Positions 1 to 64,000 of a stretch of 64,000 nucleotides of DNA are shown in pieces. Origin of the DNA: an uncultured archaeon (GTDB lineage Archaea; Thermoproteota; EX4484-205; JAAOZP01). A program made the position numbers and the translations under genes. The DNA is taken from contig CALIBN010000016.1 of assembly GCA_938045545.1 (NCBI GenBank), positions 1 through 64,000 of the forward strand. The letters are read 5' to 3'. The notes beneath the pieces are model-generated. The model was not told where the DNA came from. It saw nothing but the letters and a program-made list of their open reading frames with translations, and did no database searches. Within the stretch, counting starts at the first letter, position 1, and the number at the start of each line of letters is the position of its first letter.

Positions 1-489
1 TTAAACGCTACTGTTGCGCCGATAATATTCGCCATGTTCGGCATTCCTGTTTTCTGCGACATGGTTGGCTTCGCCTCTCTGATTCTAGCTGTCTGGTGGA
101 TTAGGAAACTTGGAGTAGCAAGCGCGGTAGGCTTCGTTGCAACAATCATAAATTTCATCTTAAGACCTACTGGGACACACTTCTTGGGGTTTACGGCGGC
201 CAGCGTTGTGTTCGACGCTTTAGCCTGGGTGTTCCGTTACGGGAACTGTTTCGGAAGGAGAATCGTCGGCGCGGTGCTTCTACTGGTTGCTTCAACGGCT
301 TCAGCCGCGGTAGCAGGCTTCATAATAGGAGCGTTCTTCATGGCTGCCCCACAGCTAATCAGATGGGGAGGGGTGTTCGGCTGGGTTCTGCTCCACATGG
401 CTGGCGGAGCAGTGGGATGGGTCATCGGCGTAGCGCTTTTTTTAAGCCTGGAGGCTAGGGGACTGTGCAAGCAGGGGATGAGCATCTAG
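1..489 (+). CDS. Multi-spanning membrane protein, ECF-transporter S-component-like (5' truncated by window edge)
   Basis: The reading frame is open from the first base of the window, so the true start lies upstream; an internal ATG at 34 is unlikely to be the start. The visible part has about five hydrophobic segments separated by short basic loops, with a Gly/Ala-rich last pair, resembling small substrate-binding (S) components of energy-coupling-factor transporters. It ends in TAG and the next gene begins at the very next base, so the two are probably co-transcribed. Pairing with an FmdE-like protein suggests uptake of a metal or cofactor, but that is inference. No substrate can be read from the sequence. 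Confidence 0.5.
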   Translation, partial: LNATVAPIIFAMFGIPVFCDMVGFASLILAVWWIRKLGVASAVGFVATIINFILRPTGTHFLGFTAASVVFDALAWVFRYGNCFGRRIVGAVLLLVASTASAAVAGFIIGAFFMAAPQLIRWGGVFGWVLLHMAGGAVGWVIGVALFLSLEARGLCKQGMSI

Positions 490-903
490 ATGTTGACACG
501 TGTTCAACGAGAGCTTTTAGAGAAGGCTGTCAGCCTCCACGGGCATCTCGGCCCATTTCTAGTCATAGGTTTGAAAATGGGTTTAAAAGCGTGGAACACG
601 GTGGGCAGGCCCGTTGCGTGCGAAGTCACTGCTCCCGGGGAGAAGCCCTACTTATGCTGCGTCGACGGGCTGAAGACTGTTTTGGGTGGAAGCATTTCCG
701 TGAAGAATGGGGACTGCTTATCCGCCTGGTTTAGAAGTGCTAGCGGAAGCCAGCTTGTTCTACGGGTCAGGGCGAGCATAGTTGAGAAATACGCTATGAA
801 ATACGCTGGCACACCCTGGGAGGGGTGTGAGCAGGATGCTTTTGAAGTCGCGGATGCTAGTGACGAGGAGCTTTTCGAGCCCGAGCTGTTGAAAAGCCTC
901 TGA
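490..903 (+). CDS. FmdE/FwdE-like domain protein
   Basis: A 137-residue protein whose N terminus carries the HGHLGPFLVIGLKMG signature of the FmdE family (the domain of formylmethanofuran dehydrogenase subunit E). It is followed by a Cys pair in YLCCVDGL and a conserved GD about residue 77. It lacks the C-terminal zinc ribbon of true FwdE. Stand-alone FmdE domains occur widely outside methanogens, often beside metal or cofactor transporters, so this is not evidence for methanogenesis. ATG directly follows the stop of the upstream membrane-protein gene, which implies coupled expression. The specific role is unknown. Confidence 0.7.
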   Translation: MLTRVQRELLEKAVSLHGHLGPFLVIGLKMGLKAWNTVGRPVACEVTAPGEKPYLCCVDGLKTVLGGSISVKNGDCLSAWFRSASGSQLVLRVRASIVEKYAMKYAGTPWEGCEQDAFEVADASDEELFEPELLKSL

Positions 904-929
904 GTCGTGGTAAAACGTTCAGAATAATT

Positions 930-2269
930 CTAAACGGTTCCCACTATTAGAACGGCGTCCTCGCTAAACGGTGCTGTGAATAATCTTTTCCCTCCGCCTT
1001 CGGATTTCTCCTCGCCGGCTGCCTCGCCTGTGACTGGGTTGAGCCATTCAGCCCTAAGGCTTCCCCTCGCTCCTGAAAGATCAACCCATATGGTCAACGG
1101 GTATTCTCTCGGAACGTACACAACGTATTCAGCCCTAGGGTTTGCCAAACAGTAGCCTGTTTTAGCAAGCTCCGGGCGGGGGGTGAACCCTGCGAGGTTC
1201 AGTTTCTCCGCCAGCATGCAAGTGCAGCCCATTGCTCTCCTAATTGGCTCCCACCTGGTGTCAACCCTCCCCACGTCCTTAAGCCCTAAGCCAGTAAGCC
1301 CGCCTGCAGTGTAGCCGCTATCATACGGATCCATGAAAATGGGATTATAACCTCTGGTGAAGGACTTCCAAACCCAGCTTGCGTCTCCACCAATGCCCCA
1401 AAGGTGATCCGTATCCAAGAGGACAACCTTCACACCGTCAGCCGGAGGCGGATCATACCTGTAGCTGTAGCCGTTTCTAGCGGCAGTGTTCGGCGAAACC
1501 CATTCCGCCGGGCTTCTGAAAAGATCCTCATTATCACCCGGGCTTCCGGGAGACCATGGGACAGTCATTCCAACAGGATGCTGTTTCCCCAATTTTTTCT
1601 CAAGATCGTGTATGAAGCTAATCATATGGTATTGCCACTCCACGGATTCATTGCTGCTTTCATTCGATATCTCGTAAAGCACGTTATCCAAGTGTTAACC
1701 GTTTCAACAACCTTCTTAACATAAGCCTTGTGCAAGGAAGTGACCTCGGGAACCTTAAGCGTGTGAACTAGTCTTCCCTCCCCCGTCCCATACGGGTCAC
1801 CGTCTACATCGTTCATATTGTTGTTTCTGTTAAACGGGTGCTGGGTGACCGGGTTTGTCTCCCTACCCTTGCTCTCAACATCCCATCCTTGGAAAAGCAT
1901 TATTGAAACATAAATACCCTGTCTCCCGGCTGCGACAACCCTACTCCGCAGCCTCTCAAAATACTCCTCGTCAAACTCCGTCAGGTTAAACTTTCCGGAG
2001 GATGCCCGCCTGTAGGGTAGAGGATGAACCAGCCGCTTATCCTCGCTCCATCCATGAAGCCATTCCCCTCCAGCCCCGCATTCCCATGCCCACATCCGCA
2101 TGAAGTTATGGTAAGCTTCATAGTCAAACGGAGAATCACTCTCATATTCTTGCAGGTTGCTCCAAGTGTGGGAGCCCGTCAGATAAACTGCTTTACCTGT
2201 TGAGTCGCAGAAATATCGCGGATTAGCTGGATGAGTCTTTAAAGGGCCAAGCAAGCCGGATGAAACCAT
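930..2269 (-). pseudogene. Glycoside hydrolase, DUF4038/GH140-like, frameshifted
   Basis: Two minus-strand frames together encode one protein of about 445 residues. The N-terminal part (from 2269) has LTGSHTWSNLQ, MWAWE and GIYVSIMLFQGW. The second part carries LYEISNES, a plausible catalytic Glu region, HPVGMT, and a C-terminal beta domain typical of this family. The frames join near 1688, where an expected Thr-Leu-Asp-Asn becomes Thr-Trp-Ile-Thr, which fits loss of one T. No signal peptide is obvious. A TATA-like AT-rich stretch lies about 30 nt upstream of the ATG. It is either an inactivated sugar hydrolase (perhaps on plant or algal glycans) or a sequencing indel; the family assignment is from motifs only. 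Confidence 0.7.
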
Positions 2270-2401
2270 GCCTTGCAGTGAAAACTATTCAAGTTAATAT
2301 TTAAGTTTTTAGGAAAAACTGATGCTGATGATTGAAGACAGATCCAGACTTCTATTTGAAATAATATTCTTCACCCGGTCGAGCTTCCTCATGCATGCGG
2401 T

Positions 2402-2659
2402 CTAGAATGAAACCGTTATCGCCTTCTGTGGACAGGCTTTCACGCATTTGCCGCAATGCGTGCAGAGTGAGAGCCAAACTGGTGTTATCTGCCAGTACTG
2501 CGGGTCGTAGGGGTTATCCTCTTTCACGTTGAAAGCCATGTGGCGTACGAAGACAGCTGGGTCGCAGGCCTGCAGGCACTTGCTGCATTGCCTAGGATCT
2601 ATTCCCCCGGTTGCGTTTCCACATTTAGAGTAGTCGATTACTATCTTCGTCTTCACCAA
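2402..2659 (-). CDS. Small ferredoxin-like 4Fe-4S protein
   Basis: An 85-residue protein with one complete cluster motif near the C terminus (CTHCGKCVKACP) and a less regular set of four Cys in the first 32 residues (CGNATGG...CSKCLQAC). This fits one standard 4Fe-4S cluster and a second atypical site. It is 17 nt downstream of, and on the same strand as, a larger Fe-S protein, so the pair probably forms a two-gene operon feeding electrons to a partner not encoded here. GC-rich spacing and the ATG with an upstream purine-rich stretch support the start. Confidence 0.75.
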   Translation of the reverse strand: MVKTKIVIDYSKCGNATGGIDPRQCSKCLQACDPAVFVRHMAFNVKEDNPYDPQYWQITPVWLSLCTHCGKCVKACPQKAITVSF

Positions 2660-2676
2660 GTGTGTTCACCCCCGGG

Positions 2677-3546
2677 TTAATACTTGCCACGTAGGAGAGG
2701 GTTCTCATTCCTAGGCAGCAGCCTTATCGCGTCGTGTGGACACCTGTCCCTGCAGAGCCCGCATCCGAAACACTTAGTAGGGTCTATCAATACTCTTTTG
2801 AGAGTGGGGCTGAACCTTATTGCGCCGAACTGGCAGCTTGCAACACACGTCTTGCAGCCCTGGCAAAGGTCAGGGTTTACTTCCGCATAGTACTCCGCCT
2901 TGTAAACAGTGTGGAGGCCGAAGTCCATTCTCAAACGTAGGCCGCCGCACTGCGGTGTCTCACACGAGCATATGGCGCATATGTAGGGCACGGGCTGGAA
3001 CCAGACTGTGGCTACTCGCCCCTTCCTGTTCTGCTCCTCCAGAGCCGCTGCTGCTTCATCACGGCTTAAACGCACCTTAGTGTTCTCAGGAATGAACCTG
3101 GGTAGTTTCTCTATTACTGTTGAGAGGACGCCGAAGTTGATGCAGCACACGTCTTTAATACCCTTCTGCATCAAGCGGCACATGCAGTAGTTCTGAATAA
3201 TGGGTTCAGCGGCAAGGTTGAGCATTATCAGCTTCGCCTCCTCAATAGGTATTACTTGGCCGAAGTGTCCGTCTGCCCTAACAGGGTTCCTGTTCTTGCT
3301 TTCAGAGTGAATCATTCCCTCGACTGCCCGCCGGATCACCCGGCCTATGATTGGCATTCTAAGCTTATAGCCCAACCCTATAGAGGAAATACCCATTATC
3401 TTCCTAATGTAGACCTGCTCGAAGTTTTTCCACTGTTCCTCCAAGTATGCTTGAAGATTCATGGCTTCCGCCAGCTCGTATGAATAGTTCCTAGCGTTCA
3501 AATACCATTTTCCACCGGCGCCATGCTTCATGCACCAGTCGCACAT
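2677..3546 (-). CDS. Fe-S protein with two C-terminal 4Fe-4S motifs
   Basis: A 289-residue protein. The first 220 residues contain scattered Cys (MCDWCMK at the start, YCMCRL, CAICSCETPQCGG) that may bind another cluster or a metal. Residues about 225 to 275 hold two consecutive ferredoxin motifs, CQGCKTCVASC and CFGCGLCRDRCP. There are no transmembrane segments, so it is probably a cytoplasmic electron-transfer subunit. The first gene of a likely two-gene operon with the small ferredoxin downstream. The N-terminal domain resembles uncharacterised Fe-S proteins of anaerobes. I do not recognise a specific enzyme partner. Confidence 0.7.
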   Translation of the reverse strand: MCDWCMKHGAGGKWYLNARNYSYELAEAMNLQAYLEEQWKNFEQVYIRKIMGISSIGLGYKLRMPIIGRVIRRAVEGMIHSESKNRNPVRADGHFGQVIPIEEAKLIMLNLAAEPIIQNYCMCRLMQKGIKDVCCINFGVLSTVIEKLPRFIPENTKVRLSRDEAAAALEEQNRKGRVATVWFQPVPYICAICSCETPQCGGLRLRMDFGLHTVYKAEYYAEVNPDLCQGCKTCVASCQFGAIRFSPTLKRVLIDPTKCFGCGLCRDRCPHDAIRLLPRNENPLLRGKY

Positions 3547-3661
3547 GGTTAAACCCTTTAAAATTACTGCTGATTACTATTTAAGTCTTCTCAGCTCACG
3601 CTGTTAATATTTAAATCGTTTAAGTTGTTTTAAAAACAGGCCAGTTGTTTCAGGCCGGGCT

Positions 3662-5304
3662 ATGCCCGACAGGTTCGTCATCCTCAGGCCCAGGGGGGAA
3701 GGAGGATCGTTGAAGATAGTGAGCAGGGAGATCGGGGCTAAAAACTATGTTGCCAAGCCTGTCTCCGGAGAGATGGATGTTGAGCACGTTGAGGTTTCCC
3801 CGGAGGAGTGCCTCCAGCCCTCGCTCAGCGATGAGCATGTTCTCAGGCTTGCTGAAATCGGCCTCGCCATCGAGAAGGTTTTCGAGTGCCCGCAGGACGT
3901 GGAGTGGGCTGTCGACGCGGATAACAGTATTCTGATACTCCAGTCTAGGCCGGTGACCTCGCTCCCCAGGCAGGCTTCTGAGGACGAGGTTGTCTGGAGC
4001 AGGGGCTACTCGGACGACTACTGGAACGACCCGGTTACACCCTTGTTCTTCGAGCTCCTAGGCGACCAGCTTACGAACATTGTGAACATTGAGCTTAACA
4101 AGATCATGGGCTACTCTCAACCCGGCTCCAGGAAGACGGACCAGCTGCTGAAGCTTCACCACGCGCACGCCTACTTCAACCTTGAGGTGTTGAAGCGGAA
4201 GGTCGAGTATGAGATTCCCCCGTTCCTGCGCAACGAGGATATTTTGACTATTTCCCTGATGGAAGCGGGACGTACGGCAAGGAGACCGTGAAGAAACTGC
4301 CTTTCAGGCTTAGGAAACGGATAATGGCTGAGCTCCGCGTAATGCTTCACGATCCTAATGGCTCCGTGACTAGGACAGCATCAGCCTACGAGGAGTGGAC
4401 CCGTAGAGTGTTTAACCCTTTCTGGGAGCAGTTTGAGTCGAGGATAAGCAGGATGAGGGGTGGGGCGAGCATCAGGAACTATGTTGATCTGGCTGAGGAG
4501 CTGGATGAGCTGATGACCGGCCACTTCCGGCTGGTTAGGTATGGTATTCCGGTTCACAACATCAGCATGAACCTGCTCGCCCAATACTTGTTGAAGCGTT
4601 TCATAGGCGAGGAGGAGGCTTTGAAAACCTATCCTGTTCTAATATCCGGCTTGAAGCATAAGACGAGTGAGACGAACGAGAGGATCAGTATCCTTGCTTT
4701 CATCGCAAGCTCCTCGCCCGAGCTTAAGAGGATTATTCTTGACGATCCTTCGGAGAAACATCTGGAGAAAATAGGCTTGTTGAAAACTCCTGAAGCGCAG
4801 AGGTTCATGAATGAGTTCAACCGTTTCCTAGAGGATTTCGGAGCCCGGGGCTTCACCAGAGAGCCGTATTACCCCCGATGGGGTGAGGCGCCCCAGTATG
4901 TTTTCGACATTCTTAAGCCGCTTGTCGAGGAGGGTGGGAGCGTTGCAAAAGTGGAGCCTGAAGGCTTGAGGCAGGAGGAGGCTATGAGGATGGTTGAGCG
5001 GAGAATCAGGTCTCTCCGCTTCGGCTGGTTTAAATGGAGGCTTTTCTCAACCATCTTGGGTTTCGCCCGCAGAGAGATTCTGGTGGTGCCGCGCACAGAC
5101 CCGGGTTAGACACCAGTTTTCAGCAAGATCGGCGGCCTGATAACGGAGACAGGCGGAATGCTTTCCCACGGTGCCGTAGTATCCAGGGAATACGGGATTC
5201 CGGCTGTCACAAACGTTCCGAACGCCTGCAGGGTTTTTAAGACGGGCCGGACGGTAACCATAGACGGGAACAATTGCCTCGTCAGGGTTGAGGGGGCGGC
5301 GTGA
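3662..5304 (+). pseudogene. PEP-utilising enzyme (PEP synthase / rifampicin phosphotransferase-like), broken
   Basis: The homology runs across three interruptions. It begins at MPDRFV, the end of the ATP-grasp domain (the DVEWAVD...ILQSRPVTS segment is typical), so the N-terminal ATP lobe is missing. Near 4248 a run of four T shifts the frame; joining the frames gives DGSGTYGKET. At 5107-5109 an in-frame TAG replaces the codon where family members commonly have Trp after DPG. The frame then stays open through the swivelling-domain signature TETGGMLSHGAVVSREYGIP, with its phosphocarrier His, to 5304. Such enzymes move a phosphate from ATP through His to a substrate. The three lesions make function unlikely. 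Confidence 0.75.
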
Positions 5305-6264
5305 ATGGAGCCGTTAAAGCATAGGCCGAAGAACCATGTTGAGTGGAATGAGTCCTACTATTTTGTTTTCTACGACTTGAAGCAGGGGCTCGGCGGAATG
5401 ACTAGGCTGGGCTTCAAGCCGAACAAGAAGGAGGCCATGACTTTCCTCTTCCTGCCGGACGGCTCCGCCGCGGGATACCAGGCTGTGGAGGAGACCGGGG
5501 ACTATGGGCTTCAGGGTCTGCGCGTCGGCAAGGTTGTTCACAAGCCTCTTCCCGAAGGTGTTTGGAAATATTTTTTTGAGGGGGACATGATTGCAGTGAG
5601 GAACCCTGAAGACCTTCCTAGGACAAGGGGAAACCCTTCTCTAGCTTCAGGCGTTTTCCCTTCTAGGGTTGAGCTTTCCCTCACGCCGATTAGCGAGGTC
5701 TACGAATATAGTGCGCACATGACTCCTGAGTCCAGGATGCTTGGGGAAAAGTCTGGGGACGAGCACTGGGAGCAGATCGGCATCGTCAACGGGGAGGTTC
5801 ACTTAGGCGGGGAGACATACGGGGTTGAACAGTCTATGGGTCAGCGCGACCATACTCACGGGGTCCGCGAGTGGACCAGCATAGACTACTGGCTTTACTA
5901 CGTTGTCTGGTTTTCAAGGGAGCTTGCAGTCAACCCTGCTGCAATAATAATGGGTGACGGCAGGGTTTCCACAGGAGGCTTCCTTTTCGAAAAGGGAAGG
6001 AATATTCCGATTGAGAGAATCCGTGTTCTCGAGCAGGAGTTTCGAGACGAGGTTATACCCGTGTGCTCCAGGCTTGAGCTGGTCGACGGCCTCGGCAGAA
6101 GGCACGTGCTGGAGGCTAGAGCAGGCCCAGTGATCCCGGTGCCCTTCACTGACAGCGAGAAGAATGTTTCAATACTGGCGCAGTCCTTCGGCAGCTTTAA
6201 GCTGGACGGTGTAGAGGGTGGCTACGGTAGTTTCGAGACGCTTAGGAGGAAGCCGAGAAAATAG
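5305..6264 (+). CDS. AttH/CrtC-like lipocalin-fold protein (DUF7064/7065 type)
   Basis: A 319-residue soluble protein that starts at the base after the stop of the PEP-utilising pseudogene. It carries GQRDHTHGVREW near residue 190, which matches the G-x-RD-x-x-x-G-x-R-x-W signature of the AttH/CrtC-like beta-barrel superfamily (carotenoid hydratases and uncharacterised relatives). A paralogue lies head-on at 6282-7172 with GQRDKSWGPRQW in the same position. In bacteria related proteins accompany lipid, steroid or hydrocarbon metabolism genes. The substrate here is unknown. Context suggests it worked with the PEP-dependent phosphotransfer enzyme. Confidence 0.6.
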   Translation: MEPLKHRPKNHVEWNESYYFVFYDLKQGLGGMTRLGFKPNKKEAMTFLFLPDGSAAGYQAVEETGDYGLQGLRVGKVVHKPLPEGVWKYFFEGDMIAVRNPEDLPRTRGNPSLASGVFPSRVELSLTPISEVYEYSAHMTPESRMLGEKSGDEHWEQIGIVNGEVHLGGETYGVEQSMGQRDHTHGVREWTSIDYWLYYVVWFSRELAVNPAAIIMGDGRVSTGGFLFEKGRNIPIERIRVLEQEFRDEVIPVCSRLELVDGLGRRHVLEARAGPVIPVPFTDSEKNVSILAQSFGSFKLDGVEGGYGSFETLRRKPRK

Positions 6265-6281
6265 GGTTCCCCAAGCCGTTG

Positions 6282-7172
6282 TCAAGAGAAGCTTGTGAAC
6301 AGCCATTCCAGGAGCCCGCTGCCTGTTTCCCCGCTTTCCTCAAGACGGTGGACAGCCATGGCTTCAACAAGCTCCGTCGTGCCCCCTGGGAACCGGCGGG
6401 TGAACTTGACGAAGCTCGACGGCGACAATAGTTTCGAGCGGACAACGTATTCCTTTCCGTCTTGACAGATTACTCTGGTTGCCGCGCCGGTGGGTGTCCC
6501 CGGTTCCCCGCCGTACTCAGTCTCAACCCTAACGCTGGAAACAGGGGTGCTCCCCCGGGCTGTTGAAACCCCGCCTGAGACTGTTTTAACACCCTTGACA
6601 CTATCCATTCTAAGCCCTATGGAGAAGTCTCTGAACTGGGCGTGGAAAGCATACCAATAGTCTATGTGCCACTGTCTTGGGCCCCAGCTCTTATCCCTCT
6701 GCCCGTAACCCTGAATATTCTTCTCAACCCCTCTGATTCTAATTACCCCGGATACTTTGCCGGACTGTTCGAAGTGGCCCTCCCAGGATGTTCCGCTCCC
6801 CCGGCCGAAGCTGAACGCGGGGAACCTTCCTGTCCAAAGGATCTCCGCCTCAAGTTCAAGGCCTGAGAAAACTATGTGCCAGCTTTTCAAGGCTTCAACC
6901 AGCTGGAAGCATAGACGCCCGTCGTCTAGGCACTCGAGGGTTTCAAGGCTGAAAGGCGAGTCATGCTCCTGGTGGTAGAGATGTCTCTCACCCTCGTGGA
7001 AGACGGCGAAGACGAATTCCCTCCTGGACAAGTTTGGGTAGAGGCCTATTGTTGCGAAACCTGAAACCATGTTTTCAAGGTCTACGAAGTTGAAATAGTA
7101 GCTTTCCCTCCAGTCTTTTCTCTCGGAGGGCTTATGGTTCTGCTCGTCCCCAGGATGAGGAGTGCTCATCAT
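6282..7172 (-). CDS. AttH/CrtC-like protein, paralogue of the preceding gene
   Basis: A protein of 296 residues if it begins at the tandem ATG codons at 7167-7172, eight bases after the stop of the upstream gene on the same strand. The frame stays open further upstream, but that would overlap the neighbour's 3' end. It shares ESYYFNF near its start and GQRDKSWGPRQWHIDYW with the convergent paralogue at 5305-6264. The two genes end 17 bases apart. No signal peptide is visible. It is probably in one transcript with the 393-residue gene upstream. Function is unknown beyond fold similarity. Confidence 0.6.
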   Translation of the reverse strand: MMSTPHPGDEQNHKPSERKDWRESYYFNFVDLENMVSGFATIGLYPNLSRREFVFAVFHEGERHLYHQEHDSPFSLETLECLDDGRLCFQLVEALKSWHIVFSGLELEAEILWTGRFPAFSFGRGSGTSWEGHFEQSGKVSGVIRIRGVEKNIQGYGQRDKSWGPRQWHIDYWYAFHAQFRDFSIGLRMDSVKGVKTVSGGVSTARGSTPVSSVRVETEYGGEPGTPTGAATRVICQDGKEYVVRSKLLSPSSFVKFTRRFPGGTTELVEAMAVHRLEESGETGSGLLEWLFTSFS

Positions 7173-7180
7173 TTCAGCAT

Positions 7181-8362
7181 CTACTCCGGAAGATAGTAGA
7201 GCACCGGGTCCCTCTCCCCCAGGAAGGGAAGAACCTTCATCTTTACCGCCTTCATCTTTATGCGGGTGAACGCCGGGTCTTCGTCGTGCGTCATGAAGTA
7301 GGGCAGGTACTCCTCCTGCACCTCCCGGGATATTTCCCAGTCTATCTCGCCAGTAACCCCAACTATGTCTGTATACCTTACGAAACACCTCCAGTATGCT
7401 TCAGCCCCGGCGAGAAGCAGCTGCCTCCTATCCATTTCCGCGAACCTCATGTAGAGCTCCATCTGAGCAGCTTCAGCGGCCTCACCATAGGCGGAGAGCT
7501 CGTCGAGCTGCAGCGGCATGATGGTGTCGTTCCTCCTAGTGTAGGCTGCTATCCTCGTAACCAGCCTGCTGTAGTCCCCTGGCTCCACGATCATAGTGCC
7601 AATGTCGTTGAAGGTTGCTCTAGCCCCGCGGATGGTCATCGCAACTCCGAGGGTTGAGCTGGGGAGCTTGGCTTCCGTCGCAGACCAAGGGTGCCAGGGC
7701 CGCCTGCCGTCATAGAGATTCGTATACTCTGAGATGACGAGTATCTCGTTCTCCCCGAATGGGTATGGGCCATGGTTAACTATTTTCGCGCGGGCCTCAC
7801 ACTCGTCTATGAAAGCGTAAAGGTCTACGGAGCCTATTGCCCGCCGCGCCTTGACAACCTGGTTTTCGCCAACGGGCTGAAGGTTCTCCATGACCCAGAT
7901 TAAAGCATCTTCGTTGAGTGCGAGGTTTACTCCTCCGGATGCGGCGACAGTCGGCTTCCCAGTGTTGAAGTAGTTCGTTGCCAGGCGATACCAGTGTTCA
8001 AGCATCCATCTCCACTGTTCTCTTTTCTCAGGAGGCTCCTTGGAAGGGTCTCCCCCATACTTGTTGTATATTGTTCCCATTCTAGCTAGAGAATAGTAGA
8101 GCCAGAGGTAGGAGACTGAAAGGGCCTGTATGGGGGAGAGTAGGAACTTGCTTCTAGCAGCCAGTTCCTCCGGGGTTATTCTGCTCCAAACCCTCTTCAT
8201 AACGTCGTAGAGATGGTGATAAGTCTGGTAGAAGCCGACGCAAATATACGCGTTAACCGGGAAAAGCTTGGACTCTAGCAGGGTTCTCTGAGTCACGATG
8301 TTCAGGAAAACATTGCTGAGGTGGGCTATCTGCTCATTTATCTCAGACACCCGCATAGGCAT
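7181..8362 (-). CDS. Unrecognised 393-residue protein
   Basis: I do not recognise this family. The protein is mostly alpha-helical by composition, Trp- and Tyr-rich (LEHWYRLATNYF, RRPWHPWSA, EAYWRCFVRYTD), and has no clear transmembrane segment or nucleotide-binding motif. Acidic and His residues in EYLPYFMTHDEDPAF could bind a metal, but this is a guess. It heads a minus-strand unit with an AttH/CrtC-like gene and is divergent from a stand-alone PEP-swivel protein across a 98-bp spacer with AT-rich promoter-like runs. Context links it to the same unknown phosphotransfer pathway. Confidence 0.55.
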   Translation of the reverse strand: MPMRVSEINEQIAHLSNVFLNIVTQRTLLESKLFPVNAYICVGFYQTYHHLYDVMKRVWSRITPEELAARSKFLLSPIQALSVSYLWLYYSLARMGTIYNKYGGDPSKEPPEKREQWRWMLEHWYRLATNYFNTGKPTVAASGGVNLALNEDALIWVMENLQPVGENQVVKARRAIGSVDLYAFIDECEARAKIVNHGPYPFGENEILVISEYTNLYDGRRPWHPWSATEAKLPSSTLGVAMTIRGARATFNDIGTMIVEPGDYSRLVTRIAAYTRRNDTIMPLQLDELSAYGEAAEAAQMELYMRFAEMDRRQLLLAGAEAYWRCFVRYTDIVGVTGEIDWEISREVQEEYLPYFMTHDEDPAFTRIKMKAVKMKVLPFLGERDPVLYYLPE

Positions 8363-8460
8363 GGTGGGATGGTTGTAATTAGGCTAATAAGTTTTTAAAG
8401 CAAGACATATAGAACTGTCTGGCTATTCCAAGCCGGCTGCCGGGAGGAGGAGAGCGGGGC

Positions 8461-8811
8461 TTGAAAATAGTGGGCCGCGGCCTGATCACGATAAAGACGA
8501 GGGTGGAGGGGGAGCTGCGCTACGTTAAAAATGTGAGGGATGTGCTGGCCCTCTTGAAGGAGGGGGCTGCGGGTAAGATAGTGATGGTTGACGACGCTGG
8601 GGTGACGCTGCTTGGGCCAGTGCTTTCAAAGCTGGCTGGAGTAGTATGCCTTTCCGGGGGCCTCGGCTCCCACTTGGCCATAGTCAGCCGGGAGTTTTCA
8701 ATCCCAGCGTTAATGGGTACGAGGCTTGAGACGGGTAAGCAGCTTCACGGGCGGAGGGTTGTCATCGAGCCGCGGGACGGAAACAATGGTGTTCTGATGA
8801 CCGACGAGTAG
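8461..8811 (+). CDS. Stand-alone PEP-utilising mobile (swivel) domain protein
   Basis: A 116-residue protein beginning with TTG after a GGGAGGAGG ribosome-binding region. It consists almost entirely of the PEP-utilisers' swivelling His domain: CLSGGLGSHLAIVSREF contains the phosphocarrier His, and FSIPALMGT matches the family. Free swivel domains act as separate subunits in split PEP synthase-like enzymes such as phenylphosphate synthase. It may therefore have partnered with the ATP-grasp-type enzyme now broken at 3662-5304. It is divergent from the 393-residue gene. Domain identity is secure; the substrate is not. Confidence 0.7.
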   Translation: MKIVGRGLITIKTRVEGELRYVKNVRDVLALLKEGAAGKIVMVDDAGVTLLGPVLSKLAGVVCLSGGLGSHLAIVSREFSIPALMGTRLETGKQLHGRRVVIEPRDGNNGVLMTDE

Positions 8812-8962
8812 GGCGTGCTGCTGGCAGCATATTTGTTACAGGTGGGTTGGCTTACTGCAGTTTGAAATACTCTAAAAAACGTCATGACTTAGGGATCACG
8901 CGTTAAAAATGCGTTGAAACTGTTTTCATTCCTTTAAGGACCCTTTCTCGGACCATTGAGTA

Positions 8963-9160
8963 TCATACACTTATCTTTTTGAACCCGAATTTTTCATAGA
9001 ATTTGTCGATCCCCTCTTCTACTTCGGCGAATATGAGTTCCACGCCCTGTTCAAAAGCCTGTTCTGAAAATTTCTGGACAAGCGTTGAGCCTATGTCTTT
9101 TCGACTATGTTGCCTGTGCACCATCGTTGAATGTATCACTGTCTCTTTCCTCCTGCGCAC
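8963..9160 (-). pseudogene. GNAT acetyltransferase C-terminal remnant
   Basis: A 65-residue reading frame that matches only the second half of a GNAT domain: RKDIGSTLVQKF corresponds to the acetyl-CoA-binding motif A (R-x-x-G-x-G/A), and FYEKFGFKKISV is the usual C-terminal strand. The N-terminal half of the fold is absent and no upstream frame supplies it. It is probably a relic of a deleted gene; a short functional protein is unlikely. Confidence 0.5.
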
Positions 9161-9208
9161 GCATTTAGAAGCAGAAATGTTTAAAAAACTCTTGACTCAG
9201 AGTAGGTC

Positions 9209-10049
9209 ATGAGCGTTAGAAAGGCGCGAATCGGTTTCATAGGCTGCGGCAGCCACGCCTCATCCTCTCTCTATCCTGCCATTCACACTATTCCGCAGAT
9301 TGAGCTTGCCGCTGTTTGCGACTTGAAGGAGGAGCTTGCGAGGAGGAATGCTAGAAGCTTCGGAGCCCTGCGCTGGTATACTGATGTTAAGGAGATGCTT
9401 AGGAGGGAGGAGCTGGACGGCGCCATAATCGTCGGCCCTCCACAGATGCACTGCGAGCTCGGGAAGCTCTGCCTCGACGCCGGCCTACCGATCCTCGTTG
9501 AGAAGCCTTCCGCCGTTTCCCACAGGGAGGCTGTTGAGCTCGCGCAGCATGCTGAGGACGCTGGACTATGGGGTGCTGTAGCTTACATGAAGCGCTACGC
9601 CGTGTGCGGATGGTGAGGAAAATAGCTTTCAGCCAGGAGTTCGGGGTATTCACTGTCTTGAGGCAAGGTTTTCAAACGGCCCCTACCCGCGATCTGGGGC
9701 ATAGAGGACCCGGCTAAAGCATTCCTAATAGGGCAGGTTGTCCATATTTTCAACTTGGCCAGGTTCTTCTGCGGGGAGATGCGGGAGGTCTATGCTAAGC
9801 TCCACTGTCTTAACCCGAACATGTTTGCCTACACCATCGTCGGCGAGTTTGAGAGCAAAGTCCCATTCGTCATGAACCTGAACTCTCTGGAGGCTGGAGA
9901 CTGGAAGATAAGCGAGAGGTTCGCCCTCTCTGGAGACGGCTGCTGGCTTGAGGTTGAAGACATGCTTCGCCTAAACTACCGTCCCAGGAGCCTCCCCCTG
10001 CAGGAGTTTAAAGTAGGCGGTAGGACGCAGACCATAAGCTGGAGAAATC
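9209..10049 (+). pseudogene. Gfo/Idh/MocA oxidoreductase, multiply frameshifted and 3' truncated
   Basis: The first 135 codons encode a normal Rossmann domain: IGFIGCGSHA dinucleotide motif, DLKEELA, and the family signature LVEKPSAVSH with the conserved Lys. After residue 130 the frame shifts at about 9600, again near 9665 and again near 9700, then reads on through NLARFFCGEMREVYAK and VPFVMNLNSLEAGDW to about 10049. There the sequence changes directly into cassette copy 1 without the last part of the C-terminal domain. The gene is dead. Its 3' end appears to have been replaced by the incoming element. Relatives are NAD(P)-dependent sugar or polyol dehydrogenases. Confidence 0.75.
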
Positions 10050-10473
10050 GGTGAGGATTATGTAAGGTTTTACCGCGAGGAGGACATTAAGGAAGTTGTA
10101 TCTAGGAAGACCGGAATACCTAAGGAGGAGCTCGAGGTCGTCCAAGGGTATGAGACATGGGAACCGGACTTCTACGTTTATCATGGAAAGGGGTTATTGG
10201 CGATAGTCGAGGTCAAGACCACGACCGTATCTGATAAATATCCGAAAGAATCTTGGAAGATGCCGTTAGGGACTTTATGTCACTTCAGACTACAAAGGTG
10301 CTGAACTCGGAATCTCCGTAATTATATACCTTAGGGACTTGGATAGGATAATCGAGACGGAATTTAAAGAGGGGGTTGAGCTCATCATGCGGGGCATCAC
10401 TAAGGCCGAGCTTGAGGAGAAGGAGGTCGAGGAGATTGTGGAGGAGATCATCAGAAGCCTCGGATGGCCTTGA
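10050..10473 (+). pseudogene. Family B nuclease-like gene, copy 1: N-terminally truncated and frameshifted
   Basis: This is the C-terminal third of the protein encoded at 49438-50445. The shared block RFYREED(I/V)KEVVSRKTG is nearly identical, followed by PDFYVYHGKGLLAIVEVK. The Asp and the E-x-K with its beta-strand spacing form a PD-(D/E)XK nuclease-like core. After SDKYPKESW the frame is lost, and it recovers at a C-terminal Glu-rich helix ending SLGWP. The N-terminal 220 or so residues are missing at the junction with the dead oxidoreductase. The stop lies two bases from the stop of the convergent family A gene. The relationship rests on direct comparison within the window. Confidence 0.7.
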
Positions 10474-10475
10474 GG

Positions 10476-11186
10476 CTAGGGCAGGTAAAGCTTCCAGCCT
10501 CTCTCCTTCTCCAATTTCTCAGCTTCGCCCTCTGAGAAGACCGCGTAGACTGTGTAATCGAGGTCGCTGATCGCATAGTATTGGTATCCAGCATCCTTAA
10601 TCAACTCGTTTATCTTCTTTATAGCTGGATCCATGTAAAGGTAATCTCTATTGCTATAGAACTCCATCAAATGCTCCTTTCCCCTAAACTCAAAGAATAC
10701 CTTAAAAATCCAACCCGCATAGGAACACCACTTTCCCAATGCCGCCTTCAACGCCGGGGGAGGCTCTTCGTCCCACTCCAACATCTCCTCCCCGATGTAC
10801 CTAGGGTTGAAAACCCCTCTAGATATCCTCGCGAGCTTCCTCAACAATATCTCACACATGTCCTTCTCTATGACCACCTCGACGTCCTCGACGAAGACTC
10901 TCTTAACGTCGAAGAAGGAAAGTTTCTTATCTACATCAAAATCGCTGGCCTTCATCCAATAATCCTCGTGCTCCTCGAGCGATTCCCTCAAGTATCGCCC
11001 GCGAGCCCCCCTCTCCTTTTTAGGCCACGTCTCAACAAACCAATCGACATCATAATCTGTTTCCCCGTTGAAAATCTTATCGAGTATCTCATCAGAAGTT
11101 AAATCGGAATAGCCCTTGAAGAAATCCATCCTCCTGAGGTACTCTATCGAATTCACGAATCGCTTCCTGAGCTCAGGGTTCATCAC
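10476..11186 (-). CDS. Family A protein, copy 1 (unrecognised, about 236 residues)
   Basis: I do not recognise the family, but two further copies lie at 36663-37346 and 48695-49454. Shared features are NPELRKRFVNSIEYLR at the start, FF-x-x-YS-x-L-(T/S)-x-(D/E)EI about 20 residues later, LARISRGVF in the middle, and EAEKLEKERGW at the C terminus. It is acidic, soluble and has no Cys cluster or known catalytic motif. It converges on the damaged family B gene with a two-base gap. Intact reading frames here and in copy 2, beside damaged nuclease genes, suggest an antidote or immunity role, but this is inference only. Confidence 0.75.
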   Translation of the reverse strand: MMNPELRKRFVNSIEYLRRMDFFKGYSDLTSDEILDKIFNGETDYDVDWFVETWPKKERGARGRYLRESLEEHEDYWMKASDFDVDKKLSFFDVKRVFVEDVEVVIEKDMCEILLRKLARISRGVFNPRYIGEEMLEWDEEPPPALKAALGKWCSYAGWIFKVFFEFRGKEHLMEFYSNRDYLYMDPAIKKINELIKDAGYQYYAISDLDYTVYAVFSEGEAEKLEKERGWKLYLP

Positions 11187-11351
11187 TAATAATAATGCGG
11201 CCGTAACCTTAAAAGCATAACGCCCATAAAGATTCAGGATACTAAAGGAACCCTCTGAAGGAAATTAACAGTGCGTTGATAGACATCGCCCGCTACTAAA
11301 GCCAACTTATGACAGAAAGTATATAAAAGCAGGGTAAGATGCTTTTATCGA

Positions 11352-11436
11352 GCCGGGGTGGCAGAGTGGTTAATGCGCTGGCCTTGAGAGCCAGTGACCC
11401 GTGCGGGTCGCAAGGGTTCAATTCCCTTCCCCGGCG
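11352..11436 (+). tRNA. tRNA-Ser(TGA)
   Basis: Class II cloverleaf: acceptor GCCGGGG pairs with CCCCGGC, discriminator G as expected for Ser. The anticodon loop CTTGAGA gives TGA. There is a long variable arm (GACCCGTGCGGGTC) and the T loop is TTCAATT. No intron. It lies 165 bases beyond the start of family A copy 1. Confidence 0.95.
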
Positions 11437-11657
11437 CGTCATTTTTCACGGTTGGAAATCATCCGGCTTTTGAGAATCTTTTGCAATTTTCATCCTTTAA
11501 TCTCCTTATTGCCTCTTTAATGCGTTTTCGCGCGCAAATCAGAATCGGGAGAATGGATGAAAAATGCCGAGGAGCGTATAAGACTCCTCAAGATAGACGG
11601 GAAGTCTTAGGGATTCTTGGGTGTATCTTGGTGTGGTTGTTCAAGAGAATATTCGCG

Positions 11658-11674
11658 CACTCTGCCACCCCGGC
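11658..11674 (-). repeat. Inverted 17-nt copy of the tRNA-Ser 5' end
   Basis: The reverse complement of these 17 bases is identical to the first 17 bases of the tRNA-Ser(TGA) gene at 11352. It lies about 220 bases beyond that gene in opposite orientation. The rest of 11437-11769 holds no convincing gene. A tRNA-end fragment in an otherwise non-coding stretch resembles a relic attachment site. Confidence 0.6.
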
Positions 11675-11769
11675 AGACAGCCTATTTTTCCTTTTTGAAT
11701 TAGATAAGCTTTTTCACCGGGTAACGTTTAAAAGCCGTTTTAAAAGCTGTATCTTCAACGTGGTATCTG

Positions 11770-12171
11770 TTGTCTGAAGACAAGGAGCTGGAGCGCATCC
11801 TTGAGGAGAAGAGGAAACGCCTGTTGAACAGGCTTGCCAAGAGCAGCGAGAAGAGTGAGAAAACTGCGCATCCGAAACCGGTTGACGACGTTGATAAAAC
11901 CGTTTTAAGCTTGCTGGATGAGAAGGGCAGGGAGATACTTTCGCTCGCGGAGCAGGATTTCCCGGAGGAAACCAGGAGGGCTAAGCTCCTGCTCTACGCG
12001 CTTGTCAAGAAGGGGTATGTGGACGGGCCTGTTGACGCAGGAGACCTTTACAGGTTTCTAAGATACTTGGGGATCCCAGTTAGGTACGAGCCCCGCATAA
12101 TGGTCGCAGACGGGAAGGAGAGGAAGCCTCTCTCAGAAATACTTTCTGAAAGAATGTCTGAGCTCGAATAG
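11770..12171 (+). CDS. Conserved-looking hypothetical protein, N-terminal coiled region
   Basis: A 133-residue protein starting with TTG. The first 45 residues are highly charged and probably helical (ELERILEEKRKRLLNRLAK). The remainder looks like a small helical, possibly winged-helix domain (EETRRAKLLLYALVKKGYV...DLYRFLRYLGIPVRYEPRIMV). The N terminus superficially resembles small nucleic-acid-binding proteins such as PDCD5, but I see no clear match. It lies upstream of the SPOUT methyltransferase/L3 group on the same strand, so it may share their transcript. Confidence 0.5.
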   Translation: MSEDKELERILEEKRKRLLNRLAKSSEKSEKTAHPKPVDDVDKTVLSLLDEKGREILSLAEQDFPEETRRAKLLLYALVKKGYVDGPVDAGDLYRFLRYLGIPVRYEPRIMVADGKERKPLSEILSERMSELE

Positions 12172-12231
12172 CCTCTGAGCGTTAAACCAGAAACCCATAA
12201 TAGGCAGGGCAATAGGCTTGACATAGAAGAA

Positions 12232-13089
12232 TTGCGGGTTTCAATACTGCTTCCAGCGTCCGTCATAGGTGTTTCAGAAGACCTGAGGATTAAAACTTTC
12301 AGGGCTGGTCTCGTCGGGAGGGCTGCAGCAATATTCATGGTTGACGAGATTATTATTTACCTGGATAATCATGACGCGGAGTCCATGAGGAACCAGAAGG
12401 TCTTCTCAAAGCTTCTCAACTACATGGTTGTCCCCCAGTATTTAAGGAGGCTCGTGTTCAAGAAGCAGGAGGAGCTTAGGTTCGCAGGCCTGCTTCCGCC
12501 TTTGAAAATACCTTCGCACACAGTTCCAGCGTCGCTTAAGCACATTAAGCCCGGGAGCTTCAGGCTAGCCGTAGTGGTTAAGGCGGAACGCGGCCGGCTT
12601 GTTCTGGAGGCTGGACTTGAGAAAACCCTGCTGGCACCGGTCCCGGATCCTCTGCTTGAAACCAAGGTGGGCAGCATTGTTCTAGCAAAGGTTGAAGATC
12701 CTTCGAGGCTCTCCGCCAGGATAGTTAGCCCCCGGGAGTCGCCGTTCTACCTGGGCTACAGGGTTTCAACACCCAGGAATACACTTGGAGAATTCTTGAG
12801 AAGCGTGGACGCTGTTAAAATAGGGACTTCCAAGCATGGCGAGCCCGTTTGGAGAAGGCTTGGTGAGCTTAGGAGGCTTTTCTCCTCCGGGAAGAGAGTG
12901 ATGGTGGCGTTCGGCTCACCTTCGATGGGGCTTAGGGAAATGCTGGCTGGAGAGGGGGTTAGGGTTGAGGATGTTTTCAGCATTCTTGTCAACACTGTGG
13001 GAGAGCAGGGTGTTGAAACGGTGCGCACTGAGGAAGCCCTCTACATAACTCTCCCCCTTGTGGCTTCTCTGGCGAGAGGATACTGGTAG
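12232..13089 (+). CDS. Predicted SPOUT-family RNA methyltransferase (COG2106/DUF171 type)
   Basis: A 285-residue protein from a TTG codon. It begins with a beta strand (VSILLPASVI), has a motif typical of this family (AAAIFMVDEIIIYLD), an inserted OB-like region (KPGSFRLAVVVKAERG...GSIVLAKVEDP), and ends with an S-adenosylmethionine-binding knot-like segment (VMVAFGSPSMGLREML...ILVNTVGEQGVETVRTEEAL). Archaeal members of this family commonly sit next to the L3 gene, as here. They are thought to modify rRNA. The specific target cannot be deduced. Confidence 0.8.
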   Translation: MRVSILLPASVIGVSEDLRIKTFRAGLVGRAAAIFMVDEIIIYLDNHDAESMRNQKVFSKLLNYMVVPQYLRRLVFKKQEELRFAGLLPPLKIPSHTVPASLKHIKPGSFRLAVVVKAERGRLVLEAGLEKTLLAPVPDPLLETKVGSIVLAKVEDPSRLSARIVSPRESPFYLGYRVSTPRNTLGEFLRSVDAVKIGTSKHGEPVWRRLGELRRLFSSGKRVMVAFGSPSMGLREMLAGEGVRVEDVFSILVNTVGEQGVETVRTEEALYITLPLVASLARGYW

Positions 13090-13092
13090 ACA

Positions 13093-13300
13093 CGTGGTTT
13101 CCAAGTTGACACTCTCACGGCTGAAGCCGGTGGGATCCCCGGTTCGTCGCCCTGTGGGCTCACCCTACCAGGTTACGGGCTGTGTCAAAGCAGCCCCTGC
13201 CATCCGCATATAGCGAATGGCCCGCTTCATTATGTTCATCGCTCTATTATAGTCGGCTTATGAAGCAGGCTGAGATGCTTCCCAAAAAAACTCCTCGTTT
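13093..13300 (-). pseudogene. TnpB (IS200/IS605) C-terminal remnant
   Basis: On the minus strand the peptide ADYNRAMNIMKRAIRYM followed by TQPVTW resembles the conserved C-terminal segment of TnpB, where an Asp in AD(Y/L)N precedes the N-x-x-x-N-I helix. A TAA stands directly upstream where the zinc ribbon should be. A TAG interrupts the tail at 13178 and the frame then reads on. Only the end of the gene is present. The fragment sits between the SPOUT gene and rpl3 and explains most of the 470-base gap there. Confidence 0.45.
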
Positions 13301-13426
13301 CGCGCTTTTCCTCAGCTCCCGTAGTACTGTCCAACATGCCGGTATATTAGTATTCCGATCGTATTGAGACCCTAGGGGGAAGGCTTTTTAGCGGGGAAGC
13401 CTCTCGAACGTTTAAGGGCGATTCAC

Positions 13427-13447
13427 CCCATGTCCTTCGGGCATGGG
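13427..13447. repeat. Perfect stem-loop near the TnpB relic
   Basis: Six-base-pair stem CCCATG/CATGGG with a nine-base loop, in the gap between the TnpB relic and rpl3. Subterminal hairpins are typical of IS200/IS605 ends, so this may mark one end of the former element; it could also be a structured leader of rpl3. Confidence 0.4.
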
Positions 13448-13563
13448 CTTTCTCGCCGGATATGGTAAACAAGCCTCCAAAGGGTTTCATTCAGCGGGGG
13501 AAAAGGTTAAAACGGGTTGCTCATTCCTTTGACAACCACGCTGGCTAAAAGGGGATTAACAAG

Positions 13564-14574
13564 ATGGGCCATAGAAAGCAATCCGCCCCGAGGCACGGTT
13601 CGCTCGCGTTCCGCCCTAGAGCACGGTTTAAAAGATTAACCCCCCGGATAAGGTTCTGGCCTGAGGTTGAGGGGGAAACAAGGCTTCTAGGCTTCGCCGG
13701 CTACCGGGTGGGTATGACGCACGGCTTCACGATAGACACCTCTGACTCATCGCCCTTCAAGGGTAAGGAGGTTTTCACCCCGATTACGATTATTGAAACA
13801 CCCCCGTTAAGCATCGTTGGAGTAAGGCTCTACGGGAACAGCCCTCAGGGCCTCAGAGTAATATGGGAAGGATGGGCGAGAAACCTTCCTGAAAACGTTA
13901 AGAGGAGGATAGGCTCGCTGGCTAACCGTAAGGAACCAGCGGAGCCGCAGGTTCCAGAGGGCATTGCTGAGAAGACAAGGGAGGTCAGGGTCCTAGTGGC
14001 GACGCAGCCCCATCTCGCGGGCCTTGGGAAGAAGACGCCGGAGGTTTTTGAGATAGGCGTCGGCGGGGGGAGCGTTGCCGAGAGGATCAGCTACGCCATG
14101 TCTCTGCTTGGCAGAGAGGTTGGTGCGAAGGAGGTTCTGGAGGAGGGAGCGTACGTTGACGTTTTCGCGGTGACGAAGGGAAAGGGTTTCCAAGGTGTTG
14201 TGAAAAGGTTCAGGGTTAAGATTCTCGACAGGAAGAGCAATAAGACTAGGAGGGGAGTAGCAACGCTGGGCCCGTGGAAGCCTGCTGGAGTAATGTACAC
14301 TGTGCCGAGGCCCGGTCAAATGGGCTTCATGCAGAGGCTTGTCAGAAACCTGCAGGTTCTCAAGATCGTTGAGAACCCTGGTGAGATTAATCCTGCTGGA
14401 GGATTCCACAAGTACGGAATCATAAGGAGCCAAGCAGTTATTCTCAACGGGAGCGTCCCAGGCACGCCTAAGAGGCTTGTGAAAATAAGGGTTTCAGCCA
14501 GAAAGCATTACGCTAAGCCTAAGCAGCCGCCTGTTTTAACACACGTCAACATTAGGAGGGCTGTTGCAGCATGA
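13564..14574 (+). CDS. rpl3: 50S ribosomal protein L3 (uL3)
   Basis: A 336-residue archaeal uL3 starting MGHRKQSAPRHGSLAFRPRAR, with GFAGYRVGMTH, TKGKGFQGVVKRF and the PGQMGFMQR loop that reaches the peptidyl-transferase centre. The length is normal for archaea. Its stop overlaps the L4 start by ATGA, so translation of the two is coupled. First gene of the L3-L4-L23-L2 block. Confidence 0.97.
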   Translation: MGHRKQSAPRHGSLAFRPRARFKRLTPRIRFWPEVEGETRLLGFAGYRVGMTHGFTIDTSDSSPFKGKEVFTPITIIETPPLSIVGVRLYGNSPQGLRVIWEGWARNLPENVKRRIGSLANRKEPAEPQVPEGIAEKTREVRVLVATQPHLAGLGKKTPEVFEIGVGGGSVAERISYAMSLLGREVGAKEVLEEGAYVDVFAVTKGKGFQGVVKRFRVKILDRKSNKTRRGVATLGPWKPAGVMYTVPRPGQMGFMQRLVRNLQVLKIVENPGEINPAGGFHKYGIIRSQAVILNGSVPGTPKRLVKIRVSARKHYAKPKQPPVLTHVNIRRAVAA

Positions 14575-15368
14575 TGAGCCTCGAGCAGGCCAGGATAAAG
14601 GTTCTCAGCGAAAAGGGGGAGGAGGATGGTGAAGCCTCAATACCCTCCTTCATTCTCCAGACGGAGGTTGAAGATTACCTTGTTAGAAGAGCCTTCCTGG
14701 CGGCGCAGTCGAGAAGACTACAGCCGCAGGGCAGGGACCCGATGGCTGGCAAGAGGACCACCGCTGAAAGCTGGGGTGTCGGCTACGGCATAGCCAGGGT
14801 TCCGAGGACTGAGAGAGGAGTCGCTAGGTTCGCCCCTATGACTGTCAAGGGCAGGGTTACACACCCGCCGCGCGTCGAGAAGAAGATAAGGAAAGAGATT
14901 AACAGGAAGGAGTATAGGAAGGCTTTCGTCTCAGCGTTGTCAGCAGTCTTCAAGAAGGAGACTGTTGAAAAGAGGGGCCACAGGCTTGGCTCAGCGAGCA
15001 TCCCAATAGTGTTCACGAAAGAGTTTGAAGACATTTCCAAGACGCGCGAGCTCGTCGTGCTCCTCGGGAAAATAGGCTTGGAGCAGGAGCTTGAAAGAGT
15101 CTACAGCAGGCCGAGAGTCAGGTGTGGAAAGTCGAAGTGGAGGGGGAGAAGGCTCAGGAGGAGAGTTGGCCCCCTGATAGTCGTTTCAACCCAGAGGGCT
15201 AGCGTCGTTAAAGCAGCCTCAGGAATACCCGGGGTTGACGTTAAGACTCCGGAGAGGCTCTCAATAATGGATCTTGCACCCGGAGGAGTCCCCGGGAGGC
15301 TGACGATATGGACGCTCCCAGCCCTCGAAAGGATTGTCGAAAGGGTGAGGAAATATGTCTCAAAGTAG
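14571..15368 (+). CDS. rpl4: 50S ribosomal protein L4 (uL4)
   Basis: A 265-residue archaeal uL4. Signature RRLQPQGRDPMAGKRTTAESWG forms the extended loop lining the exit tunnel; GRGYG-type loop residues follow (WGVGYGIARVPR). The C-terminal globular part is complete. It overlaps L3 upstream by four bases and the L23 start downstream by 14 bases, consistent with a tightly coupled ribosomal operon. Confidence 0.96.
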   Translation: MMSLEQARIKVLSEKGEEDGEASIPSFILQTEVEDYLVRRAFLAAQSRRLQPQGRDPMAGKRTTAESWGVGYGIARVPRTERGVARFAPMTVKGRVTHPPRVEKKIRKEINRKEYRKAFVSALSAVFKKETVEKRGHRLGSASIPIVFTKEFEDISKTRELVVLLGKIGLEQELERVYSRPRVRCGKSKWRGRRLRRRVGPLIVVSTQRASVVKAASGIPGVDVKTPERLSIMDLAPGGVPGRLTIWTLPALERIVERVRKYVSK

Positions 15369-15615
15369 CATCATAATAAGGCCGGTTTCAACGGAGAAAT
15401 CCTTCAGGCTCATCGAGAAAGAGAACAAGCTGATATTCATAGTGGACCCTAAGGCTGATAAGAATACAGTCAGAGAGGCTGTTGAAAAAAGCTTCAACGT
15501 CAAGGTTGAGAAAATCAACATTATAAGAAGCATAACCGGGGAGAAGAAAGCAGTGGTCAAGCTCGCCAAGGAATACAGCGCAATGGACCTTGCAAGCAAG
15601 CTTAAAATAGTGTAG
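15355..15615 (+). CDS. rpl23: 50S ribosomal protein L23 (uL23)
   Basis: An 86-residue uL23 starting MSQSSIIIRPVSTEKSF, with the conserved P-x-x-TEK motif, KLIFIVDPKADKNTVREAVE, and a C-terminal strand-helix. It binds 23S rRNA at the tunnel exit. Its ATG lies inside the L4 3' end. L2 follows after 15 bases. Confidence 0.95.
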   Translation: MSQSSIIIRPVSTEKSFRLIEKENKLIFIVDPKADKNTVREAVEKSFNVKVEKINIIRSITGEKKAVVKLAKEYSAMDLASKLKIV

Positions 15616-15630
15616 GAGGATGACGCCTAA

Positions 15631-16362
15631 ATGGGTAAGAGACCAATAGTAAGGAGGCGCGGCAGATCGCCGAACTTCATGGCCCCAACCCACAGAAGGA
15701 TAGCACCAGCCAAATACCCGACCCTGGCTAAAGGAGAAAGACTCGAAGGAACCCTTGTAGCACTACACCACGACCCGGGTAGAGGAGCACCCCTCGCGGA
15801 AATCAGGCTCGACAACGGGAAAGTCTTCCACACAGTTGCCGTCGAATCCATGTATTTAGGGCAGAGAATATCAATAGGGCCGGGAAGCCCGCTCGCAATA
15901 GGAAACATAATACCGCTCGGCGAAGCGCCCGAGGGAATAATGCTCTCGAACATTGAGCGGAAACCAGCCGACGGCGGCGCACTCTTCAGAGCCTCAGGCA
16001 GCTACGCAGTCTTAATCGGGAAGACGAATGGAACAGCCATCCTACAAGACCCCAAGGCGAGAACATTCGTCGTCGACGCAAACTCGCTTGGAACAATCGG
16101 AGTAATAGCAGGAGGAGGAAGAACAGAAAAACCATTCCTCAAAGCAGGAACAAAACTTAAACTCATGAAAAGCAGAGGAAGACACTACCCAATAGTAAGA
16201 GGAGTAGCAATGATAAGTGTTTATCACAAATTCGGTGGGGGAAGGCATCAGCATGTGGGAGGCCCTTCATCGGTTAGCCGTAATGCTCCACCTGGCGCTA
16301 AGGTTGGCTTGATTGCCCCAAGGAAGACCGGTAGGAAGAAGGCTAGAAGAGCATCTGGATAG
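15631..16362 (+). CDS. rpl2: 50S ribosomal protein L2 (uL2)
   Basis: A 243-residue archaeal uL2: MGKRPIVRRRGRSPNF at the start, GKTNGTAILQDP-type KOW/SH3 region, and the catalytic-centre loop HKFGGGRHQHVGGPSS near residue 200. The first 190 codons favour A-ending codons and AGA, while the last 50 return to the G/C/T-ending usage seen in L3 and L4. Unlike many archaea, no S19 gene follows; about 600 bases without a clear gene come next. Confidence 0.96.
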   Translation: MGKRPIVRRRGRSPNFMAPTHRRIAPAKYPTLAKGERLEGTLVALHHDPGRGAPLAEIRLDNGKVFHTVAVESMYLGQRISIGPGSPLAIGNIIPLGEAPEGIMLSNIERKPADGGALFRASGSYAVLIGKTNGTAILQDPKARTFVVDANSLGTIGVIAGGGRTEKPFLKAGTKLKLMKSRGRHYPIVRGVAMISVYHKFGGGRHQHVGGPSSVSRNAPPGAKVGLIAPRKTGRKKARRASG

Positions 16363-16423
16363 AGATTTAAAACCTTCAAAATTTAGAAATTATTTTTAAT
16401 TTTAAATCCTGCTACTTGTTTGC

Positions 16424-16525
16424 ATGGGTGCGGTTAACGAGAAGATGGTTTACGATGTGGTTGAGAAACTCATGGCTAAGTTGATTCAGAAGGAACTTTT
16501 AATAAGTCTTGAAATAAATGTATGA
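16424..16525 (+). pseudogene. 33-residue ORF fragment in a decayed gap
   Basis: ATG to TGA encoding a short amphipathic helix (NEKMVYDVVEKLMAKLIQKE), probably the start of a truncated gene. The surrounding 16363-16936 is AT-rich and holds only small fragments: a 62-codon frame at 16567 of low complexity, and from 16750 a peptide reading EDYRVFEYTLKEALVVEYED that stops at 16875. These look like relics upstream of the nuclease-fold gene at 16937. Confidence 0.3.
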
Positions 16526-16936
16526 TGAACTGAAGCTTTATATTTTCTAGGCTCCTTATATTTCTTATGTCATTAGTTGATAATTATCCTATGGAGTTAA
16601 CGCTATATAATGGGCTAATGAATGAAAATCCTCTAAATCATATTCAAAAATATAGTGAGGTTGCCAATTGGTCTAATATTCCTCAAGAGGTAAAGATGTA
16701 TATATTAATAAAATGTCAAGCAGGCGATCCTACGATATACGCCACCCCCCATTAAGCTGAGTGAGGACTACCGAGTGTTCGAGTACACTTTGAAGGAAGC
16801 GTTGGTCGTCGAGTACGAGGATAGTAGAGGGATTCATAGGAGCGTTATTGGCTTAAGCAAACCGGCTCCCGGATAAAGTACTCAAAGAGCCCCAGCACGT
16901 CGCCGCGAAGCTGTTTACGAAAGAGTATTTGAAGGC

Positions 16937-17254
16937 ATGGAATACAGAATCCTCGAGGAGGAAAAGCATCTTAAGGGAAAGAGGGTATTTCTTGATTTCT
17001 TTGTAGAAACGCCCAGCGGTAAGCTGGCAATAGTAGAGTGTAAGCATGGGGACGAAAGCTCTGACGATCTTGTAGGCCAAGCTTACAAATACCTTGAAAT
17101 TGCCAAGGAAAACGGTTGGAAACTGATCTACAGTTTCCTGCATGCTCCTCAGACCTCTGAAGCCCAAGAATTGCTTAACCACCTGATTGAACTTATGAGG
17201 CAACATCAGGATATGGTGGAGATTTATATAGGAGGGGTGAAATATGGAGGGTAG
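16937..17254 (+). CDS. PD-(D/E)XK nuclease-fold protein
   Basis: A 105-residue protein with a compact restriction-nuclease core: RVFLDFFVETPSGKLAIVECKHG supplies the Asp and the E-x-K pair on adjacent strands (residues about 20 to 40), followed by the usual helix (DDLVGQAYKYLEIAKENGW) and strand. The frame is open upstream of the ATG and reads REAVYERVFEG, so the natural start may be earlier and the N terminus may be damaged. The next gene follows after five bases. It belongs to an accessory island ending at an intron-containing tRNA. The target is unknown. Confidence 0.55.
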   Translation: MEYRILEEEKHLKGKRVFLDFFVETPSGKLAIVECKHGDESSDDLVGQAYKYLEIAKENGWKLIYSFLHAPQTSEAQELLNHLIELMRQHQDMVEIYIGGVKYGG

Positions 17255-17259
17255 TAAAG

Positions 17260-17934
17260 ATGACTGAATACTGGATGGTGATCAAGCCCGAGCCTAAGGC
17301 TTCGAGGCGGGTGAGGGAGGAAGTTAGGAAAATGCACACAGTACTAGCCGGAGAGGACTGGCTTATGGAGAAAAAGGGGTTGAGATATATTCCTGCTATC
17401 ATCCGTTCGGCTTATGCTTACGGGAGGAAGGAGGTTGAGGAGGCTAAGAAAGACCCGATCGTCTCCGAGCTGATGTCCAAGGTAAACGTGATGATTAAAA
17501 AGTCCCCCGACAATATCAGAATTGATAGAGAAACATATGGTTCTGGTTTAAAGTTCTTCTGGCCGGTTGAAGTCCTAGAGGTCAAGGAGGTTAAGGATGA
17601 GTTGGAAATGTTGCTGATGAAAAGCTTCTTTTCGAAGGATAATCCAGAGGATAGGAGGATAGCTGAGGAATACATTAAGAGGACGGGGCTCTCATATGGG
17701 GAAGAGCAGATGACGCCTGAACAGCGCATCGATGACCGCATACCTTACATGAATGCATACCTGAGGGAATGCGGGGAATTTTTCGAGAGGGCTTACGAGA
17801 TCTATAAGCAGCATAACGTTAAGATTGGTTTCACGTCGAGGGGGTTTAGAAGCTCTGATGCGCTCTGGTTTCACCATCCTATTAATAATGATGAAGCCGA
17901 GCTTTTAAGGACGACTATGCTTCAGCGCTGCTAA
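17260..17934 (+). CDS. Unrecognised 224-residue protein linked to a nuclease-fold gene
   Basis: I do not recognise this protein. It is charged and mainly helical, begins MTEYWMVIKPEPKASRR, contains LEVKEVKDELEML and RGFRSSDALWFHHP, and has no signal peptide or membrane segment. It starts five bases after the nuclease-fold gene, so the two are almost certainly co-expressed. A role as partner or regulator of that nuclease is possible. Downstream, 17935-18202 contains only a short hydrophobic peptide frame near 18050-18140 that I do not consider a gene. Confidence 0.5.
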   Translation: MTEYWMVIKPEPKASRRVREEVRKMHTVLAGEDWLMEKKGLRYIPAIIRSAYAYGRKEVEEAKKDPIVSELMSKVNVMIKKSPDNIRIDRETYGSGLKFFWPVEVLEVKEVKDELEMLLMKSFFSKDNPEDRRIAEEYIKRTGLSYGEEQMTPEQRIDDRIPYMNAYLRECGEFFERAYEIYKQHNVKIGFTSRGFRSSDALWFHHPINNDEAELLRTTMLQRC

Positions 17935-18202
17935 AGGAAGCAGCATACTAGTCTGGCGCCGGCAAACCTTTTACAATACTAACAAACTTCGAAACATAAT
18001 AGGAACCGGAAACGCATCCTTCAACACTTAAATACTATAAAGGGAAAAAATTTATCGGCTGCACTAGGATTATCTGTTTCTCTTGCTGAGGTTAGCTTCG
18101 CAGTGGTAGCGTTTTCCTTTTACTCAGTATACTGGTAGTGCATGCTGAATCCCGGTGCACGCTATACATTTTGAACATAAGTTAAAAATTTAAGCGGTTT
18201 TA

Positions 18203-18311
18203 TGGGGGCGCTGGGATTTGAACCCAGGTTTCCCTCGTAGCGGGGCTCTCTCACGCAACCTTTCTCGTGGGCCCGAGCCACGGAGCCTCGACCAAGCTAG
18301 CAGACGCCCCC
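18203..18311 (-). tRNA. tRNA-Pro(CGG), with a probable non-canonical intron in the variable region
   Basis: Acceptor GGGGGCG pairs with CGCCCCC, discriminator A. The D loop AGCTTGGTCGA is typical of Pro. The anticodon arm CGTGG-CTCGGGC-CCACG is perfect and gives CGG. T arm CTGGG-TTCAAAT-CCCAG. Between the anticodon arm and T arm lie 38 bases instead of about five, so an intron of about 33 bases is inferred after position 45. A class II tRNA with an anticodon intron is the alternative and fits less well. Confidence 0.75.
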
Positions 18312-18642
18312 ATCAGGCCTTTTTTATTCCTTGTAATTTAAAAAGATTTTGTTAATCCCACAGATGGTTTACGAGCCATGGAGCCTACAAAGTTAGCCGG
18401 TTTTCACCATTTAGACCAGCCCGTCGCAGCCTGCCTAATCCCAGCGTCTTTAAAAGTATTTCCGAAAGACGAGTTTACCACATTCCCCGAGCAGACCCGT
18501 TGGGATGGGCTTTAAGCATTAGACCGTTTTATCAGATCGGATTATCCTCGTGAAGACACGGGGCGCCGCGGTTAACAGCCCTCTTAACATGGTAATTGGA
18601 GGATTAGTGTGCAGCATTAAGTTAAAATAGTTTTACCTCATT

Positions 18643-20553
18643 GTGCAGAATATCATTAAGATGGAGGAGGAAAGCAAGGGTTTCAAAACGTTGAGCGACA
18701 TCTTTAAAGCATTAGGATTTCCAGTGCGGGTTGAAATACTAAAAATACTGGAGAGGAACCCGCTTAGATACAGTGAGCTGATGAAGACCGTTAGGCTTGA
18801 CAGGTTCAGCGACGCCGGGAAGTTCGCATATCATTTGAGCAAGCTTATGGAGAACGGCCTCGTTGAGTATAAGCCTGAGAGCAAGATATACGTGATAACT
18901 CCGCTCGGCAAGGATGTTCTGAACCACGCTATGAATCTTTTCGAGTCGCTCAGAAGGAAGGAGAATGTGTTACTCGTTAGGAGAACAGACTCCTCCATTG
19001 AGCTTTTCGATAGGAAAAGGATTGAAGAGTGTCTAGTCAGGGAGGCTGGGATGGATCAGGATACTGCAGAAACAATAGCCTTGGAGATAGAGGAGAGACT
19101 ATATTCTCTTGGAGTGAAGTATCTGACGGCGCCGTTGATCAGGGAGTATGTTAACGCCGTCCTCCTTGAAAAGAAGATGGAAAACTATAGGCACAGGTTG
19201 ACGAGGCTCGGGTTGCCAGTGCACGATGTGTCTGAACTGATATCTGTTAAGCGGGGACTTGACGATGTTGTGAACGAGGCTGGCGAAGAGGTTTTGAGAC
19301 AGTACGCTTTTCTCGTCAAGCTTCCGAGGGAATTGGGTGATGCGCATCTCAGTGGAATGGTCAATATTAATCATTTAGCCAGTTTCATGTTTAAGCCTGA
19401 AGAGCCTGTAAACTCTCTGGAAAGCCTAAGCCTTGTGAAAACCTACTCCTACATTCCTTTTTCCAGTGGCCAGTCTCCGCTTAAGCAAGTCGCGTGGAGG
19501 ATTGTCGAAGCGTTCAGCAGCTCCTCTATGCATGCTAACAGCCTTCTCGTAAACACGGATGATCTTGAGCTTGTAGAAGAGTTTTTAAAAAGCATTGCAA
19601 TAAGCCAGCGGAAGTGGAATGTTATCTTAAGCGCGAAGCTGGAATCCGTTGTTTTTGAGATCTTAAGAAGTCTTGCTGAAATAGCTGAGAAAACGGTTTT
19701 GCCCAATTTTTCTCTTTCACTAGTCGGCTATGATAAGAAGGTTTCTGAAGAGGGTTTTGCAAACACTTTAACAAAGTTTTTAAACGCGGGGGGTGCCCTT
19801 ATATTGGCTGGTTCTCAAAACTCGTGTCCAACCCACCATCTTACTGTTTTGAACGAAGACGCTGACAACTATGTTAGAACCGGTGTCTTGAGCTCGGTAA
19901 GCCTGAACCTGCCGCGTATTCTCGAGAACGCTTCTCTGAACGAGGATGCTTTCTGGGAAAACCTTGGCGAGATTGTGAGCAGGATTGTCGAGGCTTTAGA
20001 GCTTAAAAGGGAGAGCTTGAGAAGCATTATAGAAGACAGGAAGCTCCTTCCACTATCCTGCAGGATTAACGGTGAAACATACTTCCTAGTTGAGAAAGGC
20101 TGCTCAATAATAGAGTTGACAGGGCTTTATGATGCTTCCTGCAGACTTGTCGGCTCTCAGGATGCTTCAGCCAGTTTCCCGGAGGCTGAGAAGATTGTTA
20201 AAAAGGTGAACGAGCTTGCCCATAAGTCTTCCAAGAGGGAAAACAGGGTGCTAGTCAGCCTTGTAAGCCACGAGGAGGCTGTGCAGAGGTTTGGAGGAAC
20301 CCGTGTGAACGTGTTCCCGAGAAACATGACTTTTGAAGAATGGTTTAGGTTTGAATCCAGGCTTAAGAGCCTCACTCCTGAGTCTAACATTATCCACCTG
20401 CAGGGTTTAGAGGAGCTTGGAAGCCTTAGGAAAGCGGGCAGGGCCAGTTTCCTAATGTATTCTCCGAAAACAATGTGTGCGAGCTGCGGGAGGATATATC
20501 CTGCTTCTGAAGAAAAGTGCTTCTGCGGATCATATTTAAGAACTGCTTTCTAG
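18643..20553 (+). CDS. HTH / ATP-cone / NrdD-like protein, probable nucleotide-sensing regulator
   Basis: A 636-residue protein with three parts. Residues about 10 to 95 form an ArsR-type winged helix (IFKALGFPVRVEILKILERN...YVITPLGKDVL). Residues about 105 to 195 form an ATP-cone (VRRTDSSIELFDRKRIEECL...). The rest resembles a divergent anaerobic ribonucleotide reductase body, ending in a zinc-ribbon-like CASCGRIYP...CFCG. The RVCGY-type glycyl-radical loop of NrdD is absent, so catalysis is unlikely. ATP-cones sense ATP/dATP, so this may act like an unrelated counterpart of NrdR. GTG 18643 or ATG 18661 could be the start. Confidence 0.7.
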   Translation: MQNIIKMEEESKGFKTLSDIFKALGFPVRVEILKILERNPLRYSELMKTVRLDRFSDAGKFAYHLSKLMENGLVEYKPESKIYVITPLGKDVLNHAMNLFESLRRKENVLLVRRTDSSIELFDRKRIEECLVREAGMDQDTAETIALEIEERLYSLGVKYLTAPLIREYVNAVLLEKKMENYRHRLTRLGLPVHDVSELISVKRGLDDVVNEAGEEVLRQYAFLVKLPRELGDAHLSGMVNINHLASFMFKPEEPVNSLESLSLVKTYSYIPFSSGQSPLKQVAWRIVEAFSSSSMHANSLLVNTDDLELVEEFLKSIAISQRKWNVILSAKLESVVFEILRSLAEIAEKTVLPNFSLSLVGYDKKVSEEGFANTLTKFLNAGGALILAGSQNSCPTHHLTVLNEDADNYVRTGVLSSVSLNLPRILENASLNEDAFWENLGEIVSRIVEALELKRESLRSIIEDRKLLPLSCRINGETYFLVEKGCSIIELTGLYDASCRLVGSQDASASFPEAEKIVKKVNELAHKSSKRENRVLVSLVSHEEAVQRFGGTRVNVFPRNMTFEEWFRFESRLKSLTPESNIIHLQGLEELGSLRKAGRASFLMYSPKTMCASCGRIYPASEEKCFCGSYLRTAF

Positions 20554-20591
20554 ATGGAGAAAAATTTAATAGTGGGGTTCTCGTCCTTCTT

Positions 20592-20733
20592 CCGGTTACC
20601 GGCCATAGGAGCTGTGGAAACACCCGTACAGGGGGAACCCGCGGAGCCGTTCCGAACACGGAAGTTAAACACAGCTCCGTTTCAAACATTAGTGTGGTCT
20701 TCGGCCACGCGAGGTTTGAAAGCCGGTAACCAT
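20592..20733 (+). rRNA. 5S ribosomal RNA
   Basis: A 10-bp terminal stem GGTTACCGGC (594-603) / GCCGGTAACC (722-731) encloses the hallmark GTTCCGAACACGGAAGTTAA. At about 138 nt it is slightly longer than usual because the helix II-III region is extended. It lies 40 bases after the HTH/ATP-cone gene and is unlinked to 16S-23S, as in many TACK archaea. The exact ends are estimated from the stem. Confidence 0.9.
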
Positions 20734-20816
20734 CCTTCGATTTGTTAATTAACCATAAAATTTTCATTAAAGGCTTAAATATTCTCCGGCTGGAAAAACC
20801 AGCGGCGTAAAGATAG

Positions 20817-21920
20817 ATGCAAACACCATTATTCCTCGGGCAGGACAACACGGACATCGGCTACATAATTAACGTACTTTACATAGCGATGTTTCTAGTG
20901 CTAGTTTTCTGGGGTGAGAAAATACAGACGAGGATTCGGCTCCGAGACATCGAGTATGCTCTTGAAAGACTACGCCTAATGAGAGATGAGTCGGTTAAAT
21001 TCACTAAGGAGAAGCTGAAGAAATACGGCAGAGAGGAGATAAACAGATTCTTGGATAACTATCTCGAATTCGTAACCATTCCCCCGGTCGACATGGATCC
21101 AGCCGGCGTGGTTTGGAAGCTCGACCATATAGTTAAGACTGCTGAGGACAGGGTTAGGGGCGAGATAAAGCAGATAATCCCAGATCTTGATGAAAGCCAT
21201 GTTTTAAACATAATGAACCTTTTCGAAGCATCCTATGCTTTAAACTATTATTATAAGGTTGTGAGGCACTACTATATTCTAAGCAAGAAGACTTCAAGCT
21301 ACATCCTGATAATACAGTTGCAGGCTATTCTCCCGCAGGTGATGATGGAAGCAGAAGCATACTTAGGGGCGCTGCAAGCGTTTTCAAGCGGCCAGCCGAT
21401 TGGCGACGGGGCGGGAGCGCTTGTCGCAGCCCGACTTATGAGGGGCGGCGAGATATTCGATATTGAGAGGGATAACGTGTACACTGTTAAGAACATTCAG
21501 GGGAGAAGAATATACTTCATGAAGGCAAAGGGCCCGGGAGGGGCTGTGGGCACCCCGGGAGATGCTCTCATGAAGCTCAGTGAAAAAGAGAGCTTCAAAA
21601 TGATATTTATGGTTGACGCGGGGCTCAAGCTGGAGGGTGAGAAAACAGGAAGCATTGCTGAAGGGGTTGGAGCAATCATCGGTGGAATAGGGACTGAAAA
21701 ATACAAGATTGAGGAGGTTGCAACTAAGAAGGCGATCCCCCTCTACGGAATGATTATAAAAATGTCTTTGAAAGAGGCTATCACGCCCATGACTAAGGAC
21801 GTTCTTAACGGCGTCGAAGAGGCTCATCAGCTTCTTTTAAAGAGAATAGTTGAGAAGTCTTCGGAAGGAGATACGGTGATGGTAATAGGGGTTGGTAACA
21901 CTATGGGCATCGCTCAGTAG
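20817..21920 (+). CDS. DUF1512 family archaeal membrane-anchored protein
   Basis: A 367-residue protein with one N-terminal transmembrane helix (IINVLYIAMFLVLVFW), a charged coiled segment (IEYALERLRLMRDESV), then a soluble domain with GGAVGTPGDAL and EGVGAIIGGIGTEKYKIEEVA. This architecture matches the archaeal DUF1512 family of unknown function. It is followed within 14 bases by a second small membrane protein, so they likely form an operon. The AT-rich run CTTAAATATTC about 30 bases upstream of the ATG is a good TATA candidate. Confidence 0.75.
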   Translation: MQTPLFLGQDNTDIGYIINVLYIAMFLVLVFWGEKIQTRIRLRDIEYALERLRLMRDESVKFTKEKLKKYGREEINRFLDNYLEFVTIPPVDMDPAGVVWKLDHIVKTAEDRVRGEIKQIIPDLDESHVLNIMNLFEASYALNYYYKVVRHYYILSKKTSSYILIIQLQAILPQVMMEAEAYLGALQAFSSGQPIGDGAGALVAARLMRGGEIFDIERDNVYTVKNIQGRRIYFMKAKGPGGAVGTPGDALMKLSEKESFKMIFMVDAGLKLEGEKTGSIAEGVGAIIGGIGTEKYKIEEVATKKAIPLYGMIIKMSLKEAITPMTKDVLNGVEEAHQLLLKRIVEKSSEGDTVMVIGVGNTMGIAQ

Positions 21921-21933
21921 GAGGGTGAGTGCA

Positions 21934-22359
21934 TTGGAGAAAAGCCCGGTTAGTCTTCTCGTCCCATTCTACTTCTTTCTACTCGGCCTACTAATTCTTT
22001 TTTCACTAATCCTTCTTGTTCAAGGGGTCACGGGTACAGGCAGGAATGACAGTGTTACCAACATGCTTTTCATAATGACTGGTTTAACCGGTCTGGTTTC
22101 AACATTCTACATGATAAGAAGATACCAGCTTAGCATGCAGAAAATGCTGAAGGAGAGGAAAATAGTTGTTTTAACCGTTGAAGAATGTTCCAAATGCAGC
22201 TACAAGGCCGTTAGGCCTTTCCGCGAGGGAGACTACGTTTACGGATATGGTGAGGAGTGTCCCAGGTGTCCCAAGAGTTTAGGCGACACGGGTGTTGAAA
22301 ACAGAATGGTGATTACAGCTATATACTTAGAGGGGGGGCGTCAAGAGGAGCGTTACTAA
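21934..22359 (+). CDS. Two-helix membrane protein with C-terminal CxxC zinc motif
   Basis: The chosen TTG follows a GGAGG motif at normal spacing; a GTG at 21925 is an alternative. There are two transmembrane helices (LLVPFYFFLLGLLILFSLIL and MLFIMTGLTGLVSTFYMI). A cytosolic tail carries ECSKCSYKAVRPF and ECPRCP, likely a four-Cys zinc site. It is encoded directly after the DUF1512 gene and converges on the methionine aminopeptidase with a four-base overlap of 3' ends. Function is unknown. Confidence 0.6.
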   Translation: MEKSPVSLLVPFYFFLLGLLILFSLILLVQGVTGTGRNDSVTNMLFIMTGLTGLVSTFYMIRRYQLSMQKMLKERKIVVLTVEECSKCSYKAVRPFREGDYVYGYGEECPRCPKSLGDTGVENRMVITAIYLEGGRQEERY

Positions 22360-23312
22360 CCCGTTTCCGAAGTCAGGTTTACAGCGGAGTCCTCAAGTAT
22401 TAGAAAAGTATCCTCGGCCTGCGCAATTTTCCTCCCACTTCTCTCAACCAGAACCGGGTATGAAATCAGGTTTTTCCCTAAGTCTTCAATAATCCTGTTG
22501 AAGATGCTTCCGCCAGCATCCTTGAAGATGCTTGAAAACCATCTTTCGCAGAAGGGAAGTGTTCTGAACAAGCTCTGCATCCTCCCCACCTGATTGCTGA
22601 ACCCTCCCTTGTAGTCTAGGGGGAAGTGTTTGAAACGATATATGTAGACATGTCCAGCCTCGCTGACCTCGCCCAAACCGTCGGCAAGCGTTACGAACGG
22701 CTCTATTGCTACAACCATGTCTCTCCTAAGTTTCTCCATGTTGAAAGTTTTAAGATTCGGGATTGAGAGCCCTGCGTGAAGGTTGAAACGGTCTATCTGG
22801 TGGCCGGTTAGGTTTCTTATCACTCTGAAGCCCCTCGACTTGACGACGCTTTCAACCGCCTCACCGATCTGGTTGATTTTAACACCGCTCCTCAGCACTC
22901 CGGATGCTTTTTCAAGACTTTTCTCAGCAGCCTCAACAATCTCCCTGTCCCCCTGCGAGAGAGGTATTGTGAACGCGGTGTCAACAATGCAGCCGTCAAC
23001 GTGGACACCCAGATCCACTTTAACCAGCGAACCTTGAGGAATCTCGCCTTCAAAATCGGGGGGCGGGGTGAAGTGAGCTGCGACCTCGTCTAAACCTATG
23101 TTGCACGGGAAAGCCGGTAGGCCGCCGAGCTGCCTTATGCGACCCTCAATTTCTTCGCAAAGGTCGACGAGCCTTACCCCAGCCTTAACGCGTTGACGCG
23201 CCTCCTTCTTAACCCTTTTCGCGATCTCGCCTGCTGCAAAGTATTTCTCTTTCTCCTCCTCGTTCAACAGCCGGCTTCCAATTCTGGGGAAAGGCTTTAA
23301 ATGGGTTTCCAA
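22356..23312 (-). CDS. map: Methionine aminopeptidase, type II
   Basis: Removes N-terminal Met from nascent proteins. All five metal ligands are visible: two Asp in VKVDLGVHVDGCIVDTAFT, His in GHQIDRFNLHAG, Glu in AIEPFVTLADG and Glu in the C-terminal AQAEDTFLI. The roughly 60-residue helical insertion after VYIYRF marks the type II (archaeal/eukaryotic) form. The start chosen is TTG at 23312 behind TAGGAG; the frame extends further but would overlap the divergent coaD gene. About 318 residues, normal for the family. Confidence 0.92.
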   Translation of the reverse strand: METHLKPFPRIGSRLLNEEEKEKYFAAGEIAKRVKKEARQRVKAGVRLVDLCEEIEGRIRQLGGLPAFPCNIGLDEVAAHFTPPPDFEGEIPQGSLVKVDLGVHVDGCIVDTAFTIPLSQGDREIVEAAEKSLEKASGVLRSGVKINQIGEAVESVVKSRGFRVIRNLTGHQIDRFNLHAGLSIPNLKTFNMEKLRRDMVVAIEPFVTLADGLGEVSEAGHVYIYRFKHFPLDYKGGFSNQVGRMQSLFRTLPFCERWFSSIFKDAGGSIFNRIIEDLGKNLISYPVLVERSGRKIAQAEDTFLILEDSAVNLTSETG

Positions 23313-23342
23313 GTCTCCTAAGCCATTGTTAAGAGGAAGACT

Positions 23343-23783
23343 GTGATACTGGGCGGCACTTTCGACAGGTTTCACAGGGGGCATATGCTCCTCCTAGGGC
23401 TGGCAGCAGCACTTGGGAGGAGTATAATCGTCGGAGTCACATCAGACGAGTTTGCAGGCAGCAAGCCCCACAGGGTTGAGCCTTTCTCCGAGCGCTTCGA
23501 GAAGGTTTCAGGTTTTCTAAGGAGCATCGGGTGTAGGGGGTTCAGTATTTTGAAGCTGGATGACTATGCTGGCCCAGCGGCAACCTTAGATGGGGGATCC
23601 CTTCTAGTGACCTTTAACACTTTAAAAAATGGCCTGCTTATAAATAGGGTTAGGGTTGAAAAAGGCCTGCCTCCTCTAGAGATTCTTATAGCACCCCTCC
23701 TAGAGGCTGAGGATTCTGCACCGATATCCAGCACCAGGGTTAGAATGGGAGAGATTGATGAGAAGGGGTTTTTAAACCGTTAA
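23343..23783 (+). CDS. coaD: Phosphopantetheine adenylyltransferase (archaeal type)
   Basis: Penultimate step of coenzyme A synthesis. A 146-residue nucleotidyltransferase with GGTFDRFHRGHMLLL (the T/HxGH signature) and ISSTRVRMGEI at the C terminus. Archaeal PPAT is a distinct branch that lacks the bacterial hexamer tail. The GTG start leaves only two residues before the GGTFD loop, so initiation slightly upstream at a non-standard codon is possible. It is divergent from map across 30 bases. Confidence 0.88.
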   Translation: MILGGTFDRFHRGHMLLLGLAAALGRSIIVGVTSDEFAGSKPHRVEPFSERFEKVSGFLRSIGCRGFSILKLDDYAGPAATLDGGSLLVTFNTLKNGLLINRVRVEKGLPPLEILIAPLLEAEDSAPISSTRVRMGEIDEKGFLNR

Positions 23784-23814
23784 AGCTTAAAAGCAACGGG
23801 CATTCCTCCTAACC

Positions 23815-23945
23815 TAGCCGTCCGAAAGCGGATCTAACCGAGCATAGGGCTTAAGCTCTGCTGTGAGGGAGGAGGACCCAGGGCGGCGAAACAGCAGAGC
23901 TCGGTTAAAGAGGCCTTAGAGCATGCGTTAGGCATGCTGTGAAAA
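23815..23945. ncRNA. Candidate structured RNA in the coaD/Toprim intergenic region
   Basis: This 178-base gap contains three strong hairpins: TCCG-AAAG-CGGA (about 23819-23830), an 11-bp perfect stem AGCTCTGCTGT/ACAGCAGAGCT enclosing 26 bases (about 23853-23900), and AGCATGC-GTTAG-GCATGCT (about 23922-23940). The GC content is higher than in nearby spacers. Serial hairpins suggest a structured RNA such as an H/ACA guide or a small RNase P-like RNA, but I cannot assign a class or strand. An attenuator-like structure is also possible. Confidence 0.4.
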
Positions 23946-23962
23946 AGGACGTCAGGCCGAGC

Positions 23963-24391
23963 TTAAAAAACCTCCTGCTCGGTTTTGCTCGTGATAAAAC
24001 TGGGTATGCCTTCAACATCCTTAGCGGAGCCGCCTAGAGCCTGTTTAAGCCTATACTTATACTCTGTGTTAACCCTTACTCGCCCTGAGCAGATCTTCCT
24101 TATTTTCACGCTGTGCGACCTTCCCCTCCTGTCGAAATCTGTTAGGACAACTATTTCCGAAAGCTTTTCCTTCTCAAGCCAGTCTGTGGATGCAAGCCTG
24201 ATGAAGCTTCTAAGAGTCATTATCTTGGCTTTAACCCCGAGTTTAACCAGCGCCTGCCTGTCCTTTACACCCTCAACCACTATGAGCAGTCCCGCGTCGC
24301 CGAGGTTCAGCTCCTGAATAATCCTGCCTATTGTTTCTGCTGAAGCAGTGTCGCGCCTGCTCCCTGTCTTCCCAAGCCTGGGCAATAGCAC
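23963..24391 (-). CDS. Small Toprim-domain protein
   Basis: A 142-residue protein consisting mainly of a Toprim fold: the glutamate in LLIVVEGVKDRQAL and the D-x-D in VVLTDFDRRG. Archaeal stand-alone Toprim proteins of this size are related to the catalytic domain of RNase M5 and DnaG. Its role is uncertain; RNA processing is likely. It is divergent from dnaG, another Toprim protein, across about 120 bases that include the AT-rich AAGTTTAAAT promoter-like element. Confidence 0.75.
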   Translation of the reverse strand: MLLPRLGKTGSRRDTASAETIGRIIQELNLGDAGLLIVVEGVKDRQALVKLGVKAKIMTLRSFIRLASTDWLEKEKLSEIVVLTDFDRRGRSHSVKIRKICSGRVRVNTEYKYRLKQALGGSAKDVEGIPSFITSKTEQEVF

Positions 24392-24510
24392 TCGCTTTGG
24401 TCAAAGCAGTCCGGGATAAAAAGTTTAAATCCCCTTTAAAGGCTTAGGATGACAGTGATGCTTAATGAGGTTAGTGAAAGCATGCTTATCCGTAGTGGCA
24501 AGGAGGCTTG

Positions 24511-25703
24511 ATGGAAATGGGGTCTGAACAGCCCCCGCCGATTACGAAGTACGTGATTAGGGTGGAGTTTGAAGTCGAGGGGGTTGTGGAGAGAATCTTC
24601 TTCAAAAGGGAAGGTTCCCGCATAAACACGATATTATAGGAGCCATATTCGGACAGACTGAAGGTCTGTTCGGAGACACCCTCGACTTGAAGAAACTCCA
24701 GAAGAGTGGCAAGCTTGGAAGAATAGACGTTGATCTGAAGAAGGAGGATAAGAAGACCGTTGGAAACGTGACTATCCCTAATAATCTTGATCAGCCTACT
24801 GCAGCGCTTCTAGCGGCGACGCTGGAAAGCATAGAGAGGGTTGGACCTTACGACGCCTGGTTTAAACTAGTTAGCGTTGAAGACATGAGGGAAGAGAAGA
24901 GGAGGAGGATCATGGAGAGAGCGAAGGACATTATGCAGAGATGGTCAGCCTCCCAGAGGAGCGAAGTAATACAGATGATAAGCCAGGTTAGTGAGGTCAG
25001 TGACGTTGGCAAAATAGTTAGTCTCGCTGCCGATGTTGAAGGCGGGCCTGAGGCTGAGTCGAGTGAAACACTGTTCATCGTTGAGGGCCGAGCTGATTTA
25101 ACCACTCTTATGAAGGCGGGCGTTAAGAACGTGGTTGCGACCAACGGTGTGAACATTTCCCAGTATGTGGTTAACCTGACCCATAAGAAGAAGGAGGTTA
25201 CAGTTCTGGCTGACGGCGACAGGGTTGGCGACATGATTGTGAAAGAGCTTCTGAGAAGAGGGGCGAAAATAGACTACGTAGGCAAGGCTCCTCAAGGGAG
25301 GGAGGTTGAGGAGATGAAGCCTATTGAAATCCTAGACATGATAAGCAGGAGGGTTGACGTTAAGACTTATCTCGCAACCTTGCAGGCGACGGCTAAGCCG
25401 GCTGCCCCGGAAAACCTTCTGAACGTTATGAAGACGCTTAGGGACAGGGTGAAGGAGTCCTTCACCGCGATTCTTCTAGACGATGAGGGAGAGATTATGG
25501 ACGAGGTCCCTGTGAGCCAGCTTTTCGAAAGGCTGAGTGAGCTTGACAACGTTGCCGGAGTTATTTTCGACGGTATTGTTTCCCAAAGGCTTCTCGACCT
25601 TGCTCAAAGCAAGAATGTGAAAATCATGGTCGGCGAGAGAATAGGCATCGTGGAGAAGATGCCTAGAGAGATAGTTGTCAAGACCCTCGACGAATTAAAA
25701 TAG
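24511..25703 (+). CDS. dnaG: Archaeal DnaG (Toprim), interrupted by a 32-nt insertion
   Basis: The 3' part, open from 24624, is a typical archaeal DnaG: DIIGAIFGQTEGLFGD, then LFIVEGRADL and VLADGDRVGD (Toprim Glu and DxD). It has no start codon of its own. The missing N terminus, KYVIRVEFEVEGVVE, lies upstream in another frame from ATG 24511 (or 24517). Removing exactly 24592-24623 joins the two into the family consensus FEVEGVVE-KHDIIGAIFG. The inserted bases form a hairpin, GAATCTTC/GAAGGTTC. Archaeal DnaG associates with the exosome and has primase activity. Interruption of a core gene is odd; see findings. Confidence 0.85.
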
Positions 25704-25747
25704 TTTAAGCCGCACGCTAGAAGCCAGCCTGAGCTAGGTTTCCGGGT

Positions 25748-26275
25748 TTACTCCAGCAGCTCGCGATTAAGATCTAAGAAGGAACTGCCCCATTTGAATT
25801 TTGAAAGAATGCTCAACGCCTGCTCTGGGAAACCAAGTATGAAGAGGGCTGCAGCCAGTGCCTCCGCGCTTGAGAGAATGTTTGGAGCACCGTAGTTAAC
25901 AGGGTTCGCCGCCAGCAGCCTGGGCAGCCTCCTCTGGAATGGTGCTTTAAGAAGATGGAAGACACTATTGTCTGTGGATTTCCAAGAGGTGTCTATAACT
26001 GTCACCCCATGTTTAACCGCAACATCCCTGTCTACTGGTGAAAGCGTTGTCAAAGCCTCAGGGTTTAAAATTATCGAGCGCTTCGGAACCTGAGATATTT
26101 TGGAGAAAACCTTAATCAGGCCGTGCTTCTTCAAGACAAGGGTTGTGCACTTCCTCGGGTCATCCGCGTGCAGATGGAGAGCGTAGAGGCAGGGGGGATG
26201 TTGAGAGTAACCCCTTTTCTGTTCGAGACGGGATTCGACTAAGCGGCCCACCTGGCCATCATGCGGGTTACTCAT
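25748..26275 (-). CDS. tsr3: rRNA aminocarboxypropyltransferase Tsr3 (DUF367)
   Basis: Transfers the aminocarboxypropyl group of S-adenosylmethionine to a modified uridine of small-subunit rRNA. Starting at ATG 26275 it is 175 residues, normal for the family. Motifs: LHADDPRKCTTLVLKKHGL at the start of the domain, ILNPEALTTLSPVDRD, VTVIDTSWKST, and RLPRLLAANPVNYG. The frame continues upstream without another good start. It lies just downstream of 23S on the same strand, so it may be read from the rRNA transcript. Confidence 0.9.
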   Translation of the reverse strand: MSNPHDGQVGRLVESRLEQKRGYSQHPPCLYALHLHADDPRKCTTLVLKKHGLIKVFSKISQVPKRSIILNPEALTTLSPVDRDVAVKHGVTVIDTSWKSTDNSVFHLLKAPFQRRLPRLLAANPVNYGAPNILSSAEALAAALFILGFPEQALSILSKFKWGSSFLDLNRELLE

Positions 26276-26539
26276 CTGGCCTGTTTGGCCTTGCTTGCCG
26301 CAGGCTGAGCCCGTTTCACACCCACTCCGAGGGTCGTCAGCGTTCTTCATCCACATTCCTCCCGGATGGGTTCCGTTTCTGTCCCAGCCTAGGGGTCTCC
26401 CCCTGCGCCTCACGACGCTGCAGCACCCGCATCAAGAAGGGAGTTTCCTCAGGCCCTCTTCGAGCCCGACACCCGTCCTTCAACTTCCCCCCTGCCTGAA
26501 GCATAGTGTCAAATAACGTTTAAAAAATTTTTGGAGCAT

Positions 26540-29693
<3,154 letters not shown>

Positions 29694-29762
29694 ACGCACT
29701 CACAGCCCAAAATTATTGGGCTCATGCATTCGCCTAAGCGTTAAGCTTAGGGTCATTACAAC

Positions 29763-31352
<1,590 letters not shown>

Positions 31353-31471
31353 AGACTCTTTCGAGTCCTCAAGATATGTATCCACACATGGAGCCCCCTT
31401 ATCATACCTGGTGCATACCAGTGTCCCGGGGGCACGCCGTTCCAGTGTGGCCCGAAGTATAGTGAACCAGA

Positions 31472-31483
31472 CGCTTATTTAAG
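31472..31483 (-). promoter_or_regulatory. Probable TATA box of the rRNA operon
   Basis: On the minus strand the motif CTTAAATAAGCG, about 170 bases upstream of the 16S 5' end and 120 bases upstream of the processing stem, is the best TATA-like element in the leader. No experimental start is known. Confidence 0.5.
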
Positions 31484-31646
31484 CATTTCTAACGCGTTAA
31501 CGACGTTTAAAAAGGCTTGAGAAACCCGTTGGAAGACCCCCGTCTTTTAACAGCGTATTCTCCAGTGGAAACCAGGGAGGACGTGGCTGTAGTCTCCATA
31601 ATCGTCAACGCTACGGCTTAAGTACTCCGGCGGCCATGGTTGCTTT

Positions 31647-32564
31647 ATGAGGATTCGAACAGTGTTGGGGGATATTTCCCCTGAGGAGTTTGGACTAGCG
31701 CTGGTGCATGAGCACATTCTCTGCGATTTCATCGGGACAGATAAAGTCAGCAGGAACCGTTACGACGCGCAGGAAGTCTTCAACGTCATGCTGCCATATT
31801 TGAACGAGATTAAGCAGCTGGGCGTATCCGGTTTCGTAGACTGCACGCCGGCGTTCATCGGAAGAGACCCGCTGCTGCTTGCCAGCCTTTCGAAAGCCTC
31901 GGGAATTCATATTTTAACCAACACGGGCCTGTATAAGGAGCCTTTCCTCCCCAAGTATGCTTTCGAATACTCCGTTGAACAGTTAGCCAGCATGTGGGTC
32001 AGAGAGATCGAGCAGGGGATTGAGGAAACACCTGTTAAAGCAGGCTTCGTGAAGATCGCTGTAAACCCGGGCCGCATAATCCCGATACAGCGGAAAATCG
32101 TGAGAGCAGCTGCAAGATGCAGCCTGTCCACCGGAGCCGCAATAGTCTGCCACACTGCCAACGGCGTGGCGGCGATGGATCTCTTGAACATAATCGGCGA
32201 GGAGGGGCTTGACCCCGCTAAGGTAATAGTTGCACACTGCGATGCAGAAGAGGATTGGAACAACCATCTCGAAATACTTAAGCGGGGCGCATGGGTTGAA
32301 TACGACGGTATTAGTGAAGCCACGTCTACGAAAGTCTTGAACATGATACGGCTAGTGGTTGAGAATGGTTTCAGCAACAGGCTTCTACTTTCTCAGGACG
32401 CAGGATGGTATAACGTTGGCGAGAACAAGGGAGGCAGCATCCGACCTTACAGCTACCTGGTGAAGCATTTCATCCCAATCATGCTTAGGGAAGGGTTCAG
32501 CCGAAGCCTGGTGGACGAGGTTTTAGCCAAGAACCCGGCTCAAGCATTTCAGATAAAACAGTGA
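31647..32564 (+). CDS. Phosphotriesterase-family metal-dependent hydrolase
   Basis: A 305-residue TIM-barrel hydrolase of the PTE/lactonase family. Metal ligands are visible in order: HEH in ALVHEHILCD, a Lys in FVKIAVN (carbamylated in relatives), His in IVCHTANG, His in VIVAHCD and Asp in LLSQDAGW. Archaeal homologues hydrolyse lactones and, weakly, organophosphates. ATG at 31647 follows a long AT-poor leader upstream of and divergent from the rRNA promoter. The gene is intact. Confidence 0.88.
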   Translation: MRIRTVLGDISPEEFGLALVHEHILCDFIGTDKVSRNRYDAQEVFNVMLPYLNEIKQLGVSGFVDCTPAFIGRDPLLLASLSKASGIHILTNTGLYKEPFLPKYAFEYSVEQLASMWVREIEQGIEETPVKAGFVKIAVNPGRIIPIQRKIVRAAARCSLSTGAAIVCHTANGVAAMDLLNIIGEEGLDPAKVIVAHCDAEEDWNNHLEILKRGAWVEYDGISEATSTKVLNMIRLVVENGFSNRLLLSQDAGWYNVGENKGGSIRPYSYLVKHFIPIMLREGFSRSLVDEVLAKNPAQAFQIKQ

Positions 32565-32636
32565 AGAAACAGCTCGTGATGATTCAGCACGTTTACAGCA
32601 GATTCTGTATACCGGCGCCAGATAATTGCTTAGAAA

Positions 32637-32723
32637 TGGACCGGGAGGGACTCGAACCCTCGACCCTTCGAGGTCACCCATTCCGAGTGCAAGTCGGACA
32701 TTCTACCACTGAACTACCGGCCC
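32637..32723 (-). tRNA. tRNA-Ala(TGC) with a probable short non-canonical intron
   Basis: Acceptor GGGCCGG/CCGGTCC with one G-T pair, discriminator A. Anticodon arm TCCGA-CTTGCAC-TCGGA gives TGC. T arm GAGGG-TTCGAGT-CCCTC. The variable region has about 20 bases instead of five, which implies an intron of about 15 bases near position 45. It marks the left edge of an accessory island. Confidence 0.85.
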
Positions 32724-32865
32724 TGAGGCTTCTACTTCCCTCAAGGATATATAAATGCTTCCCATGAGGAAGGGAAAGTTTAAAACGGGACTTCAACGTT
32801 TAATTTTTTGCATGATCTCTCAGGATTAGTATACATAGCATCAAGTAAACCACTCATGCGCCGGG

Positions 32866-33123
32866 TGTATCTTAAAAAGGGCTAAGCCAGTATACGAGCA
32901 GATAAGTGACGAGATAAGGAAGACCTAGGAGAAGCAAGTAGAATGGTTCATCAGTAGCGGTGCCCTGATGCTGAGGGTCGTAGTTGGTCTGCTCAAGACC
33001 AGCCTTCCGCTCAAATGGAGCATTATCTACCTTTTCAAAGAAGCCCTTAGAAAGATTCTTAAAAAGAAACTGGGCCTCAGGGATATTGCCAACTTCTGCT
33101 ATGAACTGAGGCATGAGAACTGA
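32866..33123 (+). pseudogene. Unrecognised small ORF with an in-frame TAG
   Basis: A frame reading KPVYEQISDEIRKT, then TAG at 32926, then EKQVEWFISSGALMLRVVVG and a basic helix ending CYELRHEN before TGA at 33121. Both parts look protein-like, so the TAG probably interrupts one gene. It lies between tRNA-Ala and the conserved promoter of the Cys-rich gene. No family is recognised. Confidence 0.35.
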
Positions 33124-33149
33124 TCGTGGTATGAGATTGACGCATGTTT

Positions 33150-33182
33150 TTCCATGCTTTTTTAAAACTTTTTAAAGAAAAG
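33150..33182 (+). promoter_or_regulatory. Conserved promoter of the family C gene, copy 2
   Basis: The string CCATGCTTTTTTAAAAC followed by TTTTTAAAGAAAAG matches, apart from small T-run differences, the region upstream of the second family C gene (50891-50924, minus strand). It contains two TTTAAAA-type TATA candidates about 20 to 35 bases before the ATG. Confidence 0.6.
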
Positions 33183-33194
33183 ATGGGGGGTTTG

Positions 33195-33427
33195 ATGAGA
33201 ATGCGTATTGCGCACGGCCCTTTGAAGTGTGGGAAGTCATGCCGCAGGTGCGATTACCTTAAGCTCGGGTTATGCGCTGGATGCCACCTTCCCAAGAGGA
33301 ACCTCTGCTTGGCTTACCAGTGCATCGTAGGAAGGTTAGAATCATGGGAATAACCCTCAGATGTAGGGCCTGCCCGCTTGCCCCGGCTTGCGTAAAGTCC
33401 GGCAGGTTCACCCCGCGCGCGCGATAG
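33195..33427 (+). pseudogene. Family C Cys-rich protein, copy 2, frameshifted
   Basis: MRMRIAHGPLKCGKSCRRC starts a protein almost identical to the first 60 residues encoded at 50442-50879. Cys spacing is C-x3-C-x2-C-x6-C-x2-C, then C...C, typical of a zinc or Fe-S knuckle. Near 33337 the frame is lost (consistent with one missing G); the other frame continues TLRCRACPLAPACVKSGRF and stops at 33427. The C-terminal half present in copy 3 is absent. It is followed by the TGT-like gene after seven bases. Function is unknown. Confidence 0.65.
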
Positions 33428-33434
33428 CGAGAAC

Positions 33435-34573
33435 GTGACGAAGGTTGAGGAGAAAGGTGTGCACAGCTTCCTCGAGTACGATGGTCAAATACTGCTCTCA
33501 ACCATAATGCCGGACAAGCTCCTAACCGAGGAAACCTTCAACTTCACCGTAAGCTTTGTGAAGAAAGGGGGCTTCGACGGAGTAGTCGGGTGGGACATGC
33601 CCGTTTACGCTGACTATCCCAAGGCATTAAACCTATCCAATTTGGTTAAGGCTACGCTCCTGACGATGAGGTATGTGGAGGAGGGGATACCAACAATACC
33701 ATTGTTGAAAGGCGGAGACTCTTCTGAGATAGCGCTTCACGCCGAGTGGTTGGAGAAAATAGGCTTCAAGAGGATTGGGCTCCACGCCACTGAGTATATT
33801 CTAGCTAGAACTCGTGGCGGCATTGGGATTTATGGAGACTTAGCTAAAGTCGCCAACAACCTCTACTCACTGGTGCTGGTGAAAATATACGAGATTGGAG
33901 CGAAGCCACTGATAATGGGAGCCTTAAGCCCCAGGGGCCTCCGCGACTACCACGAGTCCGTGGAGAGATCTCTCTAGCGGGAATGTCTTGGCTAATAGAG
34001 GCTAGGAAGTGGCGTGCTTACGTGGGCACATCCTCTGGCCTGGGCATCGTAGACCTAGGGAGGGGCATCATGGAGTGTAAGTGCAAGGCATGTTTAGGCA
34101 AGTCTCCGAGTCAGGTCGTTGAAAACCAGGATGACATAGCGTGGCATAACTTGGTCCTGCTCAAGGAGTATGCGGAGAAGGGTAAGCTTGATGAAACGCC
34201 TGTTTACAACATGATACTGGGGAAGGATGATACCTTGGCGGTTGTGGGGGATCTGCACATAGGCATCTCCCAATCCCTTTGGCTGCCGTGTTTGAGGATG
34301 CTTAGGAAAATCCACCCAACCCACCTGGTTCTCCTAGGGGACGTGTTCGACTTCATAAGGGGGAAGCCGGAAGCATCGCAAGTCATTAGCTTCCTCAATC
34401 TCCTGAAAAACCTAAACGTCCGCATAGGATACGTATCAGGATGCTCGGATTCATACGCCTCCAGGTTTCTAGAGGCTCTGGCGAGGCTCGCATTTACGGA
34501 GGGGCCGAGGGAACCCCAGCTCTACAATCCACAACTAACGCTGGTGGAGGCAATGAGGATTCCTCCCTGCTGA
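33435..34573 (+). pseudogene. TGT-like base-exchange enzyme joined to a metallophosphoesterase, frameshifted
   Basis: The first frame (to 33977) reads like a tRNA-guanine transglycosylase barrel: FDGVVGWDMP, IPLLKGG at the position of the TGT V/LxGG loop, and KPLIMGALSPRGLRDY. The second frame (from about 33983) continues SWLIEARKWRAYVG, then CKCKACLG with a His 23 residues after the last Cys, the C-x-C-x2-C...H zinc site of TGT enzymes. From residue about 75 of that frame a calcineurin-like phosphoesterase follows: VVGDLHIG and VLLGDVFDF, but the GNHD motif is degenerate (GCSDS). One frameshift near 33975 separates the parts. It could be related to DNA-modifying DpdA enzymes or to arcTGT; unresolved. 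Confidence 0.6.
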
Positions 34574-35617
34574 TGATGACGGGAGACCTGTCGGAGGAGG
34601 AGAAGCAAGAAATAGAGGAACATATGAAGGAGGAGCGTGAGGAGCATGAGGTAGTAACGTCCAATAGGTTCGTCCTTCTGCAAGGACCTGGGGAAGAAGA
34701 GGAGGAAAAGGAGGAAGTAACTCCTCTAACGCTCGACTGGGAGATAAGGGAGATTGAGGCACTGGCCGAGGGGTATCCTCAGATGATCGAGAAGCTGGAG
34801 AATCTGGAAGAGGTATTGAACGAGGAGGAGAAGAGACAGGAGGAACTACTTAGGGAGGAGTTGTTCGAAAGTATTGCGAGGAAGTTGAGGAGGAGGCGGA
34901 ATCAGAAACTCCTCTTGAAAGACTGTTTAAAGAAGCTGAGGAACTGGCGGGAATCAAAGAGGTTGGGAAGCAGGTTGAAAAACCTCTTGAAAAGCCTGTG
35001 GAATACGAGAAACCCGAAGAGACGCATTATGAAGAGCCCGTAGAAGAGCTCGATATCCTAAAGGAAGAATTCGAAAAGCTAATGGGAGGAGAAGAACCTG
35101 TTGAAGAAATCGCCGAGGGCTTCGAAGAGGCTTGTGGAGAAGAGCTGGAGGAGAAAGTCGAGCTGATTGAGGAAGTTGAGGAAGAAGCCGGTGAGTTAAT
35201 TGAAGAGGTTGTTGAGGAGGAGCTGGAGGAAAGGGCTGAGCTAGTTGAGGAGGCTAGAGAAGAAGTTGAGGAAGTGGTTGAGGAGGTAGCCGAGGAAGCT
35301 GGAGAATTTGTTGAGGAAACTGCTGAGAAAGTTGTTGAGGAGGTTGGGAGAGAGGAAGAAGCCGAAGAGAAAGAGGAGTTGCTTGAAGAAGAAATTGGAG
35401 AGACTGCCGAAGAAGTCGTTGAGGAAGTCGAGGAAGTCGGTGAGTTAATTGAAGAGATTGAAAAAGAACCTGAGGAAGGGGCTAAAGAAGAGATTACAGA
35501 ATACGAGAAACCTAAGGAAGAGTTAGAAGGACACCGGAGGCAGTGGCTGCAGGAGAAGGGGAGGGGCCTGAGAAGGAAGAGGTCGAGAAGATTGTTGAAG
35601 AAAAACTGAGGAAGTAA
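34573..35617 (+). pseudogene. Glu-rich acidic protein spread over three frames
   Basis: Starting MMTGDLSEEEKQEIEE, the sequence encodes about 345 residues that are nearly half Glu, with short repeats such as (E)EVEEV and EYEKP. The acidic pattern passes from one frame to a second near 34880 and to a third near 35525, ending EEKLRK with TAA at 35615. The GA-rich tract is slippery, so some shifts may be replication or sequencing slippage. It lies between the TGT-like gene and nuclease copy 2 in the same orientation. It is probably extended and coiled; it might be a DNA mimic or a linker, but there is no evidence for either. Confidence 0.5.
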
Positions 35618-35774
35618 TCGTTGATAGGTTTGAAAGAACGATATTCAAGTCCGGCCATATAGAGCGTCACGGGGAGTTTGAAAAAGGCCTTTACTTGATC
35701 AGAGTAAAGACAAAAGATGGAAAAATCTTCGAGTGGTCAACTAGGAAGGATAAAAAAGACAATGCCCTTAACAC

Positions 35775-36650
35775 TTGAGTTCCTGGGGAATTCTTAAAGG
35801 AACTAGTTGGAAAGAATGTGGAGATTACTATCGTCAAATACAATTACTTACTGCACTTTCAAAAGGTTCGAACTTCTACTTCTGTCCAAGAGAGGGGCTT
35901 ATTGTAGAGGGAAAGAAGATAGAATTAGAAAAGGTCGAGCCACTGAGCTGGAGTGAGAGGCATGGAGCATCTATGATGGTCAAGCTGGTGAAGAAAAGCA
36001 TGCAGGGCGCCGAAATATACCTCGCATTCTTTGAGGACGGAGAAGTTAGTATAGTCCTCAGCAAAGAATCTTCTATATATGGAACTATGTTTAGGGTTAC
36101 ATTAAGAGTTGAGGGGGGCTTCTTGATAATAAAATACAAGGATCAAGAAGTGTGGATCCCGATTATTAAGCTTTGGCAAGGCTCATGGGAGCTTAGCGAC
36201 GAAGAAATTAGGAGAATTAAAGAAGTTACAGATAATGCAACAAGACTAGGAAATGCTGGGAGAGATAAGGTTGAGGCCGTCATACGAGCTGGAGGGATTC
36301 CGGAAATAGAAAACGCGAAAGAAATATACAAGGAAGTCTACATCAGAAACGGGCACGGAAGAATTATAGGAAAGGTAGACTTGGTAGTTGAAAAAGAGAA
36401 CGAGCGCTTAACAGTCTTAGAAGTTAAGACGACCACGATTTCTGATTACCTTGAGGATAATCTTAAGGATGGTATAGAGGATTTGGAGGAAAAATATAAG
36501 TTGCTGATCAATAAGTACAGCCTCGATTTGAGAAAGATCGGCTTAGGCGTGAAGAAGGCGGAAGATATTGAAGCCTACATAAGCTTCTCGGTCTATTTCG
36601 ACATAAAGAACAAGAAGGCAAATGCAATATGGAGCGCATTATCGCCTTAA
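35775..36650 (+). CDS. Family B nuclease-like protein, copy 2
   Basis: A 291-residue frame (TTG start) whose C-terminal part has the PD-(D/E)XK core: KVDLVVEKENERLTVLEVKTTT, with the Asp and E-x-K equivalents of copies 1 and 3. A central beta-rich domain (MQGAEIYLAFFEDGEVSIVL) precedes it. The true N terminus is disturbed: another frame at 35616-35880 encodes RFERTIFKSGHIERHG and LVGKNVEITIVKYN, interrupted by TGA at 35776, which resembles the start of copy 3. The stop lies 12 bases from the stop of convergent family A copy 2. The nuclease core is intact, so this copy may be active. Confidence 0.65.
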   Translation: MSSWGILKGTSWKECGDYYRQIQLLTALSKGSNFYFCPREGLIVEGKKIELEKVEPLSWSERHGASMMVKLVKKSMQGAEIYLAFFEDGEVSIVLSKESSIYGTMFRVTLRVEGGFLIIKYKDQEVWIPIIKLWQGSWELSDEEIRRIKEVTDNATRLGNAGRDKVEAVIRAGGIPEIENAKEIYKEVYIRNGHGRIIGKVDLVVEKENERLTVLEVKTTTISDYLEDNLKDGIEDLEEKYKLLINKYSLDLRKIGLGVKKAEDIEAYISFSVYFDIKNKKANAIWSALSP

Positions 36651-36662
36651 AATAGATAGGAA

Positions 36663-37346
36663 TTAAACGAGATACTCGAAGCTCCAGCCCCTTTCCTTCT
36701 CCAGCTTCTCAGCTTCTTCCTTCGTCAGCACTACTACAATTATACGCATTATATCCCTACACTTGACCTGATAATCCTGGTACTCAGTGTCCTCAATGAG
36801 CTCGTTCAATTCTCTGAGACCCATGTCCTGGATGTAGTCGTGCAACAAGGCGATCTCAATGCTATGCCTCCTGCCTCTAAAGTCGAAGCTGACTTCCTGT
36901 ATTAGCCACTTGGATGCCGAGGGCGTTAACCACCTTGAGCTTATATTCGTAGGCTGAAAAACTCCCCTCGATATCCTTGCAAGCCTTTCCAAGATAGCCC
37001 TTCCCATCTCCTCGTCCAGCATCGTCTCCGCATCTTCCTCTAAGATCCTCTTGGTGTCGAAGACTATCAGTGTCCCGTCTATTTCAGTATCACTCTTTTC
37101 CATCCAATCCTTCTCATATTTCATGAGGGACTCTCTGAGAAGAATTCCATGAGACGCCCCATATATCGACTTCTCCTTCTCATCCCACCATCTATGTGAA
37201 TAGTTTATCTCTCCGTTAAAAATCTTCTTCAATATTTCCTCAGAGGATAGGTCAGAATAGTCCTGGAAGAAGCTCATCTTCCTAAGATATTCAATCGAAT
37301 TTACAAATCGTTTCCTGAGCTCAGGATCTACCATTCTCATTAACAA
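36663..37346 (-). CDS. Family A protein, copy 2 (unrecognised)
   Basis: A 227-residue protein, intact, related to 10476-11186 and 48695-49454: VDPELRKRFVNSIEYLRKM, SDLSSEEILKKIFNGE, LARISRGVF and a C-terminal EEAEKLEKERGW. The middle is more divergent than in the other copies (WLTPSASKWLIQEVSFDF). It converges on nuclease copy 2 with a 12-base gap, which could allow antisense control between 3' ends. It lies 147 bases from tRNA-His. Function is unknown. Confidence 0.75.
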   Translation of the reverse strand: MLMRMVDPELRKRFVNSIEYLRKMSFFQDYSDLSSEEILKKIFNGEINYSHRWWDEKEKSIYGASHGILLRESLMKYEKDWMEKSDTEIDGTLIVFDTKRILEEDAETMLDEEMGRAILERLARISRGVFQPTNISSRWLTPSASKWLIQEVSFDFRGRRHSIEIALLHDYIQDMGLRELNELIEDTEYQDYQVKCRDIMRIIVVVLTKEEAEKLEKERGWSFEYLV

Positions 37347-37493
37347 TTAACGAAACTCCAGTTTTTAAGCGTAACTATCCTCAAATCAAATATATCCTTC
37401 TCAGCATTACTACTACGCCTTGATTGGCCATTAAGCATTCCCATAACAATTACGATCACTTGATACTGAAACTGGAAAGAAACAAGCCAAAAA

Positions 37494-37594
37494 GGCCGCC
37501 GCCGCGATTTGAACGCGGAATCAGTGGCTCCACAGGCCACCGCGTTAACCTGGTTTAGCGGTGGTTTTTAGCACGCACATACGCCACAGCGGCC
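37494..37594 (-). tRNA. tRNA-His(GTG) with a non-canonical intron in the D loop
   Basis: Acceptor GCCGCTG/CGGCGGC, discriminator C and an encoded extra 5' G, as expected for His. Anticodon arm GTGGC-CTGTGGA-GCCAC gives GTG. T arm CCGCG-TTCAAAT-CGCGG. The D arm stem GCGT/ACGC is separated by an extra 24-25 bases before AACCAGGTTA, so an intron within the D loop is inferred. Confidence 0.85.
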
Positions 37595-37668
37595 ACGGTA
37601 GATTAAACGTTGAAGCCCCGTTTTAAACTTTCTCCTCCTTGAGAAGCTGAAGAAAGAGAGGTTGGAAG

Positions 37669-37692
37669 TTCGAATCTCGGCAGCGGCCCTTT
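37669..37692 (+). repeat. Degenerate inverted copy of the tRNA-His 3' end
   Basis: TTCGAATCTCGGCAGCGGCC and the following T run match the T loop-acceptor end of tRNA-His (about 20 of 24 bases) but lie on the opposite strand, 75 bases beyond its 5' end. The rest of 37595-37935 is AT-rich with no gene. This is a possible relic attachment site. Confidence 0.45.
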
Positions 37693-37935
37693 AACAACCA
37701 ATATTTGGAAACAAGCCTCCTGATGCGAGTAATGTGGATTAGAAAATAATTAATTCCAATATTTACTGAGATTAAGGAATAAATAATACTGTAGACTAAC
37801 ACTCCTATTCCGCTTATTTCTAAATCTTCCCCTCGAACCACCACTAGCTTCAAACATGCTCGACCCAGCCTGCCCACCTTCTAAAGGGTTTTCGGCGAAA
37901 ACGTTTTAAGCCCCTTTTCCAAAGAAAACTGTTGA

Positions 37936-38027
37936 GCCTCGGTAACTCAGCCTGGTAGAGTGGCAGCCTTGTAAGCGGAAAAGGCTGAGAAAGCTGTTAG
38001 GCGAGGGTTCGAATCCCTCCCGAGGCT
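37936..38027 (+). tRNA. tRNA-Thr(TGT) with canonical anticodon-loop intron
   Basis: Acceptor GCCTCGG/CCGAGGC, discriminator T as in archaeal Thr tRNAs. The anticodon loop CTTGTA gives TGT. About 18 bases (beginning AGCGGAAAAGG) interrupt after position 37 before the 3' stem GCTGT. T arm GAGGG-TTCGAAT-CCCTC. Confidence 0.92.
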
Positions 38028-38090
38028 TCCTTCAAAAATATGGATCATTAAGGTTGTTGTTGAGCCCAGCTGGACGTGTCTGCTTAAATC

Positions 38091-38261
38091 TTGGAAGTGT
38101 TGAGGAGCAGGTGTGGGTTTGATTGCGTAAGCTGCCCCTATTTTAAGAAACCTTGTATCGGCTGTGTGATTGAGACTCGCTTGGTGGATAAATGCGTCAG
38201 GGACACTTCCTACACTGGGATAACGCATCCCAAGGGCTCCTGCAGGCTTAGGCCGTATTGA
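38091..38261 (+). CDS. Small Cys-rich protein, family C-like
   Basis: A 56-residue frame from TTG 38091. Cys spacing C-x3-C-x2-C-x6-C-x2-C (CGFDCVSC then PYFKKPCIGC) is the same as in the family C proteins at 33195 and 50442, followed by two more Cys (DKC, GSC). The remaining sequence is diverged and the protein ends shortly after. It lies 64 bases after tRNA-Thr in a region of gene fragments. It may be a free-standing zinc-knuckle protein or a trimmed family C relic. Confidence 0.45.
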   Translation: MEVLRSRCGFDCVSCPYFKKPCIGCVIETRLVDKCVRDTSYTGITHPKGSCRLRPY

Positions 38262-38321
38262 CCGATTGGAAGCAGGGATAGGCCTCCCACGATGCTGATT
38301 TCATCTCCTAGGAAGAAAGTA

Positions 38322-38852
38322 AATGACAAGGATAAGGATCCCTAGGTTTGTGCTTGAGATTGATATCACTGGTCAAAGGTCCTTGATACGGGGACATGGT
38401 TTCCAAGTATCGACAGTTTTCCTGCCCCTATGGCAACTGTTTGCAAATGAATTTAGCGCACGCTGATGACGAGGAAAAGAGAACATATAGACATAGCCTG
38501 TCATTTGTGAAAGAAGCTACGAAAAAGGGAGCAAATTCCCATTCAGAAATTTAAGAATCAACAGAAGGTAAAGCCTCACTCGAAGGAGAGAAAACTCGCA
38601 ATAACCTCGGCCACCTCAGTATTCTGTGAGCTAGAATCAACGCTCTTTAATAAGGTAATTATGTGGGCAGGCAATTGCGACCTCCAATCTCTCTTGGACT
38701 ACATTCACTTCCTTGCCAATGGATTAGTTGAACATAAGATTGCCACCCGCATAATAGGATACGATTTGGAAAACAACACTGAGAAATTAGCGATCGAAGA
38801 TTTGTATACAGAGGAAAACAGAGTAAAAGAGGTTTTCCTATGGCTGGCTTAA
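38322..38852 (+). pseudogene. Fragments of an unrecognised protein
   Basis: Protein-like peptides occur in a row on the plus strand: MTRIRIPRFVLEIDITGQRS (stops at 38463), then from about 38505 a frame reading EQIPIQKFKNQQKVKPHSKE, continuing without a stop through TSVFCELESTLFNKV and MWAGNCDLQSLLDYIHF to TAA at 38850. At least two interruptions lie between them. No known family is evident. The location between two Thr tRNAs suggests remains of an integrated element. Confidence 0.3.
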
Positions 38853-38890
38853 TGCGGATGCTTGACGCATTACGACGTTCAGCTTAAACG

Positions 38891-38983
38891 AGCCCCAGGT
38901 GGGCTTCGAACCCACGCCCTCCTCCATTGACGCTTTTCCAGCATTACCAAGGAGGCGCTCTAACCAGGCTGAGCTACTGGGGC
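38891..38983 (-). tRNA. tRNA-Thr(GGT) with canonical anticodon-loop intron
   Basis: Acceptor GCCCCAG/CTGGGGC, discriminator T. Anticodon stem CCTCC/GGAGG with loop TTGGTA gives GGT. An intron of about 18 bases (beginning ATGCTGGAAAAGC) follows position 37. T arm GTGGG-TTCGAAG-CCCAC. It closes the tRNA-rich accessory zone that begins at tRNA-Ala. Confidence 0.92.
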
Positions 38984-39187
38984 TGCAGTACTCCTGGTTT
39001 CAGGCTGTTTTAAGCTTTTTGACGAGGGTTTTTAATTTCGCGTTTAAGCTTTGTGGCTGAGCCGGTTGCCGGAGGAATGTGTTTAGAAATTGATGCTGCA
39101 TCGCTTTTTCAGGAATTTTTCTGAATAAACTAGTAAAGAAGATTGTATTGAAACCATTATAAAAAGCCATATAAGTCAGTCCCTGCA

Positions 39188-39601
39188 GTGGAAATGATGC
39201 TAAAGATGCTTGTACAAGATGTCAAGGGTGAGGAGTCCTCGGAGTCCGAGACCCTTGTTTCCGAGGTTCTTGAAATAATGAGTATGATGAAAACCGTTAA
39301 GAGAAGAATTGGCGAGTTGAAAAACGGTGGGAATAGTGATCCGGATACGAGTGTTGATAAGCTGGAGAATCTTCTTCAAACGCTCAGGCTTGAAATGGTT
39401 AAAAGGTGCATTCTCCTTGCCCAGAAACACGGCATAGGGTTTAAGCCTCCAGCAGCCCCAGCTCTTTTAAACGGTGGCGGCAAGCATGTTTCCAAGGAGC
39501 CCGACTTCATTTTGGGCGACTTGTCTAGGCTTGAAGAAGAGTTGAACAGGGCTTATCGTGTTGCCAGGGAAACCCTGAGCAACCTGAGCCGGCTGGTTTG
39601 A
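39188..39601 (+). CDS. Hypothetical coiled-coil protein upstream of rpiA
   Basis: A 137-residue protein (GTG 39188, or ATG 39194). It has two helical segments rich in Leu, Glu and Lys (SEVLEIMSMMKTVKRRIGEL and RLEEELNRAYRVARETLSNL) separated by a Gly/Pro linker. I do not recognise a family. It lies four bases before rpiA and in line with the CdvB-like gene, so it may be part of the same transcript. A cell-division adaptor role is conceivable from context only. Confidence 0.5.
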   Translation: MEMMLKMLVQDVKGEESSESETLVSEVLEIMSMMKTVKRRIGELKNGGNSDPDTSVDKLENLLQTLRLEMVKRCILLAQKHGIGFKPPAAPALLNGGGKHVSKEPDFILGDLSRLEEELNRAYRVARETLSNLSRLV

Positions 39602-39605
39602 AGAG

Positions 39606-40316
39606 ATGACAAGCCTCGCTGACCTGAGGAGGCTGGCAGCAGAGAAGGCTCTAACCCATGTTGAATCCGGGATGATTATTGGCCTTGGCTCCGGAACCAC
39701 GATGGCAGATGTTTTCCTGCCTCTGCTGGCTGAGAGGATCAGGACGGGCGTTATTAGAGATGTTCGCCTCGTCCCGTCTTCTCGCCAAATAGAGTTTAAG
39801 ATTTTCGAGGAGGGTTTAGAAGCCGCTAGCTTCAACCAGATAGACCATGTGGATATTACTATAGATAGTGCAGACCTTGTTGAAAGAGAATCTTTGACCG
39901 CGATAAAAGGCAGGGGAGGCGCCCTGCTTCTTGAGAAGGTTCTGAGCTCGGTTTCCAGCAAGATGGTTCTGATTCTGGATGAGAGGAAGATTGCTGAAAG
40001 AGTTCCGCCGGGGTTCCCAATACCGGTGGAGGTTCTTCAAAACCTGGTTCTCTTGGTTAAAAAGAGGGTTGAAAAGGCTCTTGGAGTAAGCGTAAGAATT
40101 AGGACGGGAAGCGGCAAGGTTGGGCCTGTAATAACCGACTCTGGAAACGCTATTATCGACGTCCCCCTGCCTGAAAACCGTAGCCTCGAGTGGCTGGACG
40201 ATTTCTTCAACAATACGCCTGGGATTCTGGAGAACGGTATCTTCGAAGGCGTCGTAAGCTATGCTTATGTAGGTACGAGCAGCGGAGTATTAGAATTAAA
40301 GGGGAGAAGAGGATGA
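39606..40316 (+). CDS. rpiA: Ribose-5-phosphate isomerase A
   Basis: Interconverts ribose 5-phosphate and ribulose 5-phosphate. A 236-residue protein with the RpiA signatures MIIGLGSGTTMADVF (substrate loop), IDSADLVE (catalytic Asp region), KGRGGALLLEKVL (catalytic Glu and Lys region), and DSGNAIIDVPLP. Complete. Its stop overlaps the CdvB-like start by four bases (ATGA), an operon arrangement that ties pentose metabolism to the division gene only by location. Confidence 0.95.
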   Translation: MTSLADLRRLAAEKALTHVESGMIIGLGSGTTMADVFLPLLAERIRTGVIRDVRLVPSSRQIEFKIFEEGLEAASFNQIDHVDITIDSADLVERESLTAIKGRGGALLLEKVLSSVSSKMVLILDERKIAERVPPGFPIPVEVLQNLVLLVKKRVEKALGVSVRIRTGSGKVGPVITDSGNAIIDVPLPENRSLEWLDDFFNNTPGILENGIFEGVVSYAYVGTSSGVLELKGRRG

Positions 40317-41035
40317 AGATAGAGCCCGCAGGCAGCATGGAGAGGGTGAAGCTTCTGCTCAGGGAGTCTTTGACCGACATAGAACTAGTATCCTACGACC
40401 TTGAGAAGATCGTTAGGAACCTGAGGAGGAAGGACAGCGAGTACCTTGAGAAGATAAGTATTCTTCTCGAAAAGAATGATCATGACAGGGCTAAGGCCTA
40501 TGCCGAAGAGATAGCTATGCTTAGAAGGGTTGCTAAACTTATCTACCAGTCCAGTCTGCTCGTGTTAACCATTAAGCTTAGGCTTGAAACAATGGTGGAG
40601 TCCGAGGAGCTGTACGGCATGCTTCCGCAGCTGGCGAGACTTCTCTCCAGGATAAGTGAGACAAGCCCACTGCCGGATCTTGAAAAGGAGTTCACCGGGG
40701 TTAAGGCTAAGCTTGAGGAAGCAGCCTCAATAATAACTAGGTCGACAGACATAAGAGCTGAAGCCGTTGACGTTGAGGCTGAGAAAGTCATCAAGGAGGC
40801 GGAGAGACTTGCCTCGCTGAAGCTTGAGACAACTTTTCCAAAGGTGCCTAGCTATGATTTAAGGGAGGAGGCTAAGCAAAGGGTTTTAGAATACCTTAAG
40901 ACAAACGCGGATTCCTTCAACATAGAGAGATGCGCGAAAGAGCTTTCGATGGAGAAGAGTGAGGTTGAAAGCCTTTTGAACGAGCTCATTAAGGAGAGGA
41001 GGGTTGTTGTAAAACGCGAGGAGGAGCTTGTTTAA
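40313..41035 (+). CDS. ESCRT-III (CdvB-family) paralogue with C-terminal winged helix
   Basis: A 240-residue Snf7-fold protein. The basic helical core (MERVKLLLRESLTDIELVSY through LETMVESEELYGML) matches CdvB-type ESCRT-III. The C-terminal 50 residues (AKQRVLEYLKTNADSFNIERCAKELSMEKSEVESLLNEL) form a winged-helix domain, as in Sulfolobus CdvB, which binds CdvA. It is translated by overlap with rpiA and converges with the Vps4/CdvC gene, with a four-base overlap of their 3' ends. It probably polymerises at the division site. Confidence 0.82.
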   Translation: MKIEPAGSMERVKLLLRESLTDIELVSYDLEKIVRNLRRKDSEYLEKISILLEKNDHDRAKAYAEEIAMLRRVAKLIYQSSLLVLTIKLRLETMVESEELYGMLPQLARLLSRISETSPLPDLEKEFTGVKAKLEEAASIITRSTDIRAEAVDVEAEKVIKEAERLASLKLETTFPKVPSYDLREEAKQRVLEYLKTNADSFNIERCAKELSMEKSEVESLLNELIKERRVVVKREEELV

Positions 41036-42195
41036 GCAGAACCCCTTTCCTTCCTCCACTCCTCCATTTTAGCAAGGCTCTCCCTGCTTATGCTGCTGCC
41101 CCTGTTTCTAATCGCCTTGACGAGATCCTCCATGCTGACGGGCCTAGGGTCGCCTTTCATCGGGTCACCTTGCTCAAAGAATTCTTCAATCGTCATCTTG
41201 AAAGCATCTTTACATATGTTTTCAATATCGTGAGCAGAATACCCTTCTGTTAAACGCGCCAGCTCATCGTAGTGTATTGGTGGCTTAAGGCTGAGCTTGG
41301 ATGTGAAATACATGAAGAGTTTTTTCCTAGCCGTAATGTCTGGAGGAGGCACGTAAAGGCGTTCCTCAAACCTTCTTAGGAATGAGTCCGGCAGGAGCCA
41401 CGGGTTGTTCGTCGCCGCTATCACATACACGTGTTCCACACGACCCTTGCTCGCAAGACCATCCATCTCCTGCTGGAGCTGCAATCTGGCTCTAGATTCT
41501 CCACCTGTTTCATAAATATGGGTTCCGACAATGCTTTCAACTTCATCTATGAAAAGTATAGCAGGCTCGCTGGAGCTGCTGTTCCTCCTAGCGTGTTCGA
41601 AAAGCTTGGCAATGTTCTTCTCCGACTCTCCCAGCCATTTAGAAAGTACTGAGGAAGCTTTAACCAAGTAGAAGGTAGCCCTGATGCTGTTGGCTAGGGC
41701 TGCTGCCAAGAGTGTTTTTCCACATCCCGGGGGGCCGTAGAAAAGGATCCCTGTGGACCAGGGCAGCTTGTAGACATCAGGGCGGATAGTTGGAAAGATC
41801 ACGTTGACGTACAGCTTCTTCTTAGCCTCCTCCAGGTCTATTATATCCTCCCACCTGACAGAAGGCTTCTCTATCAGGACAACGTCTTGGAGCCACTTGT
41901 CCTCTCCCTCTTTTGACTCTGTTTTATTAATGTAAACAACCTCCTCCTTCCTCTTCATAAATCCTTCAAGCTTCTCAACTCTTTTCTGATACTCCCTTAT
42001 CCTGTCCAGATAGACCCTTTTCATACTGTCATTATCAGTCAGCGTGTAAAGCTGCATGAGTATTTCAATTGTTTCCCTATAGAGTTTCAGGGCAGACTTG
42101 TAGTCTCCTTGGCTGTCCATTGTAACTGCCTCATGTGCCTTTCTTATCGCAGTTTTCTCAAGCTCGCTCCGCCAGCTCAAGCTGGATACTTCCAC
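41032..42195 (-). CDS. cdvC: CdvC / Vps4 AAA+ ATPase
   Basis: A 387-residue ATPase that disassembles ESCRT-III polymers during archaeal cell division. The N-terminal 75 residues form an MIT domain (AHEAVTMDSQGDYKSALKLY). The AAA+ module follows: WEDIIDLEEAKKKLY, Walker A GPPGCGKTLL, Walker B AILFIDEVES, second region of homology ATNNPWLLPDSFLRRFEERL, and the Vps4 C-terminal helix. Complete. It lies between two ESCRT-III genes on the opposite strand, one convergent and one divergent, so its promoter faces that of cdvB. Confidence 0.93.
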   Translation of the reverse strand: MEVSSLSWRSELEKTAIRKAHEAVTMDSQGDYKSALKLYRETIEILMQLYTLTDNDSMKRVYLDRIREYQKRVEKLEGFMKRKEEVVYINKTESKEGEDKWLQDVVLIEKPSVRWEDIIDLEEAKKKLYVNVIFPTIRPDVYKLPWSTGILFYGPPGCGKTLLAAALANSIRATFYLVKASSVLSKWLGESEKNIAKLFEHARRNSSSSEPAILFIDEVESIVGTHIYETGGESRARLQLQQEMDGLASKGRVEHVYVIAATNNPWLLPDSFLRRFEERLYVPPPDITARKKLFMYFTSKLSLKPPIHYDELARLTEGYSAHDIENICKDAFKMTIEEFFEQGDPMKGDPRPVSMEDLVKAIRNRGSSISRESLAKMEEWRKERGSA

Positions 42196-42307
42196 TCCTG
42201 CTTGACACCAATAAAGGATTCCTATTAAGTTTTATCTACCTTAAAGTAAAGATTTATTGTATCACTAAAAATATTTAAGCCACGGTTTAAAGCGGATAGT
42301 GATAAAG

Positions 42308-42928
42308 ATGAGCCCGTTATTCGGCAGGAAGCCTCAACCGCCCCCGCAACCAGCGGACCAGCATGCATTTCAAGACGCCTTGAGGGAAGCAGTTGCAATG
42401 CTTAAGATTCAGGAGCAGAATCTCGACAGGATATACCACAGGATTAAGATGAGAGACGAGCAGCTTTTCAAAGAAGTCGAGAAGGCTCTTGTTGAACGAG
42501 ATAATTCCCGCGCCCAAGTTTATGCGAACGAGGTTGCTCAGGTAAGGAAGATGGGTAAGATAATTCTTAGCAACAGGCTTGCACTTGAAAGAGTAATACT
42601 TAGGCTTGAAGATACTATAGACTTTAAGGAGACTCTGAAGATCCTTGGACCGGTTGTTAACGTAGTAAACAGGGTTGGAAACGAGATAAGGAATGTTGCT
42701 CCACAAGTTGCAGACAGTCTCAGACAAGTAGAGGACATGATGAACAGGGTGCTTATACAGGCTGGCGAGGTCACAGGCTACGAGACATATATTGCGCCCG
42801 ACAGCGAGGCAGACCAGATTTTGAAGGAAGCATCCATCCTGGCTTCTCAGAAAATGAAATCAAGCTTCCCAGAGATACCTGAGGCTGTTAGACAACACAT
42901 GGAAGAAACCGGTTCCCGGACTCAGTAA
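42308..42928 (+). CDS. cdvB: ESCRT-III division protein CdvB
   Basis: A Snf7-family protein of about 206 residues from ATG 42308 (GTG at 42299 also possible). It begins MSPLFGRKPQPPPQ, then the long helices of the ESCRT-III core (LREAVAMLKIQEQNLDRIYH, QVYANEVAQVRKMGKIILSN). Unlike the paralogue at 40313 it has no winged helix and ends soon after the core, with SSFPEIPEAV as a possible MIT-interacting motif. ATATTTAAGC about 30 bases upstream is a clear TATA candidate. No CdvA is visible in the window. Confidence 0.82.
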   Translation: MSPLFGRKPQPPPQPADQHAFQDALREAVAMLKIQEQNLDRIYHRIKMRDEQLFKEVEKALVERDNSRAQVYANEVAQVRKMGKIILSNRLALERVILRLEDTIDFKETLKILGPVVNVVNRVGNEIRNVAPQVADSLRQVEDMMNRVLIQAGEVTGYETYIAPDSEADQILKEASILASQKMKSSFPEIPEAVRQHMEETGSRTQ

Positions 42929-43122
42929 GCTTAATGATTTCACATCAGCTCTTTGAAAACTAGTCGACCATCAGGGGGCTTGCGCAGTTTTTTTAAAAAC
43001 CATTGGAATTGGCCGTCTTAGAGGTTTAAATACTGGAATGCTCATCATCCTAATTCCTAAAGGGCTGGCGCTGTTGAGGAAACCGATAAATAGACACTCG
43101 TGAGAGAAACAGGGTCGTTCAG

Positions 43123-43419
43123 ATGAGTGGAAAAGTAGTTGTTTCAAAAGAGGAGGTTCTGCATTACGCTAAGCTCTGCAAGATCTCTCTGACCGAGGCT
43201 GACGTGGAAAGGCTCCAGAAAGATGTTAACGAGATACTAGAGTATTTCAACATTGTGAGAAGCCTGCAGCTGGATGTTGAGCCAATGGTGTATGTGACTG
43301 GTTTCAGCGAAGCCCTGAGGGAAGACGAGCCGGCTGAAACCCTTTCAGAGGATGATGTTTTTAAGAATGCTGGAGAGAAGGATGAGAAATGGTTTGTGTC
43401 GGGCCAAGTGTTAGGTTAA
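43123..43419 (+). CDS. gatC: Aspartyl/glutamyl-tRNA amidotransferase subunit C
   Basis: A 98-residue GatC. VVSKEEVLHYAKLCKISLTE begins the domain, with DVNEILEYFNIVRSL next and the LREDEPAETLS segment typical of the C-terminal wrap around GatA. It stabilises the GatA-GatB complex that amidates misacylated Asp-tRNA(Asn). It overlaps gatA by 31 bases. gatB is not in this window. Confidence 0.92.
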   Translation: MSGKVVVSKEEVLHYAKLCKISLTEADVERLQKDVNEILEYFNIVRSLQLDVEPMVYVTGFSEALREDEPAETLSEDDVFKNAGEKDEKWFVSGQVLG

Positions 43420-44840
43420 ACAGCTTATCAGAACAGTTTTTGGATTCAGTTGACCCAGTTGAGAAAGTCTATAAGACTCTTGAAAGGATTGAGAAAACAA
43501 GAGGACTGAATGCTTTCATAACGGTCGATAAGGAGGGTGCCCTTAGAAGTGCAGAGGAGCTTAAGCGTAGAATCAGGATGGGTGGGAAAACAGGTAGGCT
43601 AGCCGGTCTCCTGGTTGCTGTTAAAGACAACATTTCCACTAGGGGGCTTAGGACGACGTGCGCCTCAAGAATGCTTGAAAACTATGTTCCGGTTTATGAT
43701 GCTACTGTTGTTGAGAAAATAAAGATGGAAGATGGCATCGTAATTGGAAAGACAAACATGGATGAGTTCGCAATGGGCTCAAGCACCGAAACCTCCTTCT
43801 TCGGTCCGACGAGAAACTTTTTTGACCATTCTAGGGTTTCCGGGGGAAGCAGTGGTGGAAGCGCGGTCTCCCTCGCAACCGGGGCTGTGGAGCTTGCTCT
43901 CGGAAGCGATACGGGAGGATCGATAAGGAATCCTGCAGCCTTCAACTCGGTGGTTGGGTTAAAGCCGACTTACGGCAGGGTTTCACGCTACGGTTTAATA
44001 GCCTATGCTAGCAGTCTCGACCAGGTAGGGCCGATGGCTAGAGACACGTTGTCAACAGCCCTGCTGCTTCAGGTAATAGCCGGCAGTGACCCAAGGGATT
44101 TAACCACTTCAAGCCGAGAGCCCTCGAATTACGTTGAAGAAGCCACGCGCGGGACCAGGGGTCTGAGGATCGGCATTGTTAAAGAGGGTTTCATGAATAT
44201 TGATGAGAAAATTTCGGCAAAGGTTTACGATGCCATAGGTGTTCTTGAGAAAAACGGTTGCTCAGTTGAGGAAGTATCGTTTCCCTTTATGAAGTATGCT
44301 CTCCCAGCATACTACATCATAGCCATGGCGGAATGTTCAAGCAACCTTGCAAGGTTCGACGGGATCCGTTACGGAGGGAGGTGTGCCGAAGGCAGGTGGG
44401 AGGAGAGGATTGTTAAGATTAGGACCGAAGGCTTCGGGGAGGAGGTTAAGAGAAGAATATTCCTAGGAACCTTTGTGCTCTCCGCAGGCTATAAGGAGGA
44501 TTTCTACATGAAGGCCTGCAGGGTCAGGAGGAAGATACATGATGATTTTAAGCTCCTGTTTAGAGACTTCGATGCTCTGGCGATGCCAACCATGCCCGTC
44601 CTCCCTTGGAGAACAGGAGAAATAGTGTCGCCGCTTGAAATGTACATGATGGATTTTGAAACAGTCGCCGTCAATCTGGCTGGGCTTCCCGCTATAAGTA
44701 TTCCGGCAGGCTTTGTCAACTCGCTTCCAGTAGGTCTTCAACTCGTAGGAGACCATTTTGAGGAGGTTACGCTGCTCAGGCTATCCTACGGCTACGAGGC
44801 TGAAACCGGTTTCACCAAGTGGCTCAGGACCCACGGCTAG
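43389..44840 (+). CDS. gatA: Aspartyl/glutamyl-tRNA amidotransferase subunit A
   Basis: A 483-residue amidase-signature protein that releases ammonia from glutamine for transamidation. The Ser-cisSer-Lys triad is visible: Lys in LLVAVKDNIS, the cis-Ser in SGGSSGGSAVSLA and the nucleophile Ser in GSDTGGSIRNPA. Complete and colinear with archaeal GatA. It is translationally coupled to gatC by overlap. The next gene begins 42 bases after its stop in the same orientation. Confidence 0.95.
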   Translation: MVCVGPSVRLNSLSEQFLDSVDPVEKVYKTLERIEKTRGLNAFITVDKEGALRSAEELKRRIRMGGKTGRLAGLLVAVKDNISTRGLRTTCASRMLENYVPVYDATVVEKIKMEDGIVIGKTNMDEFAMGSSTETSFFGPTRNFFDHSRVSGGSSGGSAVSLATGAVELALGSDTGGSIRNPAAFNSVVGLKPTYGRVSRYGLIAYASSLDQVGPMARDTLSTALLLQVIAGSDPRDLTTSSREPSNYVEEATRGTRGLRIGIVKEGFMNIDEKISAKVYDAIGVLEKNGCSVEEVSFPFMKYALPAYYIIAMAECSSNLARFDGIRYGGRCAEGRWEERIVKIRTEGFGEEVKRRIFLGTFVLSAGYKEDFYMKACRVRRKIHDDFKLLFRDFDALAMPTMPVLPWRTGEIVSPLEMYMMDFETVAVNLAGLPAISIPAGFVNSLPVGLQLVGDHFEEVTLLRLSYGYEAETGFTKWLRTHG

Positions 44841-44881
44841 CTTGGGAAAGGGTTAAAAACTTTTTCAACATTGCTCCGGGG

Positions 44882-45985
44882 ATGAACCGGAAAACCCAGA
44901 TGCTGCTAATTCCTGGTCCAATAACACTGCCAGAAAGGGTTTTGAAAGCGATGGCTAAACCCATCGTAAACCATAGGGGGGATGAGTTTCACGCTCTCTA
45001 CGAGAGAATTGAAGAAGGCTTGAGAAATGTTTTCAAGACTGAGAACAACGTCTACATCATAAGTGGCTCTGGAACCGCGGGAGTGGACATGGTTTTCCAG
45101 AACTTCGTGTACGAGGGTGAGAAGGTGCTTATACCGGATTTCGGAGAATTCACGGAGAGGGTTATGGAGAATGCTTTGAAGGTTGGTGCTGAGCCTGTTG
45201 CCGTGAAATCAGAGTGGGGAAGCCTGCCGAGCCTCAGGAATATTGCGGAGGCGGTTGAGAACAATAATGTTGGAAGCATTTTCATAGTGCATAACGAGAC
45301 CTCTACGGGAGTAACTTTCAGAATGATGGAAGAGGTTGCTAACATTGCTAGGAAAGAGGGGATACTGGTTTTCGCAGACACTGTTTCAGACCTGGGTGTT
45401 GAACCCTTCTACACGGATAAGCTGGGTGTTGACGTCTGTGTGACTGCAAGCCAGAAGGGCCTCGGAGGGCCTCCGGGCTTATCCTTCGTCTCAGTGAGCG
45501 GAAAAGCGTTAGATAAGGGTTTAAACAATCCTAGGAGGAGAAGCTTCTATCTGGATGTTGAGAAGATTCACAGGTTCCATCTCAAGAGGGAGACTCCTTT
45601 CACGCCCGCGGTGCCACTGCTATACGGCATGGCTGAAGCGCTTGAAATTTTGAAAGAAGAGGGCTATGAGGAACGGATAAGAAGGCACTCTGAGAATGCT
45701 AGAATGATATATGAATTCTTAGAGTCTGAGAACATTGAGATTTTCCCACGCAATAGAGAATACTGGTCTACAGCGGTAATAGTCTTCAAAAACAGGGGGC
45801 TTAATGCCGACATAATAATCAGGAGGCTGTACGAAGAGTATAGGATACTGATAGCGAGAGGAATGGGTAGGCTGAGGAATGAAACAACCAGAATAGGCAA
45901 CGTAGGCTACGAGGGGAGAGCTGAGATAGAGTATTTCCTAGACTCGTTTAGAAAAGTGTTGAAGGATGCTGGCAGGCAACCTTGA
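44882..45985 (+). CDS. Class V aminotransferase (alanine-glyoxylate / serine type)
   Basis: A PLP enzyme of 367 residues starting MNRKTQMLLIPGPITLPE, the standard N terminus for this family. The PLP Lys is in TASQKGLGGPPG, the PLP Asp in VFADTVSDLG, and SGSGTAGVDMVFQN binds the cofactor phosphate. Relatives are alanine:glyoxylate or serine:glyoxylate/pyruvate transaminases and (S)-ureidoglycine transaminases. Specificity cannot be set from sequence. The frame is open upstream, but an earlier start would overlap gatA. Confidence 0.85.
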   Translation: MNRKTQMLLIPGPITLPERVLKAMAKPIVNHRGDEFHALYERIEEGLRNVFKTENNVYIISGSGTAGVDMVFQNFVYEGEKVLIPDFGEFTERVMENALKVGAEPVAVKSEWGSLPSLRNIAEAVENNNVGSIFIVHNETSTGVTFRMMEEVANIARKEGILVFADTVSDLGVEPFYTDKLGVDVCVTASQKGLGGPPGLSFVSVSGKALDKGLNNPRRRSFYLDVEKIHRFHLKRETPFTPAVPLLYGMAEALEILKEEGYEERIRRHSENARMIYEFLESENIEIFPRNREYWSTAVIVFKNRGLNADIIIRRLYEEYRILIARGMGRLRNETTRIGNVGYEGRAEIEYFLDSFRKVLKDAGRQP

Positions 45986-46080
45986 TTAAACACGCGTAAC
46001 AAGCATAATTCTCATTTTTAGCATGCGTGTCAAAGAACCAGGGGTAATGCTTAACTACGTTCTCACTAGTCCTTTGAAGC

Positions 46081-48512
46081 GTGATTGACATGGGAACCAT
46101 GTTTTCAGCCGGCCTATTCAAGGTTGAAACGGAAGAATCTGTTTGGAATCTCTCCTCCTCGCAGTGGCCCGGGTTTAAAATAGGATCGTTAACATGCCAC
46201 GTATGCTTAAGTGGGCAGAAGCATTACCCGGAGAAGCTTAGAGTAGAGAGGCTGGATAACGAGGAAGGCTTAAGAATGACTTGGACGTTTAAAAAGGCTG
46301 GTGCGAAAATAGTTCAGAAAATCACTAGCCGTCCGAAACATCTTGAAATAAGCAGCTTCTTCCAAAACCTTTCGACTAGGGCCGCCTGTCTCAGCGAGCT
46401 GACTCTACTCGAATCCGCGGAGCCGGGTGAAACCTCGTTTGGAACAAGACATGGGGAAGCCCGGGTTTACGAGGATGGTGGCTACTGGGGACTTGTCCGA
46501 AAGCTAAGCCGGAGCCCGAAGCCGAGTGGTGAAACGGCGGAGCAGGCTTCAAGCAGCGAGATCCAGGGGTCTTCTCAAGTCTGTTGGGAAGTCTACAACC
46601 CGTTTGACAGAATGGCTTTCTTAGCGGGTTTCCTAACGTTTGAAAGATGGCTAGGCATGGTTGAAACAAAGTTCAAAGCATCACTTGGAGTAATCGGGTG
46701 GAAGATGGGTTTTGACGCTGGCGACGTAATAGTCGACCCCAGGGAGACCGTTAAGCTGGAAGACGTTGCATTCATGCTTGGGCGGGACCCTTGGCTTCTT
46801 CTAGAAGAGTTTGGAAACCTGGTTAAAGAAAGATACTGCATTAGGCCTTTGGAAAGACCTCCGATAAGCTGGTGCAGCTGGTACCCCTTCCGCTTAAGCG
46901 TCAGCGAGGAACGCGTCTTGGATAACGCCAGGATCGGGGCTGAGCGTTTAAAGAGCCTTGGGCTTAAGAATATTCAGGTCGACCTAGGCTGGGAGAAGAA
47001 CCACCTGCCAAGCTCATACGATGAGAACGAGCAGTTCTCCCACGGGTTGAAATGGCTGTCGCAGCAGCTTGAGAAAATGGGTTTCAACCTGGGGGTCTGG
47101 AAGGCTCCTTTCACAATAAGCGAGCTCGACACGGTTGCTGTCAAACACCCGGAGTGGCTTCTTGGAGACGAGAAGGAGAAGCCAGCCCCATACTGGACAT
47201 GGTTCTGGAAGCCGTATGGAAAGGTTTACGCCCTGGATCTTACGCATCCAGGGGCACAGAACTATCTTCGTGAAGAAATAGCTTCAAATACGTCAAATAC
47301 TTCAGGCTCGACTTTATGGGTGGCCCGTGTAACCCGCGTCTACGCAACGGGTACAACCGGAGAATCGTAGCCGGAGGAGGTGTTGAGGCTGCACGACTAG
47401 GATGTAGAATAATCTCTGAAACCCTGAGGAGCATTGACCCGGAGTGCCTAGTGTTGAACTGCAACCCGTATGAGCCTTGCGGCGTAGGGTTTTTCCAGCT
47501 GCTCTACACCTGCAACGACACGGGTAACACCGGATACGTCACTTGGCAGTTTATGAAGGAAAACTATAGGTCTGTCGCGTCCCACCTGTGGAAAAACCAT
47601 AGGTGGGGGATAATCCAGCCCTCCTGTCTCTCCGTCGGCCTACCTGGCACACTTGAGGAGGCAAGGATCGCGCCACGGTAGCATACTTCTCGGGTGGCGA
47701 GATCAGTATTGGCGACAACCTTGCTACTCTGCCTGAAGACAGGTGGCAAGTCTTACTCTCAGTGCTGCCGCCAGCCGGAGCCTCAGCCAAGCCCGTGGAC
47801 CTTTTCGAACCAATTACCGTTGAACAATTGTCGTATGAAGATATGAGCCGCAGCGGTAGCGAGGCCACGGTAGGAAGCATTGAGGAAGACGGGGGGAACA
47901 TCTGGTGCAACAGGTGGAGACTGAATGGGACAGCTGGATCATCGCCAGCCTGTTTGCTTGGGAGCCTCCTAAAACTAAAGAGGGGAGGGAGCACCTGATA
48001 ACCAGGTTCAACATCCCGTGGAGCCTGCTGGGTTTAAACCCTCGCAGGAAATACTGGGTCTACGAGTTCTGGTCAGGCCAGTTCCTAGGGGAAACCCCTC
48101 GACACGTAGGCTGGACGGCTACACACATCCCGGGGACGCTGGGAAACTCCTATGGGATGCCATGGAAGAGTCTCTGAAAGTTACGTTCTTCGGCCTTGCG
48201 GTCAGAGTGTTAGCAATACGGGAAACGCGCCCACACCCTTGGATCGTTGGAACGAGTTTCCATTTAACAAGCGGCGGAGAATTGCGGAACGTAGCCTGGG
48301 ATGAGTCGAAAAAAGTTTTGAAGGGCGAGCTACAGCGGCCACCGGGCCAGCTGGGCTTCATAGTTGCAGCCGGCATCCCTACTAGACAGGTTAGAACCAT
48401 TGTTGACAACCGCCCAGCGATCGCGCTGCCGGGGGCTAATGGCTCCCTAGTAATCCCGATGATTTCCAGCGAGAACCCTTTACTCTGGGAAATACGCTTC
48501 GAAGAACAGTAA
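46081..48512 (+). pseudogene. GH36-like alpha-galactosidase with at least four frameshifts
   Basis: A complete homology of about 805 residues is spread over several frames. Frame 1 gives the N-terminal beta domain and the barrel motifs SWCSWYPF, NIQVDLGWEKN and LGVWKAPF. Near 47287 one A is missing; the next frame carries RLDFMGGPC, with the nucleophile Asp, and LNCNPYEPCG. Further shifts occur near 47676, 47905 and 48110, after which the C-terminal beta domain reads to the stop at 48512. Clan D enzymes of this kind hydrolyse alpha-galactosides. The gene is dead unless several sequencing errors coincide. Confidence 0.75.
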
Positions 48513-48597
48513 GCCAATCCTGTCAGATACTTTAAACGTCGGATGAGTAAGACGGGGCTCGAACGACATTGCATAATGGTGATCTTTCGAATCGCAG

Positions 48598-48622
48598 GTC
48601 GGGGTAGCCGAGCCTGGTAAGG
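48598..48622 (+). repeat. tRNA-Ser 5'-end fragment (attachment-site-like direct repeat)
   Basis: GTCGGGGTAGCC then CCTGGT-AAGG repeats, in the same orientation, the 5' end of the intact tRNA-Ser(GCT) gene at 51104 (12 identical bases, then three positions with two differences, then a match with one missing T). No anticodon arm follows. Family A, B and C genes of copy 3 lie exactly between this fragment and the intact tRNA. Confidence 0.6.
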
Positions 48623-48694
48623 TACAGTCATCTTAAGGTTTTTACAGCATGCTTACGAAGGATGTTTTAAGTTTTAGAAATAAGTTATGCTTAA

Positions 48695-49454
48695 ATGAGC
48701 CTCATGAGCATTAATAATGGGATGGTAAATCCCGAGCTCAGGAAACTTTTCGTCGATTCAATAGAGTACCTTAGAAAAATGGATTTCTTCAAGGATTACT
48801 CAAATCTATCCTCGGAGGAGATTTTCGACAAGATCCTTAGTGGGGAAATAGACTATGGGGACCAGTGGTTCATCGAGGAGTGGCCCGAGGAGGAGCGGAG
48901 GAAATTCAGTACTCAAGGGCAAATCTTGAGGGAGCTACTTAAAGGCGCGAAGAACACTGGATGAAGAAAAGCATTTACGAAGTGGATTTGGAGGTGGCGT
49001 CTTTCGATACCAAGAGGATCTTTATAGAGGATCCTAAGACGGTCGTAAGAAAGGGGATATGTAAGATGTTGCACATGAAGCTCGCGAGGATCTCCAGGGG
49101 AGCTTTCAATTCCAGGTACATTAAGGAGGAGTTGATAGAATGGGAGAAACCCCCTCCGGTGTTGAGGGCGGCGTTGGGGAAATGGTGTTCCCCTACGGTG
49201 GCTTTATCTTCAAGGTATGCTTTGAGTTCGGAGGGAAGGAGCATCTGGCCGAGTTCTACAATAACTGGAAATACCTTTACATGGTCCCGCTCATAGAGAG
49301 GATAAATGAGCTGATCAAGGATACCGGATATCAATATTACGGGTTGCATAATGAGGACATAATCTTAGTTGTCCTAAGGGAAGACGAGGCCGAGAAGCTT
49401 AAAAAGGAGAGGGGTTGGGCACTTTACTTGCCTCAAGTTAAGGCTCATGCTTAG
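48695..49454 (+). pseudogene. Family A protein, copy 3, two frameshifts
   Basis: Homologous along its whole length to copy 1: MVNPELRKLFVDSIEYLRKM, YSNLSSEEIFDKILSGE; after a shift near 48935, VASFDTKRIFIEDP, KLARISRGAFNSRYI; after a second shift near 49190 (an extra C), YGGFIFKVCFEFGGKEH, INELIKDTGYQYY, and EAEKLKKERGW. It ends at 49454, overlapping the 3' end of the convergent family B gene by 17 bases. It is the only family A copy that is not open. Confidence 0.75.
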
Positions 49455-50445
49455 GTTTCTCCACAATGTTCTCTACAGTCTCCTCAATATCGTCTAAGGT
49501 GCATTTAACACCCTCTTTAAACTCAGTCTCGATAATTTTATTCAGGTTCTCAAGGCATATAGCTACCGGAATGCCAAACGCGGCTTCCCATAAATGCTTC
49601 CACTTATCCTCGGTGAAATAATTATTCAGATCTTTCTTTGCTCTGCTTAAGCTACGTTGATAATAATCGGATACGATCGTGGTCTTGACCTCAACTATCG
49701 CTACTCACTTCCCCTTATGGTAAACGTAGAAGTCCGGTCCCTCTGTCTCATATCCCTGGACGACCTTGAGCTCTTCCTTAGGTATTCCGGTCTTCCTAGA
49801 TACTACCTCCTTAACGTCTTCCTCTCGGTAAAATCTTGCATAATCCCAGCCGATTTCCCCAACCGGTCCTTTAACCCTTGGATCGTCTATCGAAAACCCT
49901 TTGTTAATTAGGCCCCCTACATCTTCAACCCTCACCACCAGAACCTTCTCGGGGTCCTCCAGGAATACCTCGTAGCGAGATGCGGCTTCCCCCACCCCCA
50001 TATAGTATTCTATCGTGAGCTTCTTTCTATCCACCTCGTATTTTGTGATTTTAATCCGCCTATATTTGCTGATCATTATCCTTGGAATGTATTCCTTGGA
50101 CTTCCTGTAGACCAGCTTGATTAGGTGCTCCTTACCTTTGTAATCCTTAATCGCGAAGGTGACGGCTGGTCCATGTTCCGATCTGTCGTAATGCGGGTTC
50201 CTCTCCAACGTCAATTTGCAAACCTCCTTCCCATCCACGACCAGCTTATATTCGCCTGAGCTGAATGCGATGTCGAAGGACGCATTCGCTTCCTTAAACA
50301 CGGTTTTAACGAACTCATGGGTGGTGATTTTGACGATCTTTATCTCAACCTCCTCACCACTCCGACCTATGTTGCTTGGAAGGTCGAACTCAAATGTCGG
50401 CCCATATTTCTTGTAAAATGTCCTTCTCTTGACCTCGATTTTCAC
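49438..50445 (-). pseudogene. Family B nuclease-like protein, copy 3, with one in-frame TGA
   Basis: A 335-codon frame with a single stop, TGA at 49705-49707, exactly in the nuclease core: GPDFYVYHKGK-stop-VAIVEVKTT. Copy 1 has Leu there. The N-terminal 220 residues form beta-rich domains (KVVDGKEVCKLTLERNPHYD... region, YEVFLEDPEKVLVVRVEDVG), followed by RFYREEDVKEVVSRKTG. The GTG start overlaps the stop of the upstream Cys-rich gene by four bases, so C and B are coupled. The stop truncates the protein before the E-x-K pair, which should abolish nuclease activity. Confidence 0.7.
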
Positions 50446-50879
50446 TCAACATGATTCCCTCCAAGGTACTGCTTGAGTTGTTCGCTGGGTATTCTAATCC
50501 TCAAGTTATCTTTATTCCGCCTAAAAACGCATCTCACCTTAAGGCCCTCCGGGTAATTAGCGAGCTCGCTGGGCTCCTCCCGTGCTGGCTCTCCGCCCTC
50601 CCGCGCGCGCAAGACTCCAGCATCAGGCTTAGCTTGAGATATGCACCCGCCCTTGGGGGGGACGAACCTGCCCGACTTAACGCAGGCCGAGGCGAGCTGG
50701 CAGGCCCTGCATCTAAGAGTTAGCCCCACGATTTTCACCTTTCCTACGATACACTGGTAAACCAGGCATAAATTCCTCCTCGATGAGTGGCATCCAGTGC
50801 ATAATCCGAGCCTAAGGTAATCGCATTTGCGACAAGGCTTTCCGCACTTGAGGGGCCCGTGCGCGACTTGCATTCTCAT
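50442..50879 (-). CDS. Family C Cys-rich protein, copy 3
   Basis: A 145-residue protein. The N-terminal 70 residues carry C-x3-C-x2-C-x6-C-x2-C (CGKPCRKC, LCTGC), then LCLVYQC, CRACQLASAC, consistent with two zinc or Fe-S sites. The C-terminal half is basic and ends NLRIRIPSEQLKQYLGG. The first 60 residues nearly match the frameshifted copy at 33195. It is followed by the nuclease-like gene with a GTGA overlap. Intact. Possible roles are nucleic-acid binding or Fe-S partner; unproven. Confidence 0.7.
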   Translation of the reverse strand: MRMQVAHGPLKCGKPCRKCDYLRLGLCTGCHSSRRNLCLVYQCIVGKVKIVGLTLRCRACQLASACVKSGRFVPPKGGCISQAKPDAGVLRAREGGEPAREEPSELANYPEGLKVRCVFRRNKDNLRIRIPSEQLKQYLGGNHVE

Positions 50880-50890
50880 GAACTCATCAC

Positions 50891-50924
50891 CTTTTCTTTA
50901 AAAGTTTTAAAAAGCATGGGAAAA
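50891..50924 (-). promoter_or_regulatory. Conserved promoter of the family C gene, copy 3
   Basis: On the minus strand CCATGCTTTTTAAAACTTTT then AAAGAAAAG precedes the family C ATG, nearly identical to 33150-33182. Conservation of non-coding sequence between copies 2 and 3 implies recent duplication or functional constraint. Confidence 0.6.
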
Positions 50925-51103
50925 TACACTAGGTATCGTCGGAAAGGGATTCGCCTCATCTAGGGTCTTTATAGAGTCGCCCAGCCTTCGTGGTTTCAGG
51001 TCGCCATTCTTACCACTGAGAGGGTCTCGTCGTACCTCAGGTATTTTTTTATAAACGAGGAGTAAAAGCTTTATTTGGCCTCTGCATCAACCTTACTTTA
51101 GAC

Positions 51104-51230
51104 GTCGGGGTAGCCAAACCTGGTTAAGGCGCGAGATGCGCGATGTACGCGAGCCTGCTAAGCTCGTGGCCCATGAGAGTTCCATGATGGAACCACGAGG
51201 GCCGTGCGGGTTCAAATCCCGCCCCCGACG
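51104..51230 (+). tRNA. tRNA-Ser(GCT) with two probable non-canonical introns
   Basis: Acceptor GTCGGGG/CCCCGAC, discriminator G. Anticodon arm CGAGC-CTGCTAA-GCTCG gives GCT. T arm GCGGG-TTCAAAT-CCCGC. About 18 extra bases (GCGAGATGCGCGATGTAC) lie between the D arm and anticodon arm. The variable arm GGCCC/GGGCC holds an extended loop with its own hairpin GTTCC/GGAAC. Two introns totalling about 40 bases are inferred. Confidence 0.85.
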
Positions 51231-51461
51231 TTTTCCCCTTACAGTTATTGTTTCAGAAAAACCTGGTTGTTATCTCTTCCGATGATCTGTTTTACAGGTT
51301 TCTGGAACTTAGGCCGTTCTTCACGCGCGTTAATCGAGGGCCCTGCTTAATCTTATGGCTGGATGGTTTAACCTTGTTTTTTTGTCAGTATTCTCCCGTT
51401 GATTAAGCTGAAAAAAGTCGTTTTAATGTTTTAATACCTGTGACTCTGGTTTAAGCTCCGC

Positions 51462-54080
51462 ATGGAGAAAAGGAAGGAAAGGAAGGTTGTTAAGAGAGAC
51501 GGCAGGGTCGTGGATTTCGACCCTAACAGGATTAGGAACGCTATTGCAAAGGCAATGGCGAGTGTGAAACAGTATGATGAGAAGACTTTGGAGAAGGTTG
51601 TTAACTACGTGTTAAACGTTTTAAACGGGAAGTATGAGGCCGGGGAGACTCCGCATGTCGAGGATATTCAGGATGTGGTTGAGCTTGCCCTTATGAAGTT
51701 TGATCTTTACGATGTTGCTAAAGCCTATATTCTTTACAGGAAGGAGAGGGAGAGGGTAAGGGAGGAGAAGAAGGCTCTTCTTCAGAAAAGCTTTGTGGAC
51801 GAGGTTGATAAGGAGTTTTCTGTTAACGCGATCAGGCTGCTTGTGAACCGCTACCTTCTTAAAGATGAGAACGGTAAGCTCGTCGAGTCGCCTAAACAGT
51901 TGTTTCAAAGAGTAGCCTTAACCGTTGTGATACCGGATATTCTTCACGACCCGAGGGTGTTCTCTAAGGATGGAGGATTAACGGTGTTTCCGAGAGAGGA
52001 TTTCAACGCCAGCCACTATGCGAATAAGCTTGGCCTAGGAAAGAGCGGCAACGAGTATGCTGTCACCTGGAACGAGTATCATTTGGAACGCATGAAGGCT
52101 CTTTACGACGAGCTTAATTCTCAAGGCAGGATGAAGGTTTCTTGGAGCGGTTTTCTCAGAATGCTTCTTTCAGGCGAGTTTGAAAACTATTACGAGAATT
52201 TCAGGGCCTATTATGATCTTATGGTTTCTAAGAAGTTCATGCCAAATTCACCGACGCTGTTTAACGCTGGGACTAGGCTTGGCCAGCTTTCAGCTTGCTT
52301 CGTGTTGGATGTTGAGGACAATATCGAGTCTATTATGAATGCTGCAACCCAGGCGGCCATCATCTTCAAATCCGGTGGAGGCATTGGGATAAACTATTCT
52401 AAGCTGAGGCCCGCGGGCGACATTGTCTCAAGCACCTCAGGAGTGGCGAGTGGCCCCGTTTCATTCATGAGGATAATAGACACCGTCACAGACGTGGTTA
52501 AACAGGGAGGTAGGAGAAGGGGGGCGAACATGGGGATTCTCGAGGTTAACCATCCGGATATAGAGATGTTTATAACGGCCAAGTCTGAACGGGGGAGGCT
52601 TGAAAACTTCAACATATCTGTCCTCATAAATGATGATTTCTGGGACTACTTGGAGAAGGATGTACCATATCCGCTTGCAAACCCAAGGGATAGGAGGGTT
52701 TGGAAGACTATTCGTGCCAGAGACGTTTTCTGGAAGATTGCGGAGATGGCTTGGAGAACAGGCGACCCGGGTGTCCTCTTCTTGGAAAACATCAACAGGA
52801 GAAACATAATGGCGAAAAATAAGGGTCCAATAAAGTCCACTAACCCCTGCGGAGAGGAACCCTTGTATCCCTATGAATCCTGCAACCTGGGTTCGATAAA
52901 CCTGTATGCGTTCGTGAAAAGAAGTAGAGAAGAAGCTGTCTTCGACTGGGAGGAGTTTAGCCGAGTAGTTGGGATCGCCCTCAGGTTTCTAGACAACGTG
53001 ATAGATGTGAACAAGCTTCCTTTAAACGAGATAGAGCGTGCGACTAAGCTTACGAGGAAGGTTGGCCTAGGTGTCATGGGCTTGGCCGACTTACTTTTCG
53101 CCCTGAGAATACCTTACAACAGCGAGGAGGGCTTCAGGCTGATGGGCAGAATAGCGGAACACTTGACTTTCTACGCTATGAAGGAGTCTTGCATGCTTTC
53201 TAAGGAGCGCGGCGCCTTCCCGCTGTATGCTGAATCATCTTACCCTGACGGCGAGATGCCGATTGAAGGCTACTATCATAAGGACTGGCAGACTCTCCCC
53301 TGGAGCGACCTGCAGCAGGAGATAACAAGGTTTGGAATAAGGAATGCGGAGGTGACCACCATCGCTCCAACCGGCTCTATTTCCATGCTGGTTGACGTTT
53401 CCTCTGGGATAGAGCCCCAGTTTGCCCTAATATATGAGAAGAGGGTTAGCGTAGGAACATTCTATTACGTGGATGTTGAGTTTGAGAAAGCACTTAGGGA
53501 AAATGGTCTTTACGACGAGAAGACGCTTAAGCTGATTTCAGACAACGGCGGTTCGCTCGTGGGCCTCGACTTACCCGAGGAGCTACGCCGCGTGTTCCTA
53601 ACCGCATACGATATACCCTGGTGGGACCATGTGAGGGCTCAGGCAGAGTTCACGAAATGGATTTGCGCCGCGGTCAGTAAAACCATAAACATGCCGAACT
53701 GGGTTACTGTAGAGGATGTTCAGAAGGCTTTCACTCTGGCACGTGCAATGAGAGTAAAGGGAGTCACCATTTACCGTGACGGCTCCCTCCCGTATCAGGT
53801 CTTAGTCACACCTTCCTCGAAACTAGGAAAGTATGCGAAGATCGTGGACAACTCGACTATTGAAATCGCAAGGACCCTGGGAGTCGAAATAAAAGATTTC
53901 GGAGAAGAATCGGAAGGCAAGACATCAAAAACGGCAGCCGCCTCGGAGAAACCTGTTCTAATTCTTAACGAGAATAATAAGTCTGACCAATGTCCGAGCT
54001 GTGGCAGTAAAAGGCTCATCATGGAGGGCGGGTGCCTAACCTGCATCGACTGCGGTTGGAGCGTATGCCCCATTTCCTAG
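51462..54080 (+). CDS. nrdJ: Adenosylcobalamin-dependent (class II) ribonucleotide reductase
   Basis: An 872-residue enzyme making deoxyribonucleotides. An ATP-cone occupies residues about 5 to 95 (KVVKRDGRVVDFDPNRIRNA). The catalytic barrel has SACFVLDVEDNIESI (active-site Cys), GGGIGINYSKLRP, NPCGEEPLYPYESCNLGSIN (the N-x-C-x-E radical site), and PTGSISMLVDVSSGIEP (phosphate loop). The C terminus ends in a zinc ribbon, CPSCGS...CIDCGWSVC, with the redox Cys pair. The gene is fully open. It is followed after 14 bases by the cobalamin adenosyltransferase that makes its cofactor. Confidence 0.96.
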   Translation: MEKRKERKVVKRDGRVVDFDPNRIRNAIAKAMASVKQYDEKTLEKVVNYVLNVLNGKYEAGETPHVEDIQDVVELALMKFDLYDVAKAYILYRKERERVREEKKALLQKSFVDEVDKEFSVNAIRLLVNRYLLKDENGKLVESPKQLFQRVALTVVIPDILHDPRVFSKDGGLTVFPREDFNASHYANKLGLGKSGNEYAVTWNEYHLERMKALYDELNSQGRMKVSWSGFLRMLLSGEFENYYENFRAYYDLMVSKKFMPNSPTLFNAGTRLGQLSACFVLDVEDNIESIMNAATQAAIIFKSGGGIGINYSKLRPAGDIVSSTSGVASGPVSFMRIIDTVTDVVKQGGRRRGANMGILEVNHPDIEMFITAKSERGRLENFNISVLINDDFWDYLEKDVPYPLANPRDRRVWKTIRARDVFWKIAEMAWRTGDPGVLFLENINRRNIMAKNKGPIKSTNPCGEEPLYPYESCNLGSINLYAFVKRSREEAVFDWEEFSRVVGIALRFLDNVIDVNKLPLNEIERATKLTRKVGLGVMGLADLLFALRIPYNSEEGFRLMGRIAEHLTFYAMKESCMLSKERGAFPLYAESSYPDGEMPIEGYYHKDWQTLPWSDLQQEITRFGIRNAEVTTIAPTGSISMLVDVSSGIEPQFALIYEKRVSVGTFYYVDVEFEKALRENGLYDEKTLKLISDNGGSLVGLDLPEELRRVFLTAYDIPWWDHVRAQAEFTKWICAAVSKTINMPNWVTVEDVQKAFTLARAMRVKGVTIYRDGSLPYQVLVTPSSKLGKYAKIVDNSTIEIARTLGVEIKDFGEESEGKTSKTAAASEKPVLILNENNKSDQCPSCGSKRLIMEGGCLTCIDCGWSVCPIS

Positions 54081-54094
54081 AGGAGGCGTGACCC

Positions 54095-54604
54095 TTGGGT
54101 AAAGTATTCCTCTATACTGGAACAGGAGCGGGTAAGACGACTAACGCGATAGGTTTAGCCGTCAGGGCAGTCGGCCACGGTTTGAAAGCCGTGATAATAC
54201 AGTTTATGAAGGGATGGAGGAACACCGGAGAATACTTGATAGCTGAACGCTTACAGCCCGAGTATGAGATTCATCTGGCTGGAAGAGAAGAGTGGGTGGA
54301 CCTTAAAAACCCGTCTGAGGAGGACAAGAAGATGGCTGGAAAAGGCATTAACCTAGCTAGGGAAAAACTAAAGGAGAAGCCGGCTCTCCTAGTGTTAGAC
54401 GAGATAGGCCTAGCCGCCTTTATAGGCTTAGTTTCTGTCGAAGACGTTTTAAAGCTGTTAGACGAAGTGCCTGAGGAAACAGACGTGGTTTTAACAGGCA
54501 GGTACGTGCCCCCTGAGCTCGTCAACAGGGCTGACTTCGTGAATCTGGTGGTGGAGGTTAAGAGCCCGAGAGAACTCTACACTAAAATAGGCATAACACA
54601 TTAA
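54095..54604 (+). CDS. cobA: Cob(I)alamin adenosyltransferase, CobA/BtuR type
   Basis: A 169-residue P-loop enzyme, TTG start, that converts cob(I)alamin plus ATP into adenosylcobalamin. Motifs: YTGTGAGKTTNAIGLAVRA (P-loop), VIIQFMKGW, LLVLDEIGLAAF and VVLTGRYVPPELV, all characteristic of CobA/BtuR. It lies 14 bases downstream of nrdJ, so the reductase and the enzyme that supplies its radical cofactor are probably made from one mRNA. Confidence 0.92.
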   Translation: MGKVFLYTGTGAGKTTNAIGLAVRAVGHGLKAVIIQFMKGWRNTGEYLIAERLQPEYEIHLAGREEWVDLKNPSEEDKKMAGKGINLAREKLKEKPALLVLDEIGLAAFIGLVSVEDVLKLLDEVPEETDVVLTGRYVPPELVNRADFVNLVVEVKSPRELYTKIGITH

Positions 54605-55383
54605 ACACTGTTCTCCAGACTCGATGAATTAAAGCTACTTGCATACTCCAGAGCCCCCTTTAAGGCTTTGCAGTTAATATTTTTAAAATCGCCAAACTCG
54701 TTTTGCAAAAGTGTTCCACTTATTAGCAGGAATAGGGTGTTCTCCACATCGAGCCGCCGGTTAAAGGCTTTTGAAAACTACCAAATACAGAAGGTTAAAT
54801 AGCTTAGACGGTTGAATGAGAGTGGTTGGCTCGCAACAATCGTGTTTCCCAAGAAATTCTTCATCCGTAATGGATCTTTTAATCGTTTCAACTTATGGTT
54901 TTTGAAAACGGCCTGATTTCAAGCTACTAACCTGAAAAATCCTGTTGAATCTGATGATCTCTCAGATTTAGCGTTGCTTGAAAATAGGGTGCAGGGTTGC
55001 TTTAAAAATAAATATTCTGATGTTGAGCATTTTACAAATTAACTGCTCCATGGTAAAAATGTTTTCTGAAAACAGCTCATCCCAGTGTAGCCATCGTCAA
55101 TCAAGCTCGATTCACAGCCTGTTTCACAAACAACTTTTATTCTTTAAAGAAACTCGTAGCTGCATGATTTTCTCCGGGAGTAGCCAGAAGCATCGCCGTT
55201 AATAAAGACGAGAAGAGAGGAATATCGTTTTTACAGGAGAATGATAGCCGTAAGAATCCGTGTTCCCTTAAAAAAGAAAAAGCTTTTTGAATCGTCGAAC
55301 ATAGGAAAGAAGGGCCACTTTTTAAACGGCAAAATAGATTTAATTATAGGATAAAATTTATATTTTACCATTTTTCAATCCTG
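54605..55383. other. 779-base gap with no convincing gene
   Basis: AT-rich sequence between cobA and the GCS2-like gene. A 74-codon frame at 54978 has unusual composition and no recognisable motif, and I do not count it as a gene. No tRNA, clear hairpin series or repeat was seen. The last 60 bases contain several TATA-like runs (for example ATAAAATTTATATTTTA) that probably serve the downstream gene. Confidence 0.5.
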
Positions 55384-56466
55384 TTGGAAACGAAGAGCAC
55401 TTACTACGTGTTAGTTGAGGAGGAAGAGCCCATTACGATAGGTGTTGAAATAGAATTCTATACTATTTTAAATAGCGAGGGAAAAATATCGAGACGCGTT
55501 ATTATCCCGGATGTAAAGCCTTCAAAGACAGGAGAAAGGTTTACCGTTGACAAGAGCATAGGCACGGAATATGTTTCCAAGCCCTTTGAAAACGTGAGAG
55601 AAGCCTTGCAAACCATAAGCGCTGGACTCGAGAAGTATGCTGATTCACCCATAGCTGACAACGTTCTTCCACTGCCAGTAGGAGGATGGAACGACAGGTT
55701 TGCAGGCACCCATTTCCACCTGGGTTTTAAGGATAGGGGCTTAAGCAGAGAAGAAGCTGGAAGCCTGGCAAGCTACATTCACGATCATATTCCTTTTATC
55801 ATAGCGGTTTCCGCCAACTCGCCTGTCTGGAGGAGAAGAATAACACCATACTCGTCTAACAGGCTGCTGCGCGGCGGCGGTAAATACTGCATCCCTGTTG
55901 CCAAAGGAGAGTTAAACCAGAATCATTACAGGGAGATGAATTTCAACCCTGAGAATAAGCATAAACCTTCAACGCTTGAACTCAGAGTTTGCGACAGCAA
56001 TATTCCACCTTATGTTTGCACCGTCATGACTATACTCAGGATCCTGGCTTTAGCTTGGAGAAATGGTAGAGATCCTTGCAACGAGTTGACGCATGAAGCA
56101 TACCTTGAAACAAGGGCTGAGGCTGCGCGGAGAGGCGCCGCTGCGAAGCTCTATTGGAATGGAAACCATGTTACTGTAGGCGAATATTTAACACTTCTAC
56201 TCGACAATTACTGTGAAGAAGCCGGCATGCTGGACATTCCCAAGGATGTCGTCGAAGTCTTTAACCTTCTTGAAGCAAAGTTGAATAACGCGGAGGCTCT
56301 TAGACATACCGCGGTAAAACTGCAGAGGAGATTCGGGGGAAACTGGGAGGGAAAAATGGCTTTTAAACTGGCTTCCGCTTTGAAAACCCTGTTGAAAGGG
56401 GGGTCGCTTAGAGACTATCACGAGGCGCTTGGGCTAAGGGTCTCAAGCTGGTTTAAAAACGCATAG
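55384..56466 (+). CDS. GCS2-like carboxylate-amine ligase
   Basis: A 360-residue protein (TTG start) of the glutamate-cysteine ligase type 2 / YbdK superfamily. Motifs are ITIGVEIEFYTI (metal-binding Glu pair), GTHFHLGF, and PSTLELRVCDSNIPPY. These enzymes form an amide bond at the gamma-carboxylate of glutamate or a similar acid using ATP. The amine partner is unknown; gamma-glutamylcysteine synthesis is one option. Complete. DNA ligase follows in the same direction after 46 bases. Confidence 0.8.
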   Translation: METKSTYYVLVEEEEPITIGVEIEFYTILNSEGKISRRVIIPDVKPSKTGERFTVDKSIGTEYVSKPFENVREALQTISAGLEKYADSPIADNVLPLPVGGWNDRFAGTHFHLGFKDRGLSREEAGSLASYIHDHIPFIIAVSANSPVWRRRITPYSSNRLLRGGGKYCIPVAKGELNQNHYREMNFNPENKHKPSTLELRVCDSNIPPYVCTVMTILRILALAWRNGRDPCNELTHEAYLETRAEAARRGAAAKLYWNGNHVTVGEYLTLLLDNYCEEAGMLDIPKDVVEVFNLLEAKLNNAEALRHTAVKLQRRFGGNWEGKMAFKLASALKTLLKGGSLRDYHEALGLRVSSWFKNA

Positions 56467-56512
56467 ATTTATCAGCCCGAGGAGCATTTTTAAAACGGAA
56501 TCCGAGGAGGAA

Positions 56513-58120
56513 ATGAAGGAAAGCGGGGAGACATTATTCGTCGAACTCGCCAAGCTTTGCGAGAAGCTTTCCGAGACAACGAGGAGGCTTGAGAAGATTA
56601 GGATGATAGGAGAGTTTCTGAAGGGTTTGAGAAGGGAGGAGATAAGCCCGGCTGTTCTGCTGATAGTCGGAGAAATATTTCCGGAAGCTTCTTCCAAGAC
56701 CCTTGAAATAGGATACGCTACGATAAGCAAGATCATCGAATCTCCCTCTCAGACTCCCCTCTTCCAGAAGCCTCTGACAATCCTGAACGTTGCAGAATAT
56801 TTTGAAAAGATTGCGAAAGCCACCGGCTCAGGGTCGAGGGAGAACAAGGAGCTCGTCTTAAGATCCATGCTTGAGAGAGCCTCTGAGCTTGAAGCCAAAT
56901 ATATTGTTAAGAATATTTTTGGAGAAATGCAGCATGGAGTTGGAGAGGGAGTTATGCTCGAGGCTATTGCAAGAGCCTCAGGAACTAGTCTGGACCTCGT
57001 AAGGAGGGCTCTCATGTTCTCGGGCAACCTGGGAAAGGTCGCCGAGGCAGCTTTAACCTCTGGCGAAGAAGGCTTGAAAAGAATAGGCCTAACCCTCTTT
57101 AATCCGGTGAAGCCCATGCTTGCACAGATGGTCTACAGCGTGGAAGAGGTCTTCAAGTATCACGAGAAAGCTGCTTTCGAATACAAGTTCGACGGAGCTC
57201 GCGTACAGATTCATAAGAAGAACAGTATGATTAGGATTTTCAGCAGGCGTTTGACAGACGTTACTGTCAGCATACCTGAAATAGTTGATGAGGCTATAAA
57301 CGGGGTTAATGCTGAGGAGGCGATACTCGACGGAGAGGTTATAGCTGTCGGTTTAAACGGCAGACCACTCCCCTTCCAGGATTTGATGAGAAGGTTCACT
57401 AAAGTTAAGAATATTGAAGAAGAGATGAAAAGAATACCTCTTAAACTGTATCTTTTCGACTTGATCTACTTGAACGGTAGGCAGCTGATAGATGAACCCT
57501 ACTCGCAGAGATGGAGCATGCTTGAACAGGTTGGGAGAAACATGAACCTCGCCCCGAGAATAGTGACTTCAAGCATCAGTGAAGCCAAGGAGTTTTTGAA
57601 GAAAGCTTTAGAAGAAGGCCACGAAGGAGTTGTCGCCAAGGCTCTCAACAGTCCTTACGTGCCAGGAACCAGGGGGAGGCTCTGGCTTAAACTGAAGACA
57701 GCTGATTACCTTGACCTAGTCATTATCGGTGCCCAATGGGGCTACGGGAGGAGGACAGGCTGGTTAAGCGACTATTTCCTAGCGGCGCTGAACGAGGAAA
57801 CTGGGGGCTACGAGATAGTGGGCAAGACCTTCAAAGGCTTGACTGACGAGGAATTCGAGGAAATGACCAGAAGGCTGCTGAAGCTCAAGGTAAGAGAGGA
57901 GGATAATACTGTCTGGGTAAAGCCGGAGATAGTTGTTGAGGTAGCATACAGTGAAATCCAGAGGAGCCCAAGGTACAAGTCTGGGTTCGCACTGAGGTTT
58001 GCGAGAATAACTCGAATAAGGAGTGATAAGGCTCCGTCTGAGGCAGATACTTTAAAAAGGGTTAGAGAGCTCTACGAGGGTCAGAAGAAGAGAAAAGGAG
58101 CTCTGGAGCAAGAATATTAA
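56513..58120 (+). CDS. lig: ATP-dependent DNA ligase
   Basis: A 535-residue replicative-type archaeal ligase, slightly shorter than the usual 550-600. An N-terminal helical DNA-binding domain is followed by the adenylation motif FEYKFDGARVQIH with the AMP-accepting Lys (K-x-DG), motif IIIa LYLFDLIYLNG, motif IV EGVVAKALNSPY, and motif V LWLKLKTADYLD. The C-terminal OB fold is complete (VVEVAYSEIQRSPRYKSGFALRF). It seals nicks in Okazaki fragments and repair. It is followed by an acetyltransferase gene after 30 bases. Confidence 0.95.
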   Translation: MKESGETLFVELAKLCEKLSETTRRLEKIRMIGEFLKGLRREEISPAVLLIVGEIFPEASSKTLEIGYATISKIIESPSQTPLFQKPLTILNVAEYFEKIAKATGSGSRENKELVLRSMLERASELEAKYIVKNIFGEMQHGVGEGVMLEAIARASGTSLDLVRRALMFSGNLGKVAEAALTSGEEGLKRIGLTLFNPVKPMLAQMVYSVEEVFKYHEKAAFEYKFDGARVQIHKKNSMIRIFSRRLTDVTVSIPEIVDEAINGVNAEEAILDGEVIAVGLNGRPLPFQDLMRRFTKVKNIEEEMKRIPLKLYLFDLIYLNGRQLIDEPYSQRWSMLEQVGRNMNLAPRIVTSSISEAKEFLKKALEEGHEGVVAKALNSPYVPGTRGRLWLKLKTADYLDLVIIGAQWGYGRRTGWLSDYFLAALNEETGGYEIVGKTFKGLTDEEFEEMTRRLLKLKVREEDNTVWVKPEIVVEVAYSEIQRSPRYKSGFALRFARITRIRSDKAPSEADTLKRVRELYEGQKKRKGALEQEY

Positions 58121-58150
58121 TAAACGGGTAATTGAAAGGTTTGCATTACA

Positions 58151-59041
58151 TTGGATGTTGCCGTTAAAGAAAGCCGGGATCCAGATAAGGTCGCCAGGCT
58201 GTTCGAGCAGCATAAGGACAGCCCGTTCACATACTTAACAAATATTCCGCTTGTGAAGATGCTGAGCCAACTGGAATCATTCAAAATATTTGTGGCGGAG
58301 GTTGATGGCGAAACAGTCGGTTGTATTCACTCCTTAAGCTACATTTATGACTGTGGGTATGTCGGGGGGCTTCTAGTCCACAAAGATTTCAGGAGGAAAG
58401 GAATTGGAAGTAGCCTGCTGGATGCAGCCTTAAACAGTTTGAACACGAGGTATGTTTACCTCTTCGTCGAGGAGAAGAATACTGCGGCGGTAAGGCTCGT
58501 TGAAAAAACAGGTTTTAAAAGAATCTATAAAGGGCGCCGATATATTGTTTCAACCCAGCTGGATGAGGCTTCAGGAGGCCTGAGAATAACTAATGATGTT
58601 GACTGGGCCTCTTTGAAGAGGAGCATCGGCTTCAAGGAGAGGAACGGGGCTGTTAACCTTGGCTACTATCCTGTTAAGATGAGGGAGAAAGCATTCGAAG
58701 ACCTAAGAGCTAGCAACAGGATCATAAGATGCGGCGGTGTTATAGCGATCGTTGAGAATTCTTACGGATTGACTATTGGAGACCATCTTTACGCTTTTAA
58801 CGATCACATCGTCAGGAGCCTGCGATGCGTCGACACGTCGAGAAGAATTGTCGAAGTAAACCCCTTCTACACGAAGCCTAGATTATCAGACTTGATTAAT
58901 ATGGTGAACTATTTAGTATCGCTGGGAGAAGTACACGTTAAGACTTATGATGGAGACCCTGTGGCCAGTAGACTTCCTTTAACAGGAAGAATAGGGGCAT
59001 TGACGATGGAATATGAAAAACGGGGGTTTAATATGTTTTAA
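58151..59041 (+). CDS. GNAT N-acetyltransferase with a second C-terminal domain
   Basis: A 296-residue protein, TTG start. The N-terminal 140 residues form a GNAT domain with the acetyl-CoA motif GGLLVHKDFRRKGIGSSLLD and the closing VRLVEKTGFKRIYKGRRY. Residues about 150 to 296 form a second, degenerate acetyltransferase-like domain without a clear cofactor motif. Substrate unknown; such two-domain proteins can modify small molecules or protein N termini. It lies in line with DNA ligase. Confidence 0.75.
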   Translation: MDVAVKESRDPDKVARLFEQHKDSPFTYLTNIPLVKMLSQLESFKIFVAEVDGETVGCIHSLSYIYDCGYVGGLLVHKDFRRKGIGSSLLDAALNSLNTRYVYLFVEEKNTAAVRLVEKTGFKRIYKGRRYIVSTQLDEASGGLRITNDVDWASLKRSIGFKERNGAVNLGYYPVKMREKAFEDLRASNRIIRCGGVIAIVENSYGLTIGDHLYAFNDHIVRSLRCVDTSRRIVEVNPFYTKPRLSDLINMVNYLVSLGEVHVKTYDGDPVASRLPLTGRIGALTMEYEKRGFNMF

Positions 59042-59054
59042 GAGAAATGTTGAA

Positions 59055-60029
59055 CTATTTTTCCTGTCTCTTTGTGAACACCATGTATGAGGCCACTAGG
59101 AAAACTATTGGGAAAACAATGAGCACTATGATGTCTATCAAGCGTGTTGAAAGCACCGTAGGGATGCTGGCTATCGTTCTCTCCCTCTGCCCGAATCCAA
59201 GAGGCCCTGCAGCAAAGCCGAAAAGCGAATCGGTGATCTGTGTATAATGATAGTTTATTGAAAAAGCCTGTATTATGCTTGAAATCTCCGCCGCCTTCCT
59301 CATGTAGCTTAAGTACTCCTCCAATTCTGAAGCCGGGACTCCTGGGGATGTGAAGTTTCCAAATCCCCTTCGCGTCCTATTGAAAACAGCAATGGCTCTA
59401 GTGGGGGGAGGACCCAAGACCGCGATTGTGACGAAGCTACTTATTATAGATAGTATGAACGCGAAGAAAATCCAAATGCCTATACTGATTATTAGTGAGT
59501 GGCTCGACTTGTTTGAGAATGTTGAAATGAAGAGCGAGAAAGCATAGTATGCAAACGATAGAACTATTGAGAAAACGATGAAGATGCAGATCCTCGCAAC
59601 ATCGTCAAGCGTTACAGCAACCTTATGCAACAGTATTGAGACCGATACGGATGCTAATGAGGACACTGCTATGGTTAAGCCTATTACGGCGAGCGCCGAT
59701 ATTATCTTGCCGTTGACCACATCCTCCCTATATATTGGTCTTGAAAGCAGAATCCTAAGGGTTCCACGTTCCCTTTCTCCTGATATAGCGTCAAAGGCTA
59801 ATGCTATGCCAAGCAGCGGAGCCATATATGCCATTGTTGAAGCTATTGTTGAAGCTATCTGAGCCATCGGCCTCACTGCTTGCTGACCCCCAATCATGAA
59901 GCTAAAGGACGTTGAATACGTGCTGGCTATTGAAAACAGTAGAAATATTCCTGCTATCAGCCAAAGCCTTTTACTGGTTATAGTGTCGGTAAATTCTTTA
60001 CGCGCAATTGAGAAAGCGTTTTTCATCAT
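59055..60029 (-). CDS. ABC-2 type transporter permease
   Basis: A 324-residue membrane protein with six hydrophobic segments. FSIARKEFTDTITSKRLWLIAG is the standard N terminus of ABC-2 permeases, and SGERERGTLRILLSRPIYREDVVNGK is the conserved cytosolic loop that contacts the ATPase. An external loop between helices 4 and 5 is larger than usual. Last gene of a minus-strand three-gene operon with the ATPase (three bases upstream) and a NEW3-domain protein. It is likely an exporter. Confidence 0.9.
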   Translation of the reverse strand: MMKNAFSIARKEFTDTITSKRLWLIAGIFLLFSIASTYSTSFSFMIGGQQAVRPMAQIASTIASTMAYMAPLLGIALAFDAISGERERGTLRILLSRPIYREDVVNGKIISALAVIGLTIAVSSLASVSVSILLHKVAVTLDDVARICIFIVFSIVLSFAYYAFSLFISTFSNKSSHSLIISIGIWIFFAFILSIISSFVTIAVLGPPPTRAIAVFNRTRRGFGNFTSPGVPASELEEYLSYMRKAAEISSIIQAFSINYHYTQITDSLFGFAAGPLGFGQRERTIASIPTVLSTRLIDIIVLIVFPIVFLVASYMVFTKRQEK

Positions 60030-60032
60030 CCT

Positions 60033-60989
60033 TCATCCCCCTTCCTGATAGAACCGGTATATCTCCTCCCAAGATGGCTCTACGGGTGTCAAGGATTCAA
60101 CAAGATCCTTATACGGGCTTTTCGTTATCAACGAGAAAAGGCTGCTTCCCATATCATTCTTTGACAAAATGGTTACGCGGTTATCGCTCTGTGTTATCTC
60201 CACCACGCTAGGCATGGACCTTATTTCCTGCAACGGTATCTCGCTACCAGGTTTAACGCGAATCTCGTAGCGAAAACCCTTCTCCTTCCTGACTGACTGG
60301 TATAATTCATCCACGCTTCCCTGCACCAGTAGTCTTCCTTCACGTATTATTGCAGCATGAGTGCATATCATGCCTACTTCATACAAGAGGTGTGTAGACA
60401 GCATGACCGTCTTCCCCTCTCTGTTCATTCTTCTAACCAGGTTTCTGAATTCAGCAGCCCCCTCCGGGTCTATCCCAACCGTCGGCTCGTCGAATATTAG
60501 AAGCTCAGGATCCTTCAGCAAGGCTTGAGCTATCCCCAGCCTCTGCCTCATGCCGCGTGAGAATGTTGAAACCTTAGCGTCAGCCCTATCTTTTAAGCCG
60601 ACTGTTTCAAGCGCTCTTAATGCTCTCTTCTTCCTCTGATCAGAAGGAATTCCGTCGAGAGTGGCAAGAAAAGTCAGGTTCTCAAGGGCAGTCATATGAT
60701 CGTAGAAGCCGAAGCCTTCTGGAAGCAAGCCGACCCTCCTCCTTATTTCAACAGAGTGTTTAGTAGCGTCGAAGCCCAGCACCCTAGCGCTTCCACTCGT
60801 CGGCAACAATAATCCGACTAGGATTGAGATTAAAGTTGTCTTCCCAGACCCGTTGGGACCGAAGAGCCCGAAGACGCTTGCCTTAGGGACCTTCATATCG
60901 ATGCTGTTGAGCGCCTTCACCATAGACTTTCCGTTTCCGTAAATCTTAACCAGTTTCTCAGTCTCTATGGCTAGACTCATAGTTTTCAC
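60033..60989 (-). CDS. ABC transporter ATP-binding protein
   Basis: A 318-residue ATPase: Walker A GLFGPNGSGKTTLI, Q-loop around LLPEGFGFYD, signature TFSRGMRQRLGIA (S-x-GMR variant usual in exporters), Walker B LLIFDEPTVGID and a switch His in LSTHLLYEV. A C-terminal extension of about 80 residues follows, as in Na+/drug exporter ATPases. The start overlaps the stop of the upstream NEW3 gene by four bases, so the two are coupled. It pairs with the permease downstream. Confidence 0.95.
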   Translation of the reverse strand: MKTMSLAIETEKLVKIYGNGKSMVKALNSIDMKVPKASVFGLFGPNGSGKTTLISILVGLLLPTSGSARVLGFDATKHSVEIRRRVGLLPEGFGFYDHMTALENLTFLATLDGIPSDQRKKRALRALETVGLKDRADAKVSTFSRGMRQRLGIAQALLKDPELLIFDEPTVGIDPEGAAEFRNLVRRMNREGKTVMLSTHLLYEVGMICTHAAIIREGRLLVQGSVDELYQSVRKEKGFRYEIRVKPGSEIPLQEIRSMPSVVEITQSDNRVTILSKNDMGSSLFSLITKSPYKDLVESLTPVEPSWEEIYRFYQEGG

Positions 60990-62749
60990 CTTCTTCCATA
61001 TCTACGGTAGATCAGGAGCATTGCTCCAACCATGATAATCACGATCAACGCTCCTATCAGCATGACCTCCCCCCTCTGCTTAACGTAAATATGGAGGCTA
61101 CGAGTAGCTGCCTGACTCTGATCTGCCTTAAGGCTTAAAGTAGCATAGTAGTCTCCCGCGCTTATGTCAGCATCGCTAGTAATGGTCAGTGAGAAAACAA
61201 CGTTTTCCTGAGGCTTAAGCAGCGATACGAGACTCGGGTCGACCTTAATGTTGAACCCGCTTGGCGCGTCAGATACATCGAGCTTAAGATTTGAAAGCGA
61301 GCTGTAACCGGTGTTCTTAACCTCAACCTGGAAAACAATAGTCTCGCCGGCTGTTGTCTCGCAGTAGAAATTCTGAGTCATGTATGCGACGCTATACCAG
61401 CCTAGTATTCCCAATCCTAGGTTCAGCCTGTCGAAAGATCCATTTGCACTAGCCTCCAAAACTATTGACAACACGTCCGGCTCAGCCAGCGGAGGTATGC
61501 TTACAACCACGTTAAGCTTCCTGGTTTCACCGGCTTTCACGTAAAGCTTAGATACAACGCTTCCAGAAGAATCCTTCACCACCCAGTTGTAGCCTGAGGG
61601 AAGCCCAGTTATGCTGATGCTTACAACCCCGTCTGAGTCCCCCGTGTTTTCAACCTCTATAGGATAAGTGGCAGCACCCCCAGCGTAAGCATCAACGTAA
61701 GGCGTGTCCGTTCGAAGCCTCAACCTAGGAGAACCCTTAACAACTATTACGGTAAGGGGAAACGTTGAGTCGAAATCTTTTGTTTTAAAGAGGATGGTGA
61801 CCTCGTAACTTCCAGGAGCAGCGTCTAAAGGCACGTTTATCTTCGCCTTAATGTTAACTGATTCGCTTGAGCCTAGTGAGACACCGTAAAGGACGCTGCC
61901 GTCGCTTTTAACAACGCTGCCCGTCCAGCCGGCTGGGAGGCCTAAGGATATTGTCCCCGTTAGCCTTTCAGACAAAACGTTCCTGACGGTTAGGTCGAAG
62001 ACTACTGTGGAGCCTGGTTGAGCCTGAGCAACAGGGTAGGTTGAGGTTAAGATTTGAAGACTTTTCTTCTCAACGTATAGGGAGACAGTTTTCTCCTGGA
62101 TTATTGAGCCTAAAACCCTTATTTTCAGATTGTAGACCCCTTGCGCGTTGTATGGAATCTTTATCTTAAGGTTAAGGTTTTGAACGCTTCCCCGGCTCAG
62201 CGTCAGGTTTACTATTTCAGCTGAACCCGAGTATACTCCTGCCTCCCATCCCTCTGGAGCCTCAACCAGGATTGTTACCGTCTCCTCTTCCGACCCCTTG
62301 TTCTCCATGGAGACCGGAATACTGACTTCGGAGAAGGATTCAACCTTCAGATAGGTTTGAGATATTGAAACCTTGGGTGAAAAGTCCAGAATGATTTCCC
62401 CCAGATCTACGGAGGGCCTGTTTAGGCTGACGGTTATAGTCTTGCCTTCATACCCTTTTTTCTCCAGCTGAATTCTATAGGTACCACGGTCAAGACTTAT
62501 CGCAAACCCTCCGTTGACGAGAGTCCATATTTTAGTTATGAATGCTCCCGAGGAATCGTAAATGGTGACGGCCACGTTGCTTAAAGGATTACCGTTGAAG
62601 TCCTTCACTGAGCCTAGAAGCGTGTATGATTCCCCGGAAACAGGGATTGATTGATAGAGAGCCAGCAGCATTATTATGGAGATGATAAACCGGGTTTGCC
62701 GTTTAACACTTGTTTTAGCAATGCCTATTTTCTTATCCCATGTTTCCAT
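60986..62749 (-). CDS. Membrane-anchored NEW3/NPCBM-type beta-domain surface protein
   Basis: A 587-residue protein from ATG 62749. A signal or anchor helix (FIISIIMLLALYQSIPVSG) is followed by a carboxypeptidase-regulatory-like beta sandwich (GSVKDFNGNPLSNVAVTIYD), then four or so NEW3-like repeats recognised by EGWEAG/PAGWTGSVVKSDG/PSGYNWVVKDSSG patterns and VENTGDSDGVVSISI. A C-terminal transmembrane helix (MLIGALIVIIMVGAMLLIYR) and basic tail follow. Most of the protein lies outside the cell. First gene of an ABC exporter operon; the start is only about 27 bases from a TATA box, implying a leaderless mRNA. It may act as an exporter accessory or substrate-binding subunit. Confidence 0.8.
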   Translation of the reverse strand: METWDKKIGIAKTSVKRQTRFIISIIMLLALYQSIPVSGESYTLLGSVKDFNGNPLSNVAVTIYDSSGAFITKIWTLVNGGFAISLDRGTYRIQLEKKGYEGKTITVSLNRPSVDLGEIILDFSPKVSISQTYLKVESFSEVSIPVSMENKGSEEETVTILVEAPEGWEAGVYSGSAEIVNLTLSRGSVQNLNLKIKIPYNAQGVYNLKIRVLGSIIQEKTVSLYVEKKSLQILTSTYPVAQAQPGSTVVFDLTVRNVLSERLTGTISLGLPAGWTGSVVKSDGSVLYGVSLGSSESVNIKAKINVPLDAAPGSYEVTILFKTKDFDSTFPLTVIVVKGSPRLRLRTDTPYVDAYAGGAATYPIEVENTGDSDGVVSISITGLPSGYNWVVKDSSGSVVSKLYVKAGETRKLNVVVSIPPLAEPDVLSIVLEASANGSFDRLNLGLGILGWYSVAYMTQNFYCETTAGETIVFQVEVKNTGYSSLSNLKLDVSDAPSGFNIKVDPSLVSLLKPQENVVFSLTITSDADISAGDYYATLSLKADQSQAATRSLHIYVKQRGEVMLIGALIVIIMVGAMLLIYRRYGRR

Positions 62750-62750
62750 T

Positions 62751-62771
62751 GTTACTACCGATTGTAGTAAC
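62751..62771. promoter_or_regulatory. BlaI-type operator 1
   Basis: Perfect inverted repeat GTTACTAC-CGATT-GTAGTAAC immediately upstream of the NEW3 gene start. TACTA/TAGTA dyads are typical of BlaI/MecI operators. It lies between the TATA box and the start of the minus-strand operon, where binding would block initiation. Confidence 0.75.
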
Positions 62772-62775
62772 ATCC

Positions 62776-62784
62776 CTTTATAAA
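62776..62784. promoter_or_regulatory. Shared bidirectional TATA box
   Basis: The near-palindromic TTTATAAAC lies midway between the two operators. It is about 27 bases from the minus-strand ATG (62749) and 35 bases from the plus-strand ATG (62819), suitable for transcription in both directions. Confidence 0.6.
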
Positions 62785-62785
62785 C

Positions 62786-62806
62786 GTTACTATTCCGTGT
62801 AGTAAG
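62786..62806. promoter_or_regulatory. BlaI-type operator 2
   Basis: GTTACTA-TTCCGT-GTAGTAA repeats the dyad of operator 1, with centres about 35 bases apart. It covers the likely start site of the repressor gene, which suggests autoregulation. Confidence 0.75.
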
Positions 62807-62818
62807 GGTTAAATAATC

Positions 62819-63289
62819 ATGTTCAGAGTAATATTGAGAAAAATGCACCGAGGAGCCGCAAAAATATCTCAGTACAACATCGAAGGAAAGGAGCTTCAAG
62901 CCTTCTTAGGTCCATTAGAGACAAGTATAATAGAGGTCATGTGGAGTGCTAAGCAGCCCCTCACTGTCAGAGATGTTTATGAGAGGCTCAAGCGGAAAAA
63001 AAGAATCGCGTACACCACTGTTATGACAACGATGGATAGACTTTACGATAAAGGGCTGCTTGACAGGCGGGTGGAGAAAGGGAGGGGTGGAGTCCTCTAC
63101 GTATATTGGCCAAAGTTTGAAGAACATAATTTCAAGAAATCCGCTGTCCACGAGGTTTTAAATAGCCTCTTGGAAAATTTTGGAGATATTGTTGCAAGCT
63201 ACCTGGTTGAAAGAATCTCTTCGGAGGAGAAAGAGTTTAAAGATTTGAAGGATAAGTTGGAGAAAGCATTAAGGGGGAAAAGAGGTTGA
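62819..63289 (+). CDS. BlaI/MecI/CopY-family transcriptional repressor
   Basis: A 156-residue winged-helix protein. LGPLETSIIEVMWSAKQPLTVRDVYERL is the BlaI signature, followed by the recognition region AYTTVMTTMDRLYDKGLL and wing RRVEKGRGGVLYVYWP, and a C-terminal dimerisation helix (VHEVLNSLLENFGDIVASYLVE). The N terminus has about 25 extra residues. Two matching operators lie in its promoter. The next gene encodes a membrane metallopeptidase, repeating the bacterial blaI-blaR1 arrangement in which the peptidase inactivates the repressor on a signal. Confidence 0.9.
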   Translation: MFRVILRKMHRGAAKISQYNIEGKELQAFLGPLETSIIEVMWSAKQPLTVRDVYERLKRKKRIAYTTVMTTMDRLYDKGLLDRRVEKGRGGVLYVYWPKFEEHNFKKSAVHEVLNSLLENFGDIVASYLVERISSEEKEFKDLKDKLEKALRGKRG

Positions 63290-63295
63290 CGAAGG

Positions 63296-64000
63296 ATGTT
63301 ATCTATTGACCTAAACTATATTCTTATCCAGCTTTTCCAGCCCTACTTCTACTACTCTACCACCCTACTGGTGGTTTCATTCGTATGCGTCAAGGCACTT
63401 GTGAAATACAATCGTCTACTCACAGCCGAGGTGAAAAGCCTGTGCTACCTATTTCCACTTACAATCCCCGTTTTACTCGTGGCGCTTACTTCCCCCTGGT
63501 TGATCACGAGGCTGCTCCTAGAGATCAAGGTAAGCAACAACCCGCATAGAATACTGCTAGCTACACCTCTAAATCCCCGTATTGCCGGGCTTCCTCCCCC
63601 GATAGTTTTCAACCATGTTAAGCTGCTTGACAACCCGCCTGTGGCAAACATGCTTCTTGCAGCCGGGTTAACGCTATCGTTATTTTACCTATTTACAACA
63701 ATAACCTTAAACGACAGGGTTGCTAAAAGAGTTTTCCGCATAGTTGAGCTTGAACCCAGCGAATACAAATCGCTACAGAAAAAAGTTGGAGAATTGTCCA
63801 AGAAGCTTGGAATCAACCCTCCCAGGGTTGGGCTCGTGGAGGATTTAAGGCCAAACGCCTTCACAGTGGGATATGGGCAGAGGACGATGCTAGTGTTCTC
63901 CTTAGGCATTCTCCAGACTCTGAATGAAAGAGAACTGGCTGCAGTCACAGCCCACGAGCTGGCTCATGTGAAAAACAATGATTTCTTATTTAAGACAATA
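63296..64000 (+). CDS. Membrane metallopeptidase, M48/M56 type (3' truncated by window edge)
   Basis: The frame runs from ATG 63296 to the end of the window (235 codons). There are at least three membrane segments (STTLLVVSFVCVKAL, YLFPLTIPVLLVALTS, MLLAAGLTLSLFYLF) before a cytosolic or surface domain with RPNAFTVGYGQRTMLVFS and the zinc-binding HELAH in AVTAHELAHVKNND. This matches the M48 (HtpX) / M56 (BlaR1) group. It begins six bases after the BlaI-type repressor, so they form one operon, and the pair is a candidate signal-responsive protease/repressor module. The sensor part, if any, lies beyond the window. Confidence 0.85.
   Translation, partial: MLSIDLNYILIQLFQPYFYYSTTLLVVSFVCVKALVKYNRLLTAEVKSLCYLFPLTIPVLLVALTSPWLITRLLLEIKVSNNPHRILLATPLNPRIAGLPPPIVFNHVKLLDNPPVANMLLAAGLTLSLFYLFTTITLNDRVAKRVFRIVELEPSEYKSLQKKVGELSKKLGINPPRVGLVEDLRPNAFTVGYGQRTMLVFSLGILQTLNERELAAVTAHELAHVKNNDFLFKTI

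Follow-up and report, generated by a model that had tools for sequence, protein, structure and literature searches.

A probable EndA-type bulge-helix-bulge intron in the coding sequence of dnaG in Candidatus Brockarchaeota

Background

How can DnaG be made in an archaeon in which the frame of dnaG is broken 25 codons after its start? This question is raised by a window of 64,000 nucleotides, namely, the stretch of DNA analysed here, which belongs to contig 16 of a 2.03-Mb draft genome in 51 contigs (Candidatus Brockarchaeota lineage, as judged from its relatives). A sequence-only reading of the locus had left four options, i.e., a short mRNA intron, translational bypass, a recent hairpin insertion and an assembly error. 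We examined these and other explanations using the RNA structure around the interruption, the orthologs of the gene in related genomes, and the genes for splicing enzymes in the same genome.

Results and discussion

The dnaG gene is split by 32 bases

The dnaG gene lies on the plus strand at 24517-25703 and is split by the bases 24592-24623 (Table 1). The frame of its first 25 codons (MGSEQPPPITKYVIRVEFEVEGVVE) reads ...FEVEGVVE, passes the GAG codon at 24589-24591 and runs into RIFFKREGSRINTIL and a stop, and KHDIIGAIFGQTEG and the remainder of DnaG are encoded in a different frame; the unspliced mRNA would give a product of only about 40 residues, and an ordinary ORF search at this locus returns only a truncated DnaG. 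A second start, ATG 24511, is possible, and a GGAGG is located at 24502-24506. As the sequence-only reading had proposed, deletion of 24592-24623 restores the protein: the resulting DnaG of 384 amino acids matches the archaeal model for this protein, NF003108, with 377 bits (cut-off 300). The removal joins VE to KHD with the junction peptide VEGVVEKHDIIGAIFGQTEG, and the predicted joined mRNA reads ...GTTGTGGAG followed by AAACACGAT. Another intact dnaG elsewhere in the genome, which that reading had named as a way in which its proposal could fail, was searched for genome-wide, and a single copy was found.

Table 1. Positions of the putative dnaG intron, its exons and structural elements, and of a tRNA intron in the same window
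Feature	Position	Strand	Remarks
dnaG exon 1	24517..24591	+	25 codons, MGSEQPPPITKYVIRVEFEVEGVVE; ATG 24517 start conserved in relatives
Putative BHB intron, 32 nt	24592..24623	+	phase 0, between GAG and AAA codons
dnaG exon 2	24624..25703	+	KHDIIGAIFGQTEG... to stop
Outer helix, 5' strand GUU (exon 1)	24583..24585	+	pairs with 24625-24627
Central 4-bp helix, 5' strand GUGG (exon 1)	24586..24589	+	GTGG in 10/10 orthologues
5' bulge AG^A	24590..24592	+	predicted cut 24591/24592
Inner stem, 5' strand GAAUCUUCUU	24593..24602	+	
Inner stem, 3' strand GGGAAGGUUC	24608..24617	+	
Central 4-bp helix, 3' strand CCGC (intron)	24618..24621	+	
3' bulge AU^A	24622..24624	+	predicted cut 24623/24624
Outer helix, 3' strand AAC (exon 2)	24625..24627	+	
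tRNA-Thr(UGU) BHB intron, 18 nt	37974..37991	+	same-genome control; tRNA 37935-38030, canonical 37/38, 3-4-3

Since a 338-aa ORF opens at TTG 24687, the locus might encode two separate proteins, namely, a peptide from exon 1 and a shorter DnaG that begins at this TTG. However, such a start would lose the KHDIIGAIFGQTEG block, which is conserved phylum-wide and is in-frame in the order, and would leave the bulge-helix-bulge (BHB) structure described in the next section without explanation; we consider this arrangement extremely unlikely. Group I and group II introns contain a ribozyme core and are hundreds of nucleotides long, and both were rejected for this insertion, which has only 32 nt; an Rfam search at 24400-24800 gave no match.

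The surroundings of dnaG have some features of their own. A small TOPRIM-domain protein is encoded at 23966-24391 on the minus strand of the window, divergently from the adjoining dnaG, and a similar TOPRIM-like frame is found directly upstream of dnaG in the genomes of family f31, which are described below. The stretch 23800-23960, lying between two genes, is GC-rich and contains complementary segments that might belong to a small RNA; Rfam gave no match for it.

A canonical bulge-helix-bulge motif spans the insertion

The sequence-only reading had described an 8-bp inverted repeat within the insertion and had reported that no canonical BHB could be found there. The repeat is real, and its full length is 10 bp around a loop of 5 nt (GAATCTTCTT CAAAA GGGAAGGTTC), but the second statement has to be corrected. 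In the RNA order GUU-GUGG-AGA-GAAUCUUCUU-CAAAA-GGGAAGGUUC-CCGC-AUA-AAC, a canonical 3-4-3 BHB spans the insertion; its 4-bp helix (GUGG/CCGC) is flanked by two bulges of 3 nt, AG^A on one strand and AU^A on the other, and it has an inner stem of 10 bp and an outer stem of 3 bp (GUU/AAC). For the introns of cbf5, each cut by the tRNA-splicing endonuclease EndA has been stated to separate the second bulge residue from the third (PMC2738675). Applied here, this rule places the cuts at 24591/24592 and 24623/24624, which delimit exactly the 32-base interval that the sequence-only reading had itself derived from the protein. When junctions that keep DnaG intact were searched, no second BHB solution was found.

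In the minimum-energy RNA fold (z = -2.6), both the central helix and the inner helix are present, together with the bulges. We also shuffled the insertions with their dinucleotide composition preserved, keeping the exons fixed, in this gene and its orthologs (next section). For the seven genes whose insertions are 29-32 nt long, none of 20,000 shuffles attained the pairing of the real sequence in its exact register, and the frequencies were 0.00005, 0.005 and 0.009 for the insertions of 23, 18 and 19 nt, respectively; as the genes are related, these values cannot be multiplied, the divergence among families f1, f3 and f4 providing partial independence. The fold of the 18-nt insertion is no more stable than those of its shuffles, thus, the argument for this ortholog rests on geometry and homology.

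A scan of the whole window for BHB motifs that join open frames returned few other candidates, whose stems have 5-7 bp. Three of them, at 15952, 43704 and 52728, were rejected, since they lie inside the intact genes for L2, an amidase and a ribonucleotide reductase in a different frame, as were those at 29173, 29429 and 27424, which fall within the LSU rRNA region. Further candidates are located at 5676, 55818 and 63282.

The insertion is conserved and covaries throughout the order

We examined 12 genomes of the order, mostly titled Candidatus Brockarchaeota (a search at the class level gave the same 12), and found a dnaG match in 10 of them, the other two being incomplete assemblies (70 and 77%). 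All 10 genes are interrupted at the identical codon boundary, with VE before it and K-H-D or R-S-D behind it, and this site is shared by three families of the order (f1, f3 and f4). In 10/10 genes, exact excision of the insertion recovers the DnaG consensus. The insertion is 32 nt long in five species, and 30, 29, 23, 19 and 18 nt in the remaining ones; the lengths of 30 and 18 nt are multiples of three, yet these insertions contain in-frame stops. Both exons are conserved at the protein level throughout the members of the order with dnaG, and exon 1 evolves as coding sequence within the order, dN being lower than dS in each pair for which both could be estimated (15 codons only).

Each of the 10 genes has a single BHB solution, with the central helix and bulges in the canonical 3-4-3 arrangement. 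None of them has an unpaired position in the central helix, whose second pair is U-G or U-A. Changes on both sides of a pair occur at O1, I2, I3 and I4 (A-U to G-C, U-A to C-G), and changes on one side at C2, O2 and O3; the only unpaired cells in the table of pairs are three, all in the outer helix, with one mismatch in each of 3 of the 10 orthologs. Moreover, GTG precedes GAR in 10/10 exons of the order versus 2/21 outgroups at that codon, as is expected if these exon bases pair with the intron.

These observations bear on the remaining options of the sequence-only reading, whose short mRNA intron stands, whereas the order-wide conservation, variable length, in-frame stops and covariation contradict the other three. 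Bypass of the phage T4 gene 60 type uses matched take-off and landing codons, and here the ribosomes would have to hop over 32 nt, aided by the hairpin, from GAG to the codon before AAA. Although the hairpin directly follows the putative take-off codon and the junction lies on a codon boundary, the orthologs offer no matching landing codon (CAT, CAG, CAA or CTG before AAA or AGA, versus GAG or GAA at take-off), the insertion varies between 18 and 32 nt, and the exon bases pair on both sides with the spacing of a BHB, which bypass does not need; we therefore regard bypass as very unlikely. The broken frame in the genomic DNA is also what a recent hairpin insertion or gene decay would produce, leaving dnaG a dead pseudogene. 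This is hardly credible, however, for a single-copy gene with both exons conserved as protein in the order and an insertion at the identical site in f1, f3 and f4, with covariation. An assembly or sequencing error, which the draft state of the source with its 51 contigs might suggest, has a practically negligible chance, since ten separately assembled genomes carry the insertion in six different lengths.

To describe the distribution outside the order, we sampled 250 and then 398 genomes of the phylum, with the sequences of 21 outgroup loci. Among the matches listed, DnaG outside the order is uninterrupted at this site, except in the f31 genomes and in a gene truncated where its contig ends, a survey that is strong and non-exhaustive, as short in-frame insertions could escape it. 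The comparison thus indicates that the dnaG insertion is order-wide and old. Two other breaks in dnaG were rejected as introns: in genome G386 the frame changes near profile column 97/98, with only 4 nt between the two parts, which is likely a sequencing error, and in G069 the split is the contig end itself.

A probable second dnaG intron in family f31

The two members of family f31 (G193, at L042:480-620, and G085, L043) carry insertions of 19 and 26 nt, respectively, between FGQ and TEG, about 12 codons downstream of the site in Candidatus Brockarchaeota. Here CGGU pairs with GCCG, CA^A and AA^A form the bulges, and DnaG is again restored exactly by the cuts (ALFGQTEGIFSS); with its offset outer helix (CCCUCU with AGAGGG), this motif is near-canonical. 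Since the other 42 genomes of f31's order have an uninterrupted match, the f31 intron is a separate gain, and the sequences indicate that it is independent of the one in Candidatus Brockarchaeota.

Splicing enzymes and the proposed mechanism

The genome encodes an EndA of 187 amino acids in which the region of the catalytic His (in the motif GPGIDHAP) is conserved, and whose best matches are solved EndA chains of the two-subunit type. A second EndA subunit does not have the catalytic His, this region reading GSKPAKYLV; both subunit types were read from sequence. Earlier authors have tied such a two-subunit pattern to archaeal pre-mRNA splicing (PMC2738675). At least two EndA-domain genes are present in 9/9 members of the order tested, and in both f31 genomes. 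A gene for the ligase RtcB is also present in the genome. It forms a 984-aa frame (G000 C12:87383-90181; L047, L048) with about 1.5 kb between two domain parts, probably an intein. As a control for the motif, a tRNA-Thr(UGU) in the window contains an intron of canonical geometry (Table 1). Two other tRNAs in the window, at 38890-38983 and 51104-51230, are above normal length and probably contain introns.

Taken together, the canonical BHB, the coincidence of its cuts with the protein junction, the conservation in the order, the covariation and the enzyme genes make it very probable that the 32 bases are an EndA-type BHB pre-mRNA intron, from which EndA cutting and RtcB joining would yield full-length DnaG. 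The dnaG transcript would fold into a BHB across the exon-intron borders, and EndA, presumably a hetero-oligomer of the two subunit types, would cut each 3-nt bulge behind its second nucleotide; RtcB would then ligate the exons, so that exon 2 could be translated in frame with exon 1, and the free intron would be released, perhaps as a circle. We infer that such cleavage and ligation of the dnaG transcript occur in the cell. As far as the sequence tells, the removal might instead be the work of an RNase other than EndA.

Comparison with known archaeal introns

The pre-mRNA intron of cbf5 was reportedly the subject of work by Watanabe in 2002 and Yoshinari in 2006. It occurs in Sulfolobales and Desulfurococcales with a length of 16-44 bp (Yokobori 2009, PMC2738675). 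The dnaG intron resembles it in being short (18-32 nt versus 16-44 bp) and in interrupting the coding region for a protein of RNA processing, in the BHB at its borders with cuts behind the second residue of each bulge, and in its occurrence in a lineage with two types of EndA subunit, its variable interior and its old, order-level inheritance. However, gene and lineage are different, and the cbf5 introns mostly have an unconventional BHB, whereas the motif is canonical 3-4-3 in 10/10 dnaG genes. An interruption of cbf5 itself was looked for in this genome, and the cbf5/TruB_N frame was found to be open.

Archaeal tRNA introns, at 37/38 and at non-canonical positions, share the motif and presumably the enzymes with the dnaG intron. 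In contrast, the latter interrupts an mRNA, and accordingly its outer helix is short and consists of codons that are constrained by the protein. An EndA substrate in an untranslated leader is likewise an mRNA cut by EndA, but the dnaG intron lies inside the coding sequence.

In a 2016 statement cbf5 was the only gene affected, in some crenarchaea (PMC4810243), and as of 2020 it was the only reported example in a coding sequence (PMC7714728). In the full-text literature searched, a body that most subscription papers fall outside, we found neither an intron of dnaG nor mRNA introns of Brockarchaeota reported. As far as this literature shows, such an intron is new for this gene and for this lineage, and so is a canonical BHB throughout the order.

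Implications

Since an ordinary ORF search yields only a truncated DnaG, such introns are easily missed. DnaG is an RNA-binding subunit of the archaeal exosome (PMC4227792), and it is conceivable that its level would be controlled through splicing. A further possibility, which we consider speculative and rather unlikely, is that BHB introns have been gained in dnaG repeatedly within the phylum, as its two independent introns would exemplify, and that splicing couples the composition of the exosome to the tRNA-splicing machinery. With dnaG as the second such gene, in a lineage other than that of cbf5 and with the intron kept throughout an order, in addition to the independent f31 case, BHB pre-mRNA introns would have arisen several times, and the dnaG introns would provide a natural test system for the gain and tolerance of coding introns where transcription and translation share one compartment.
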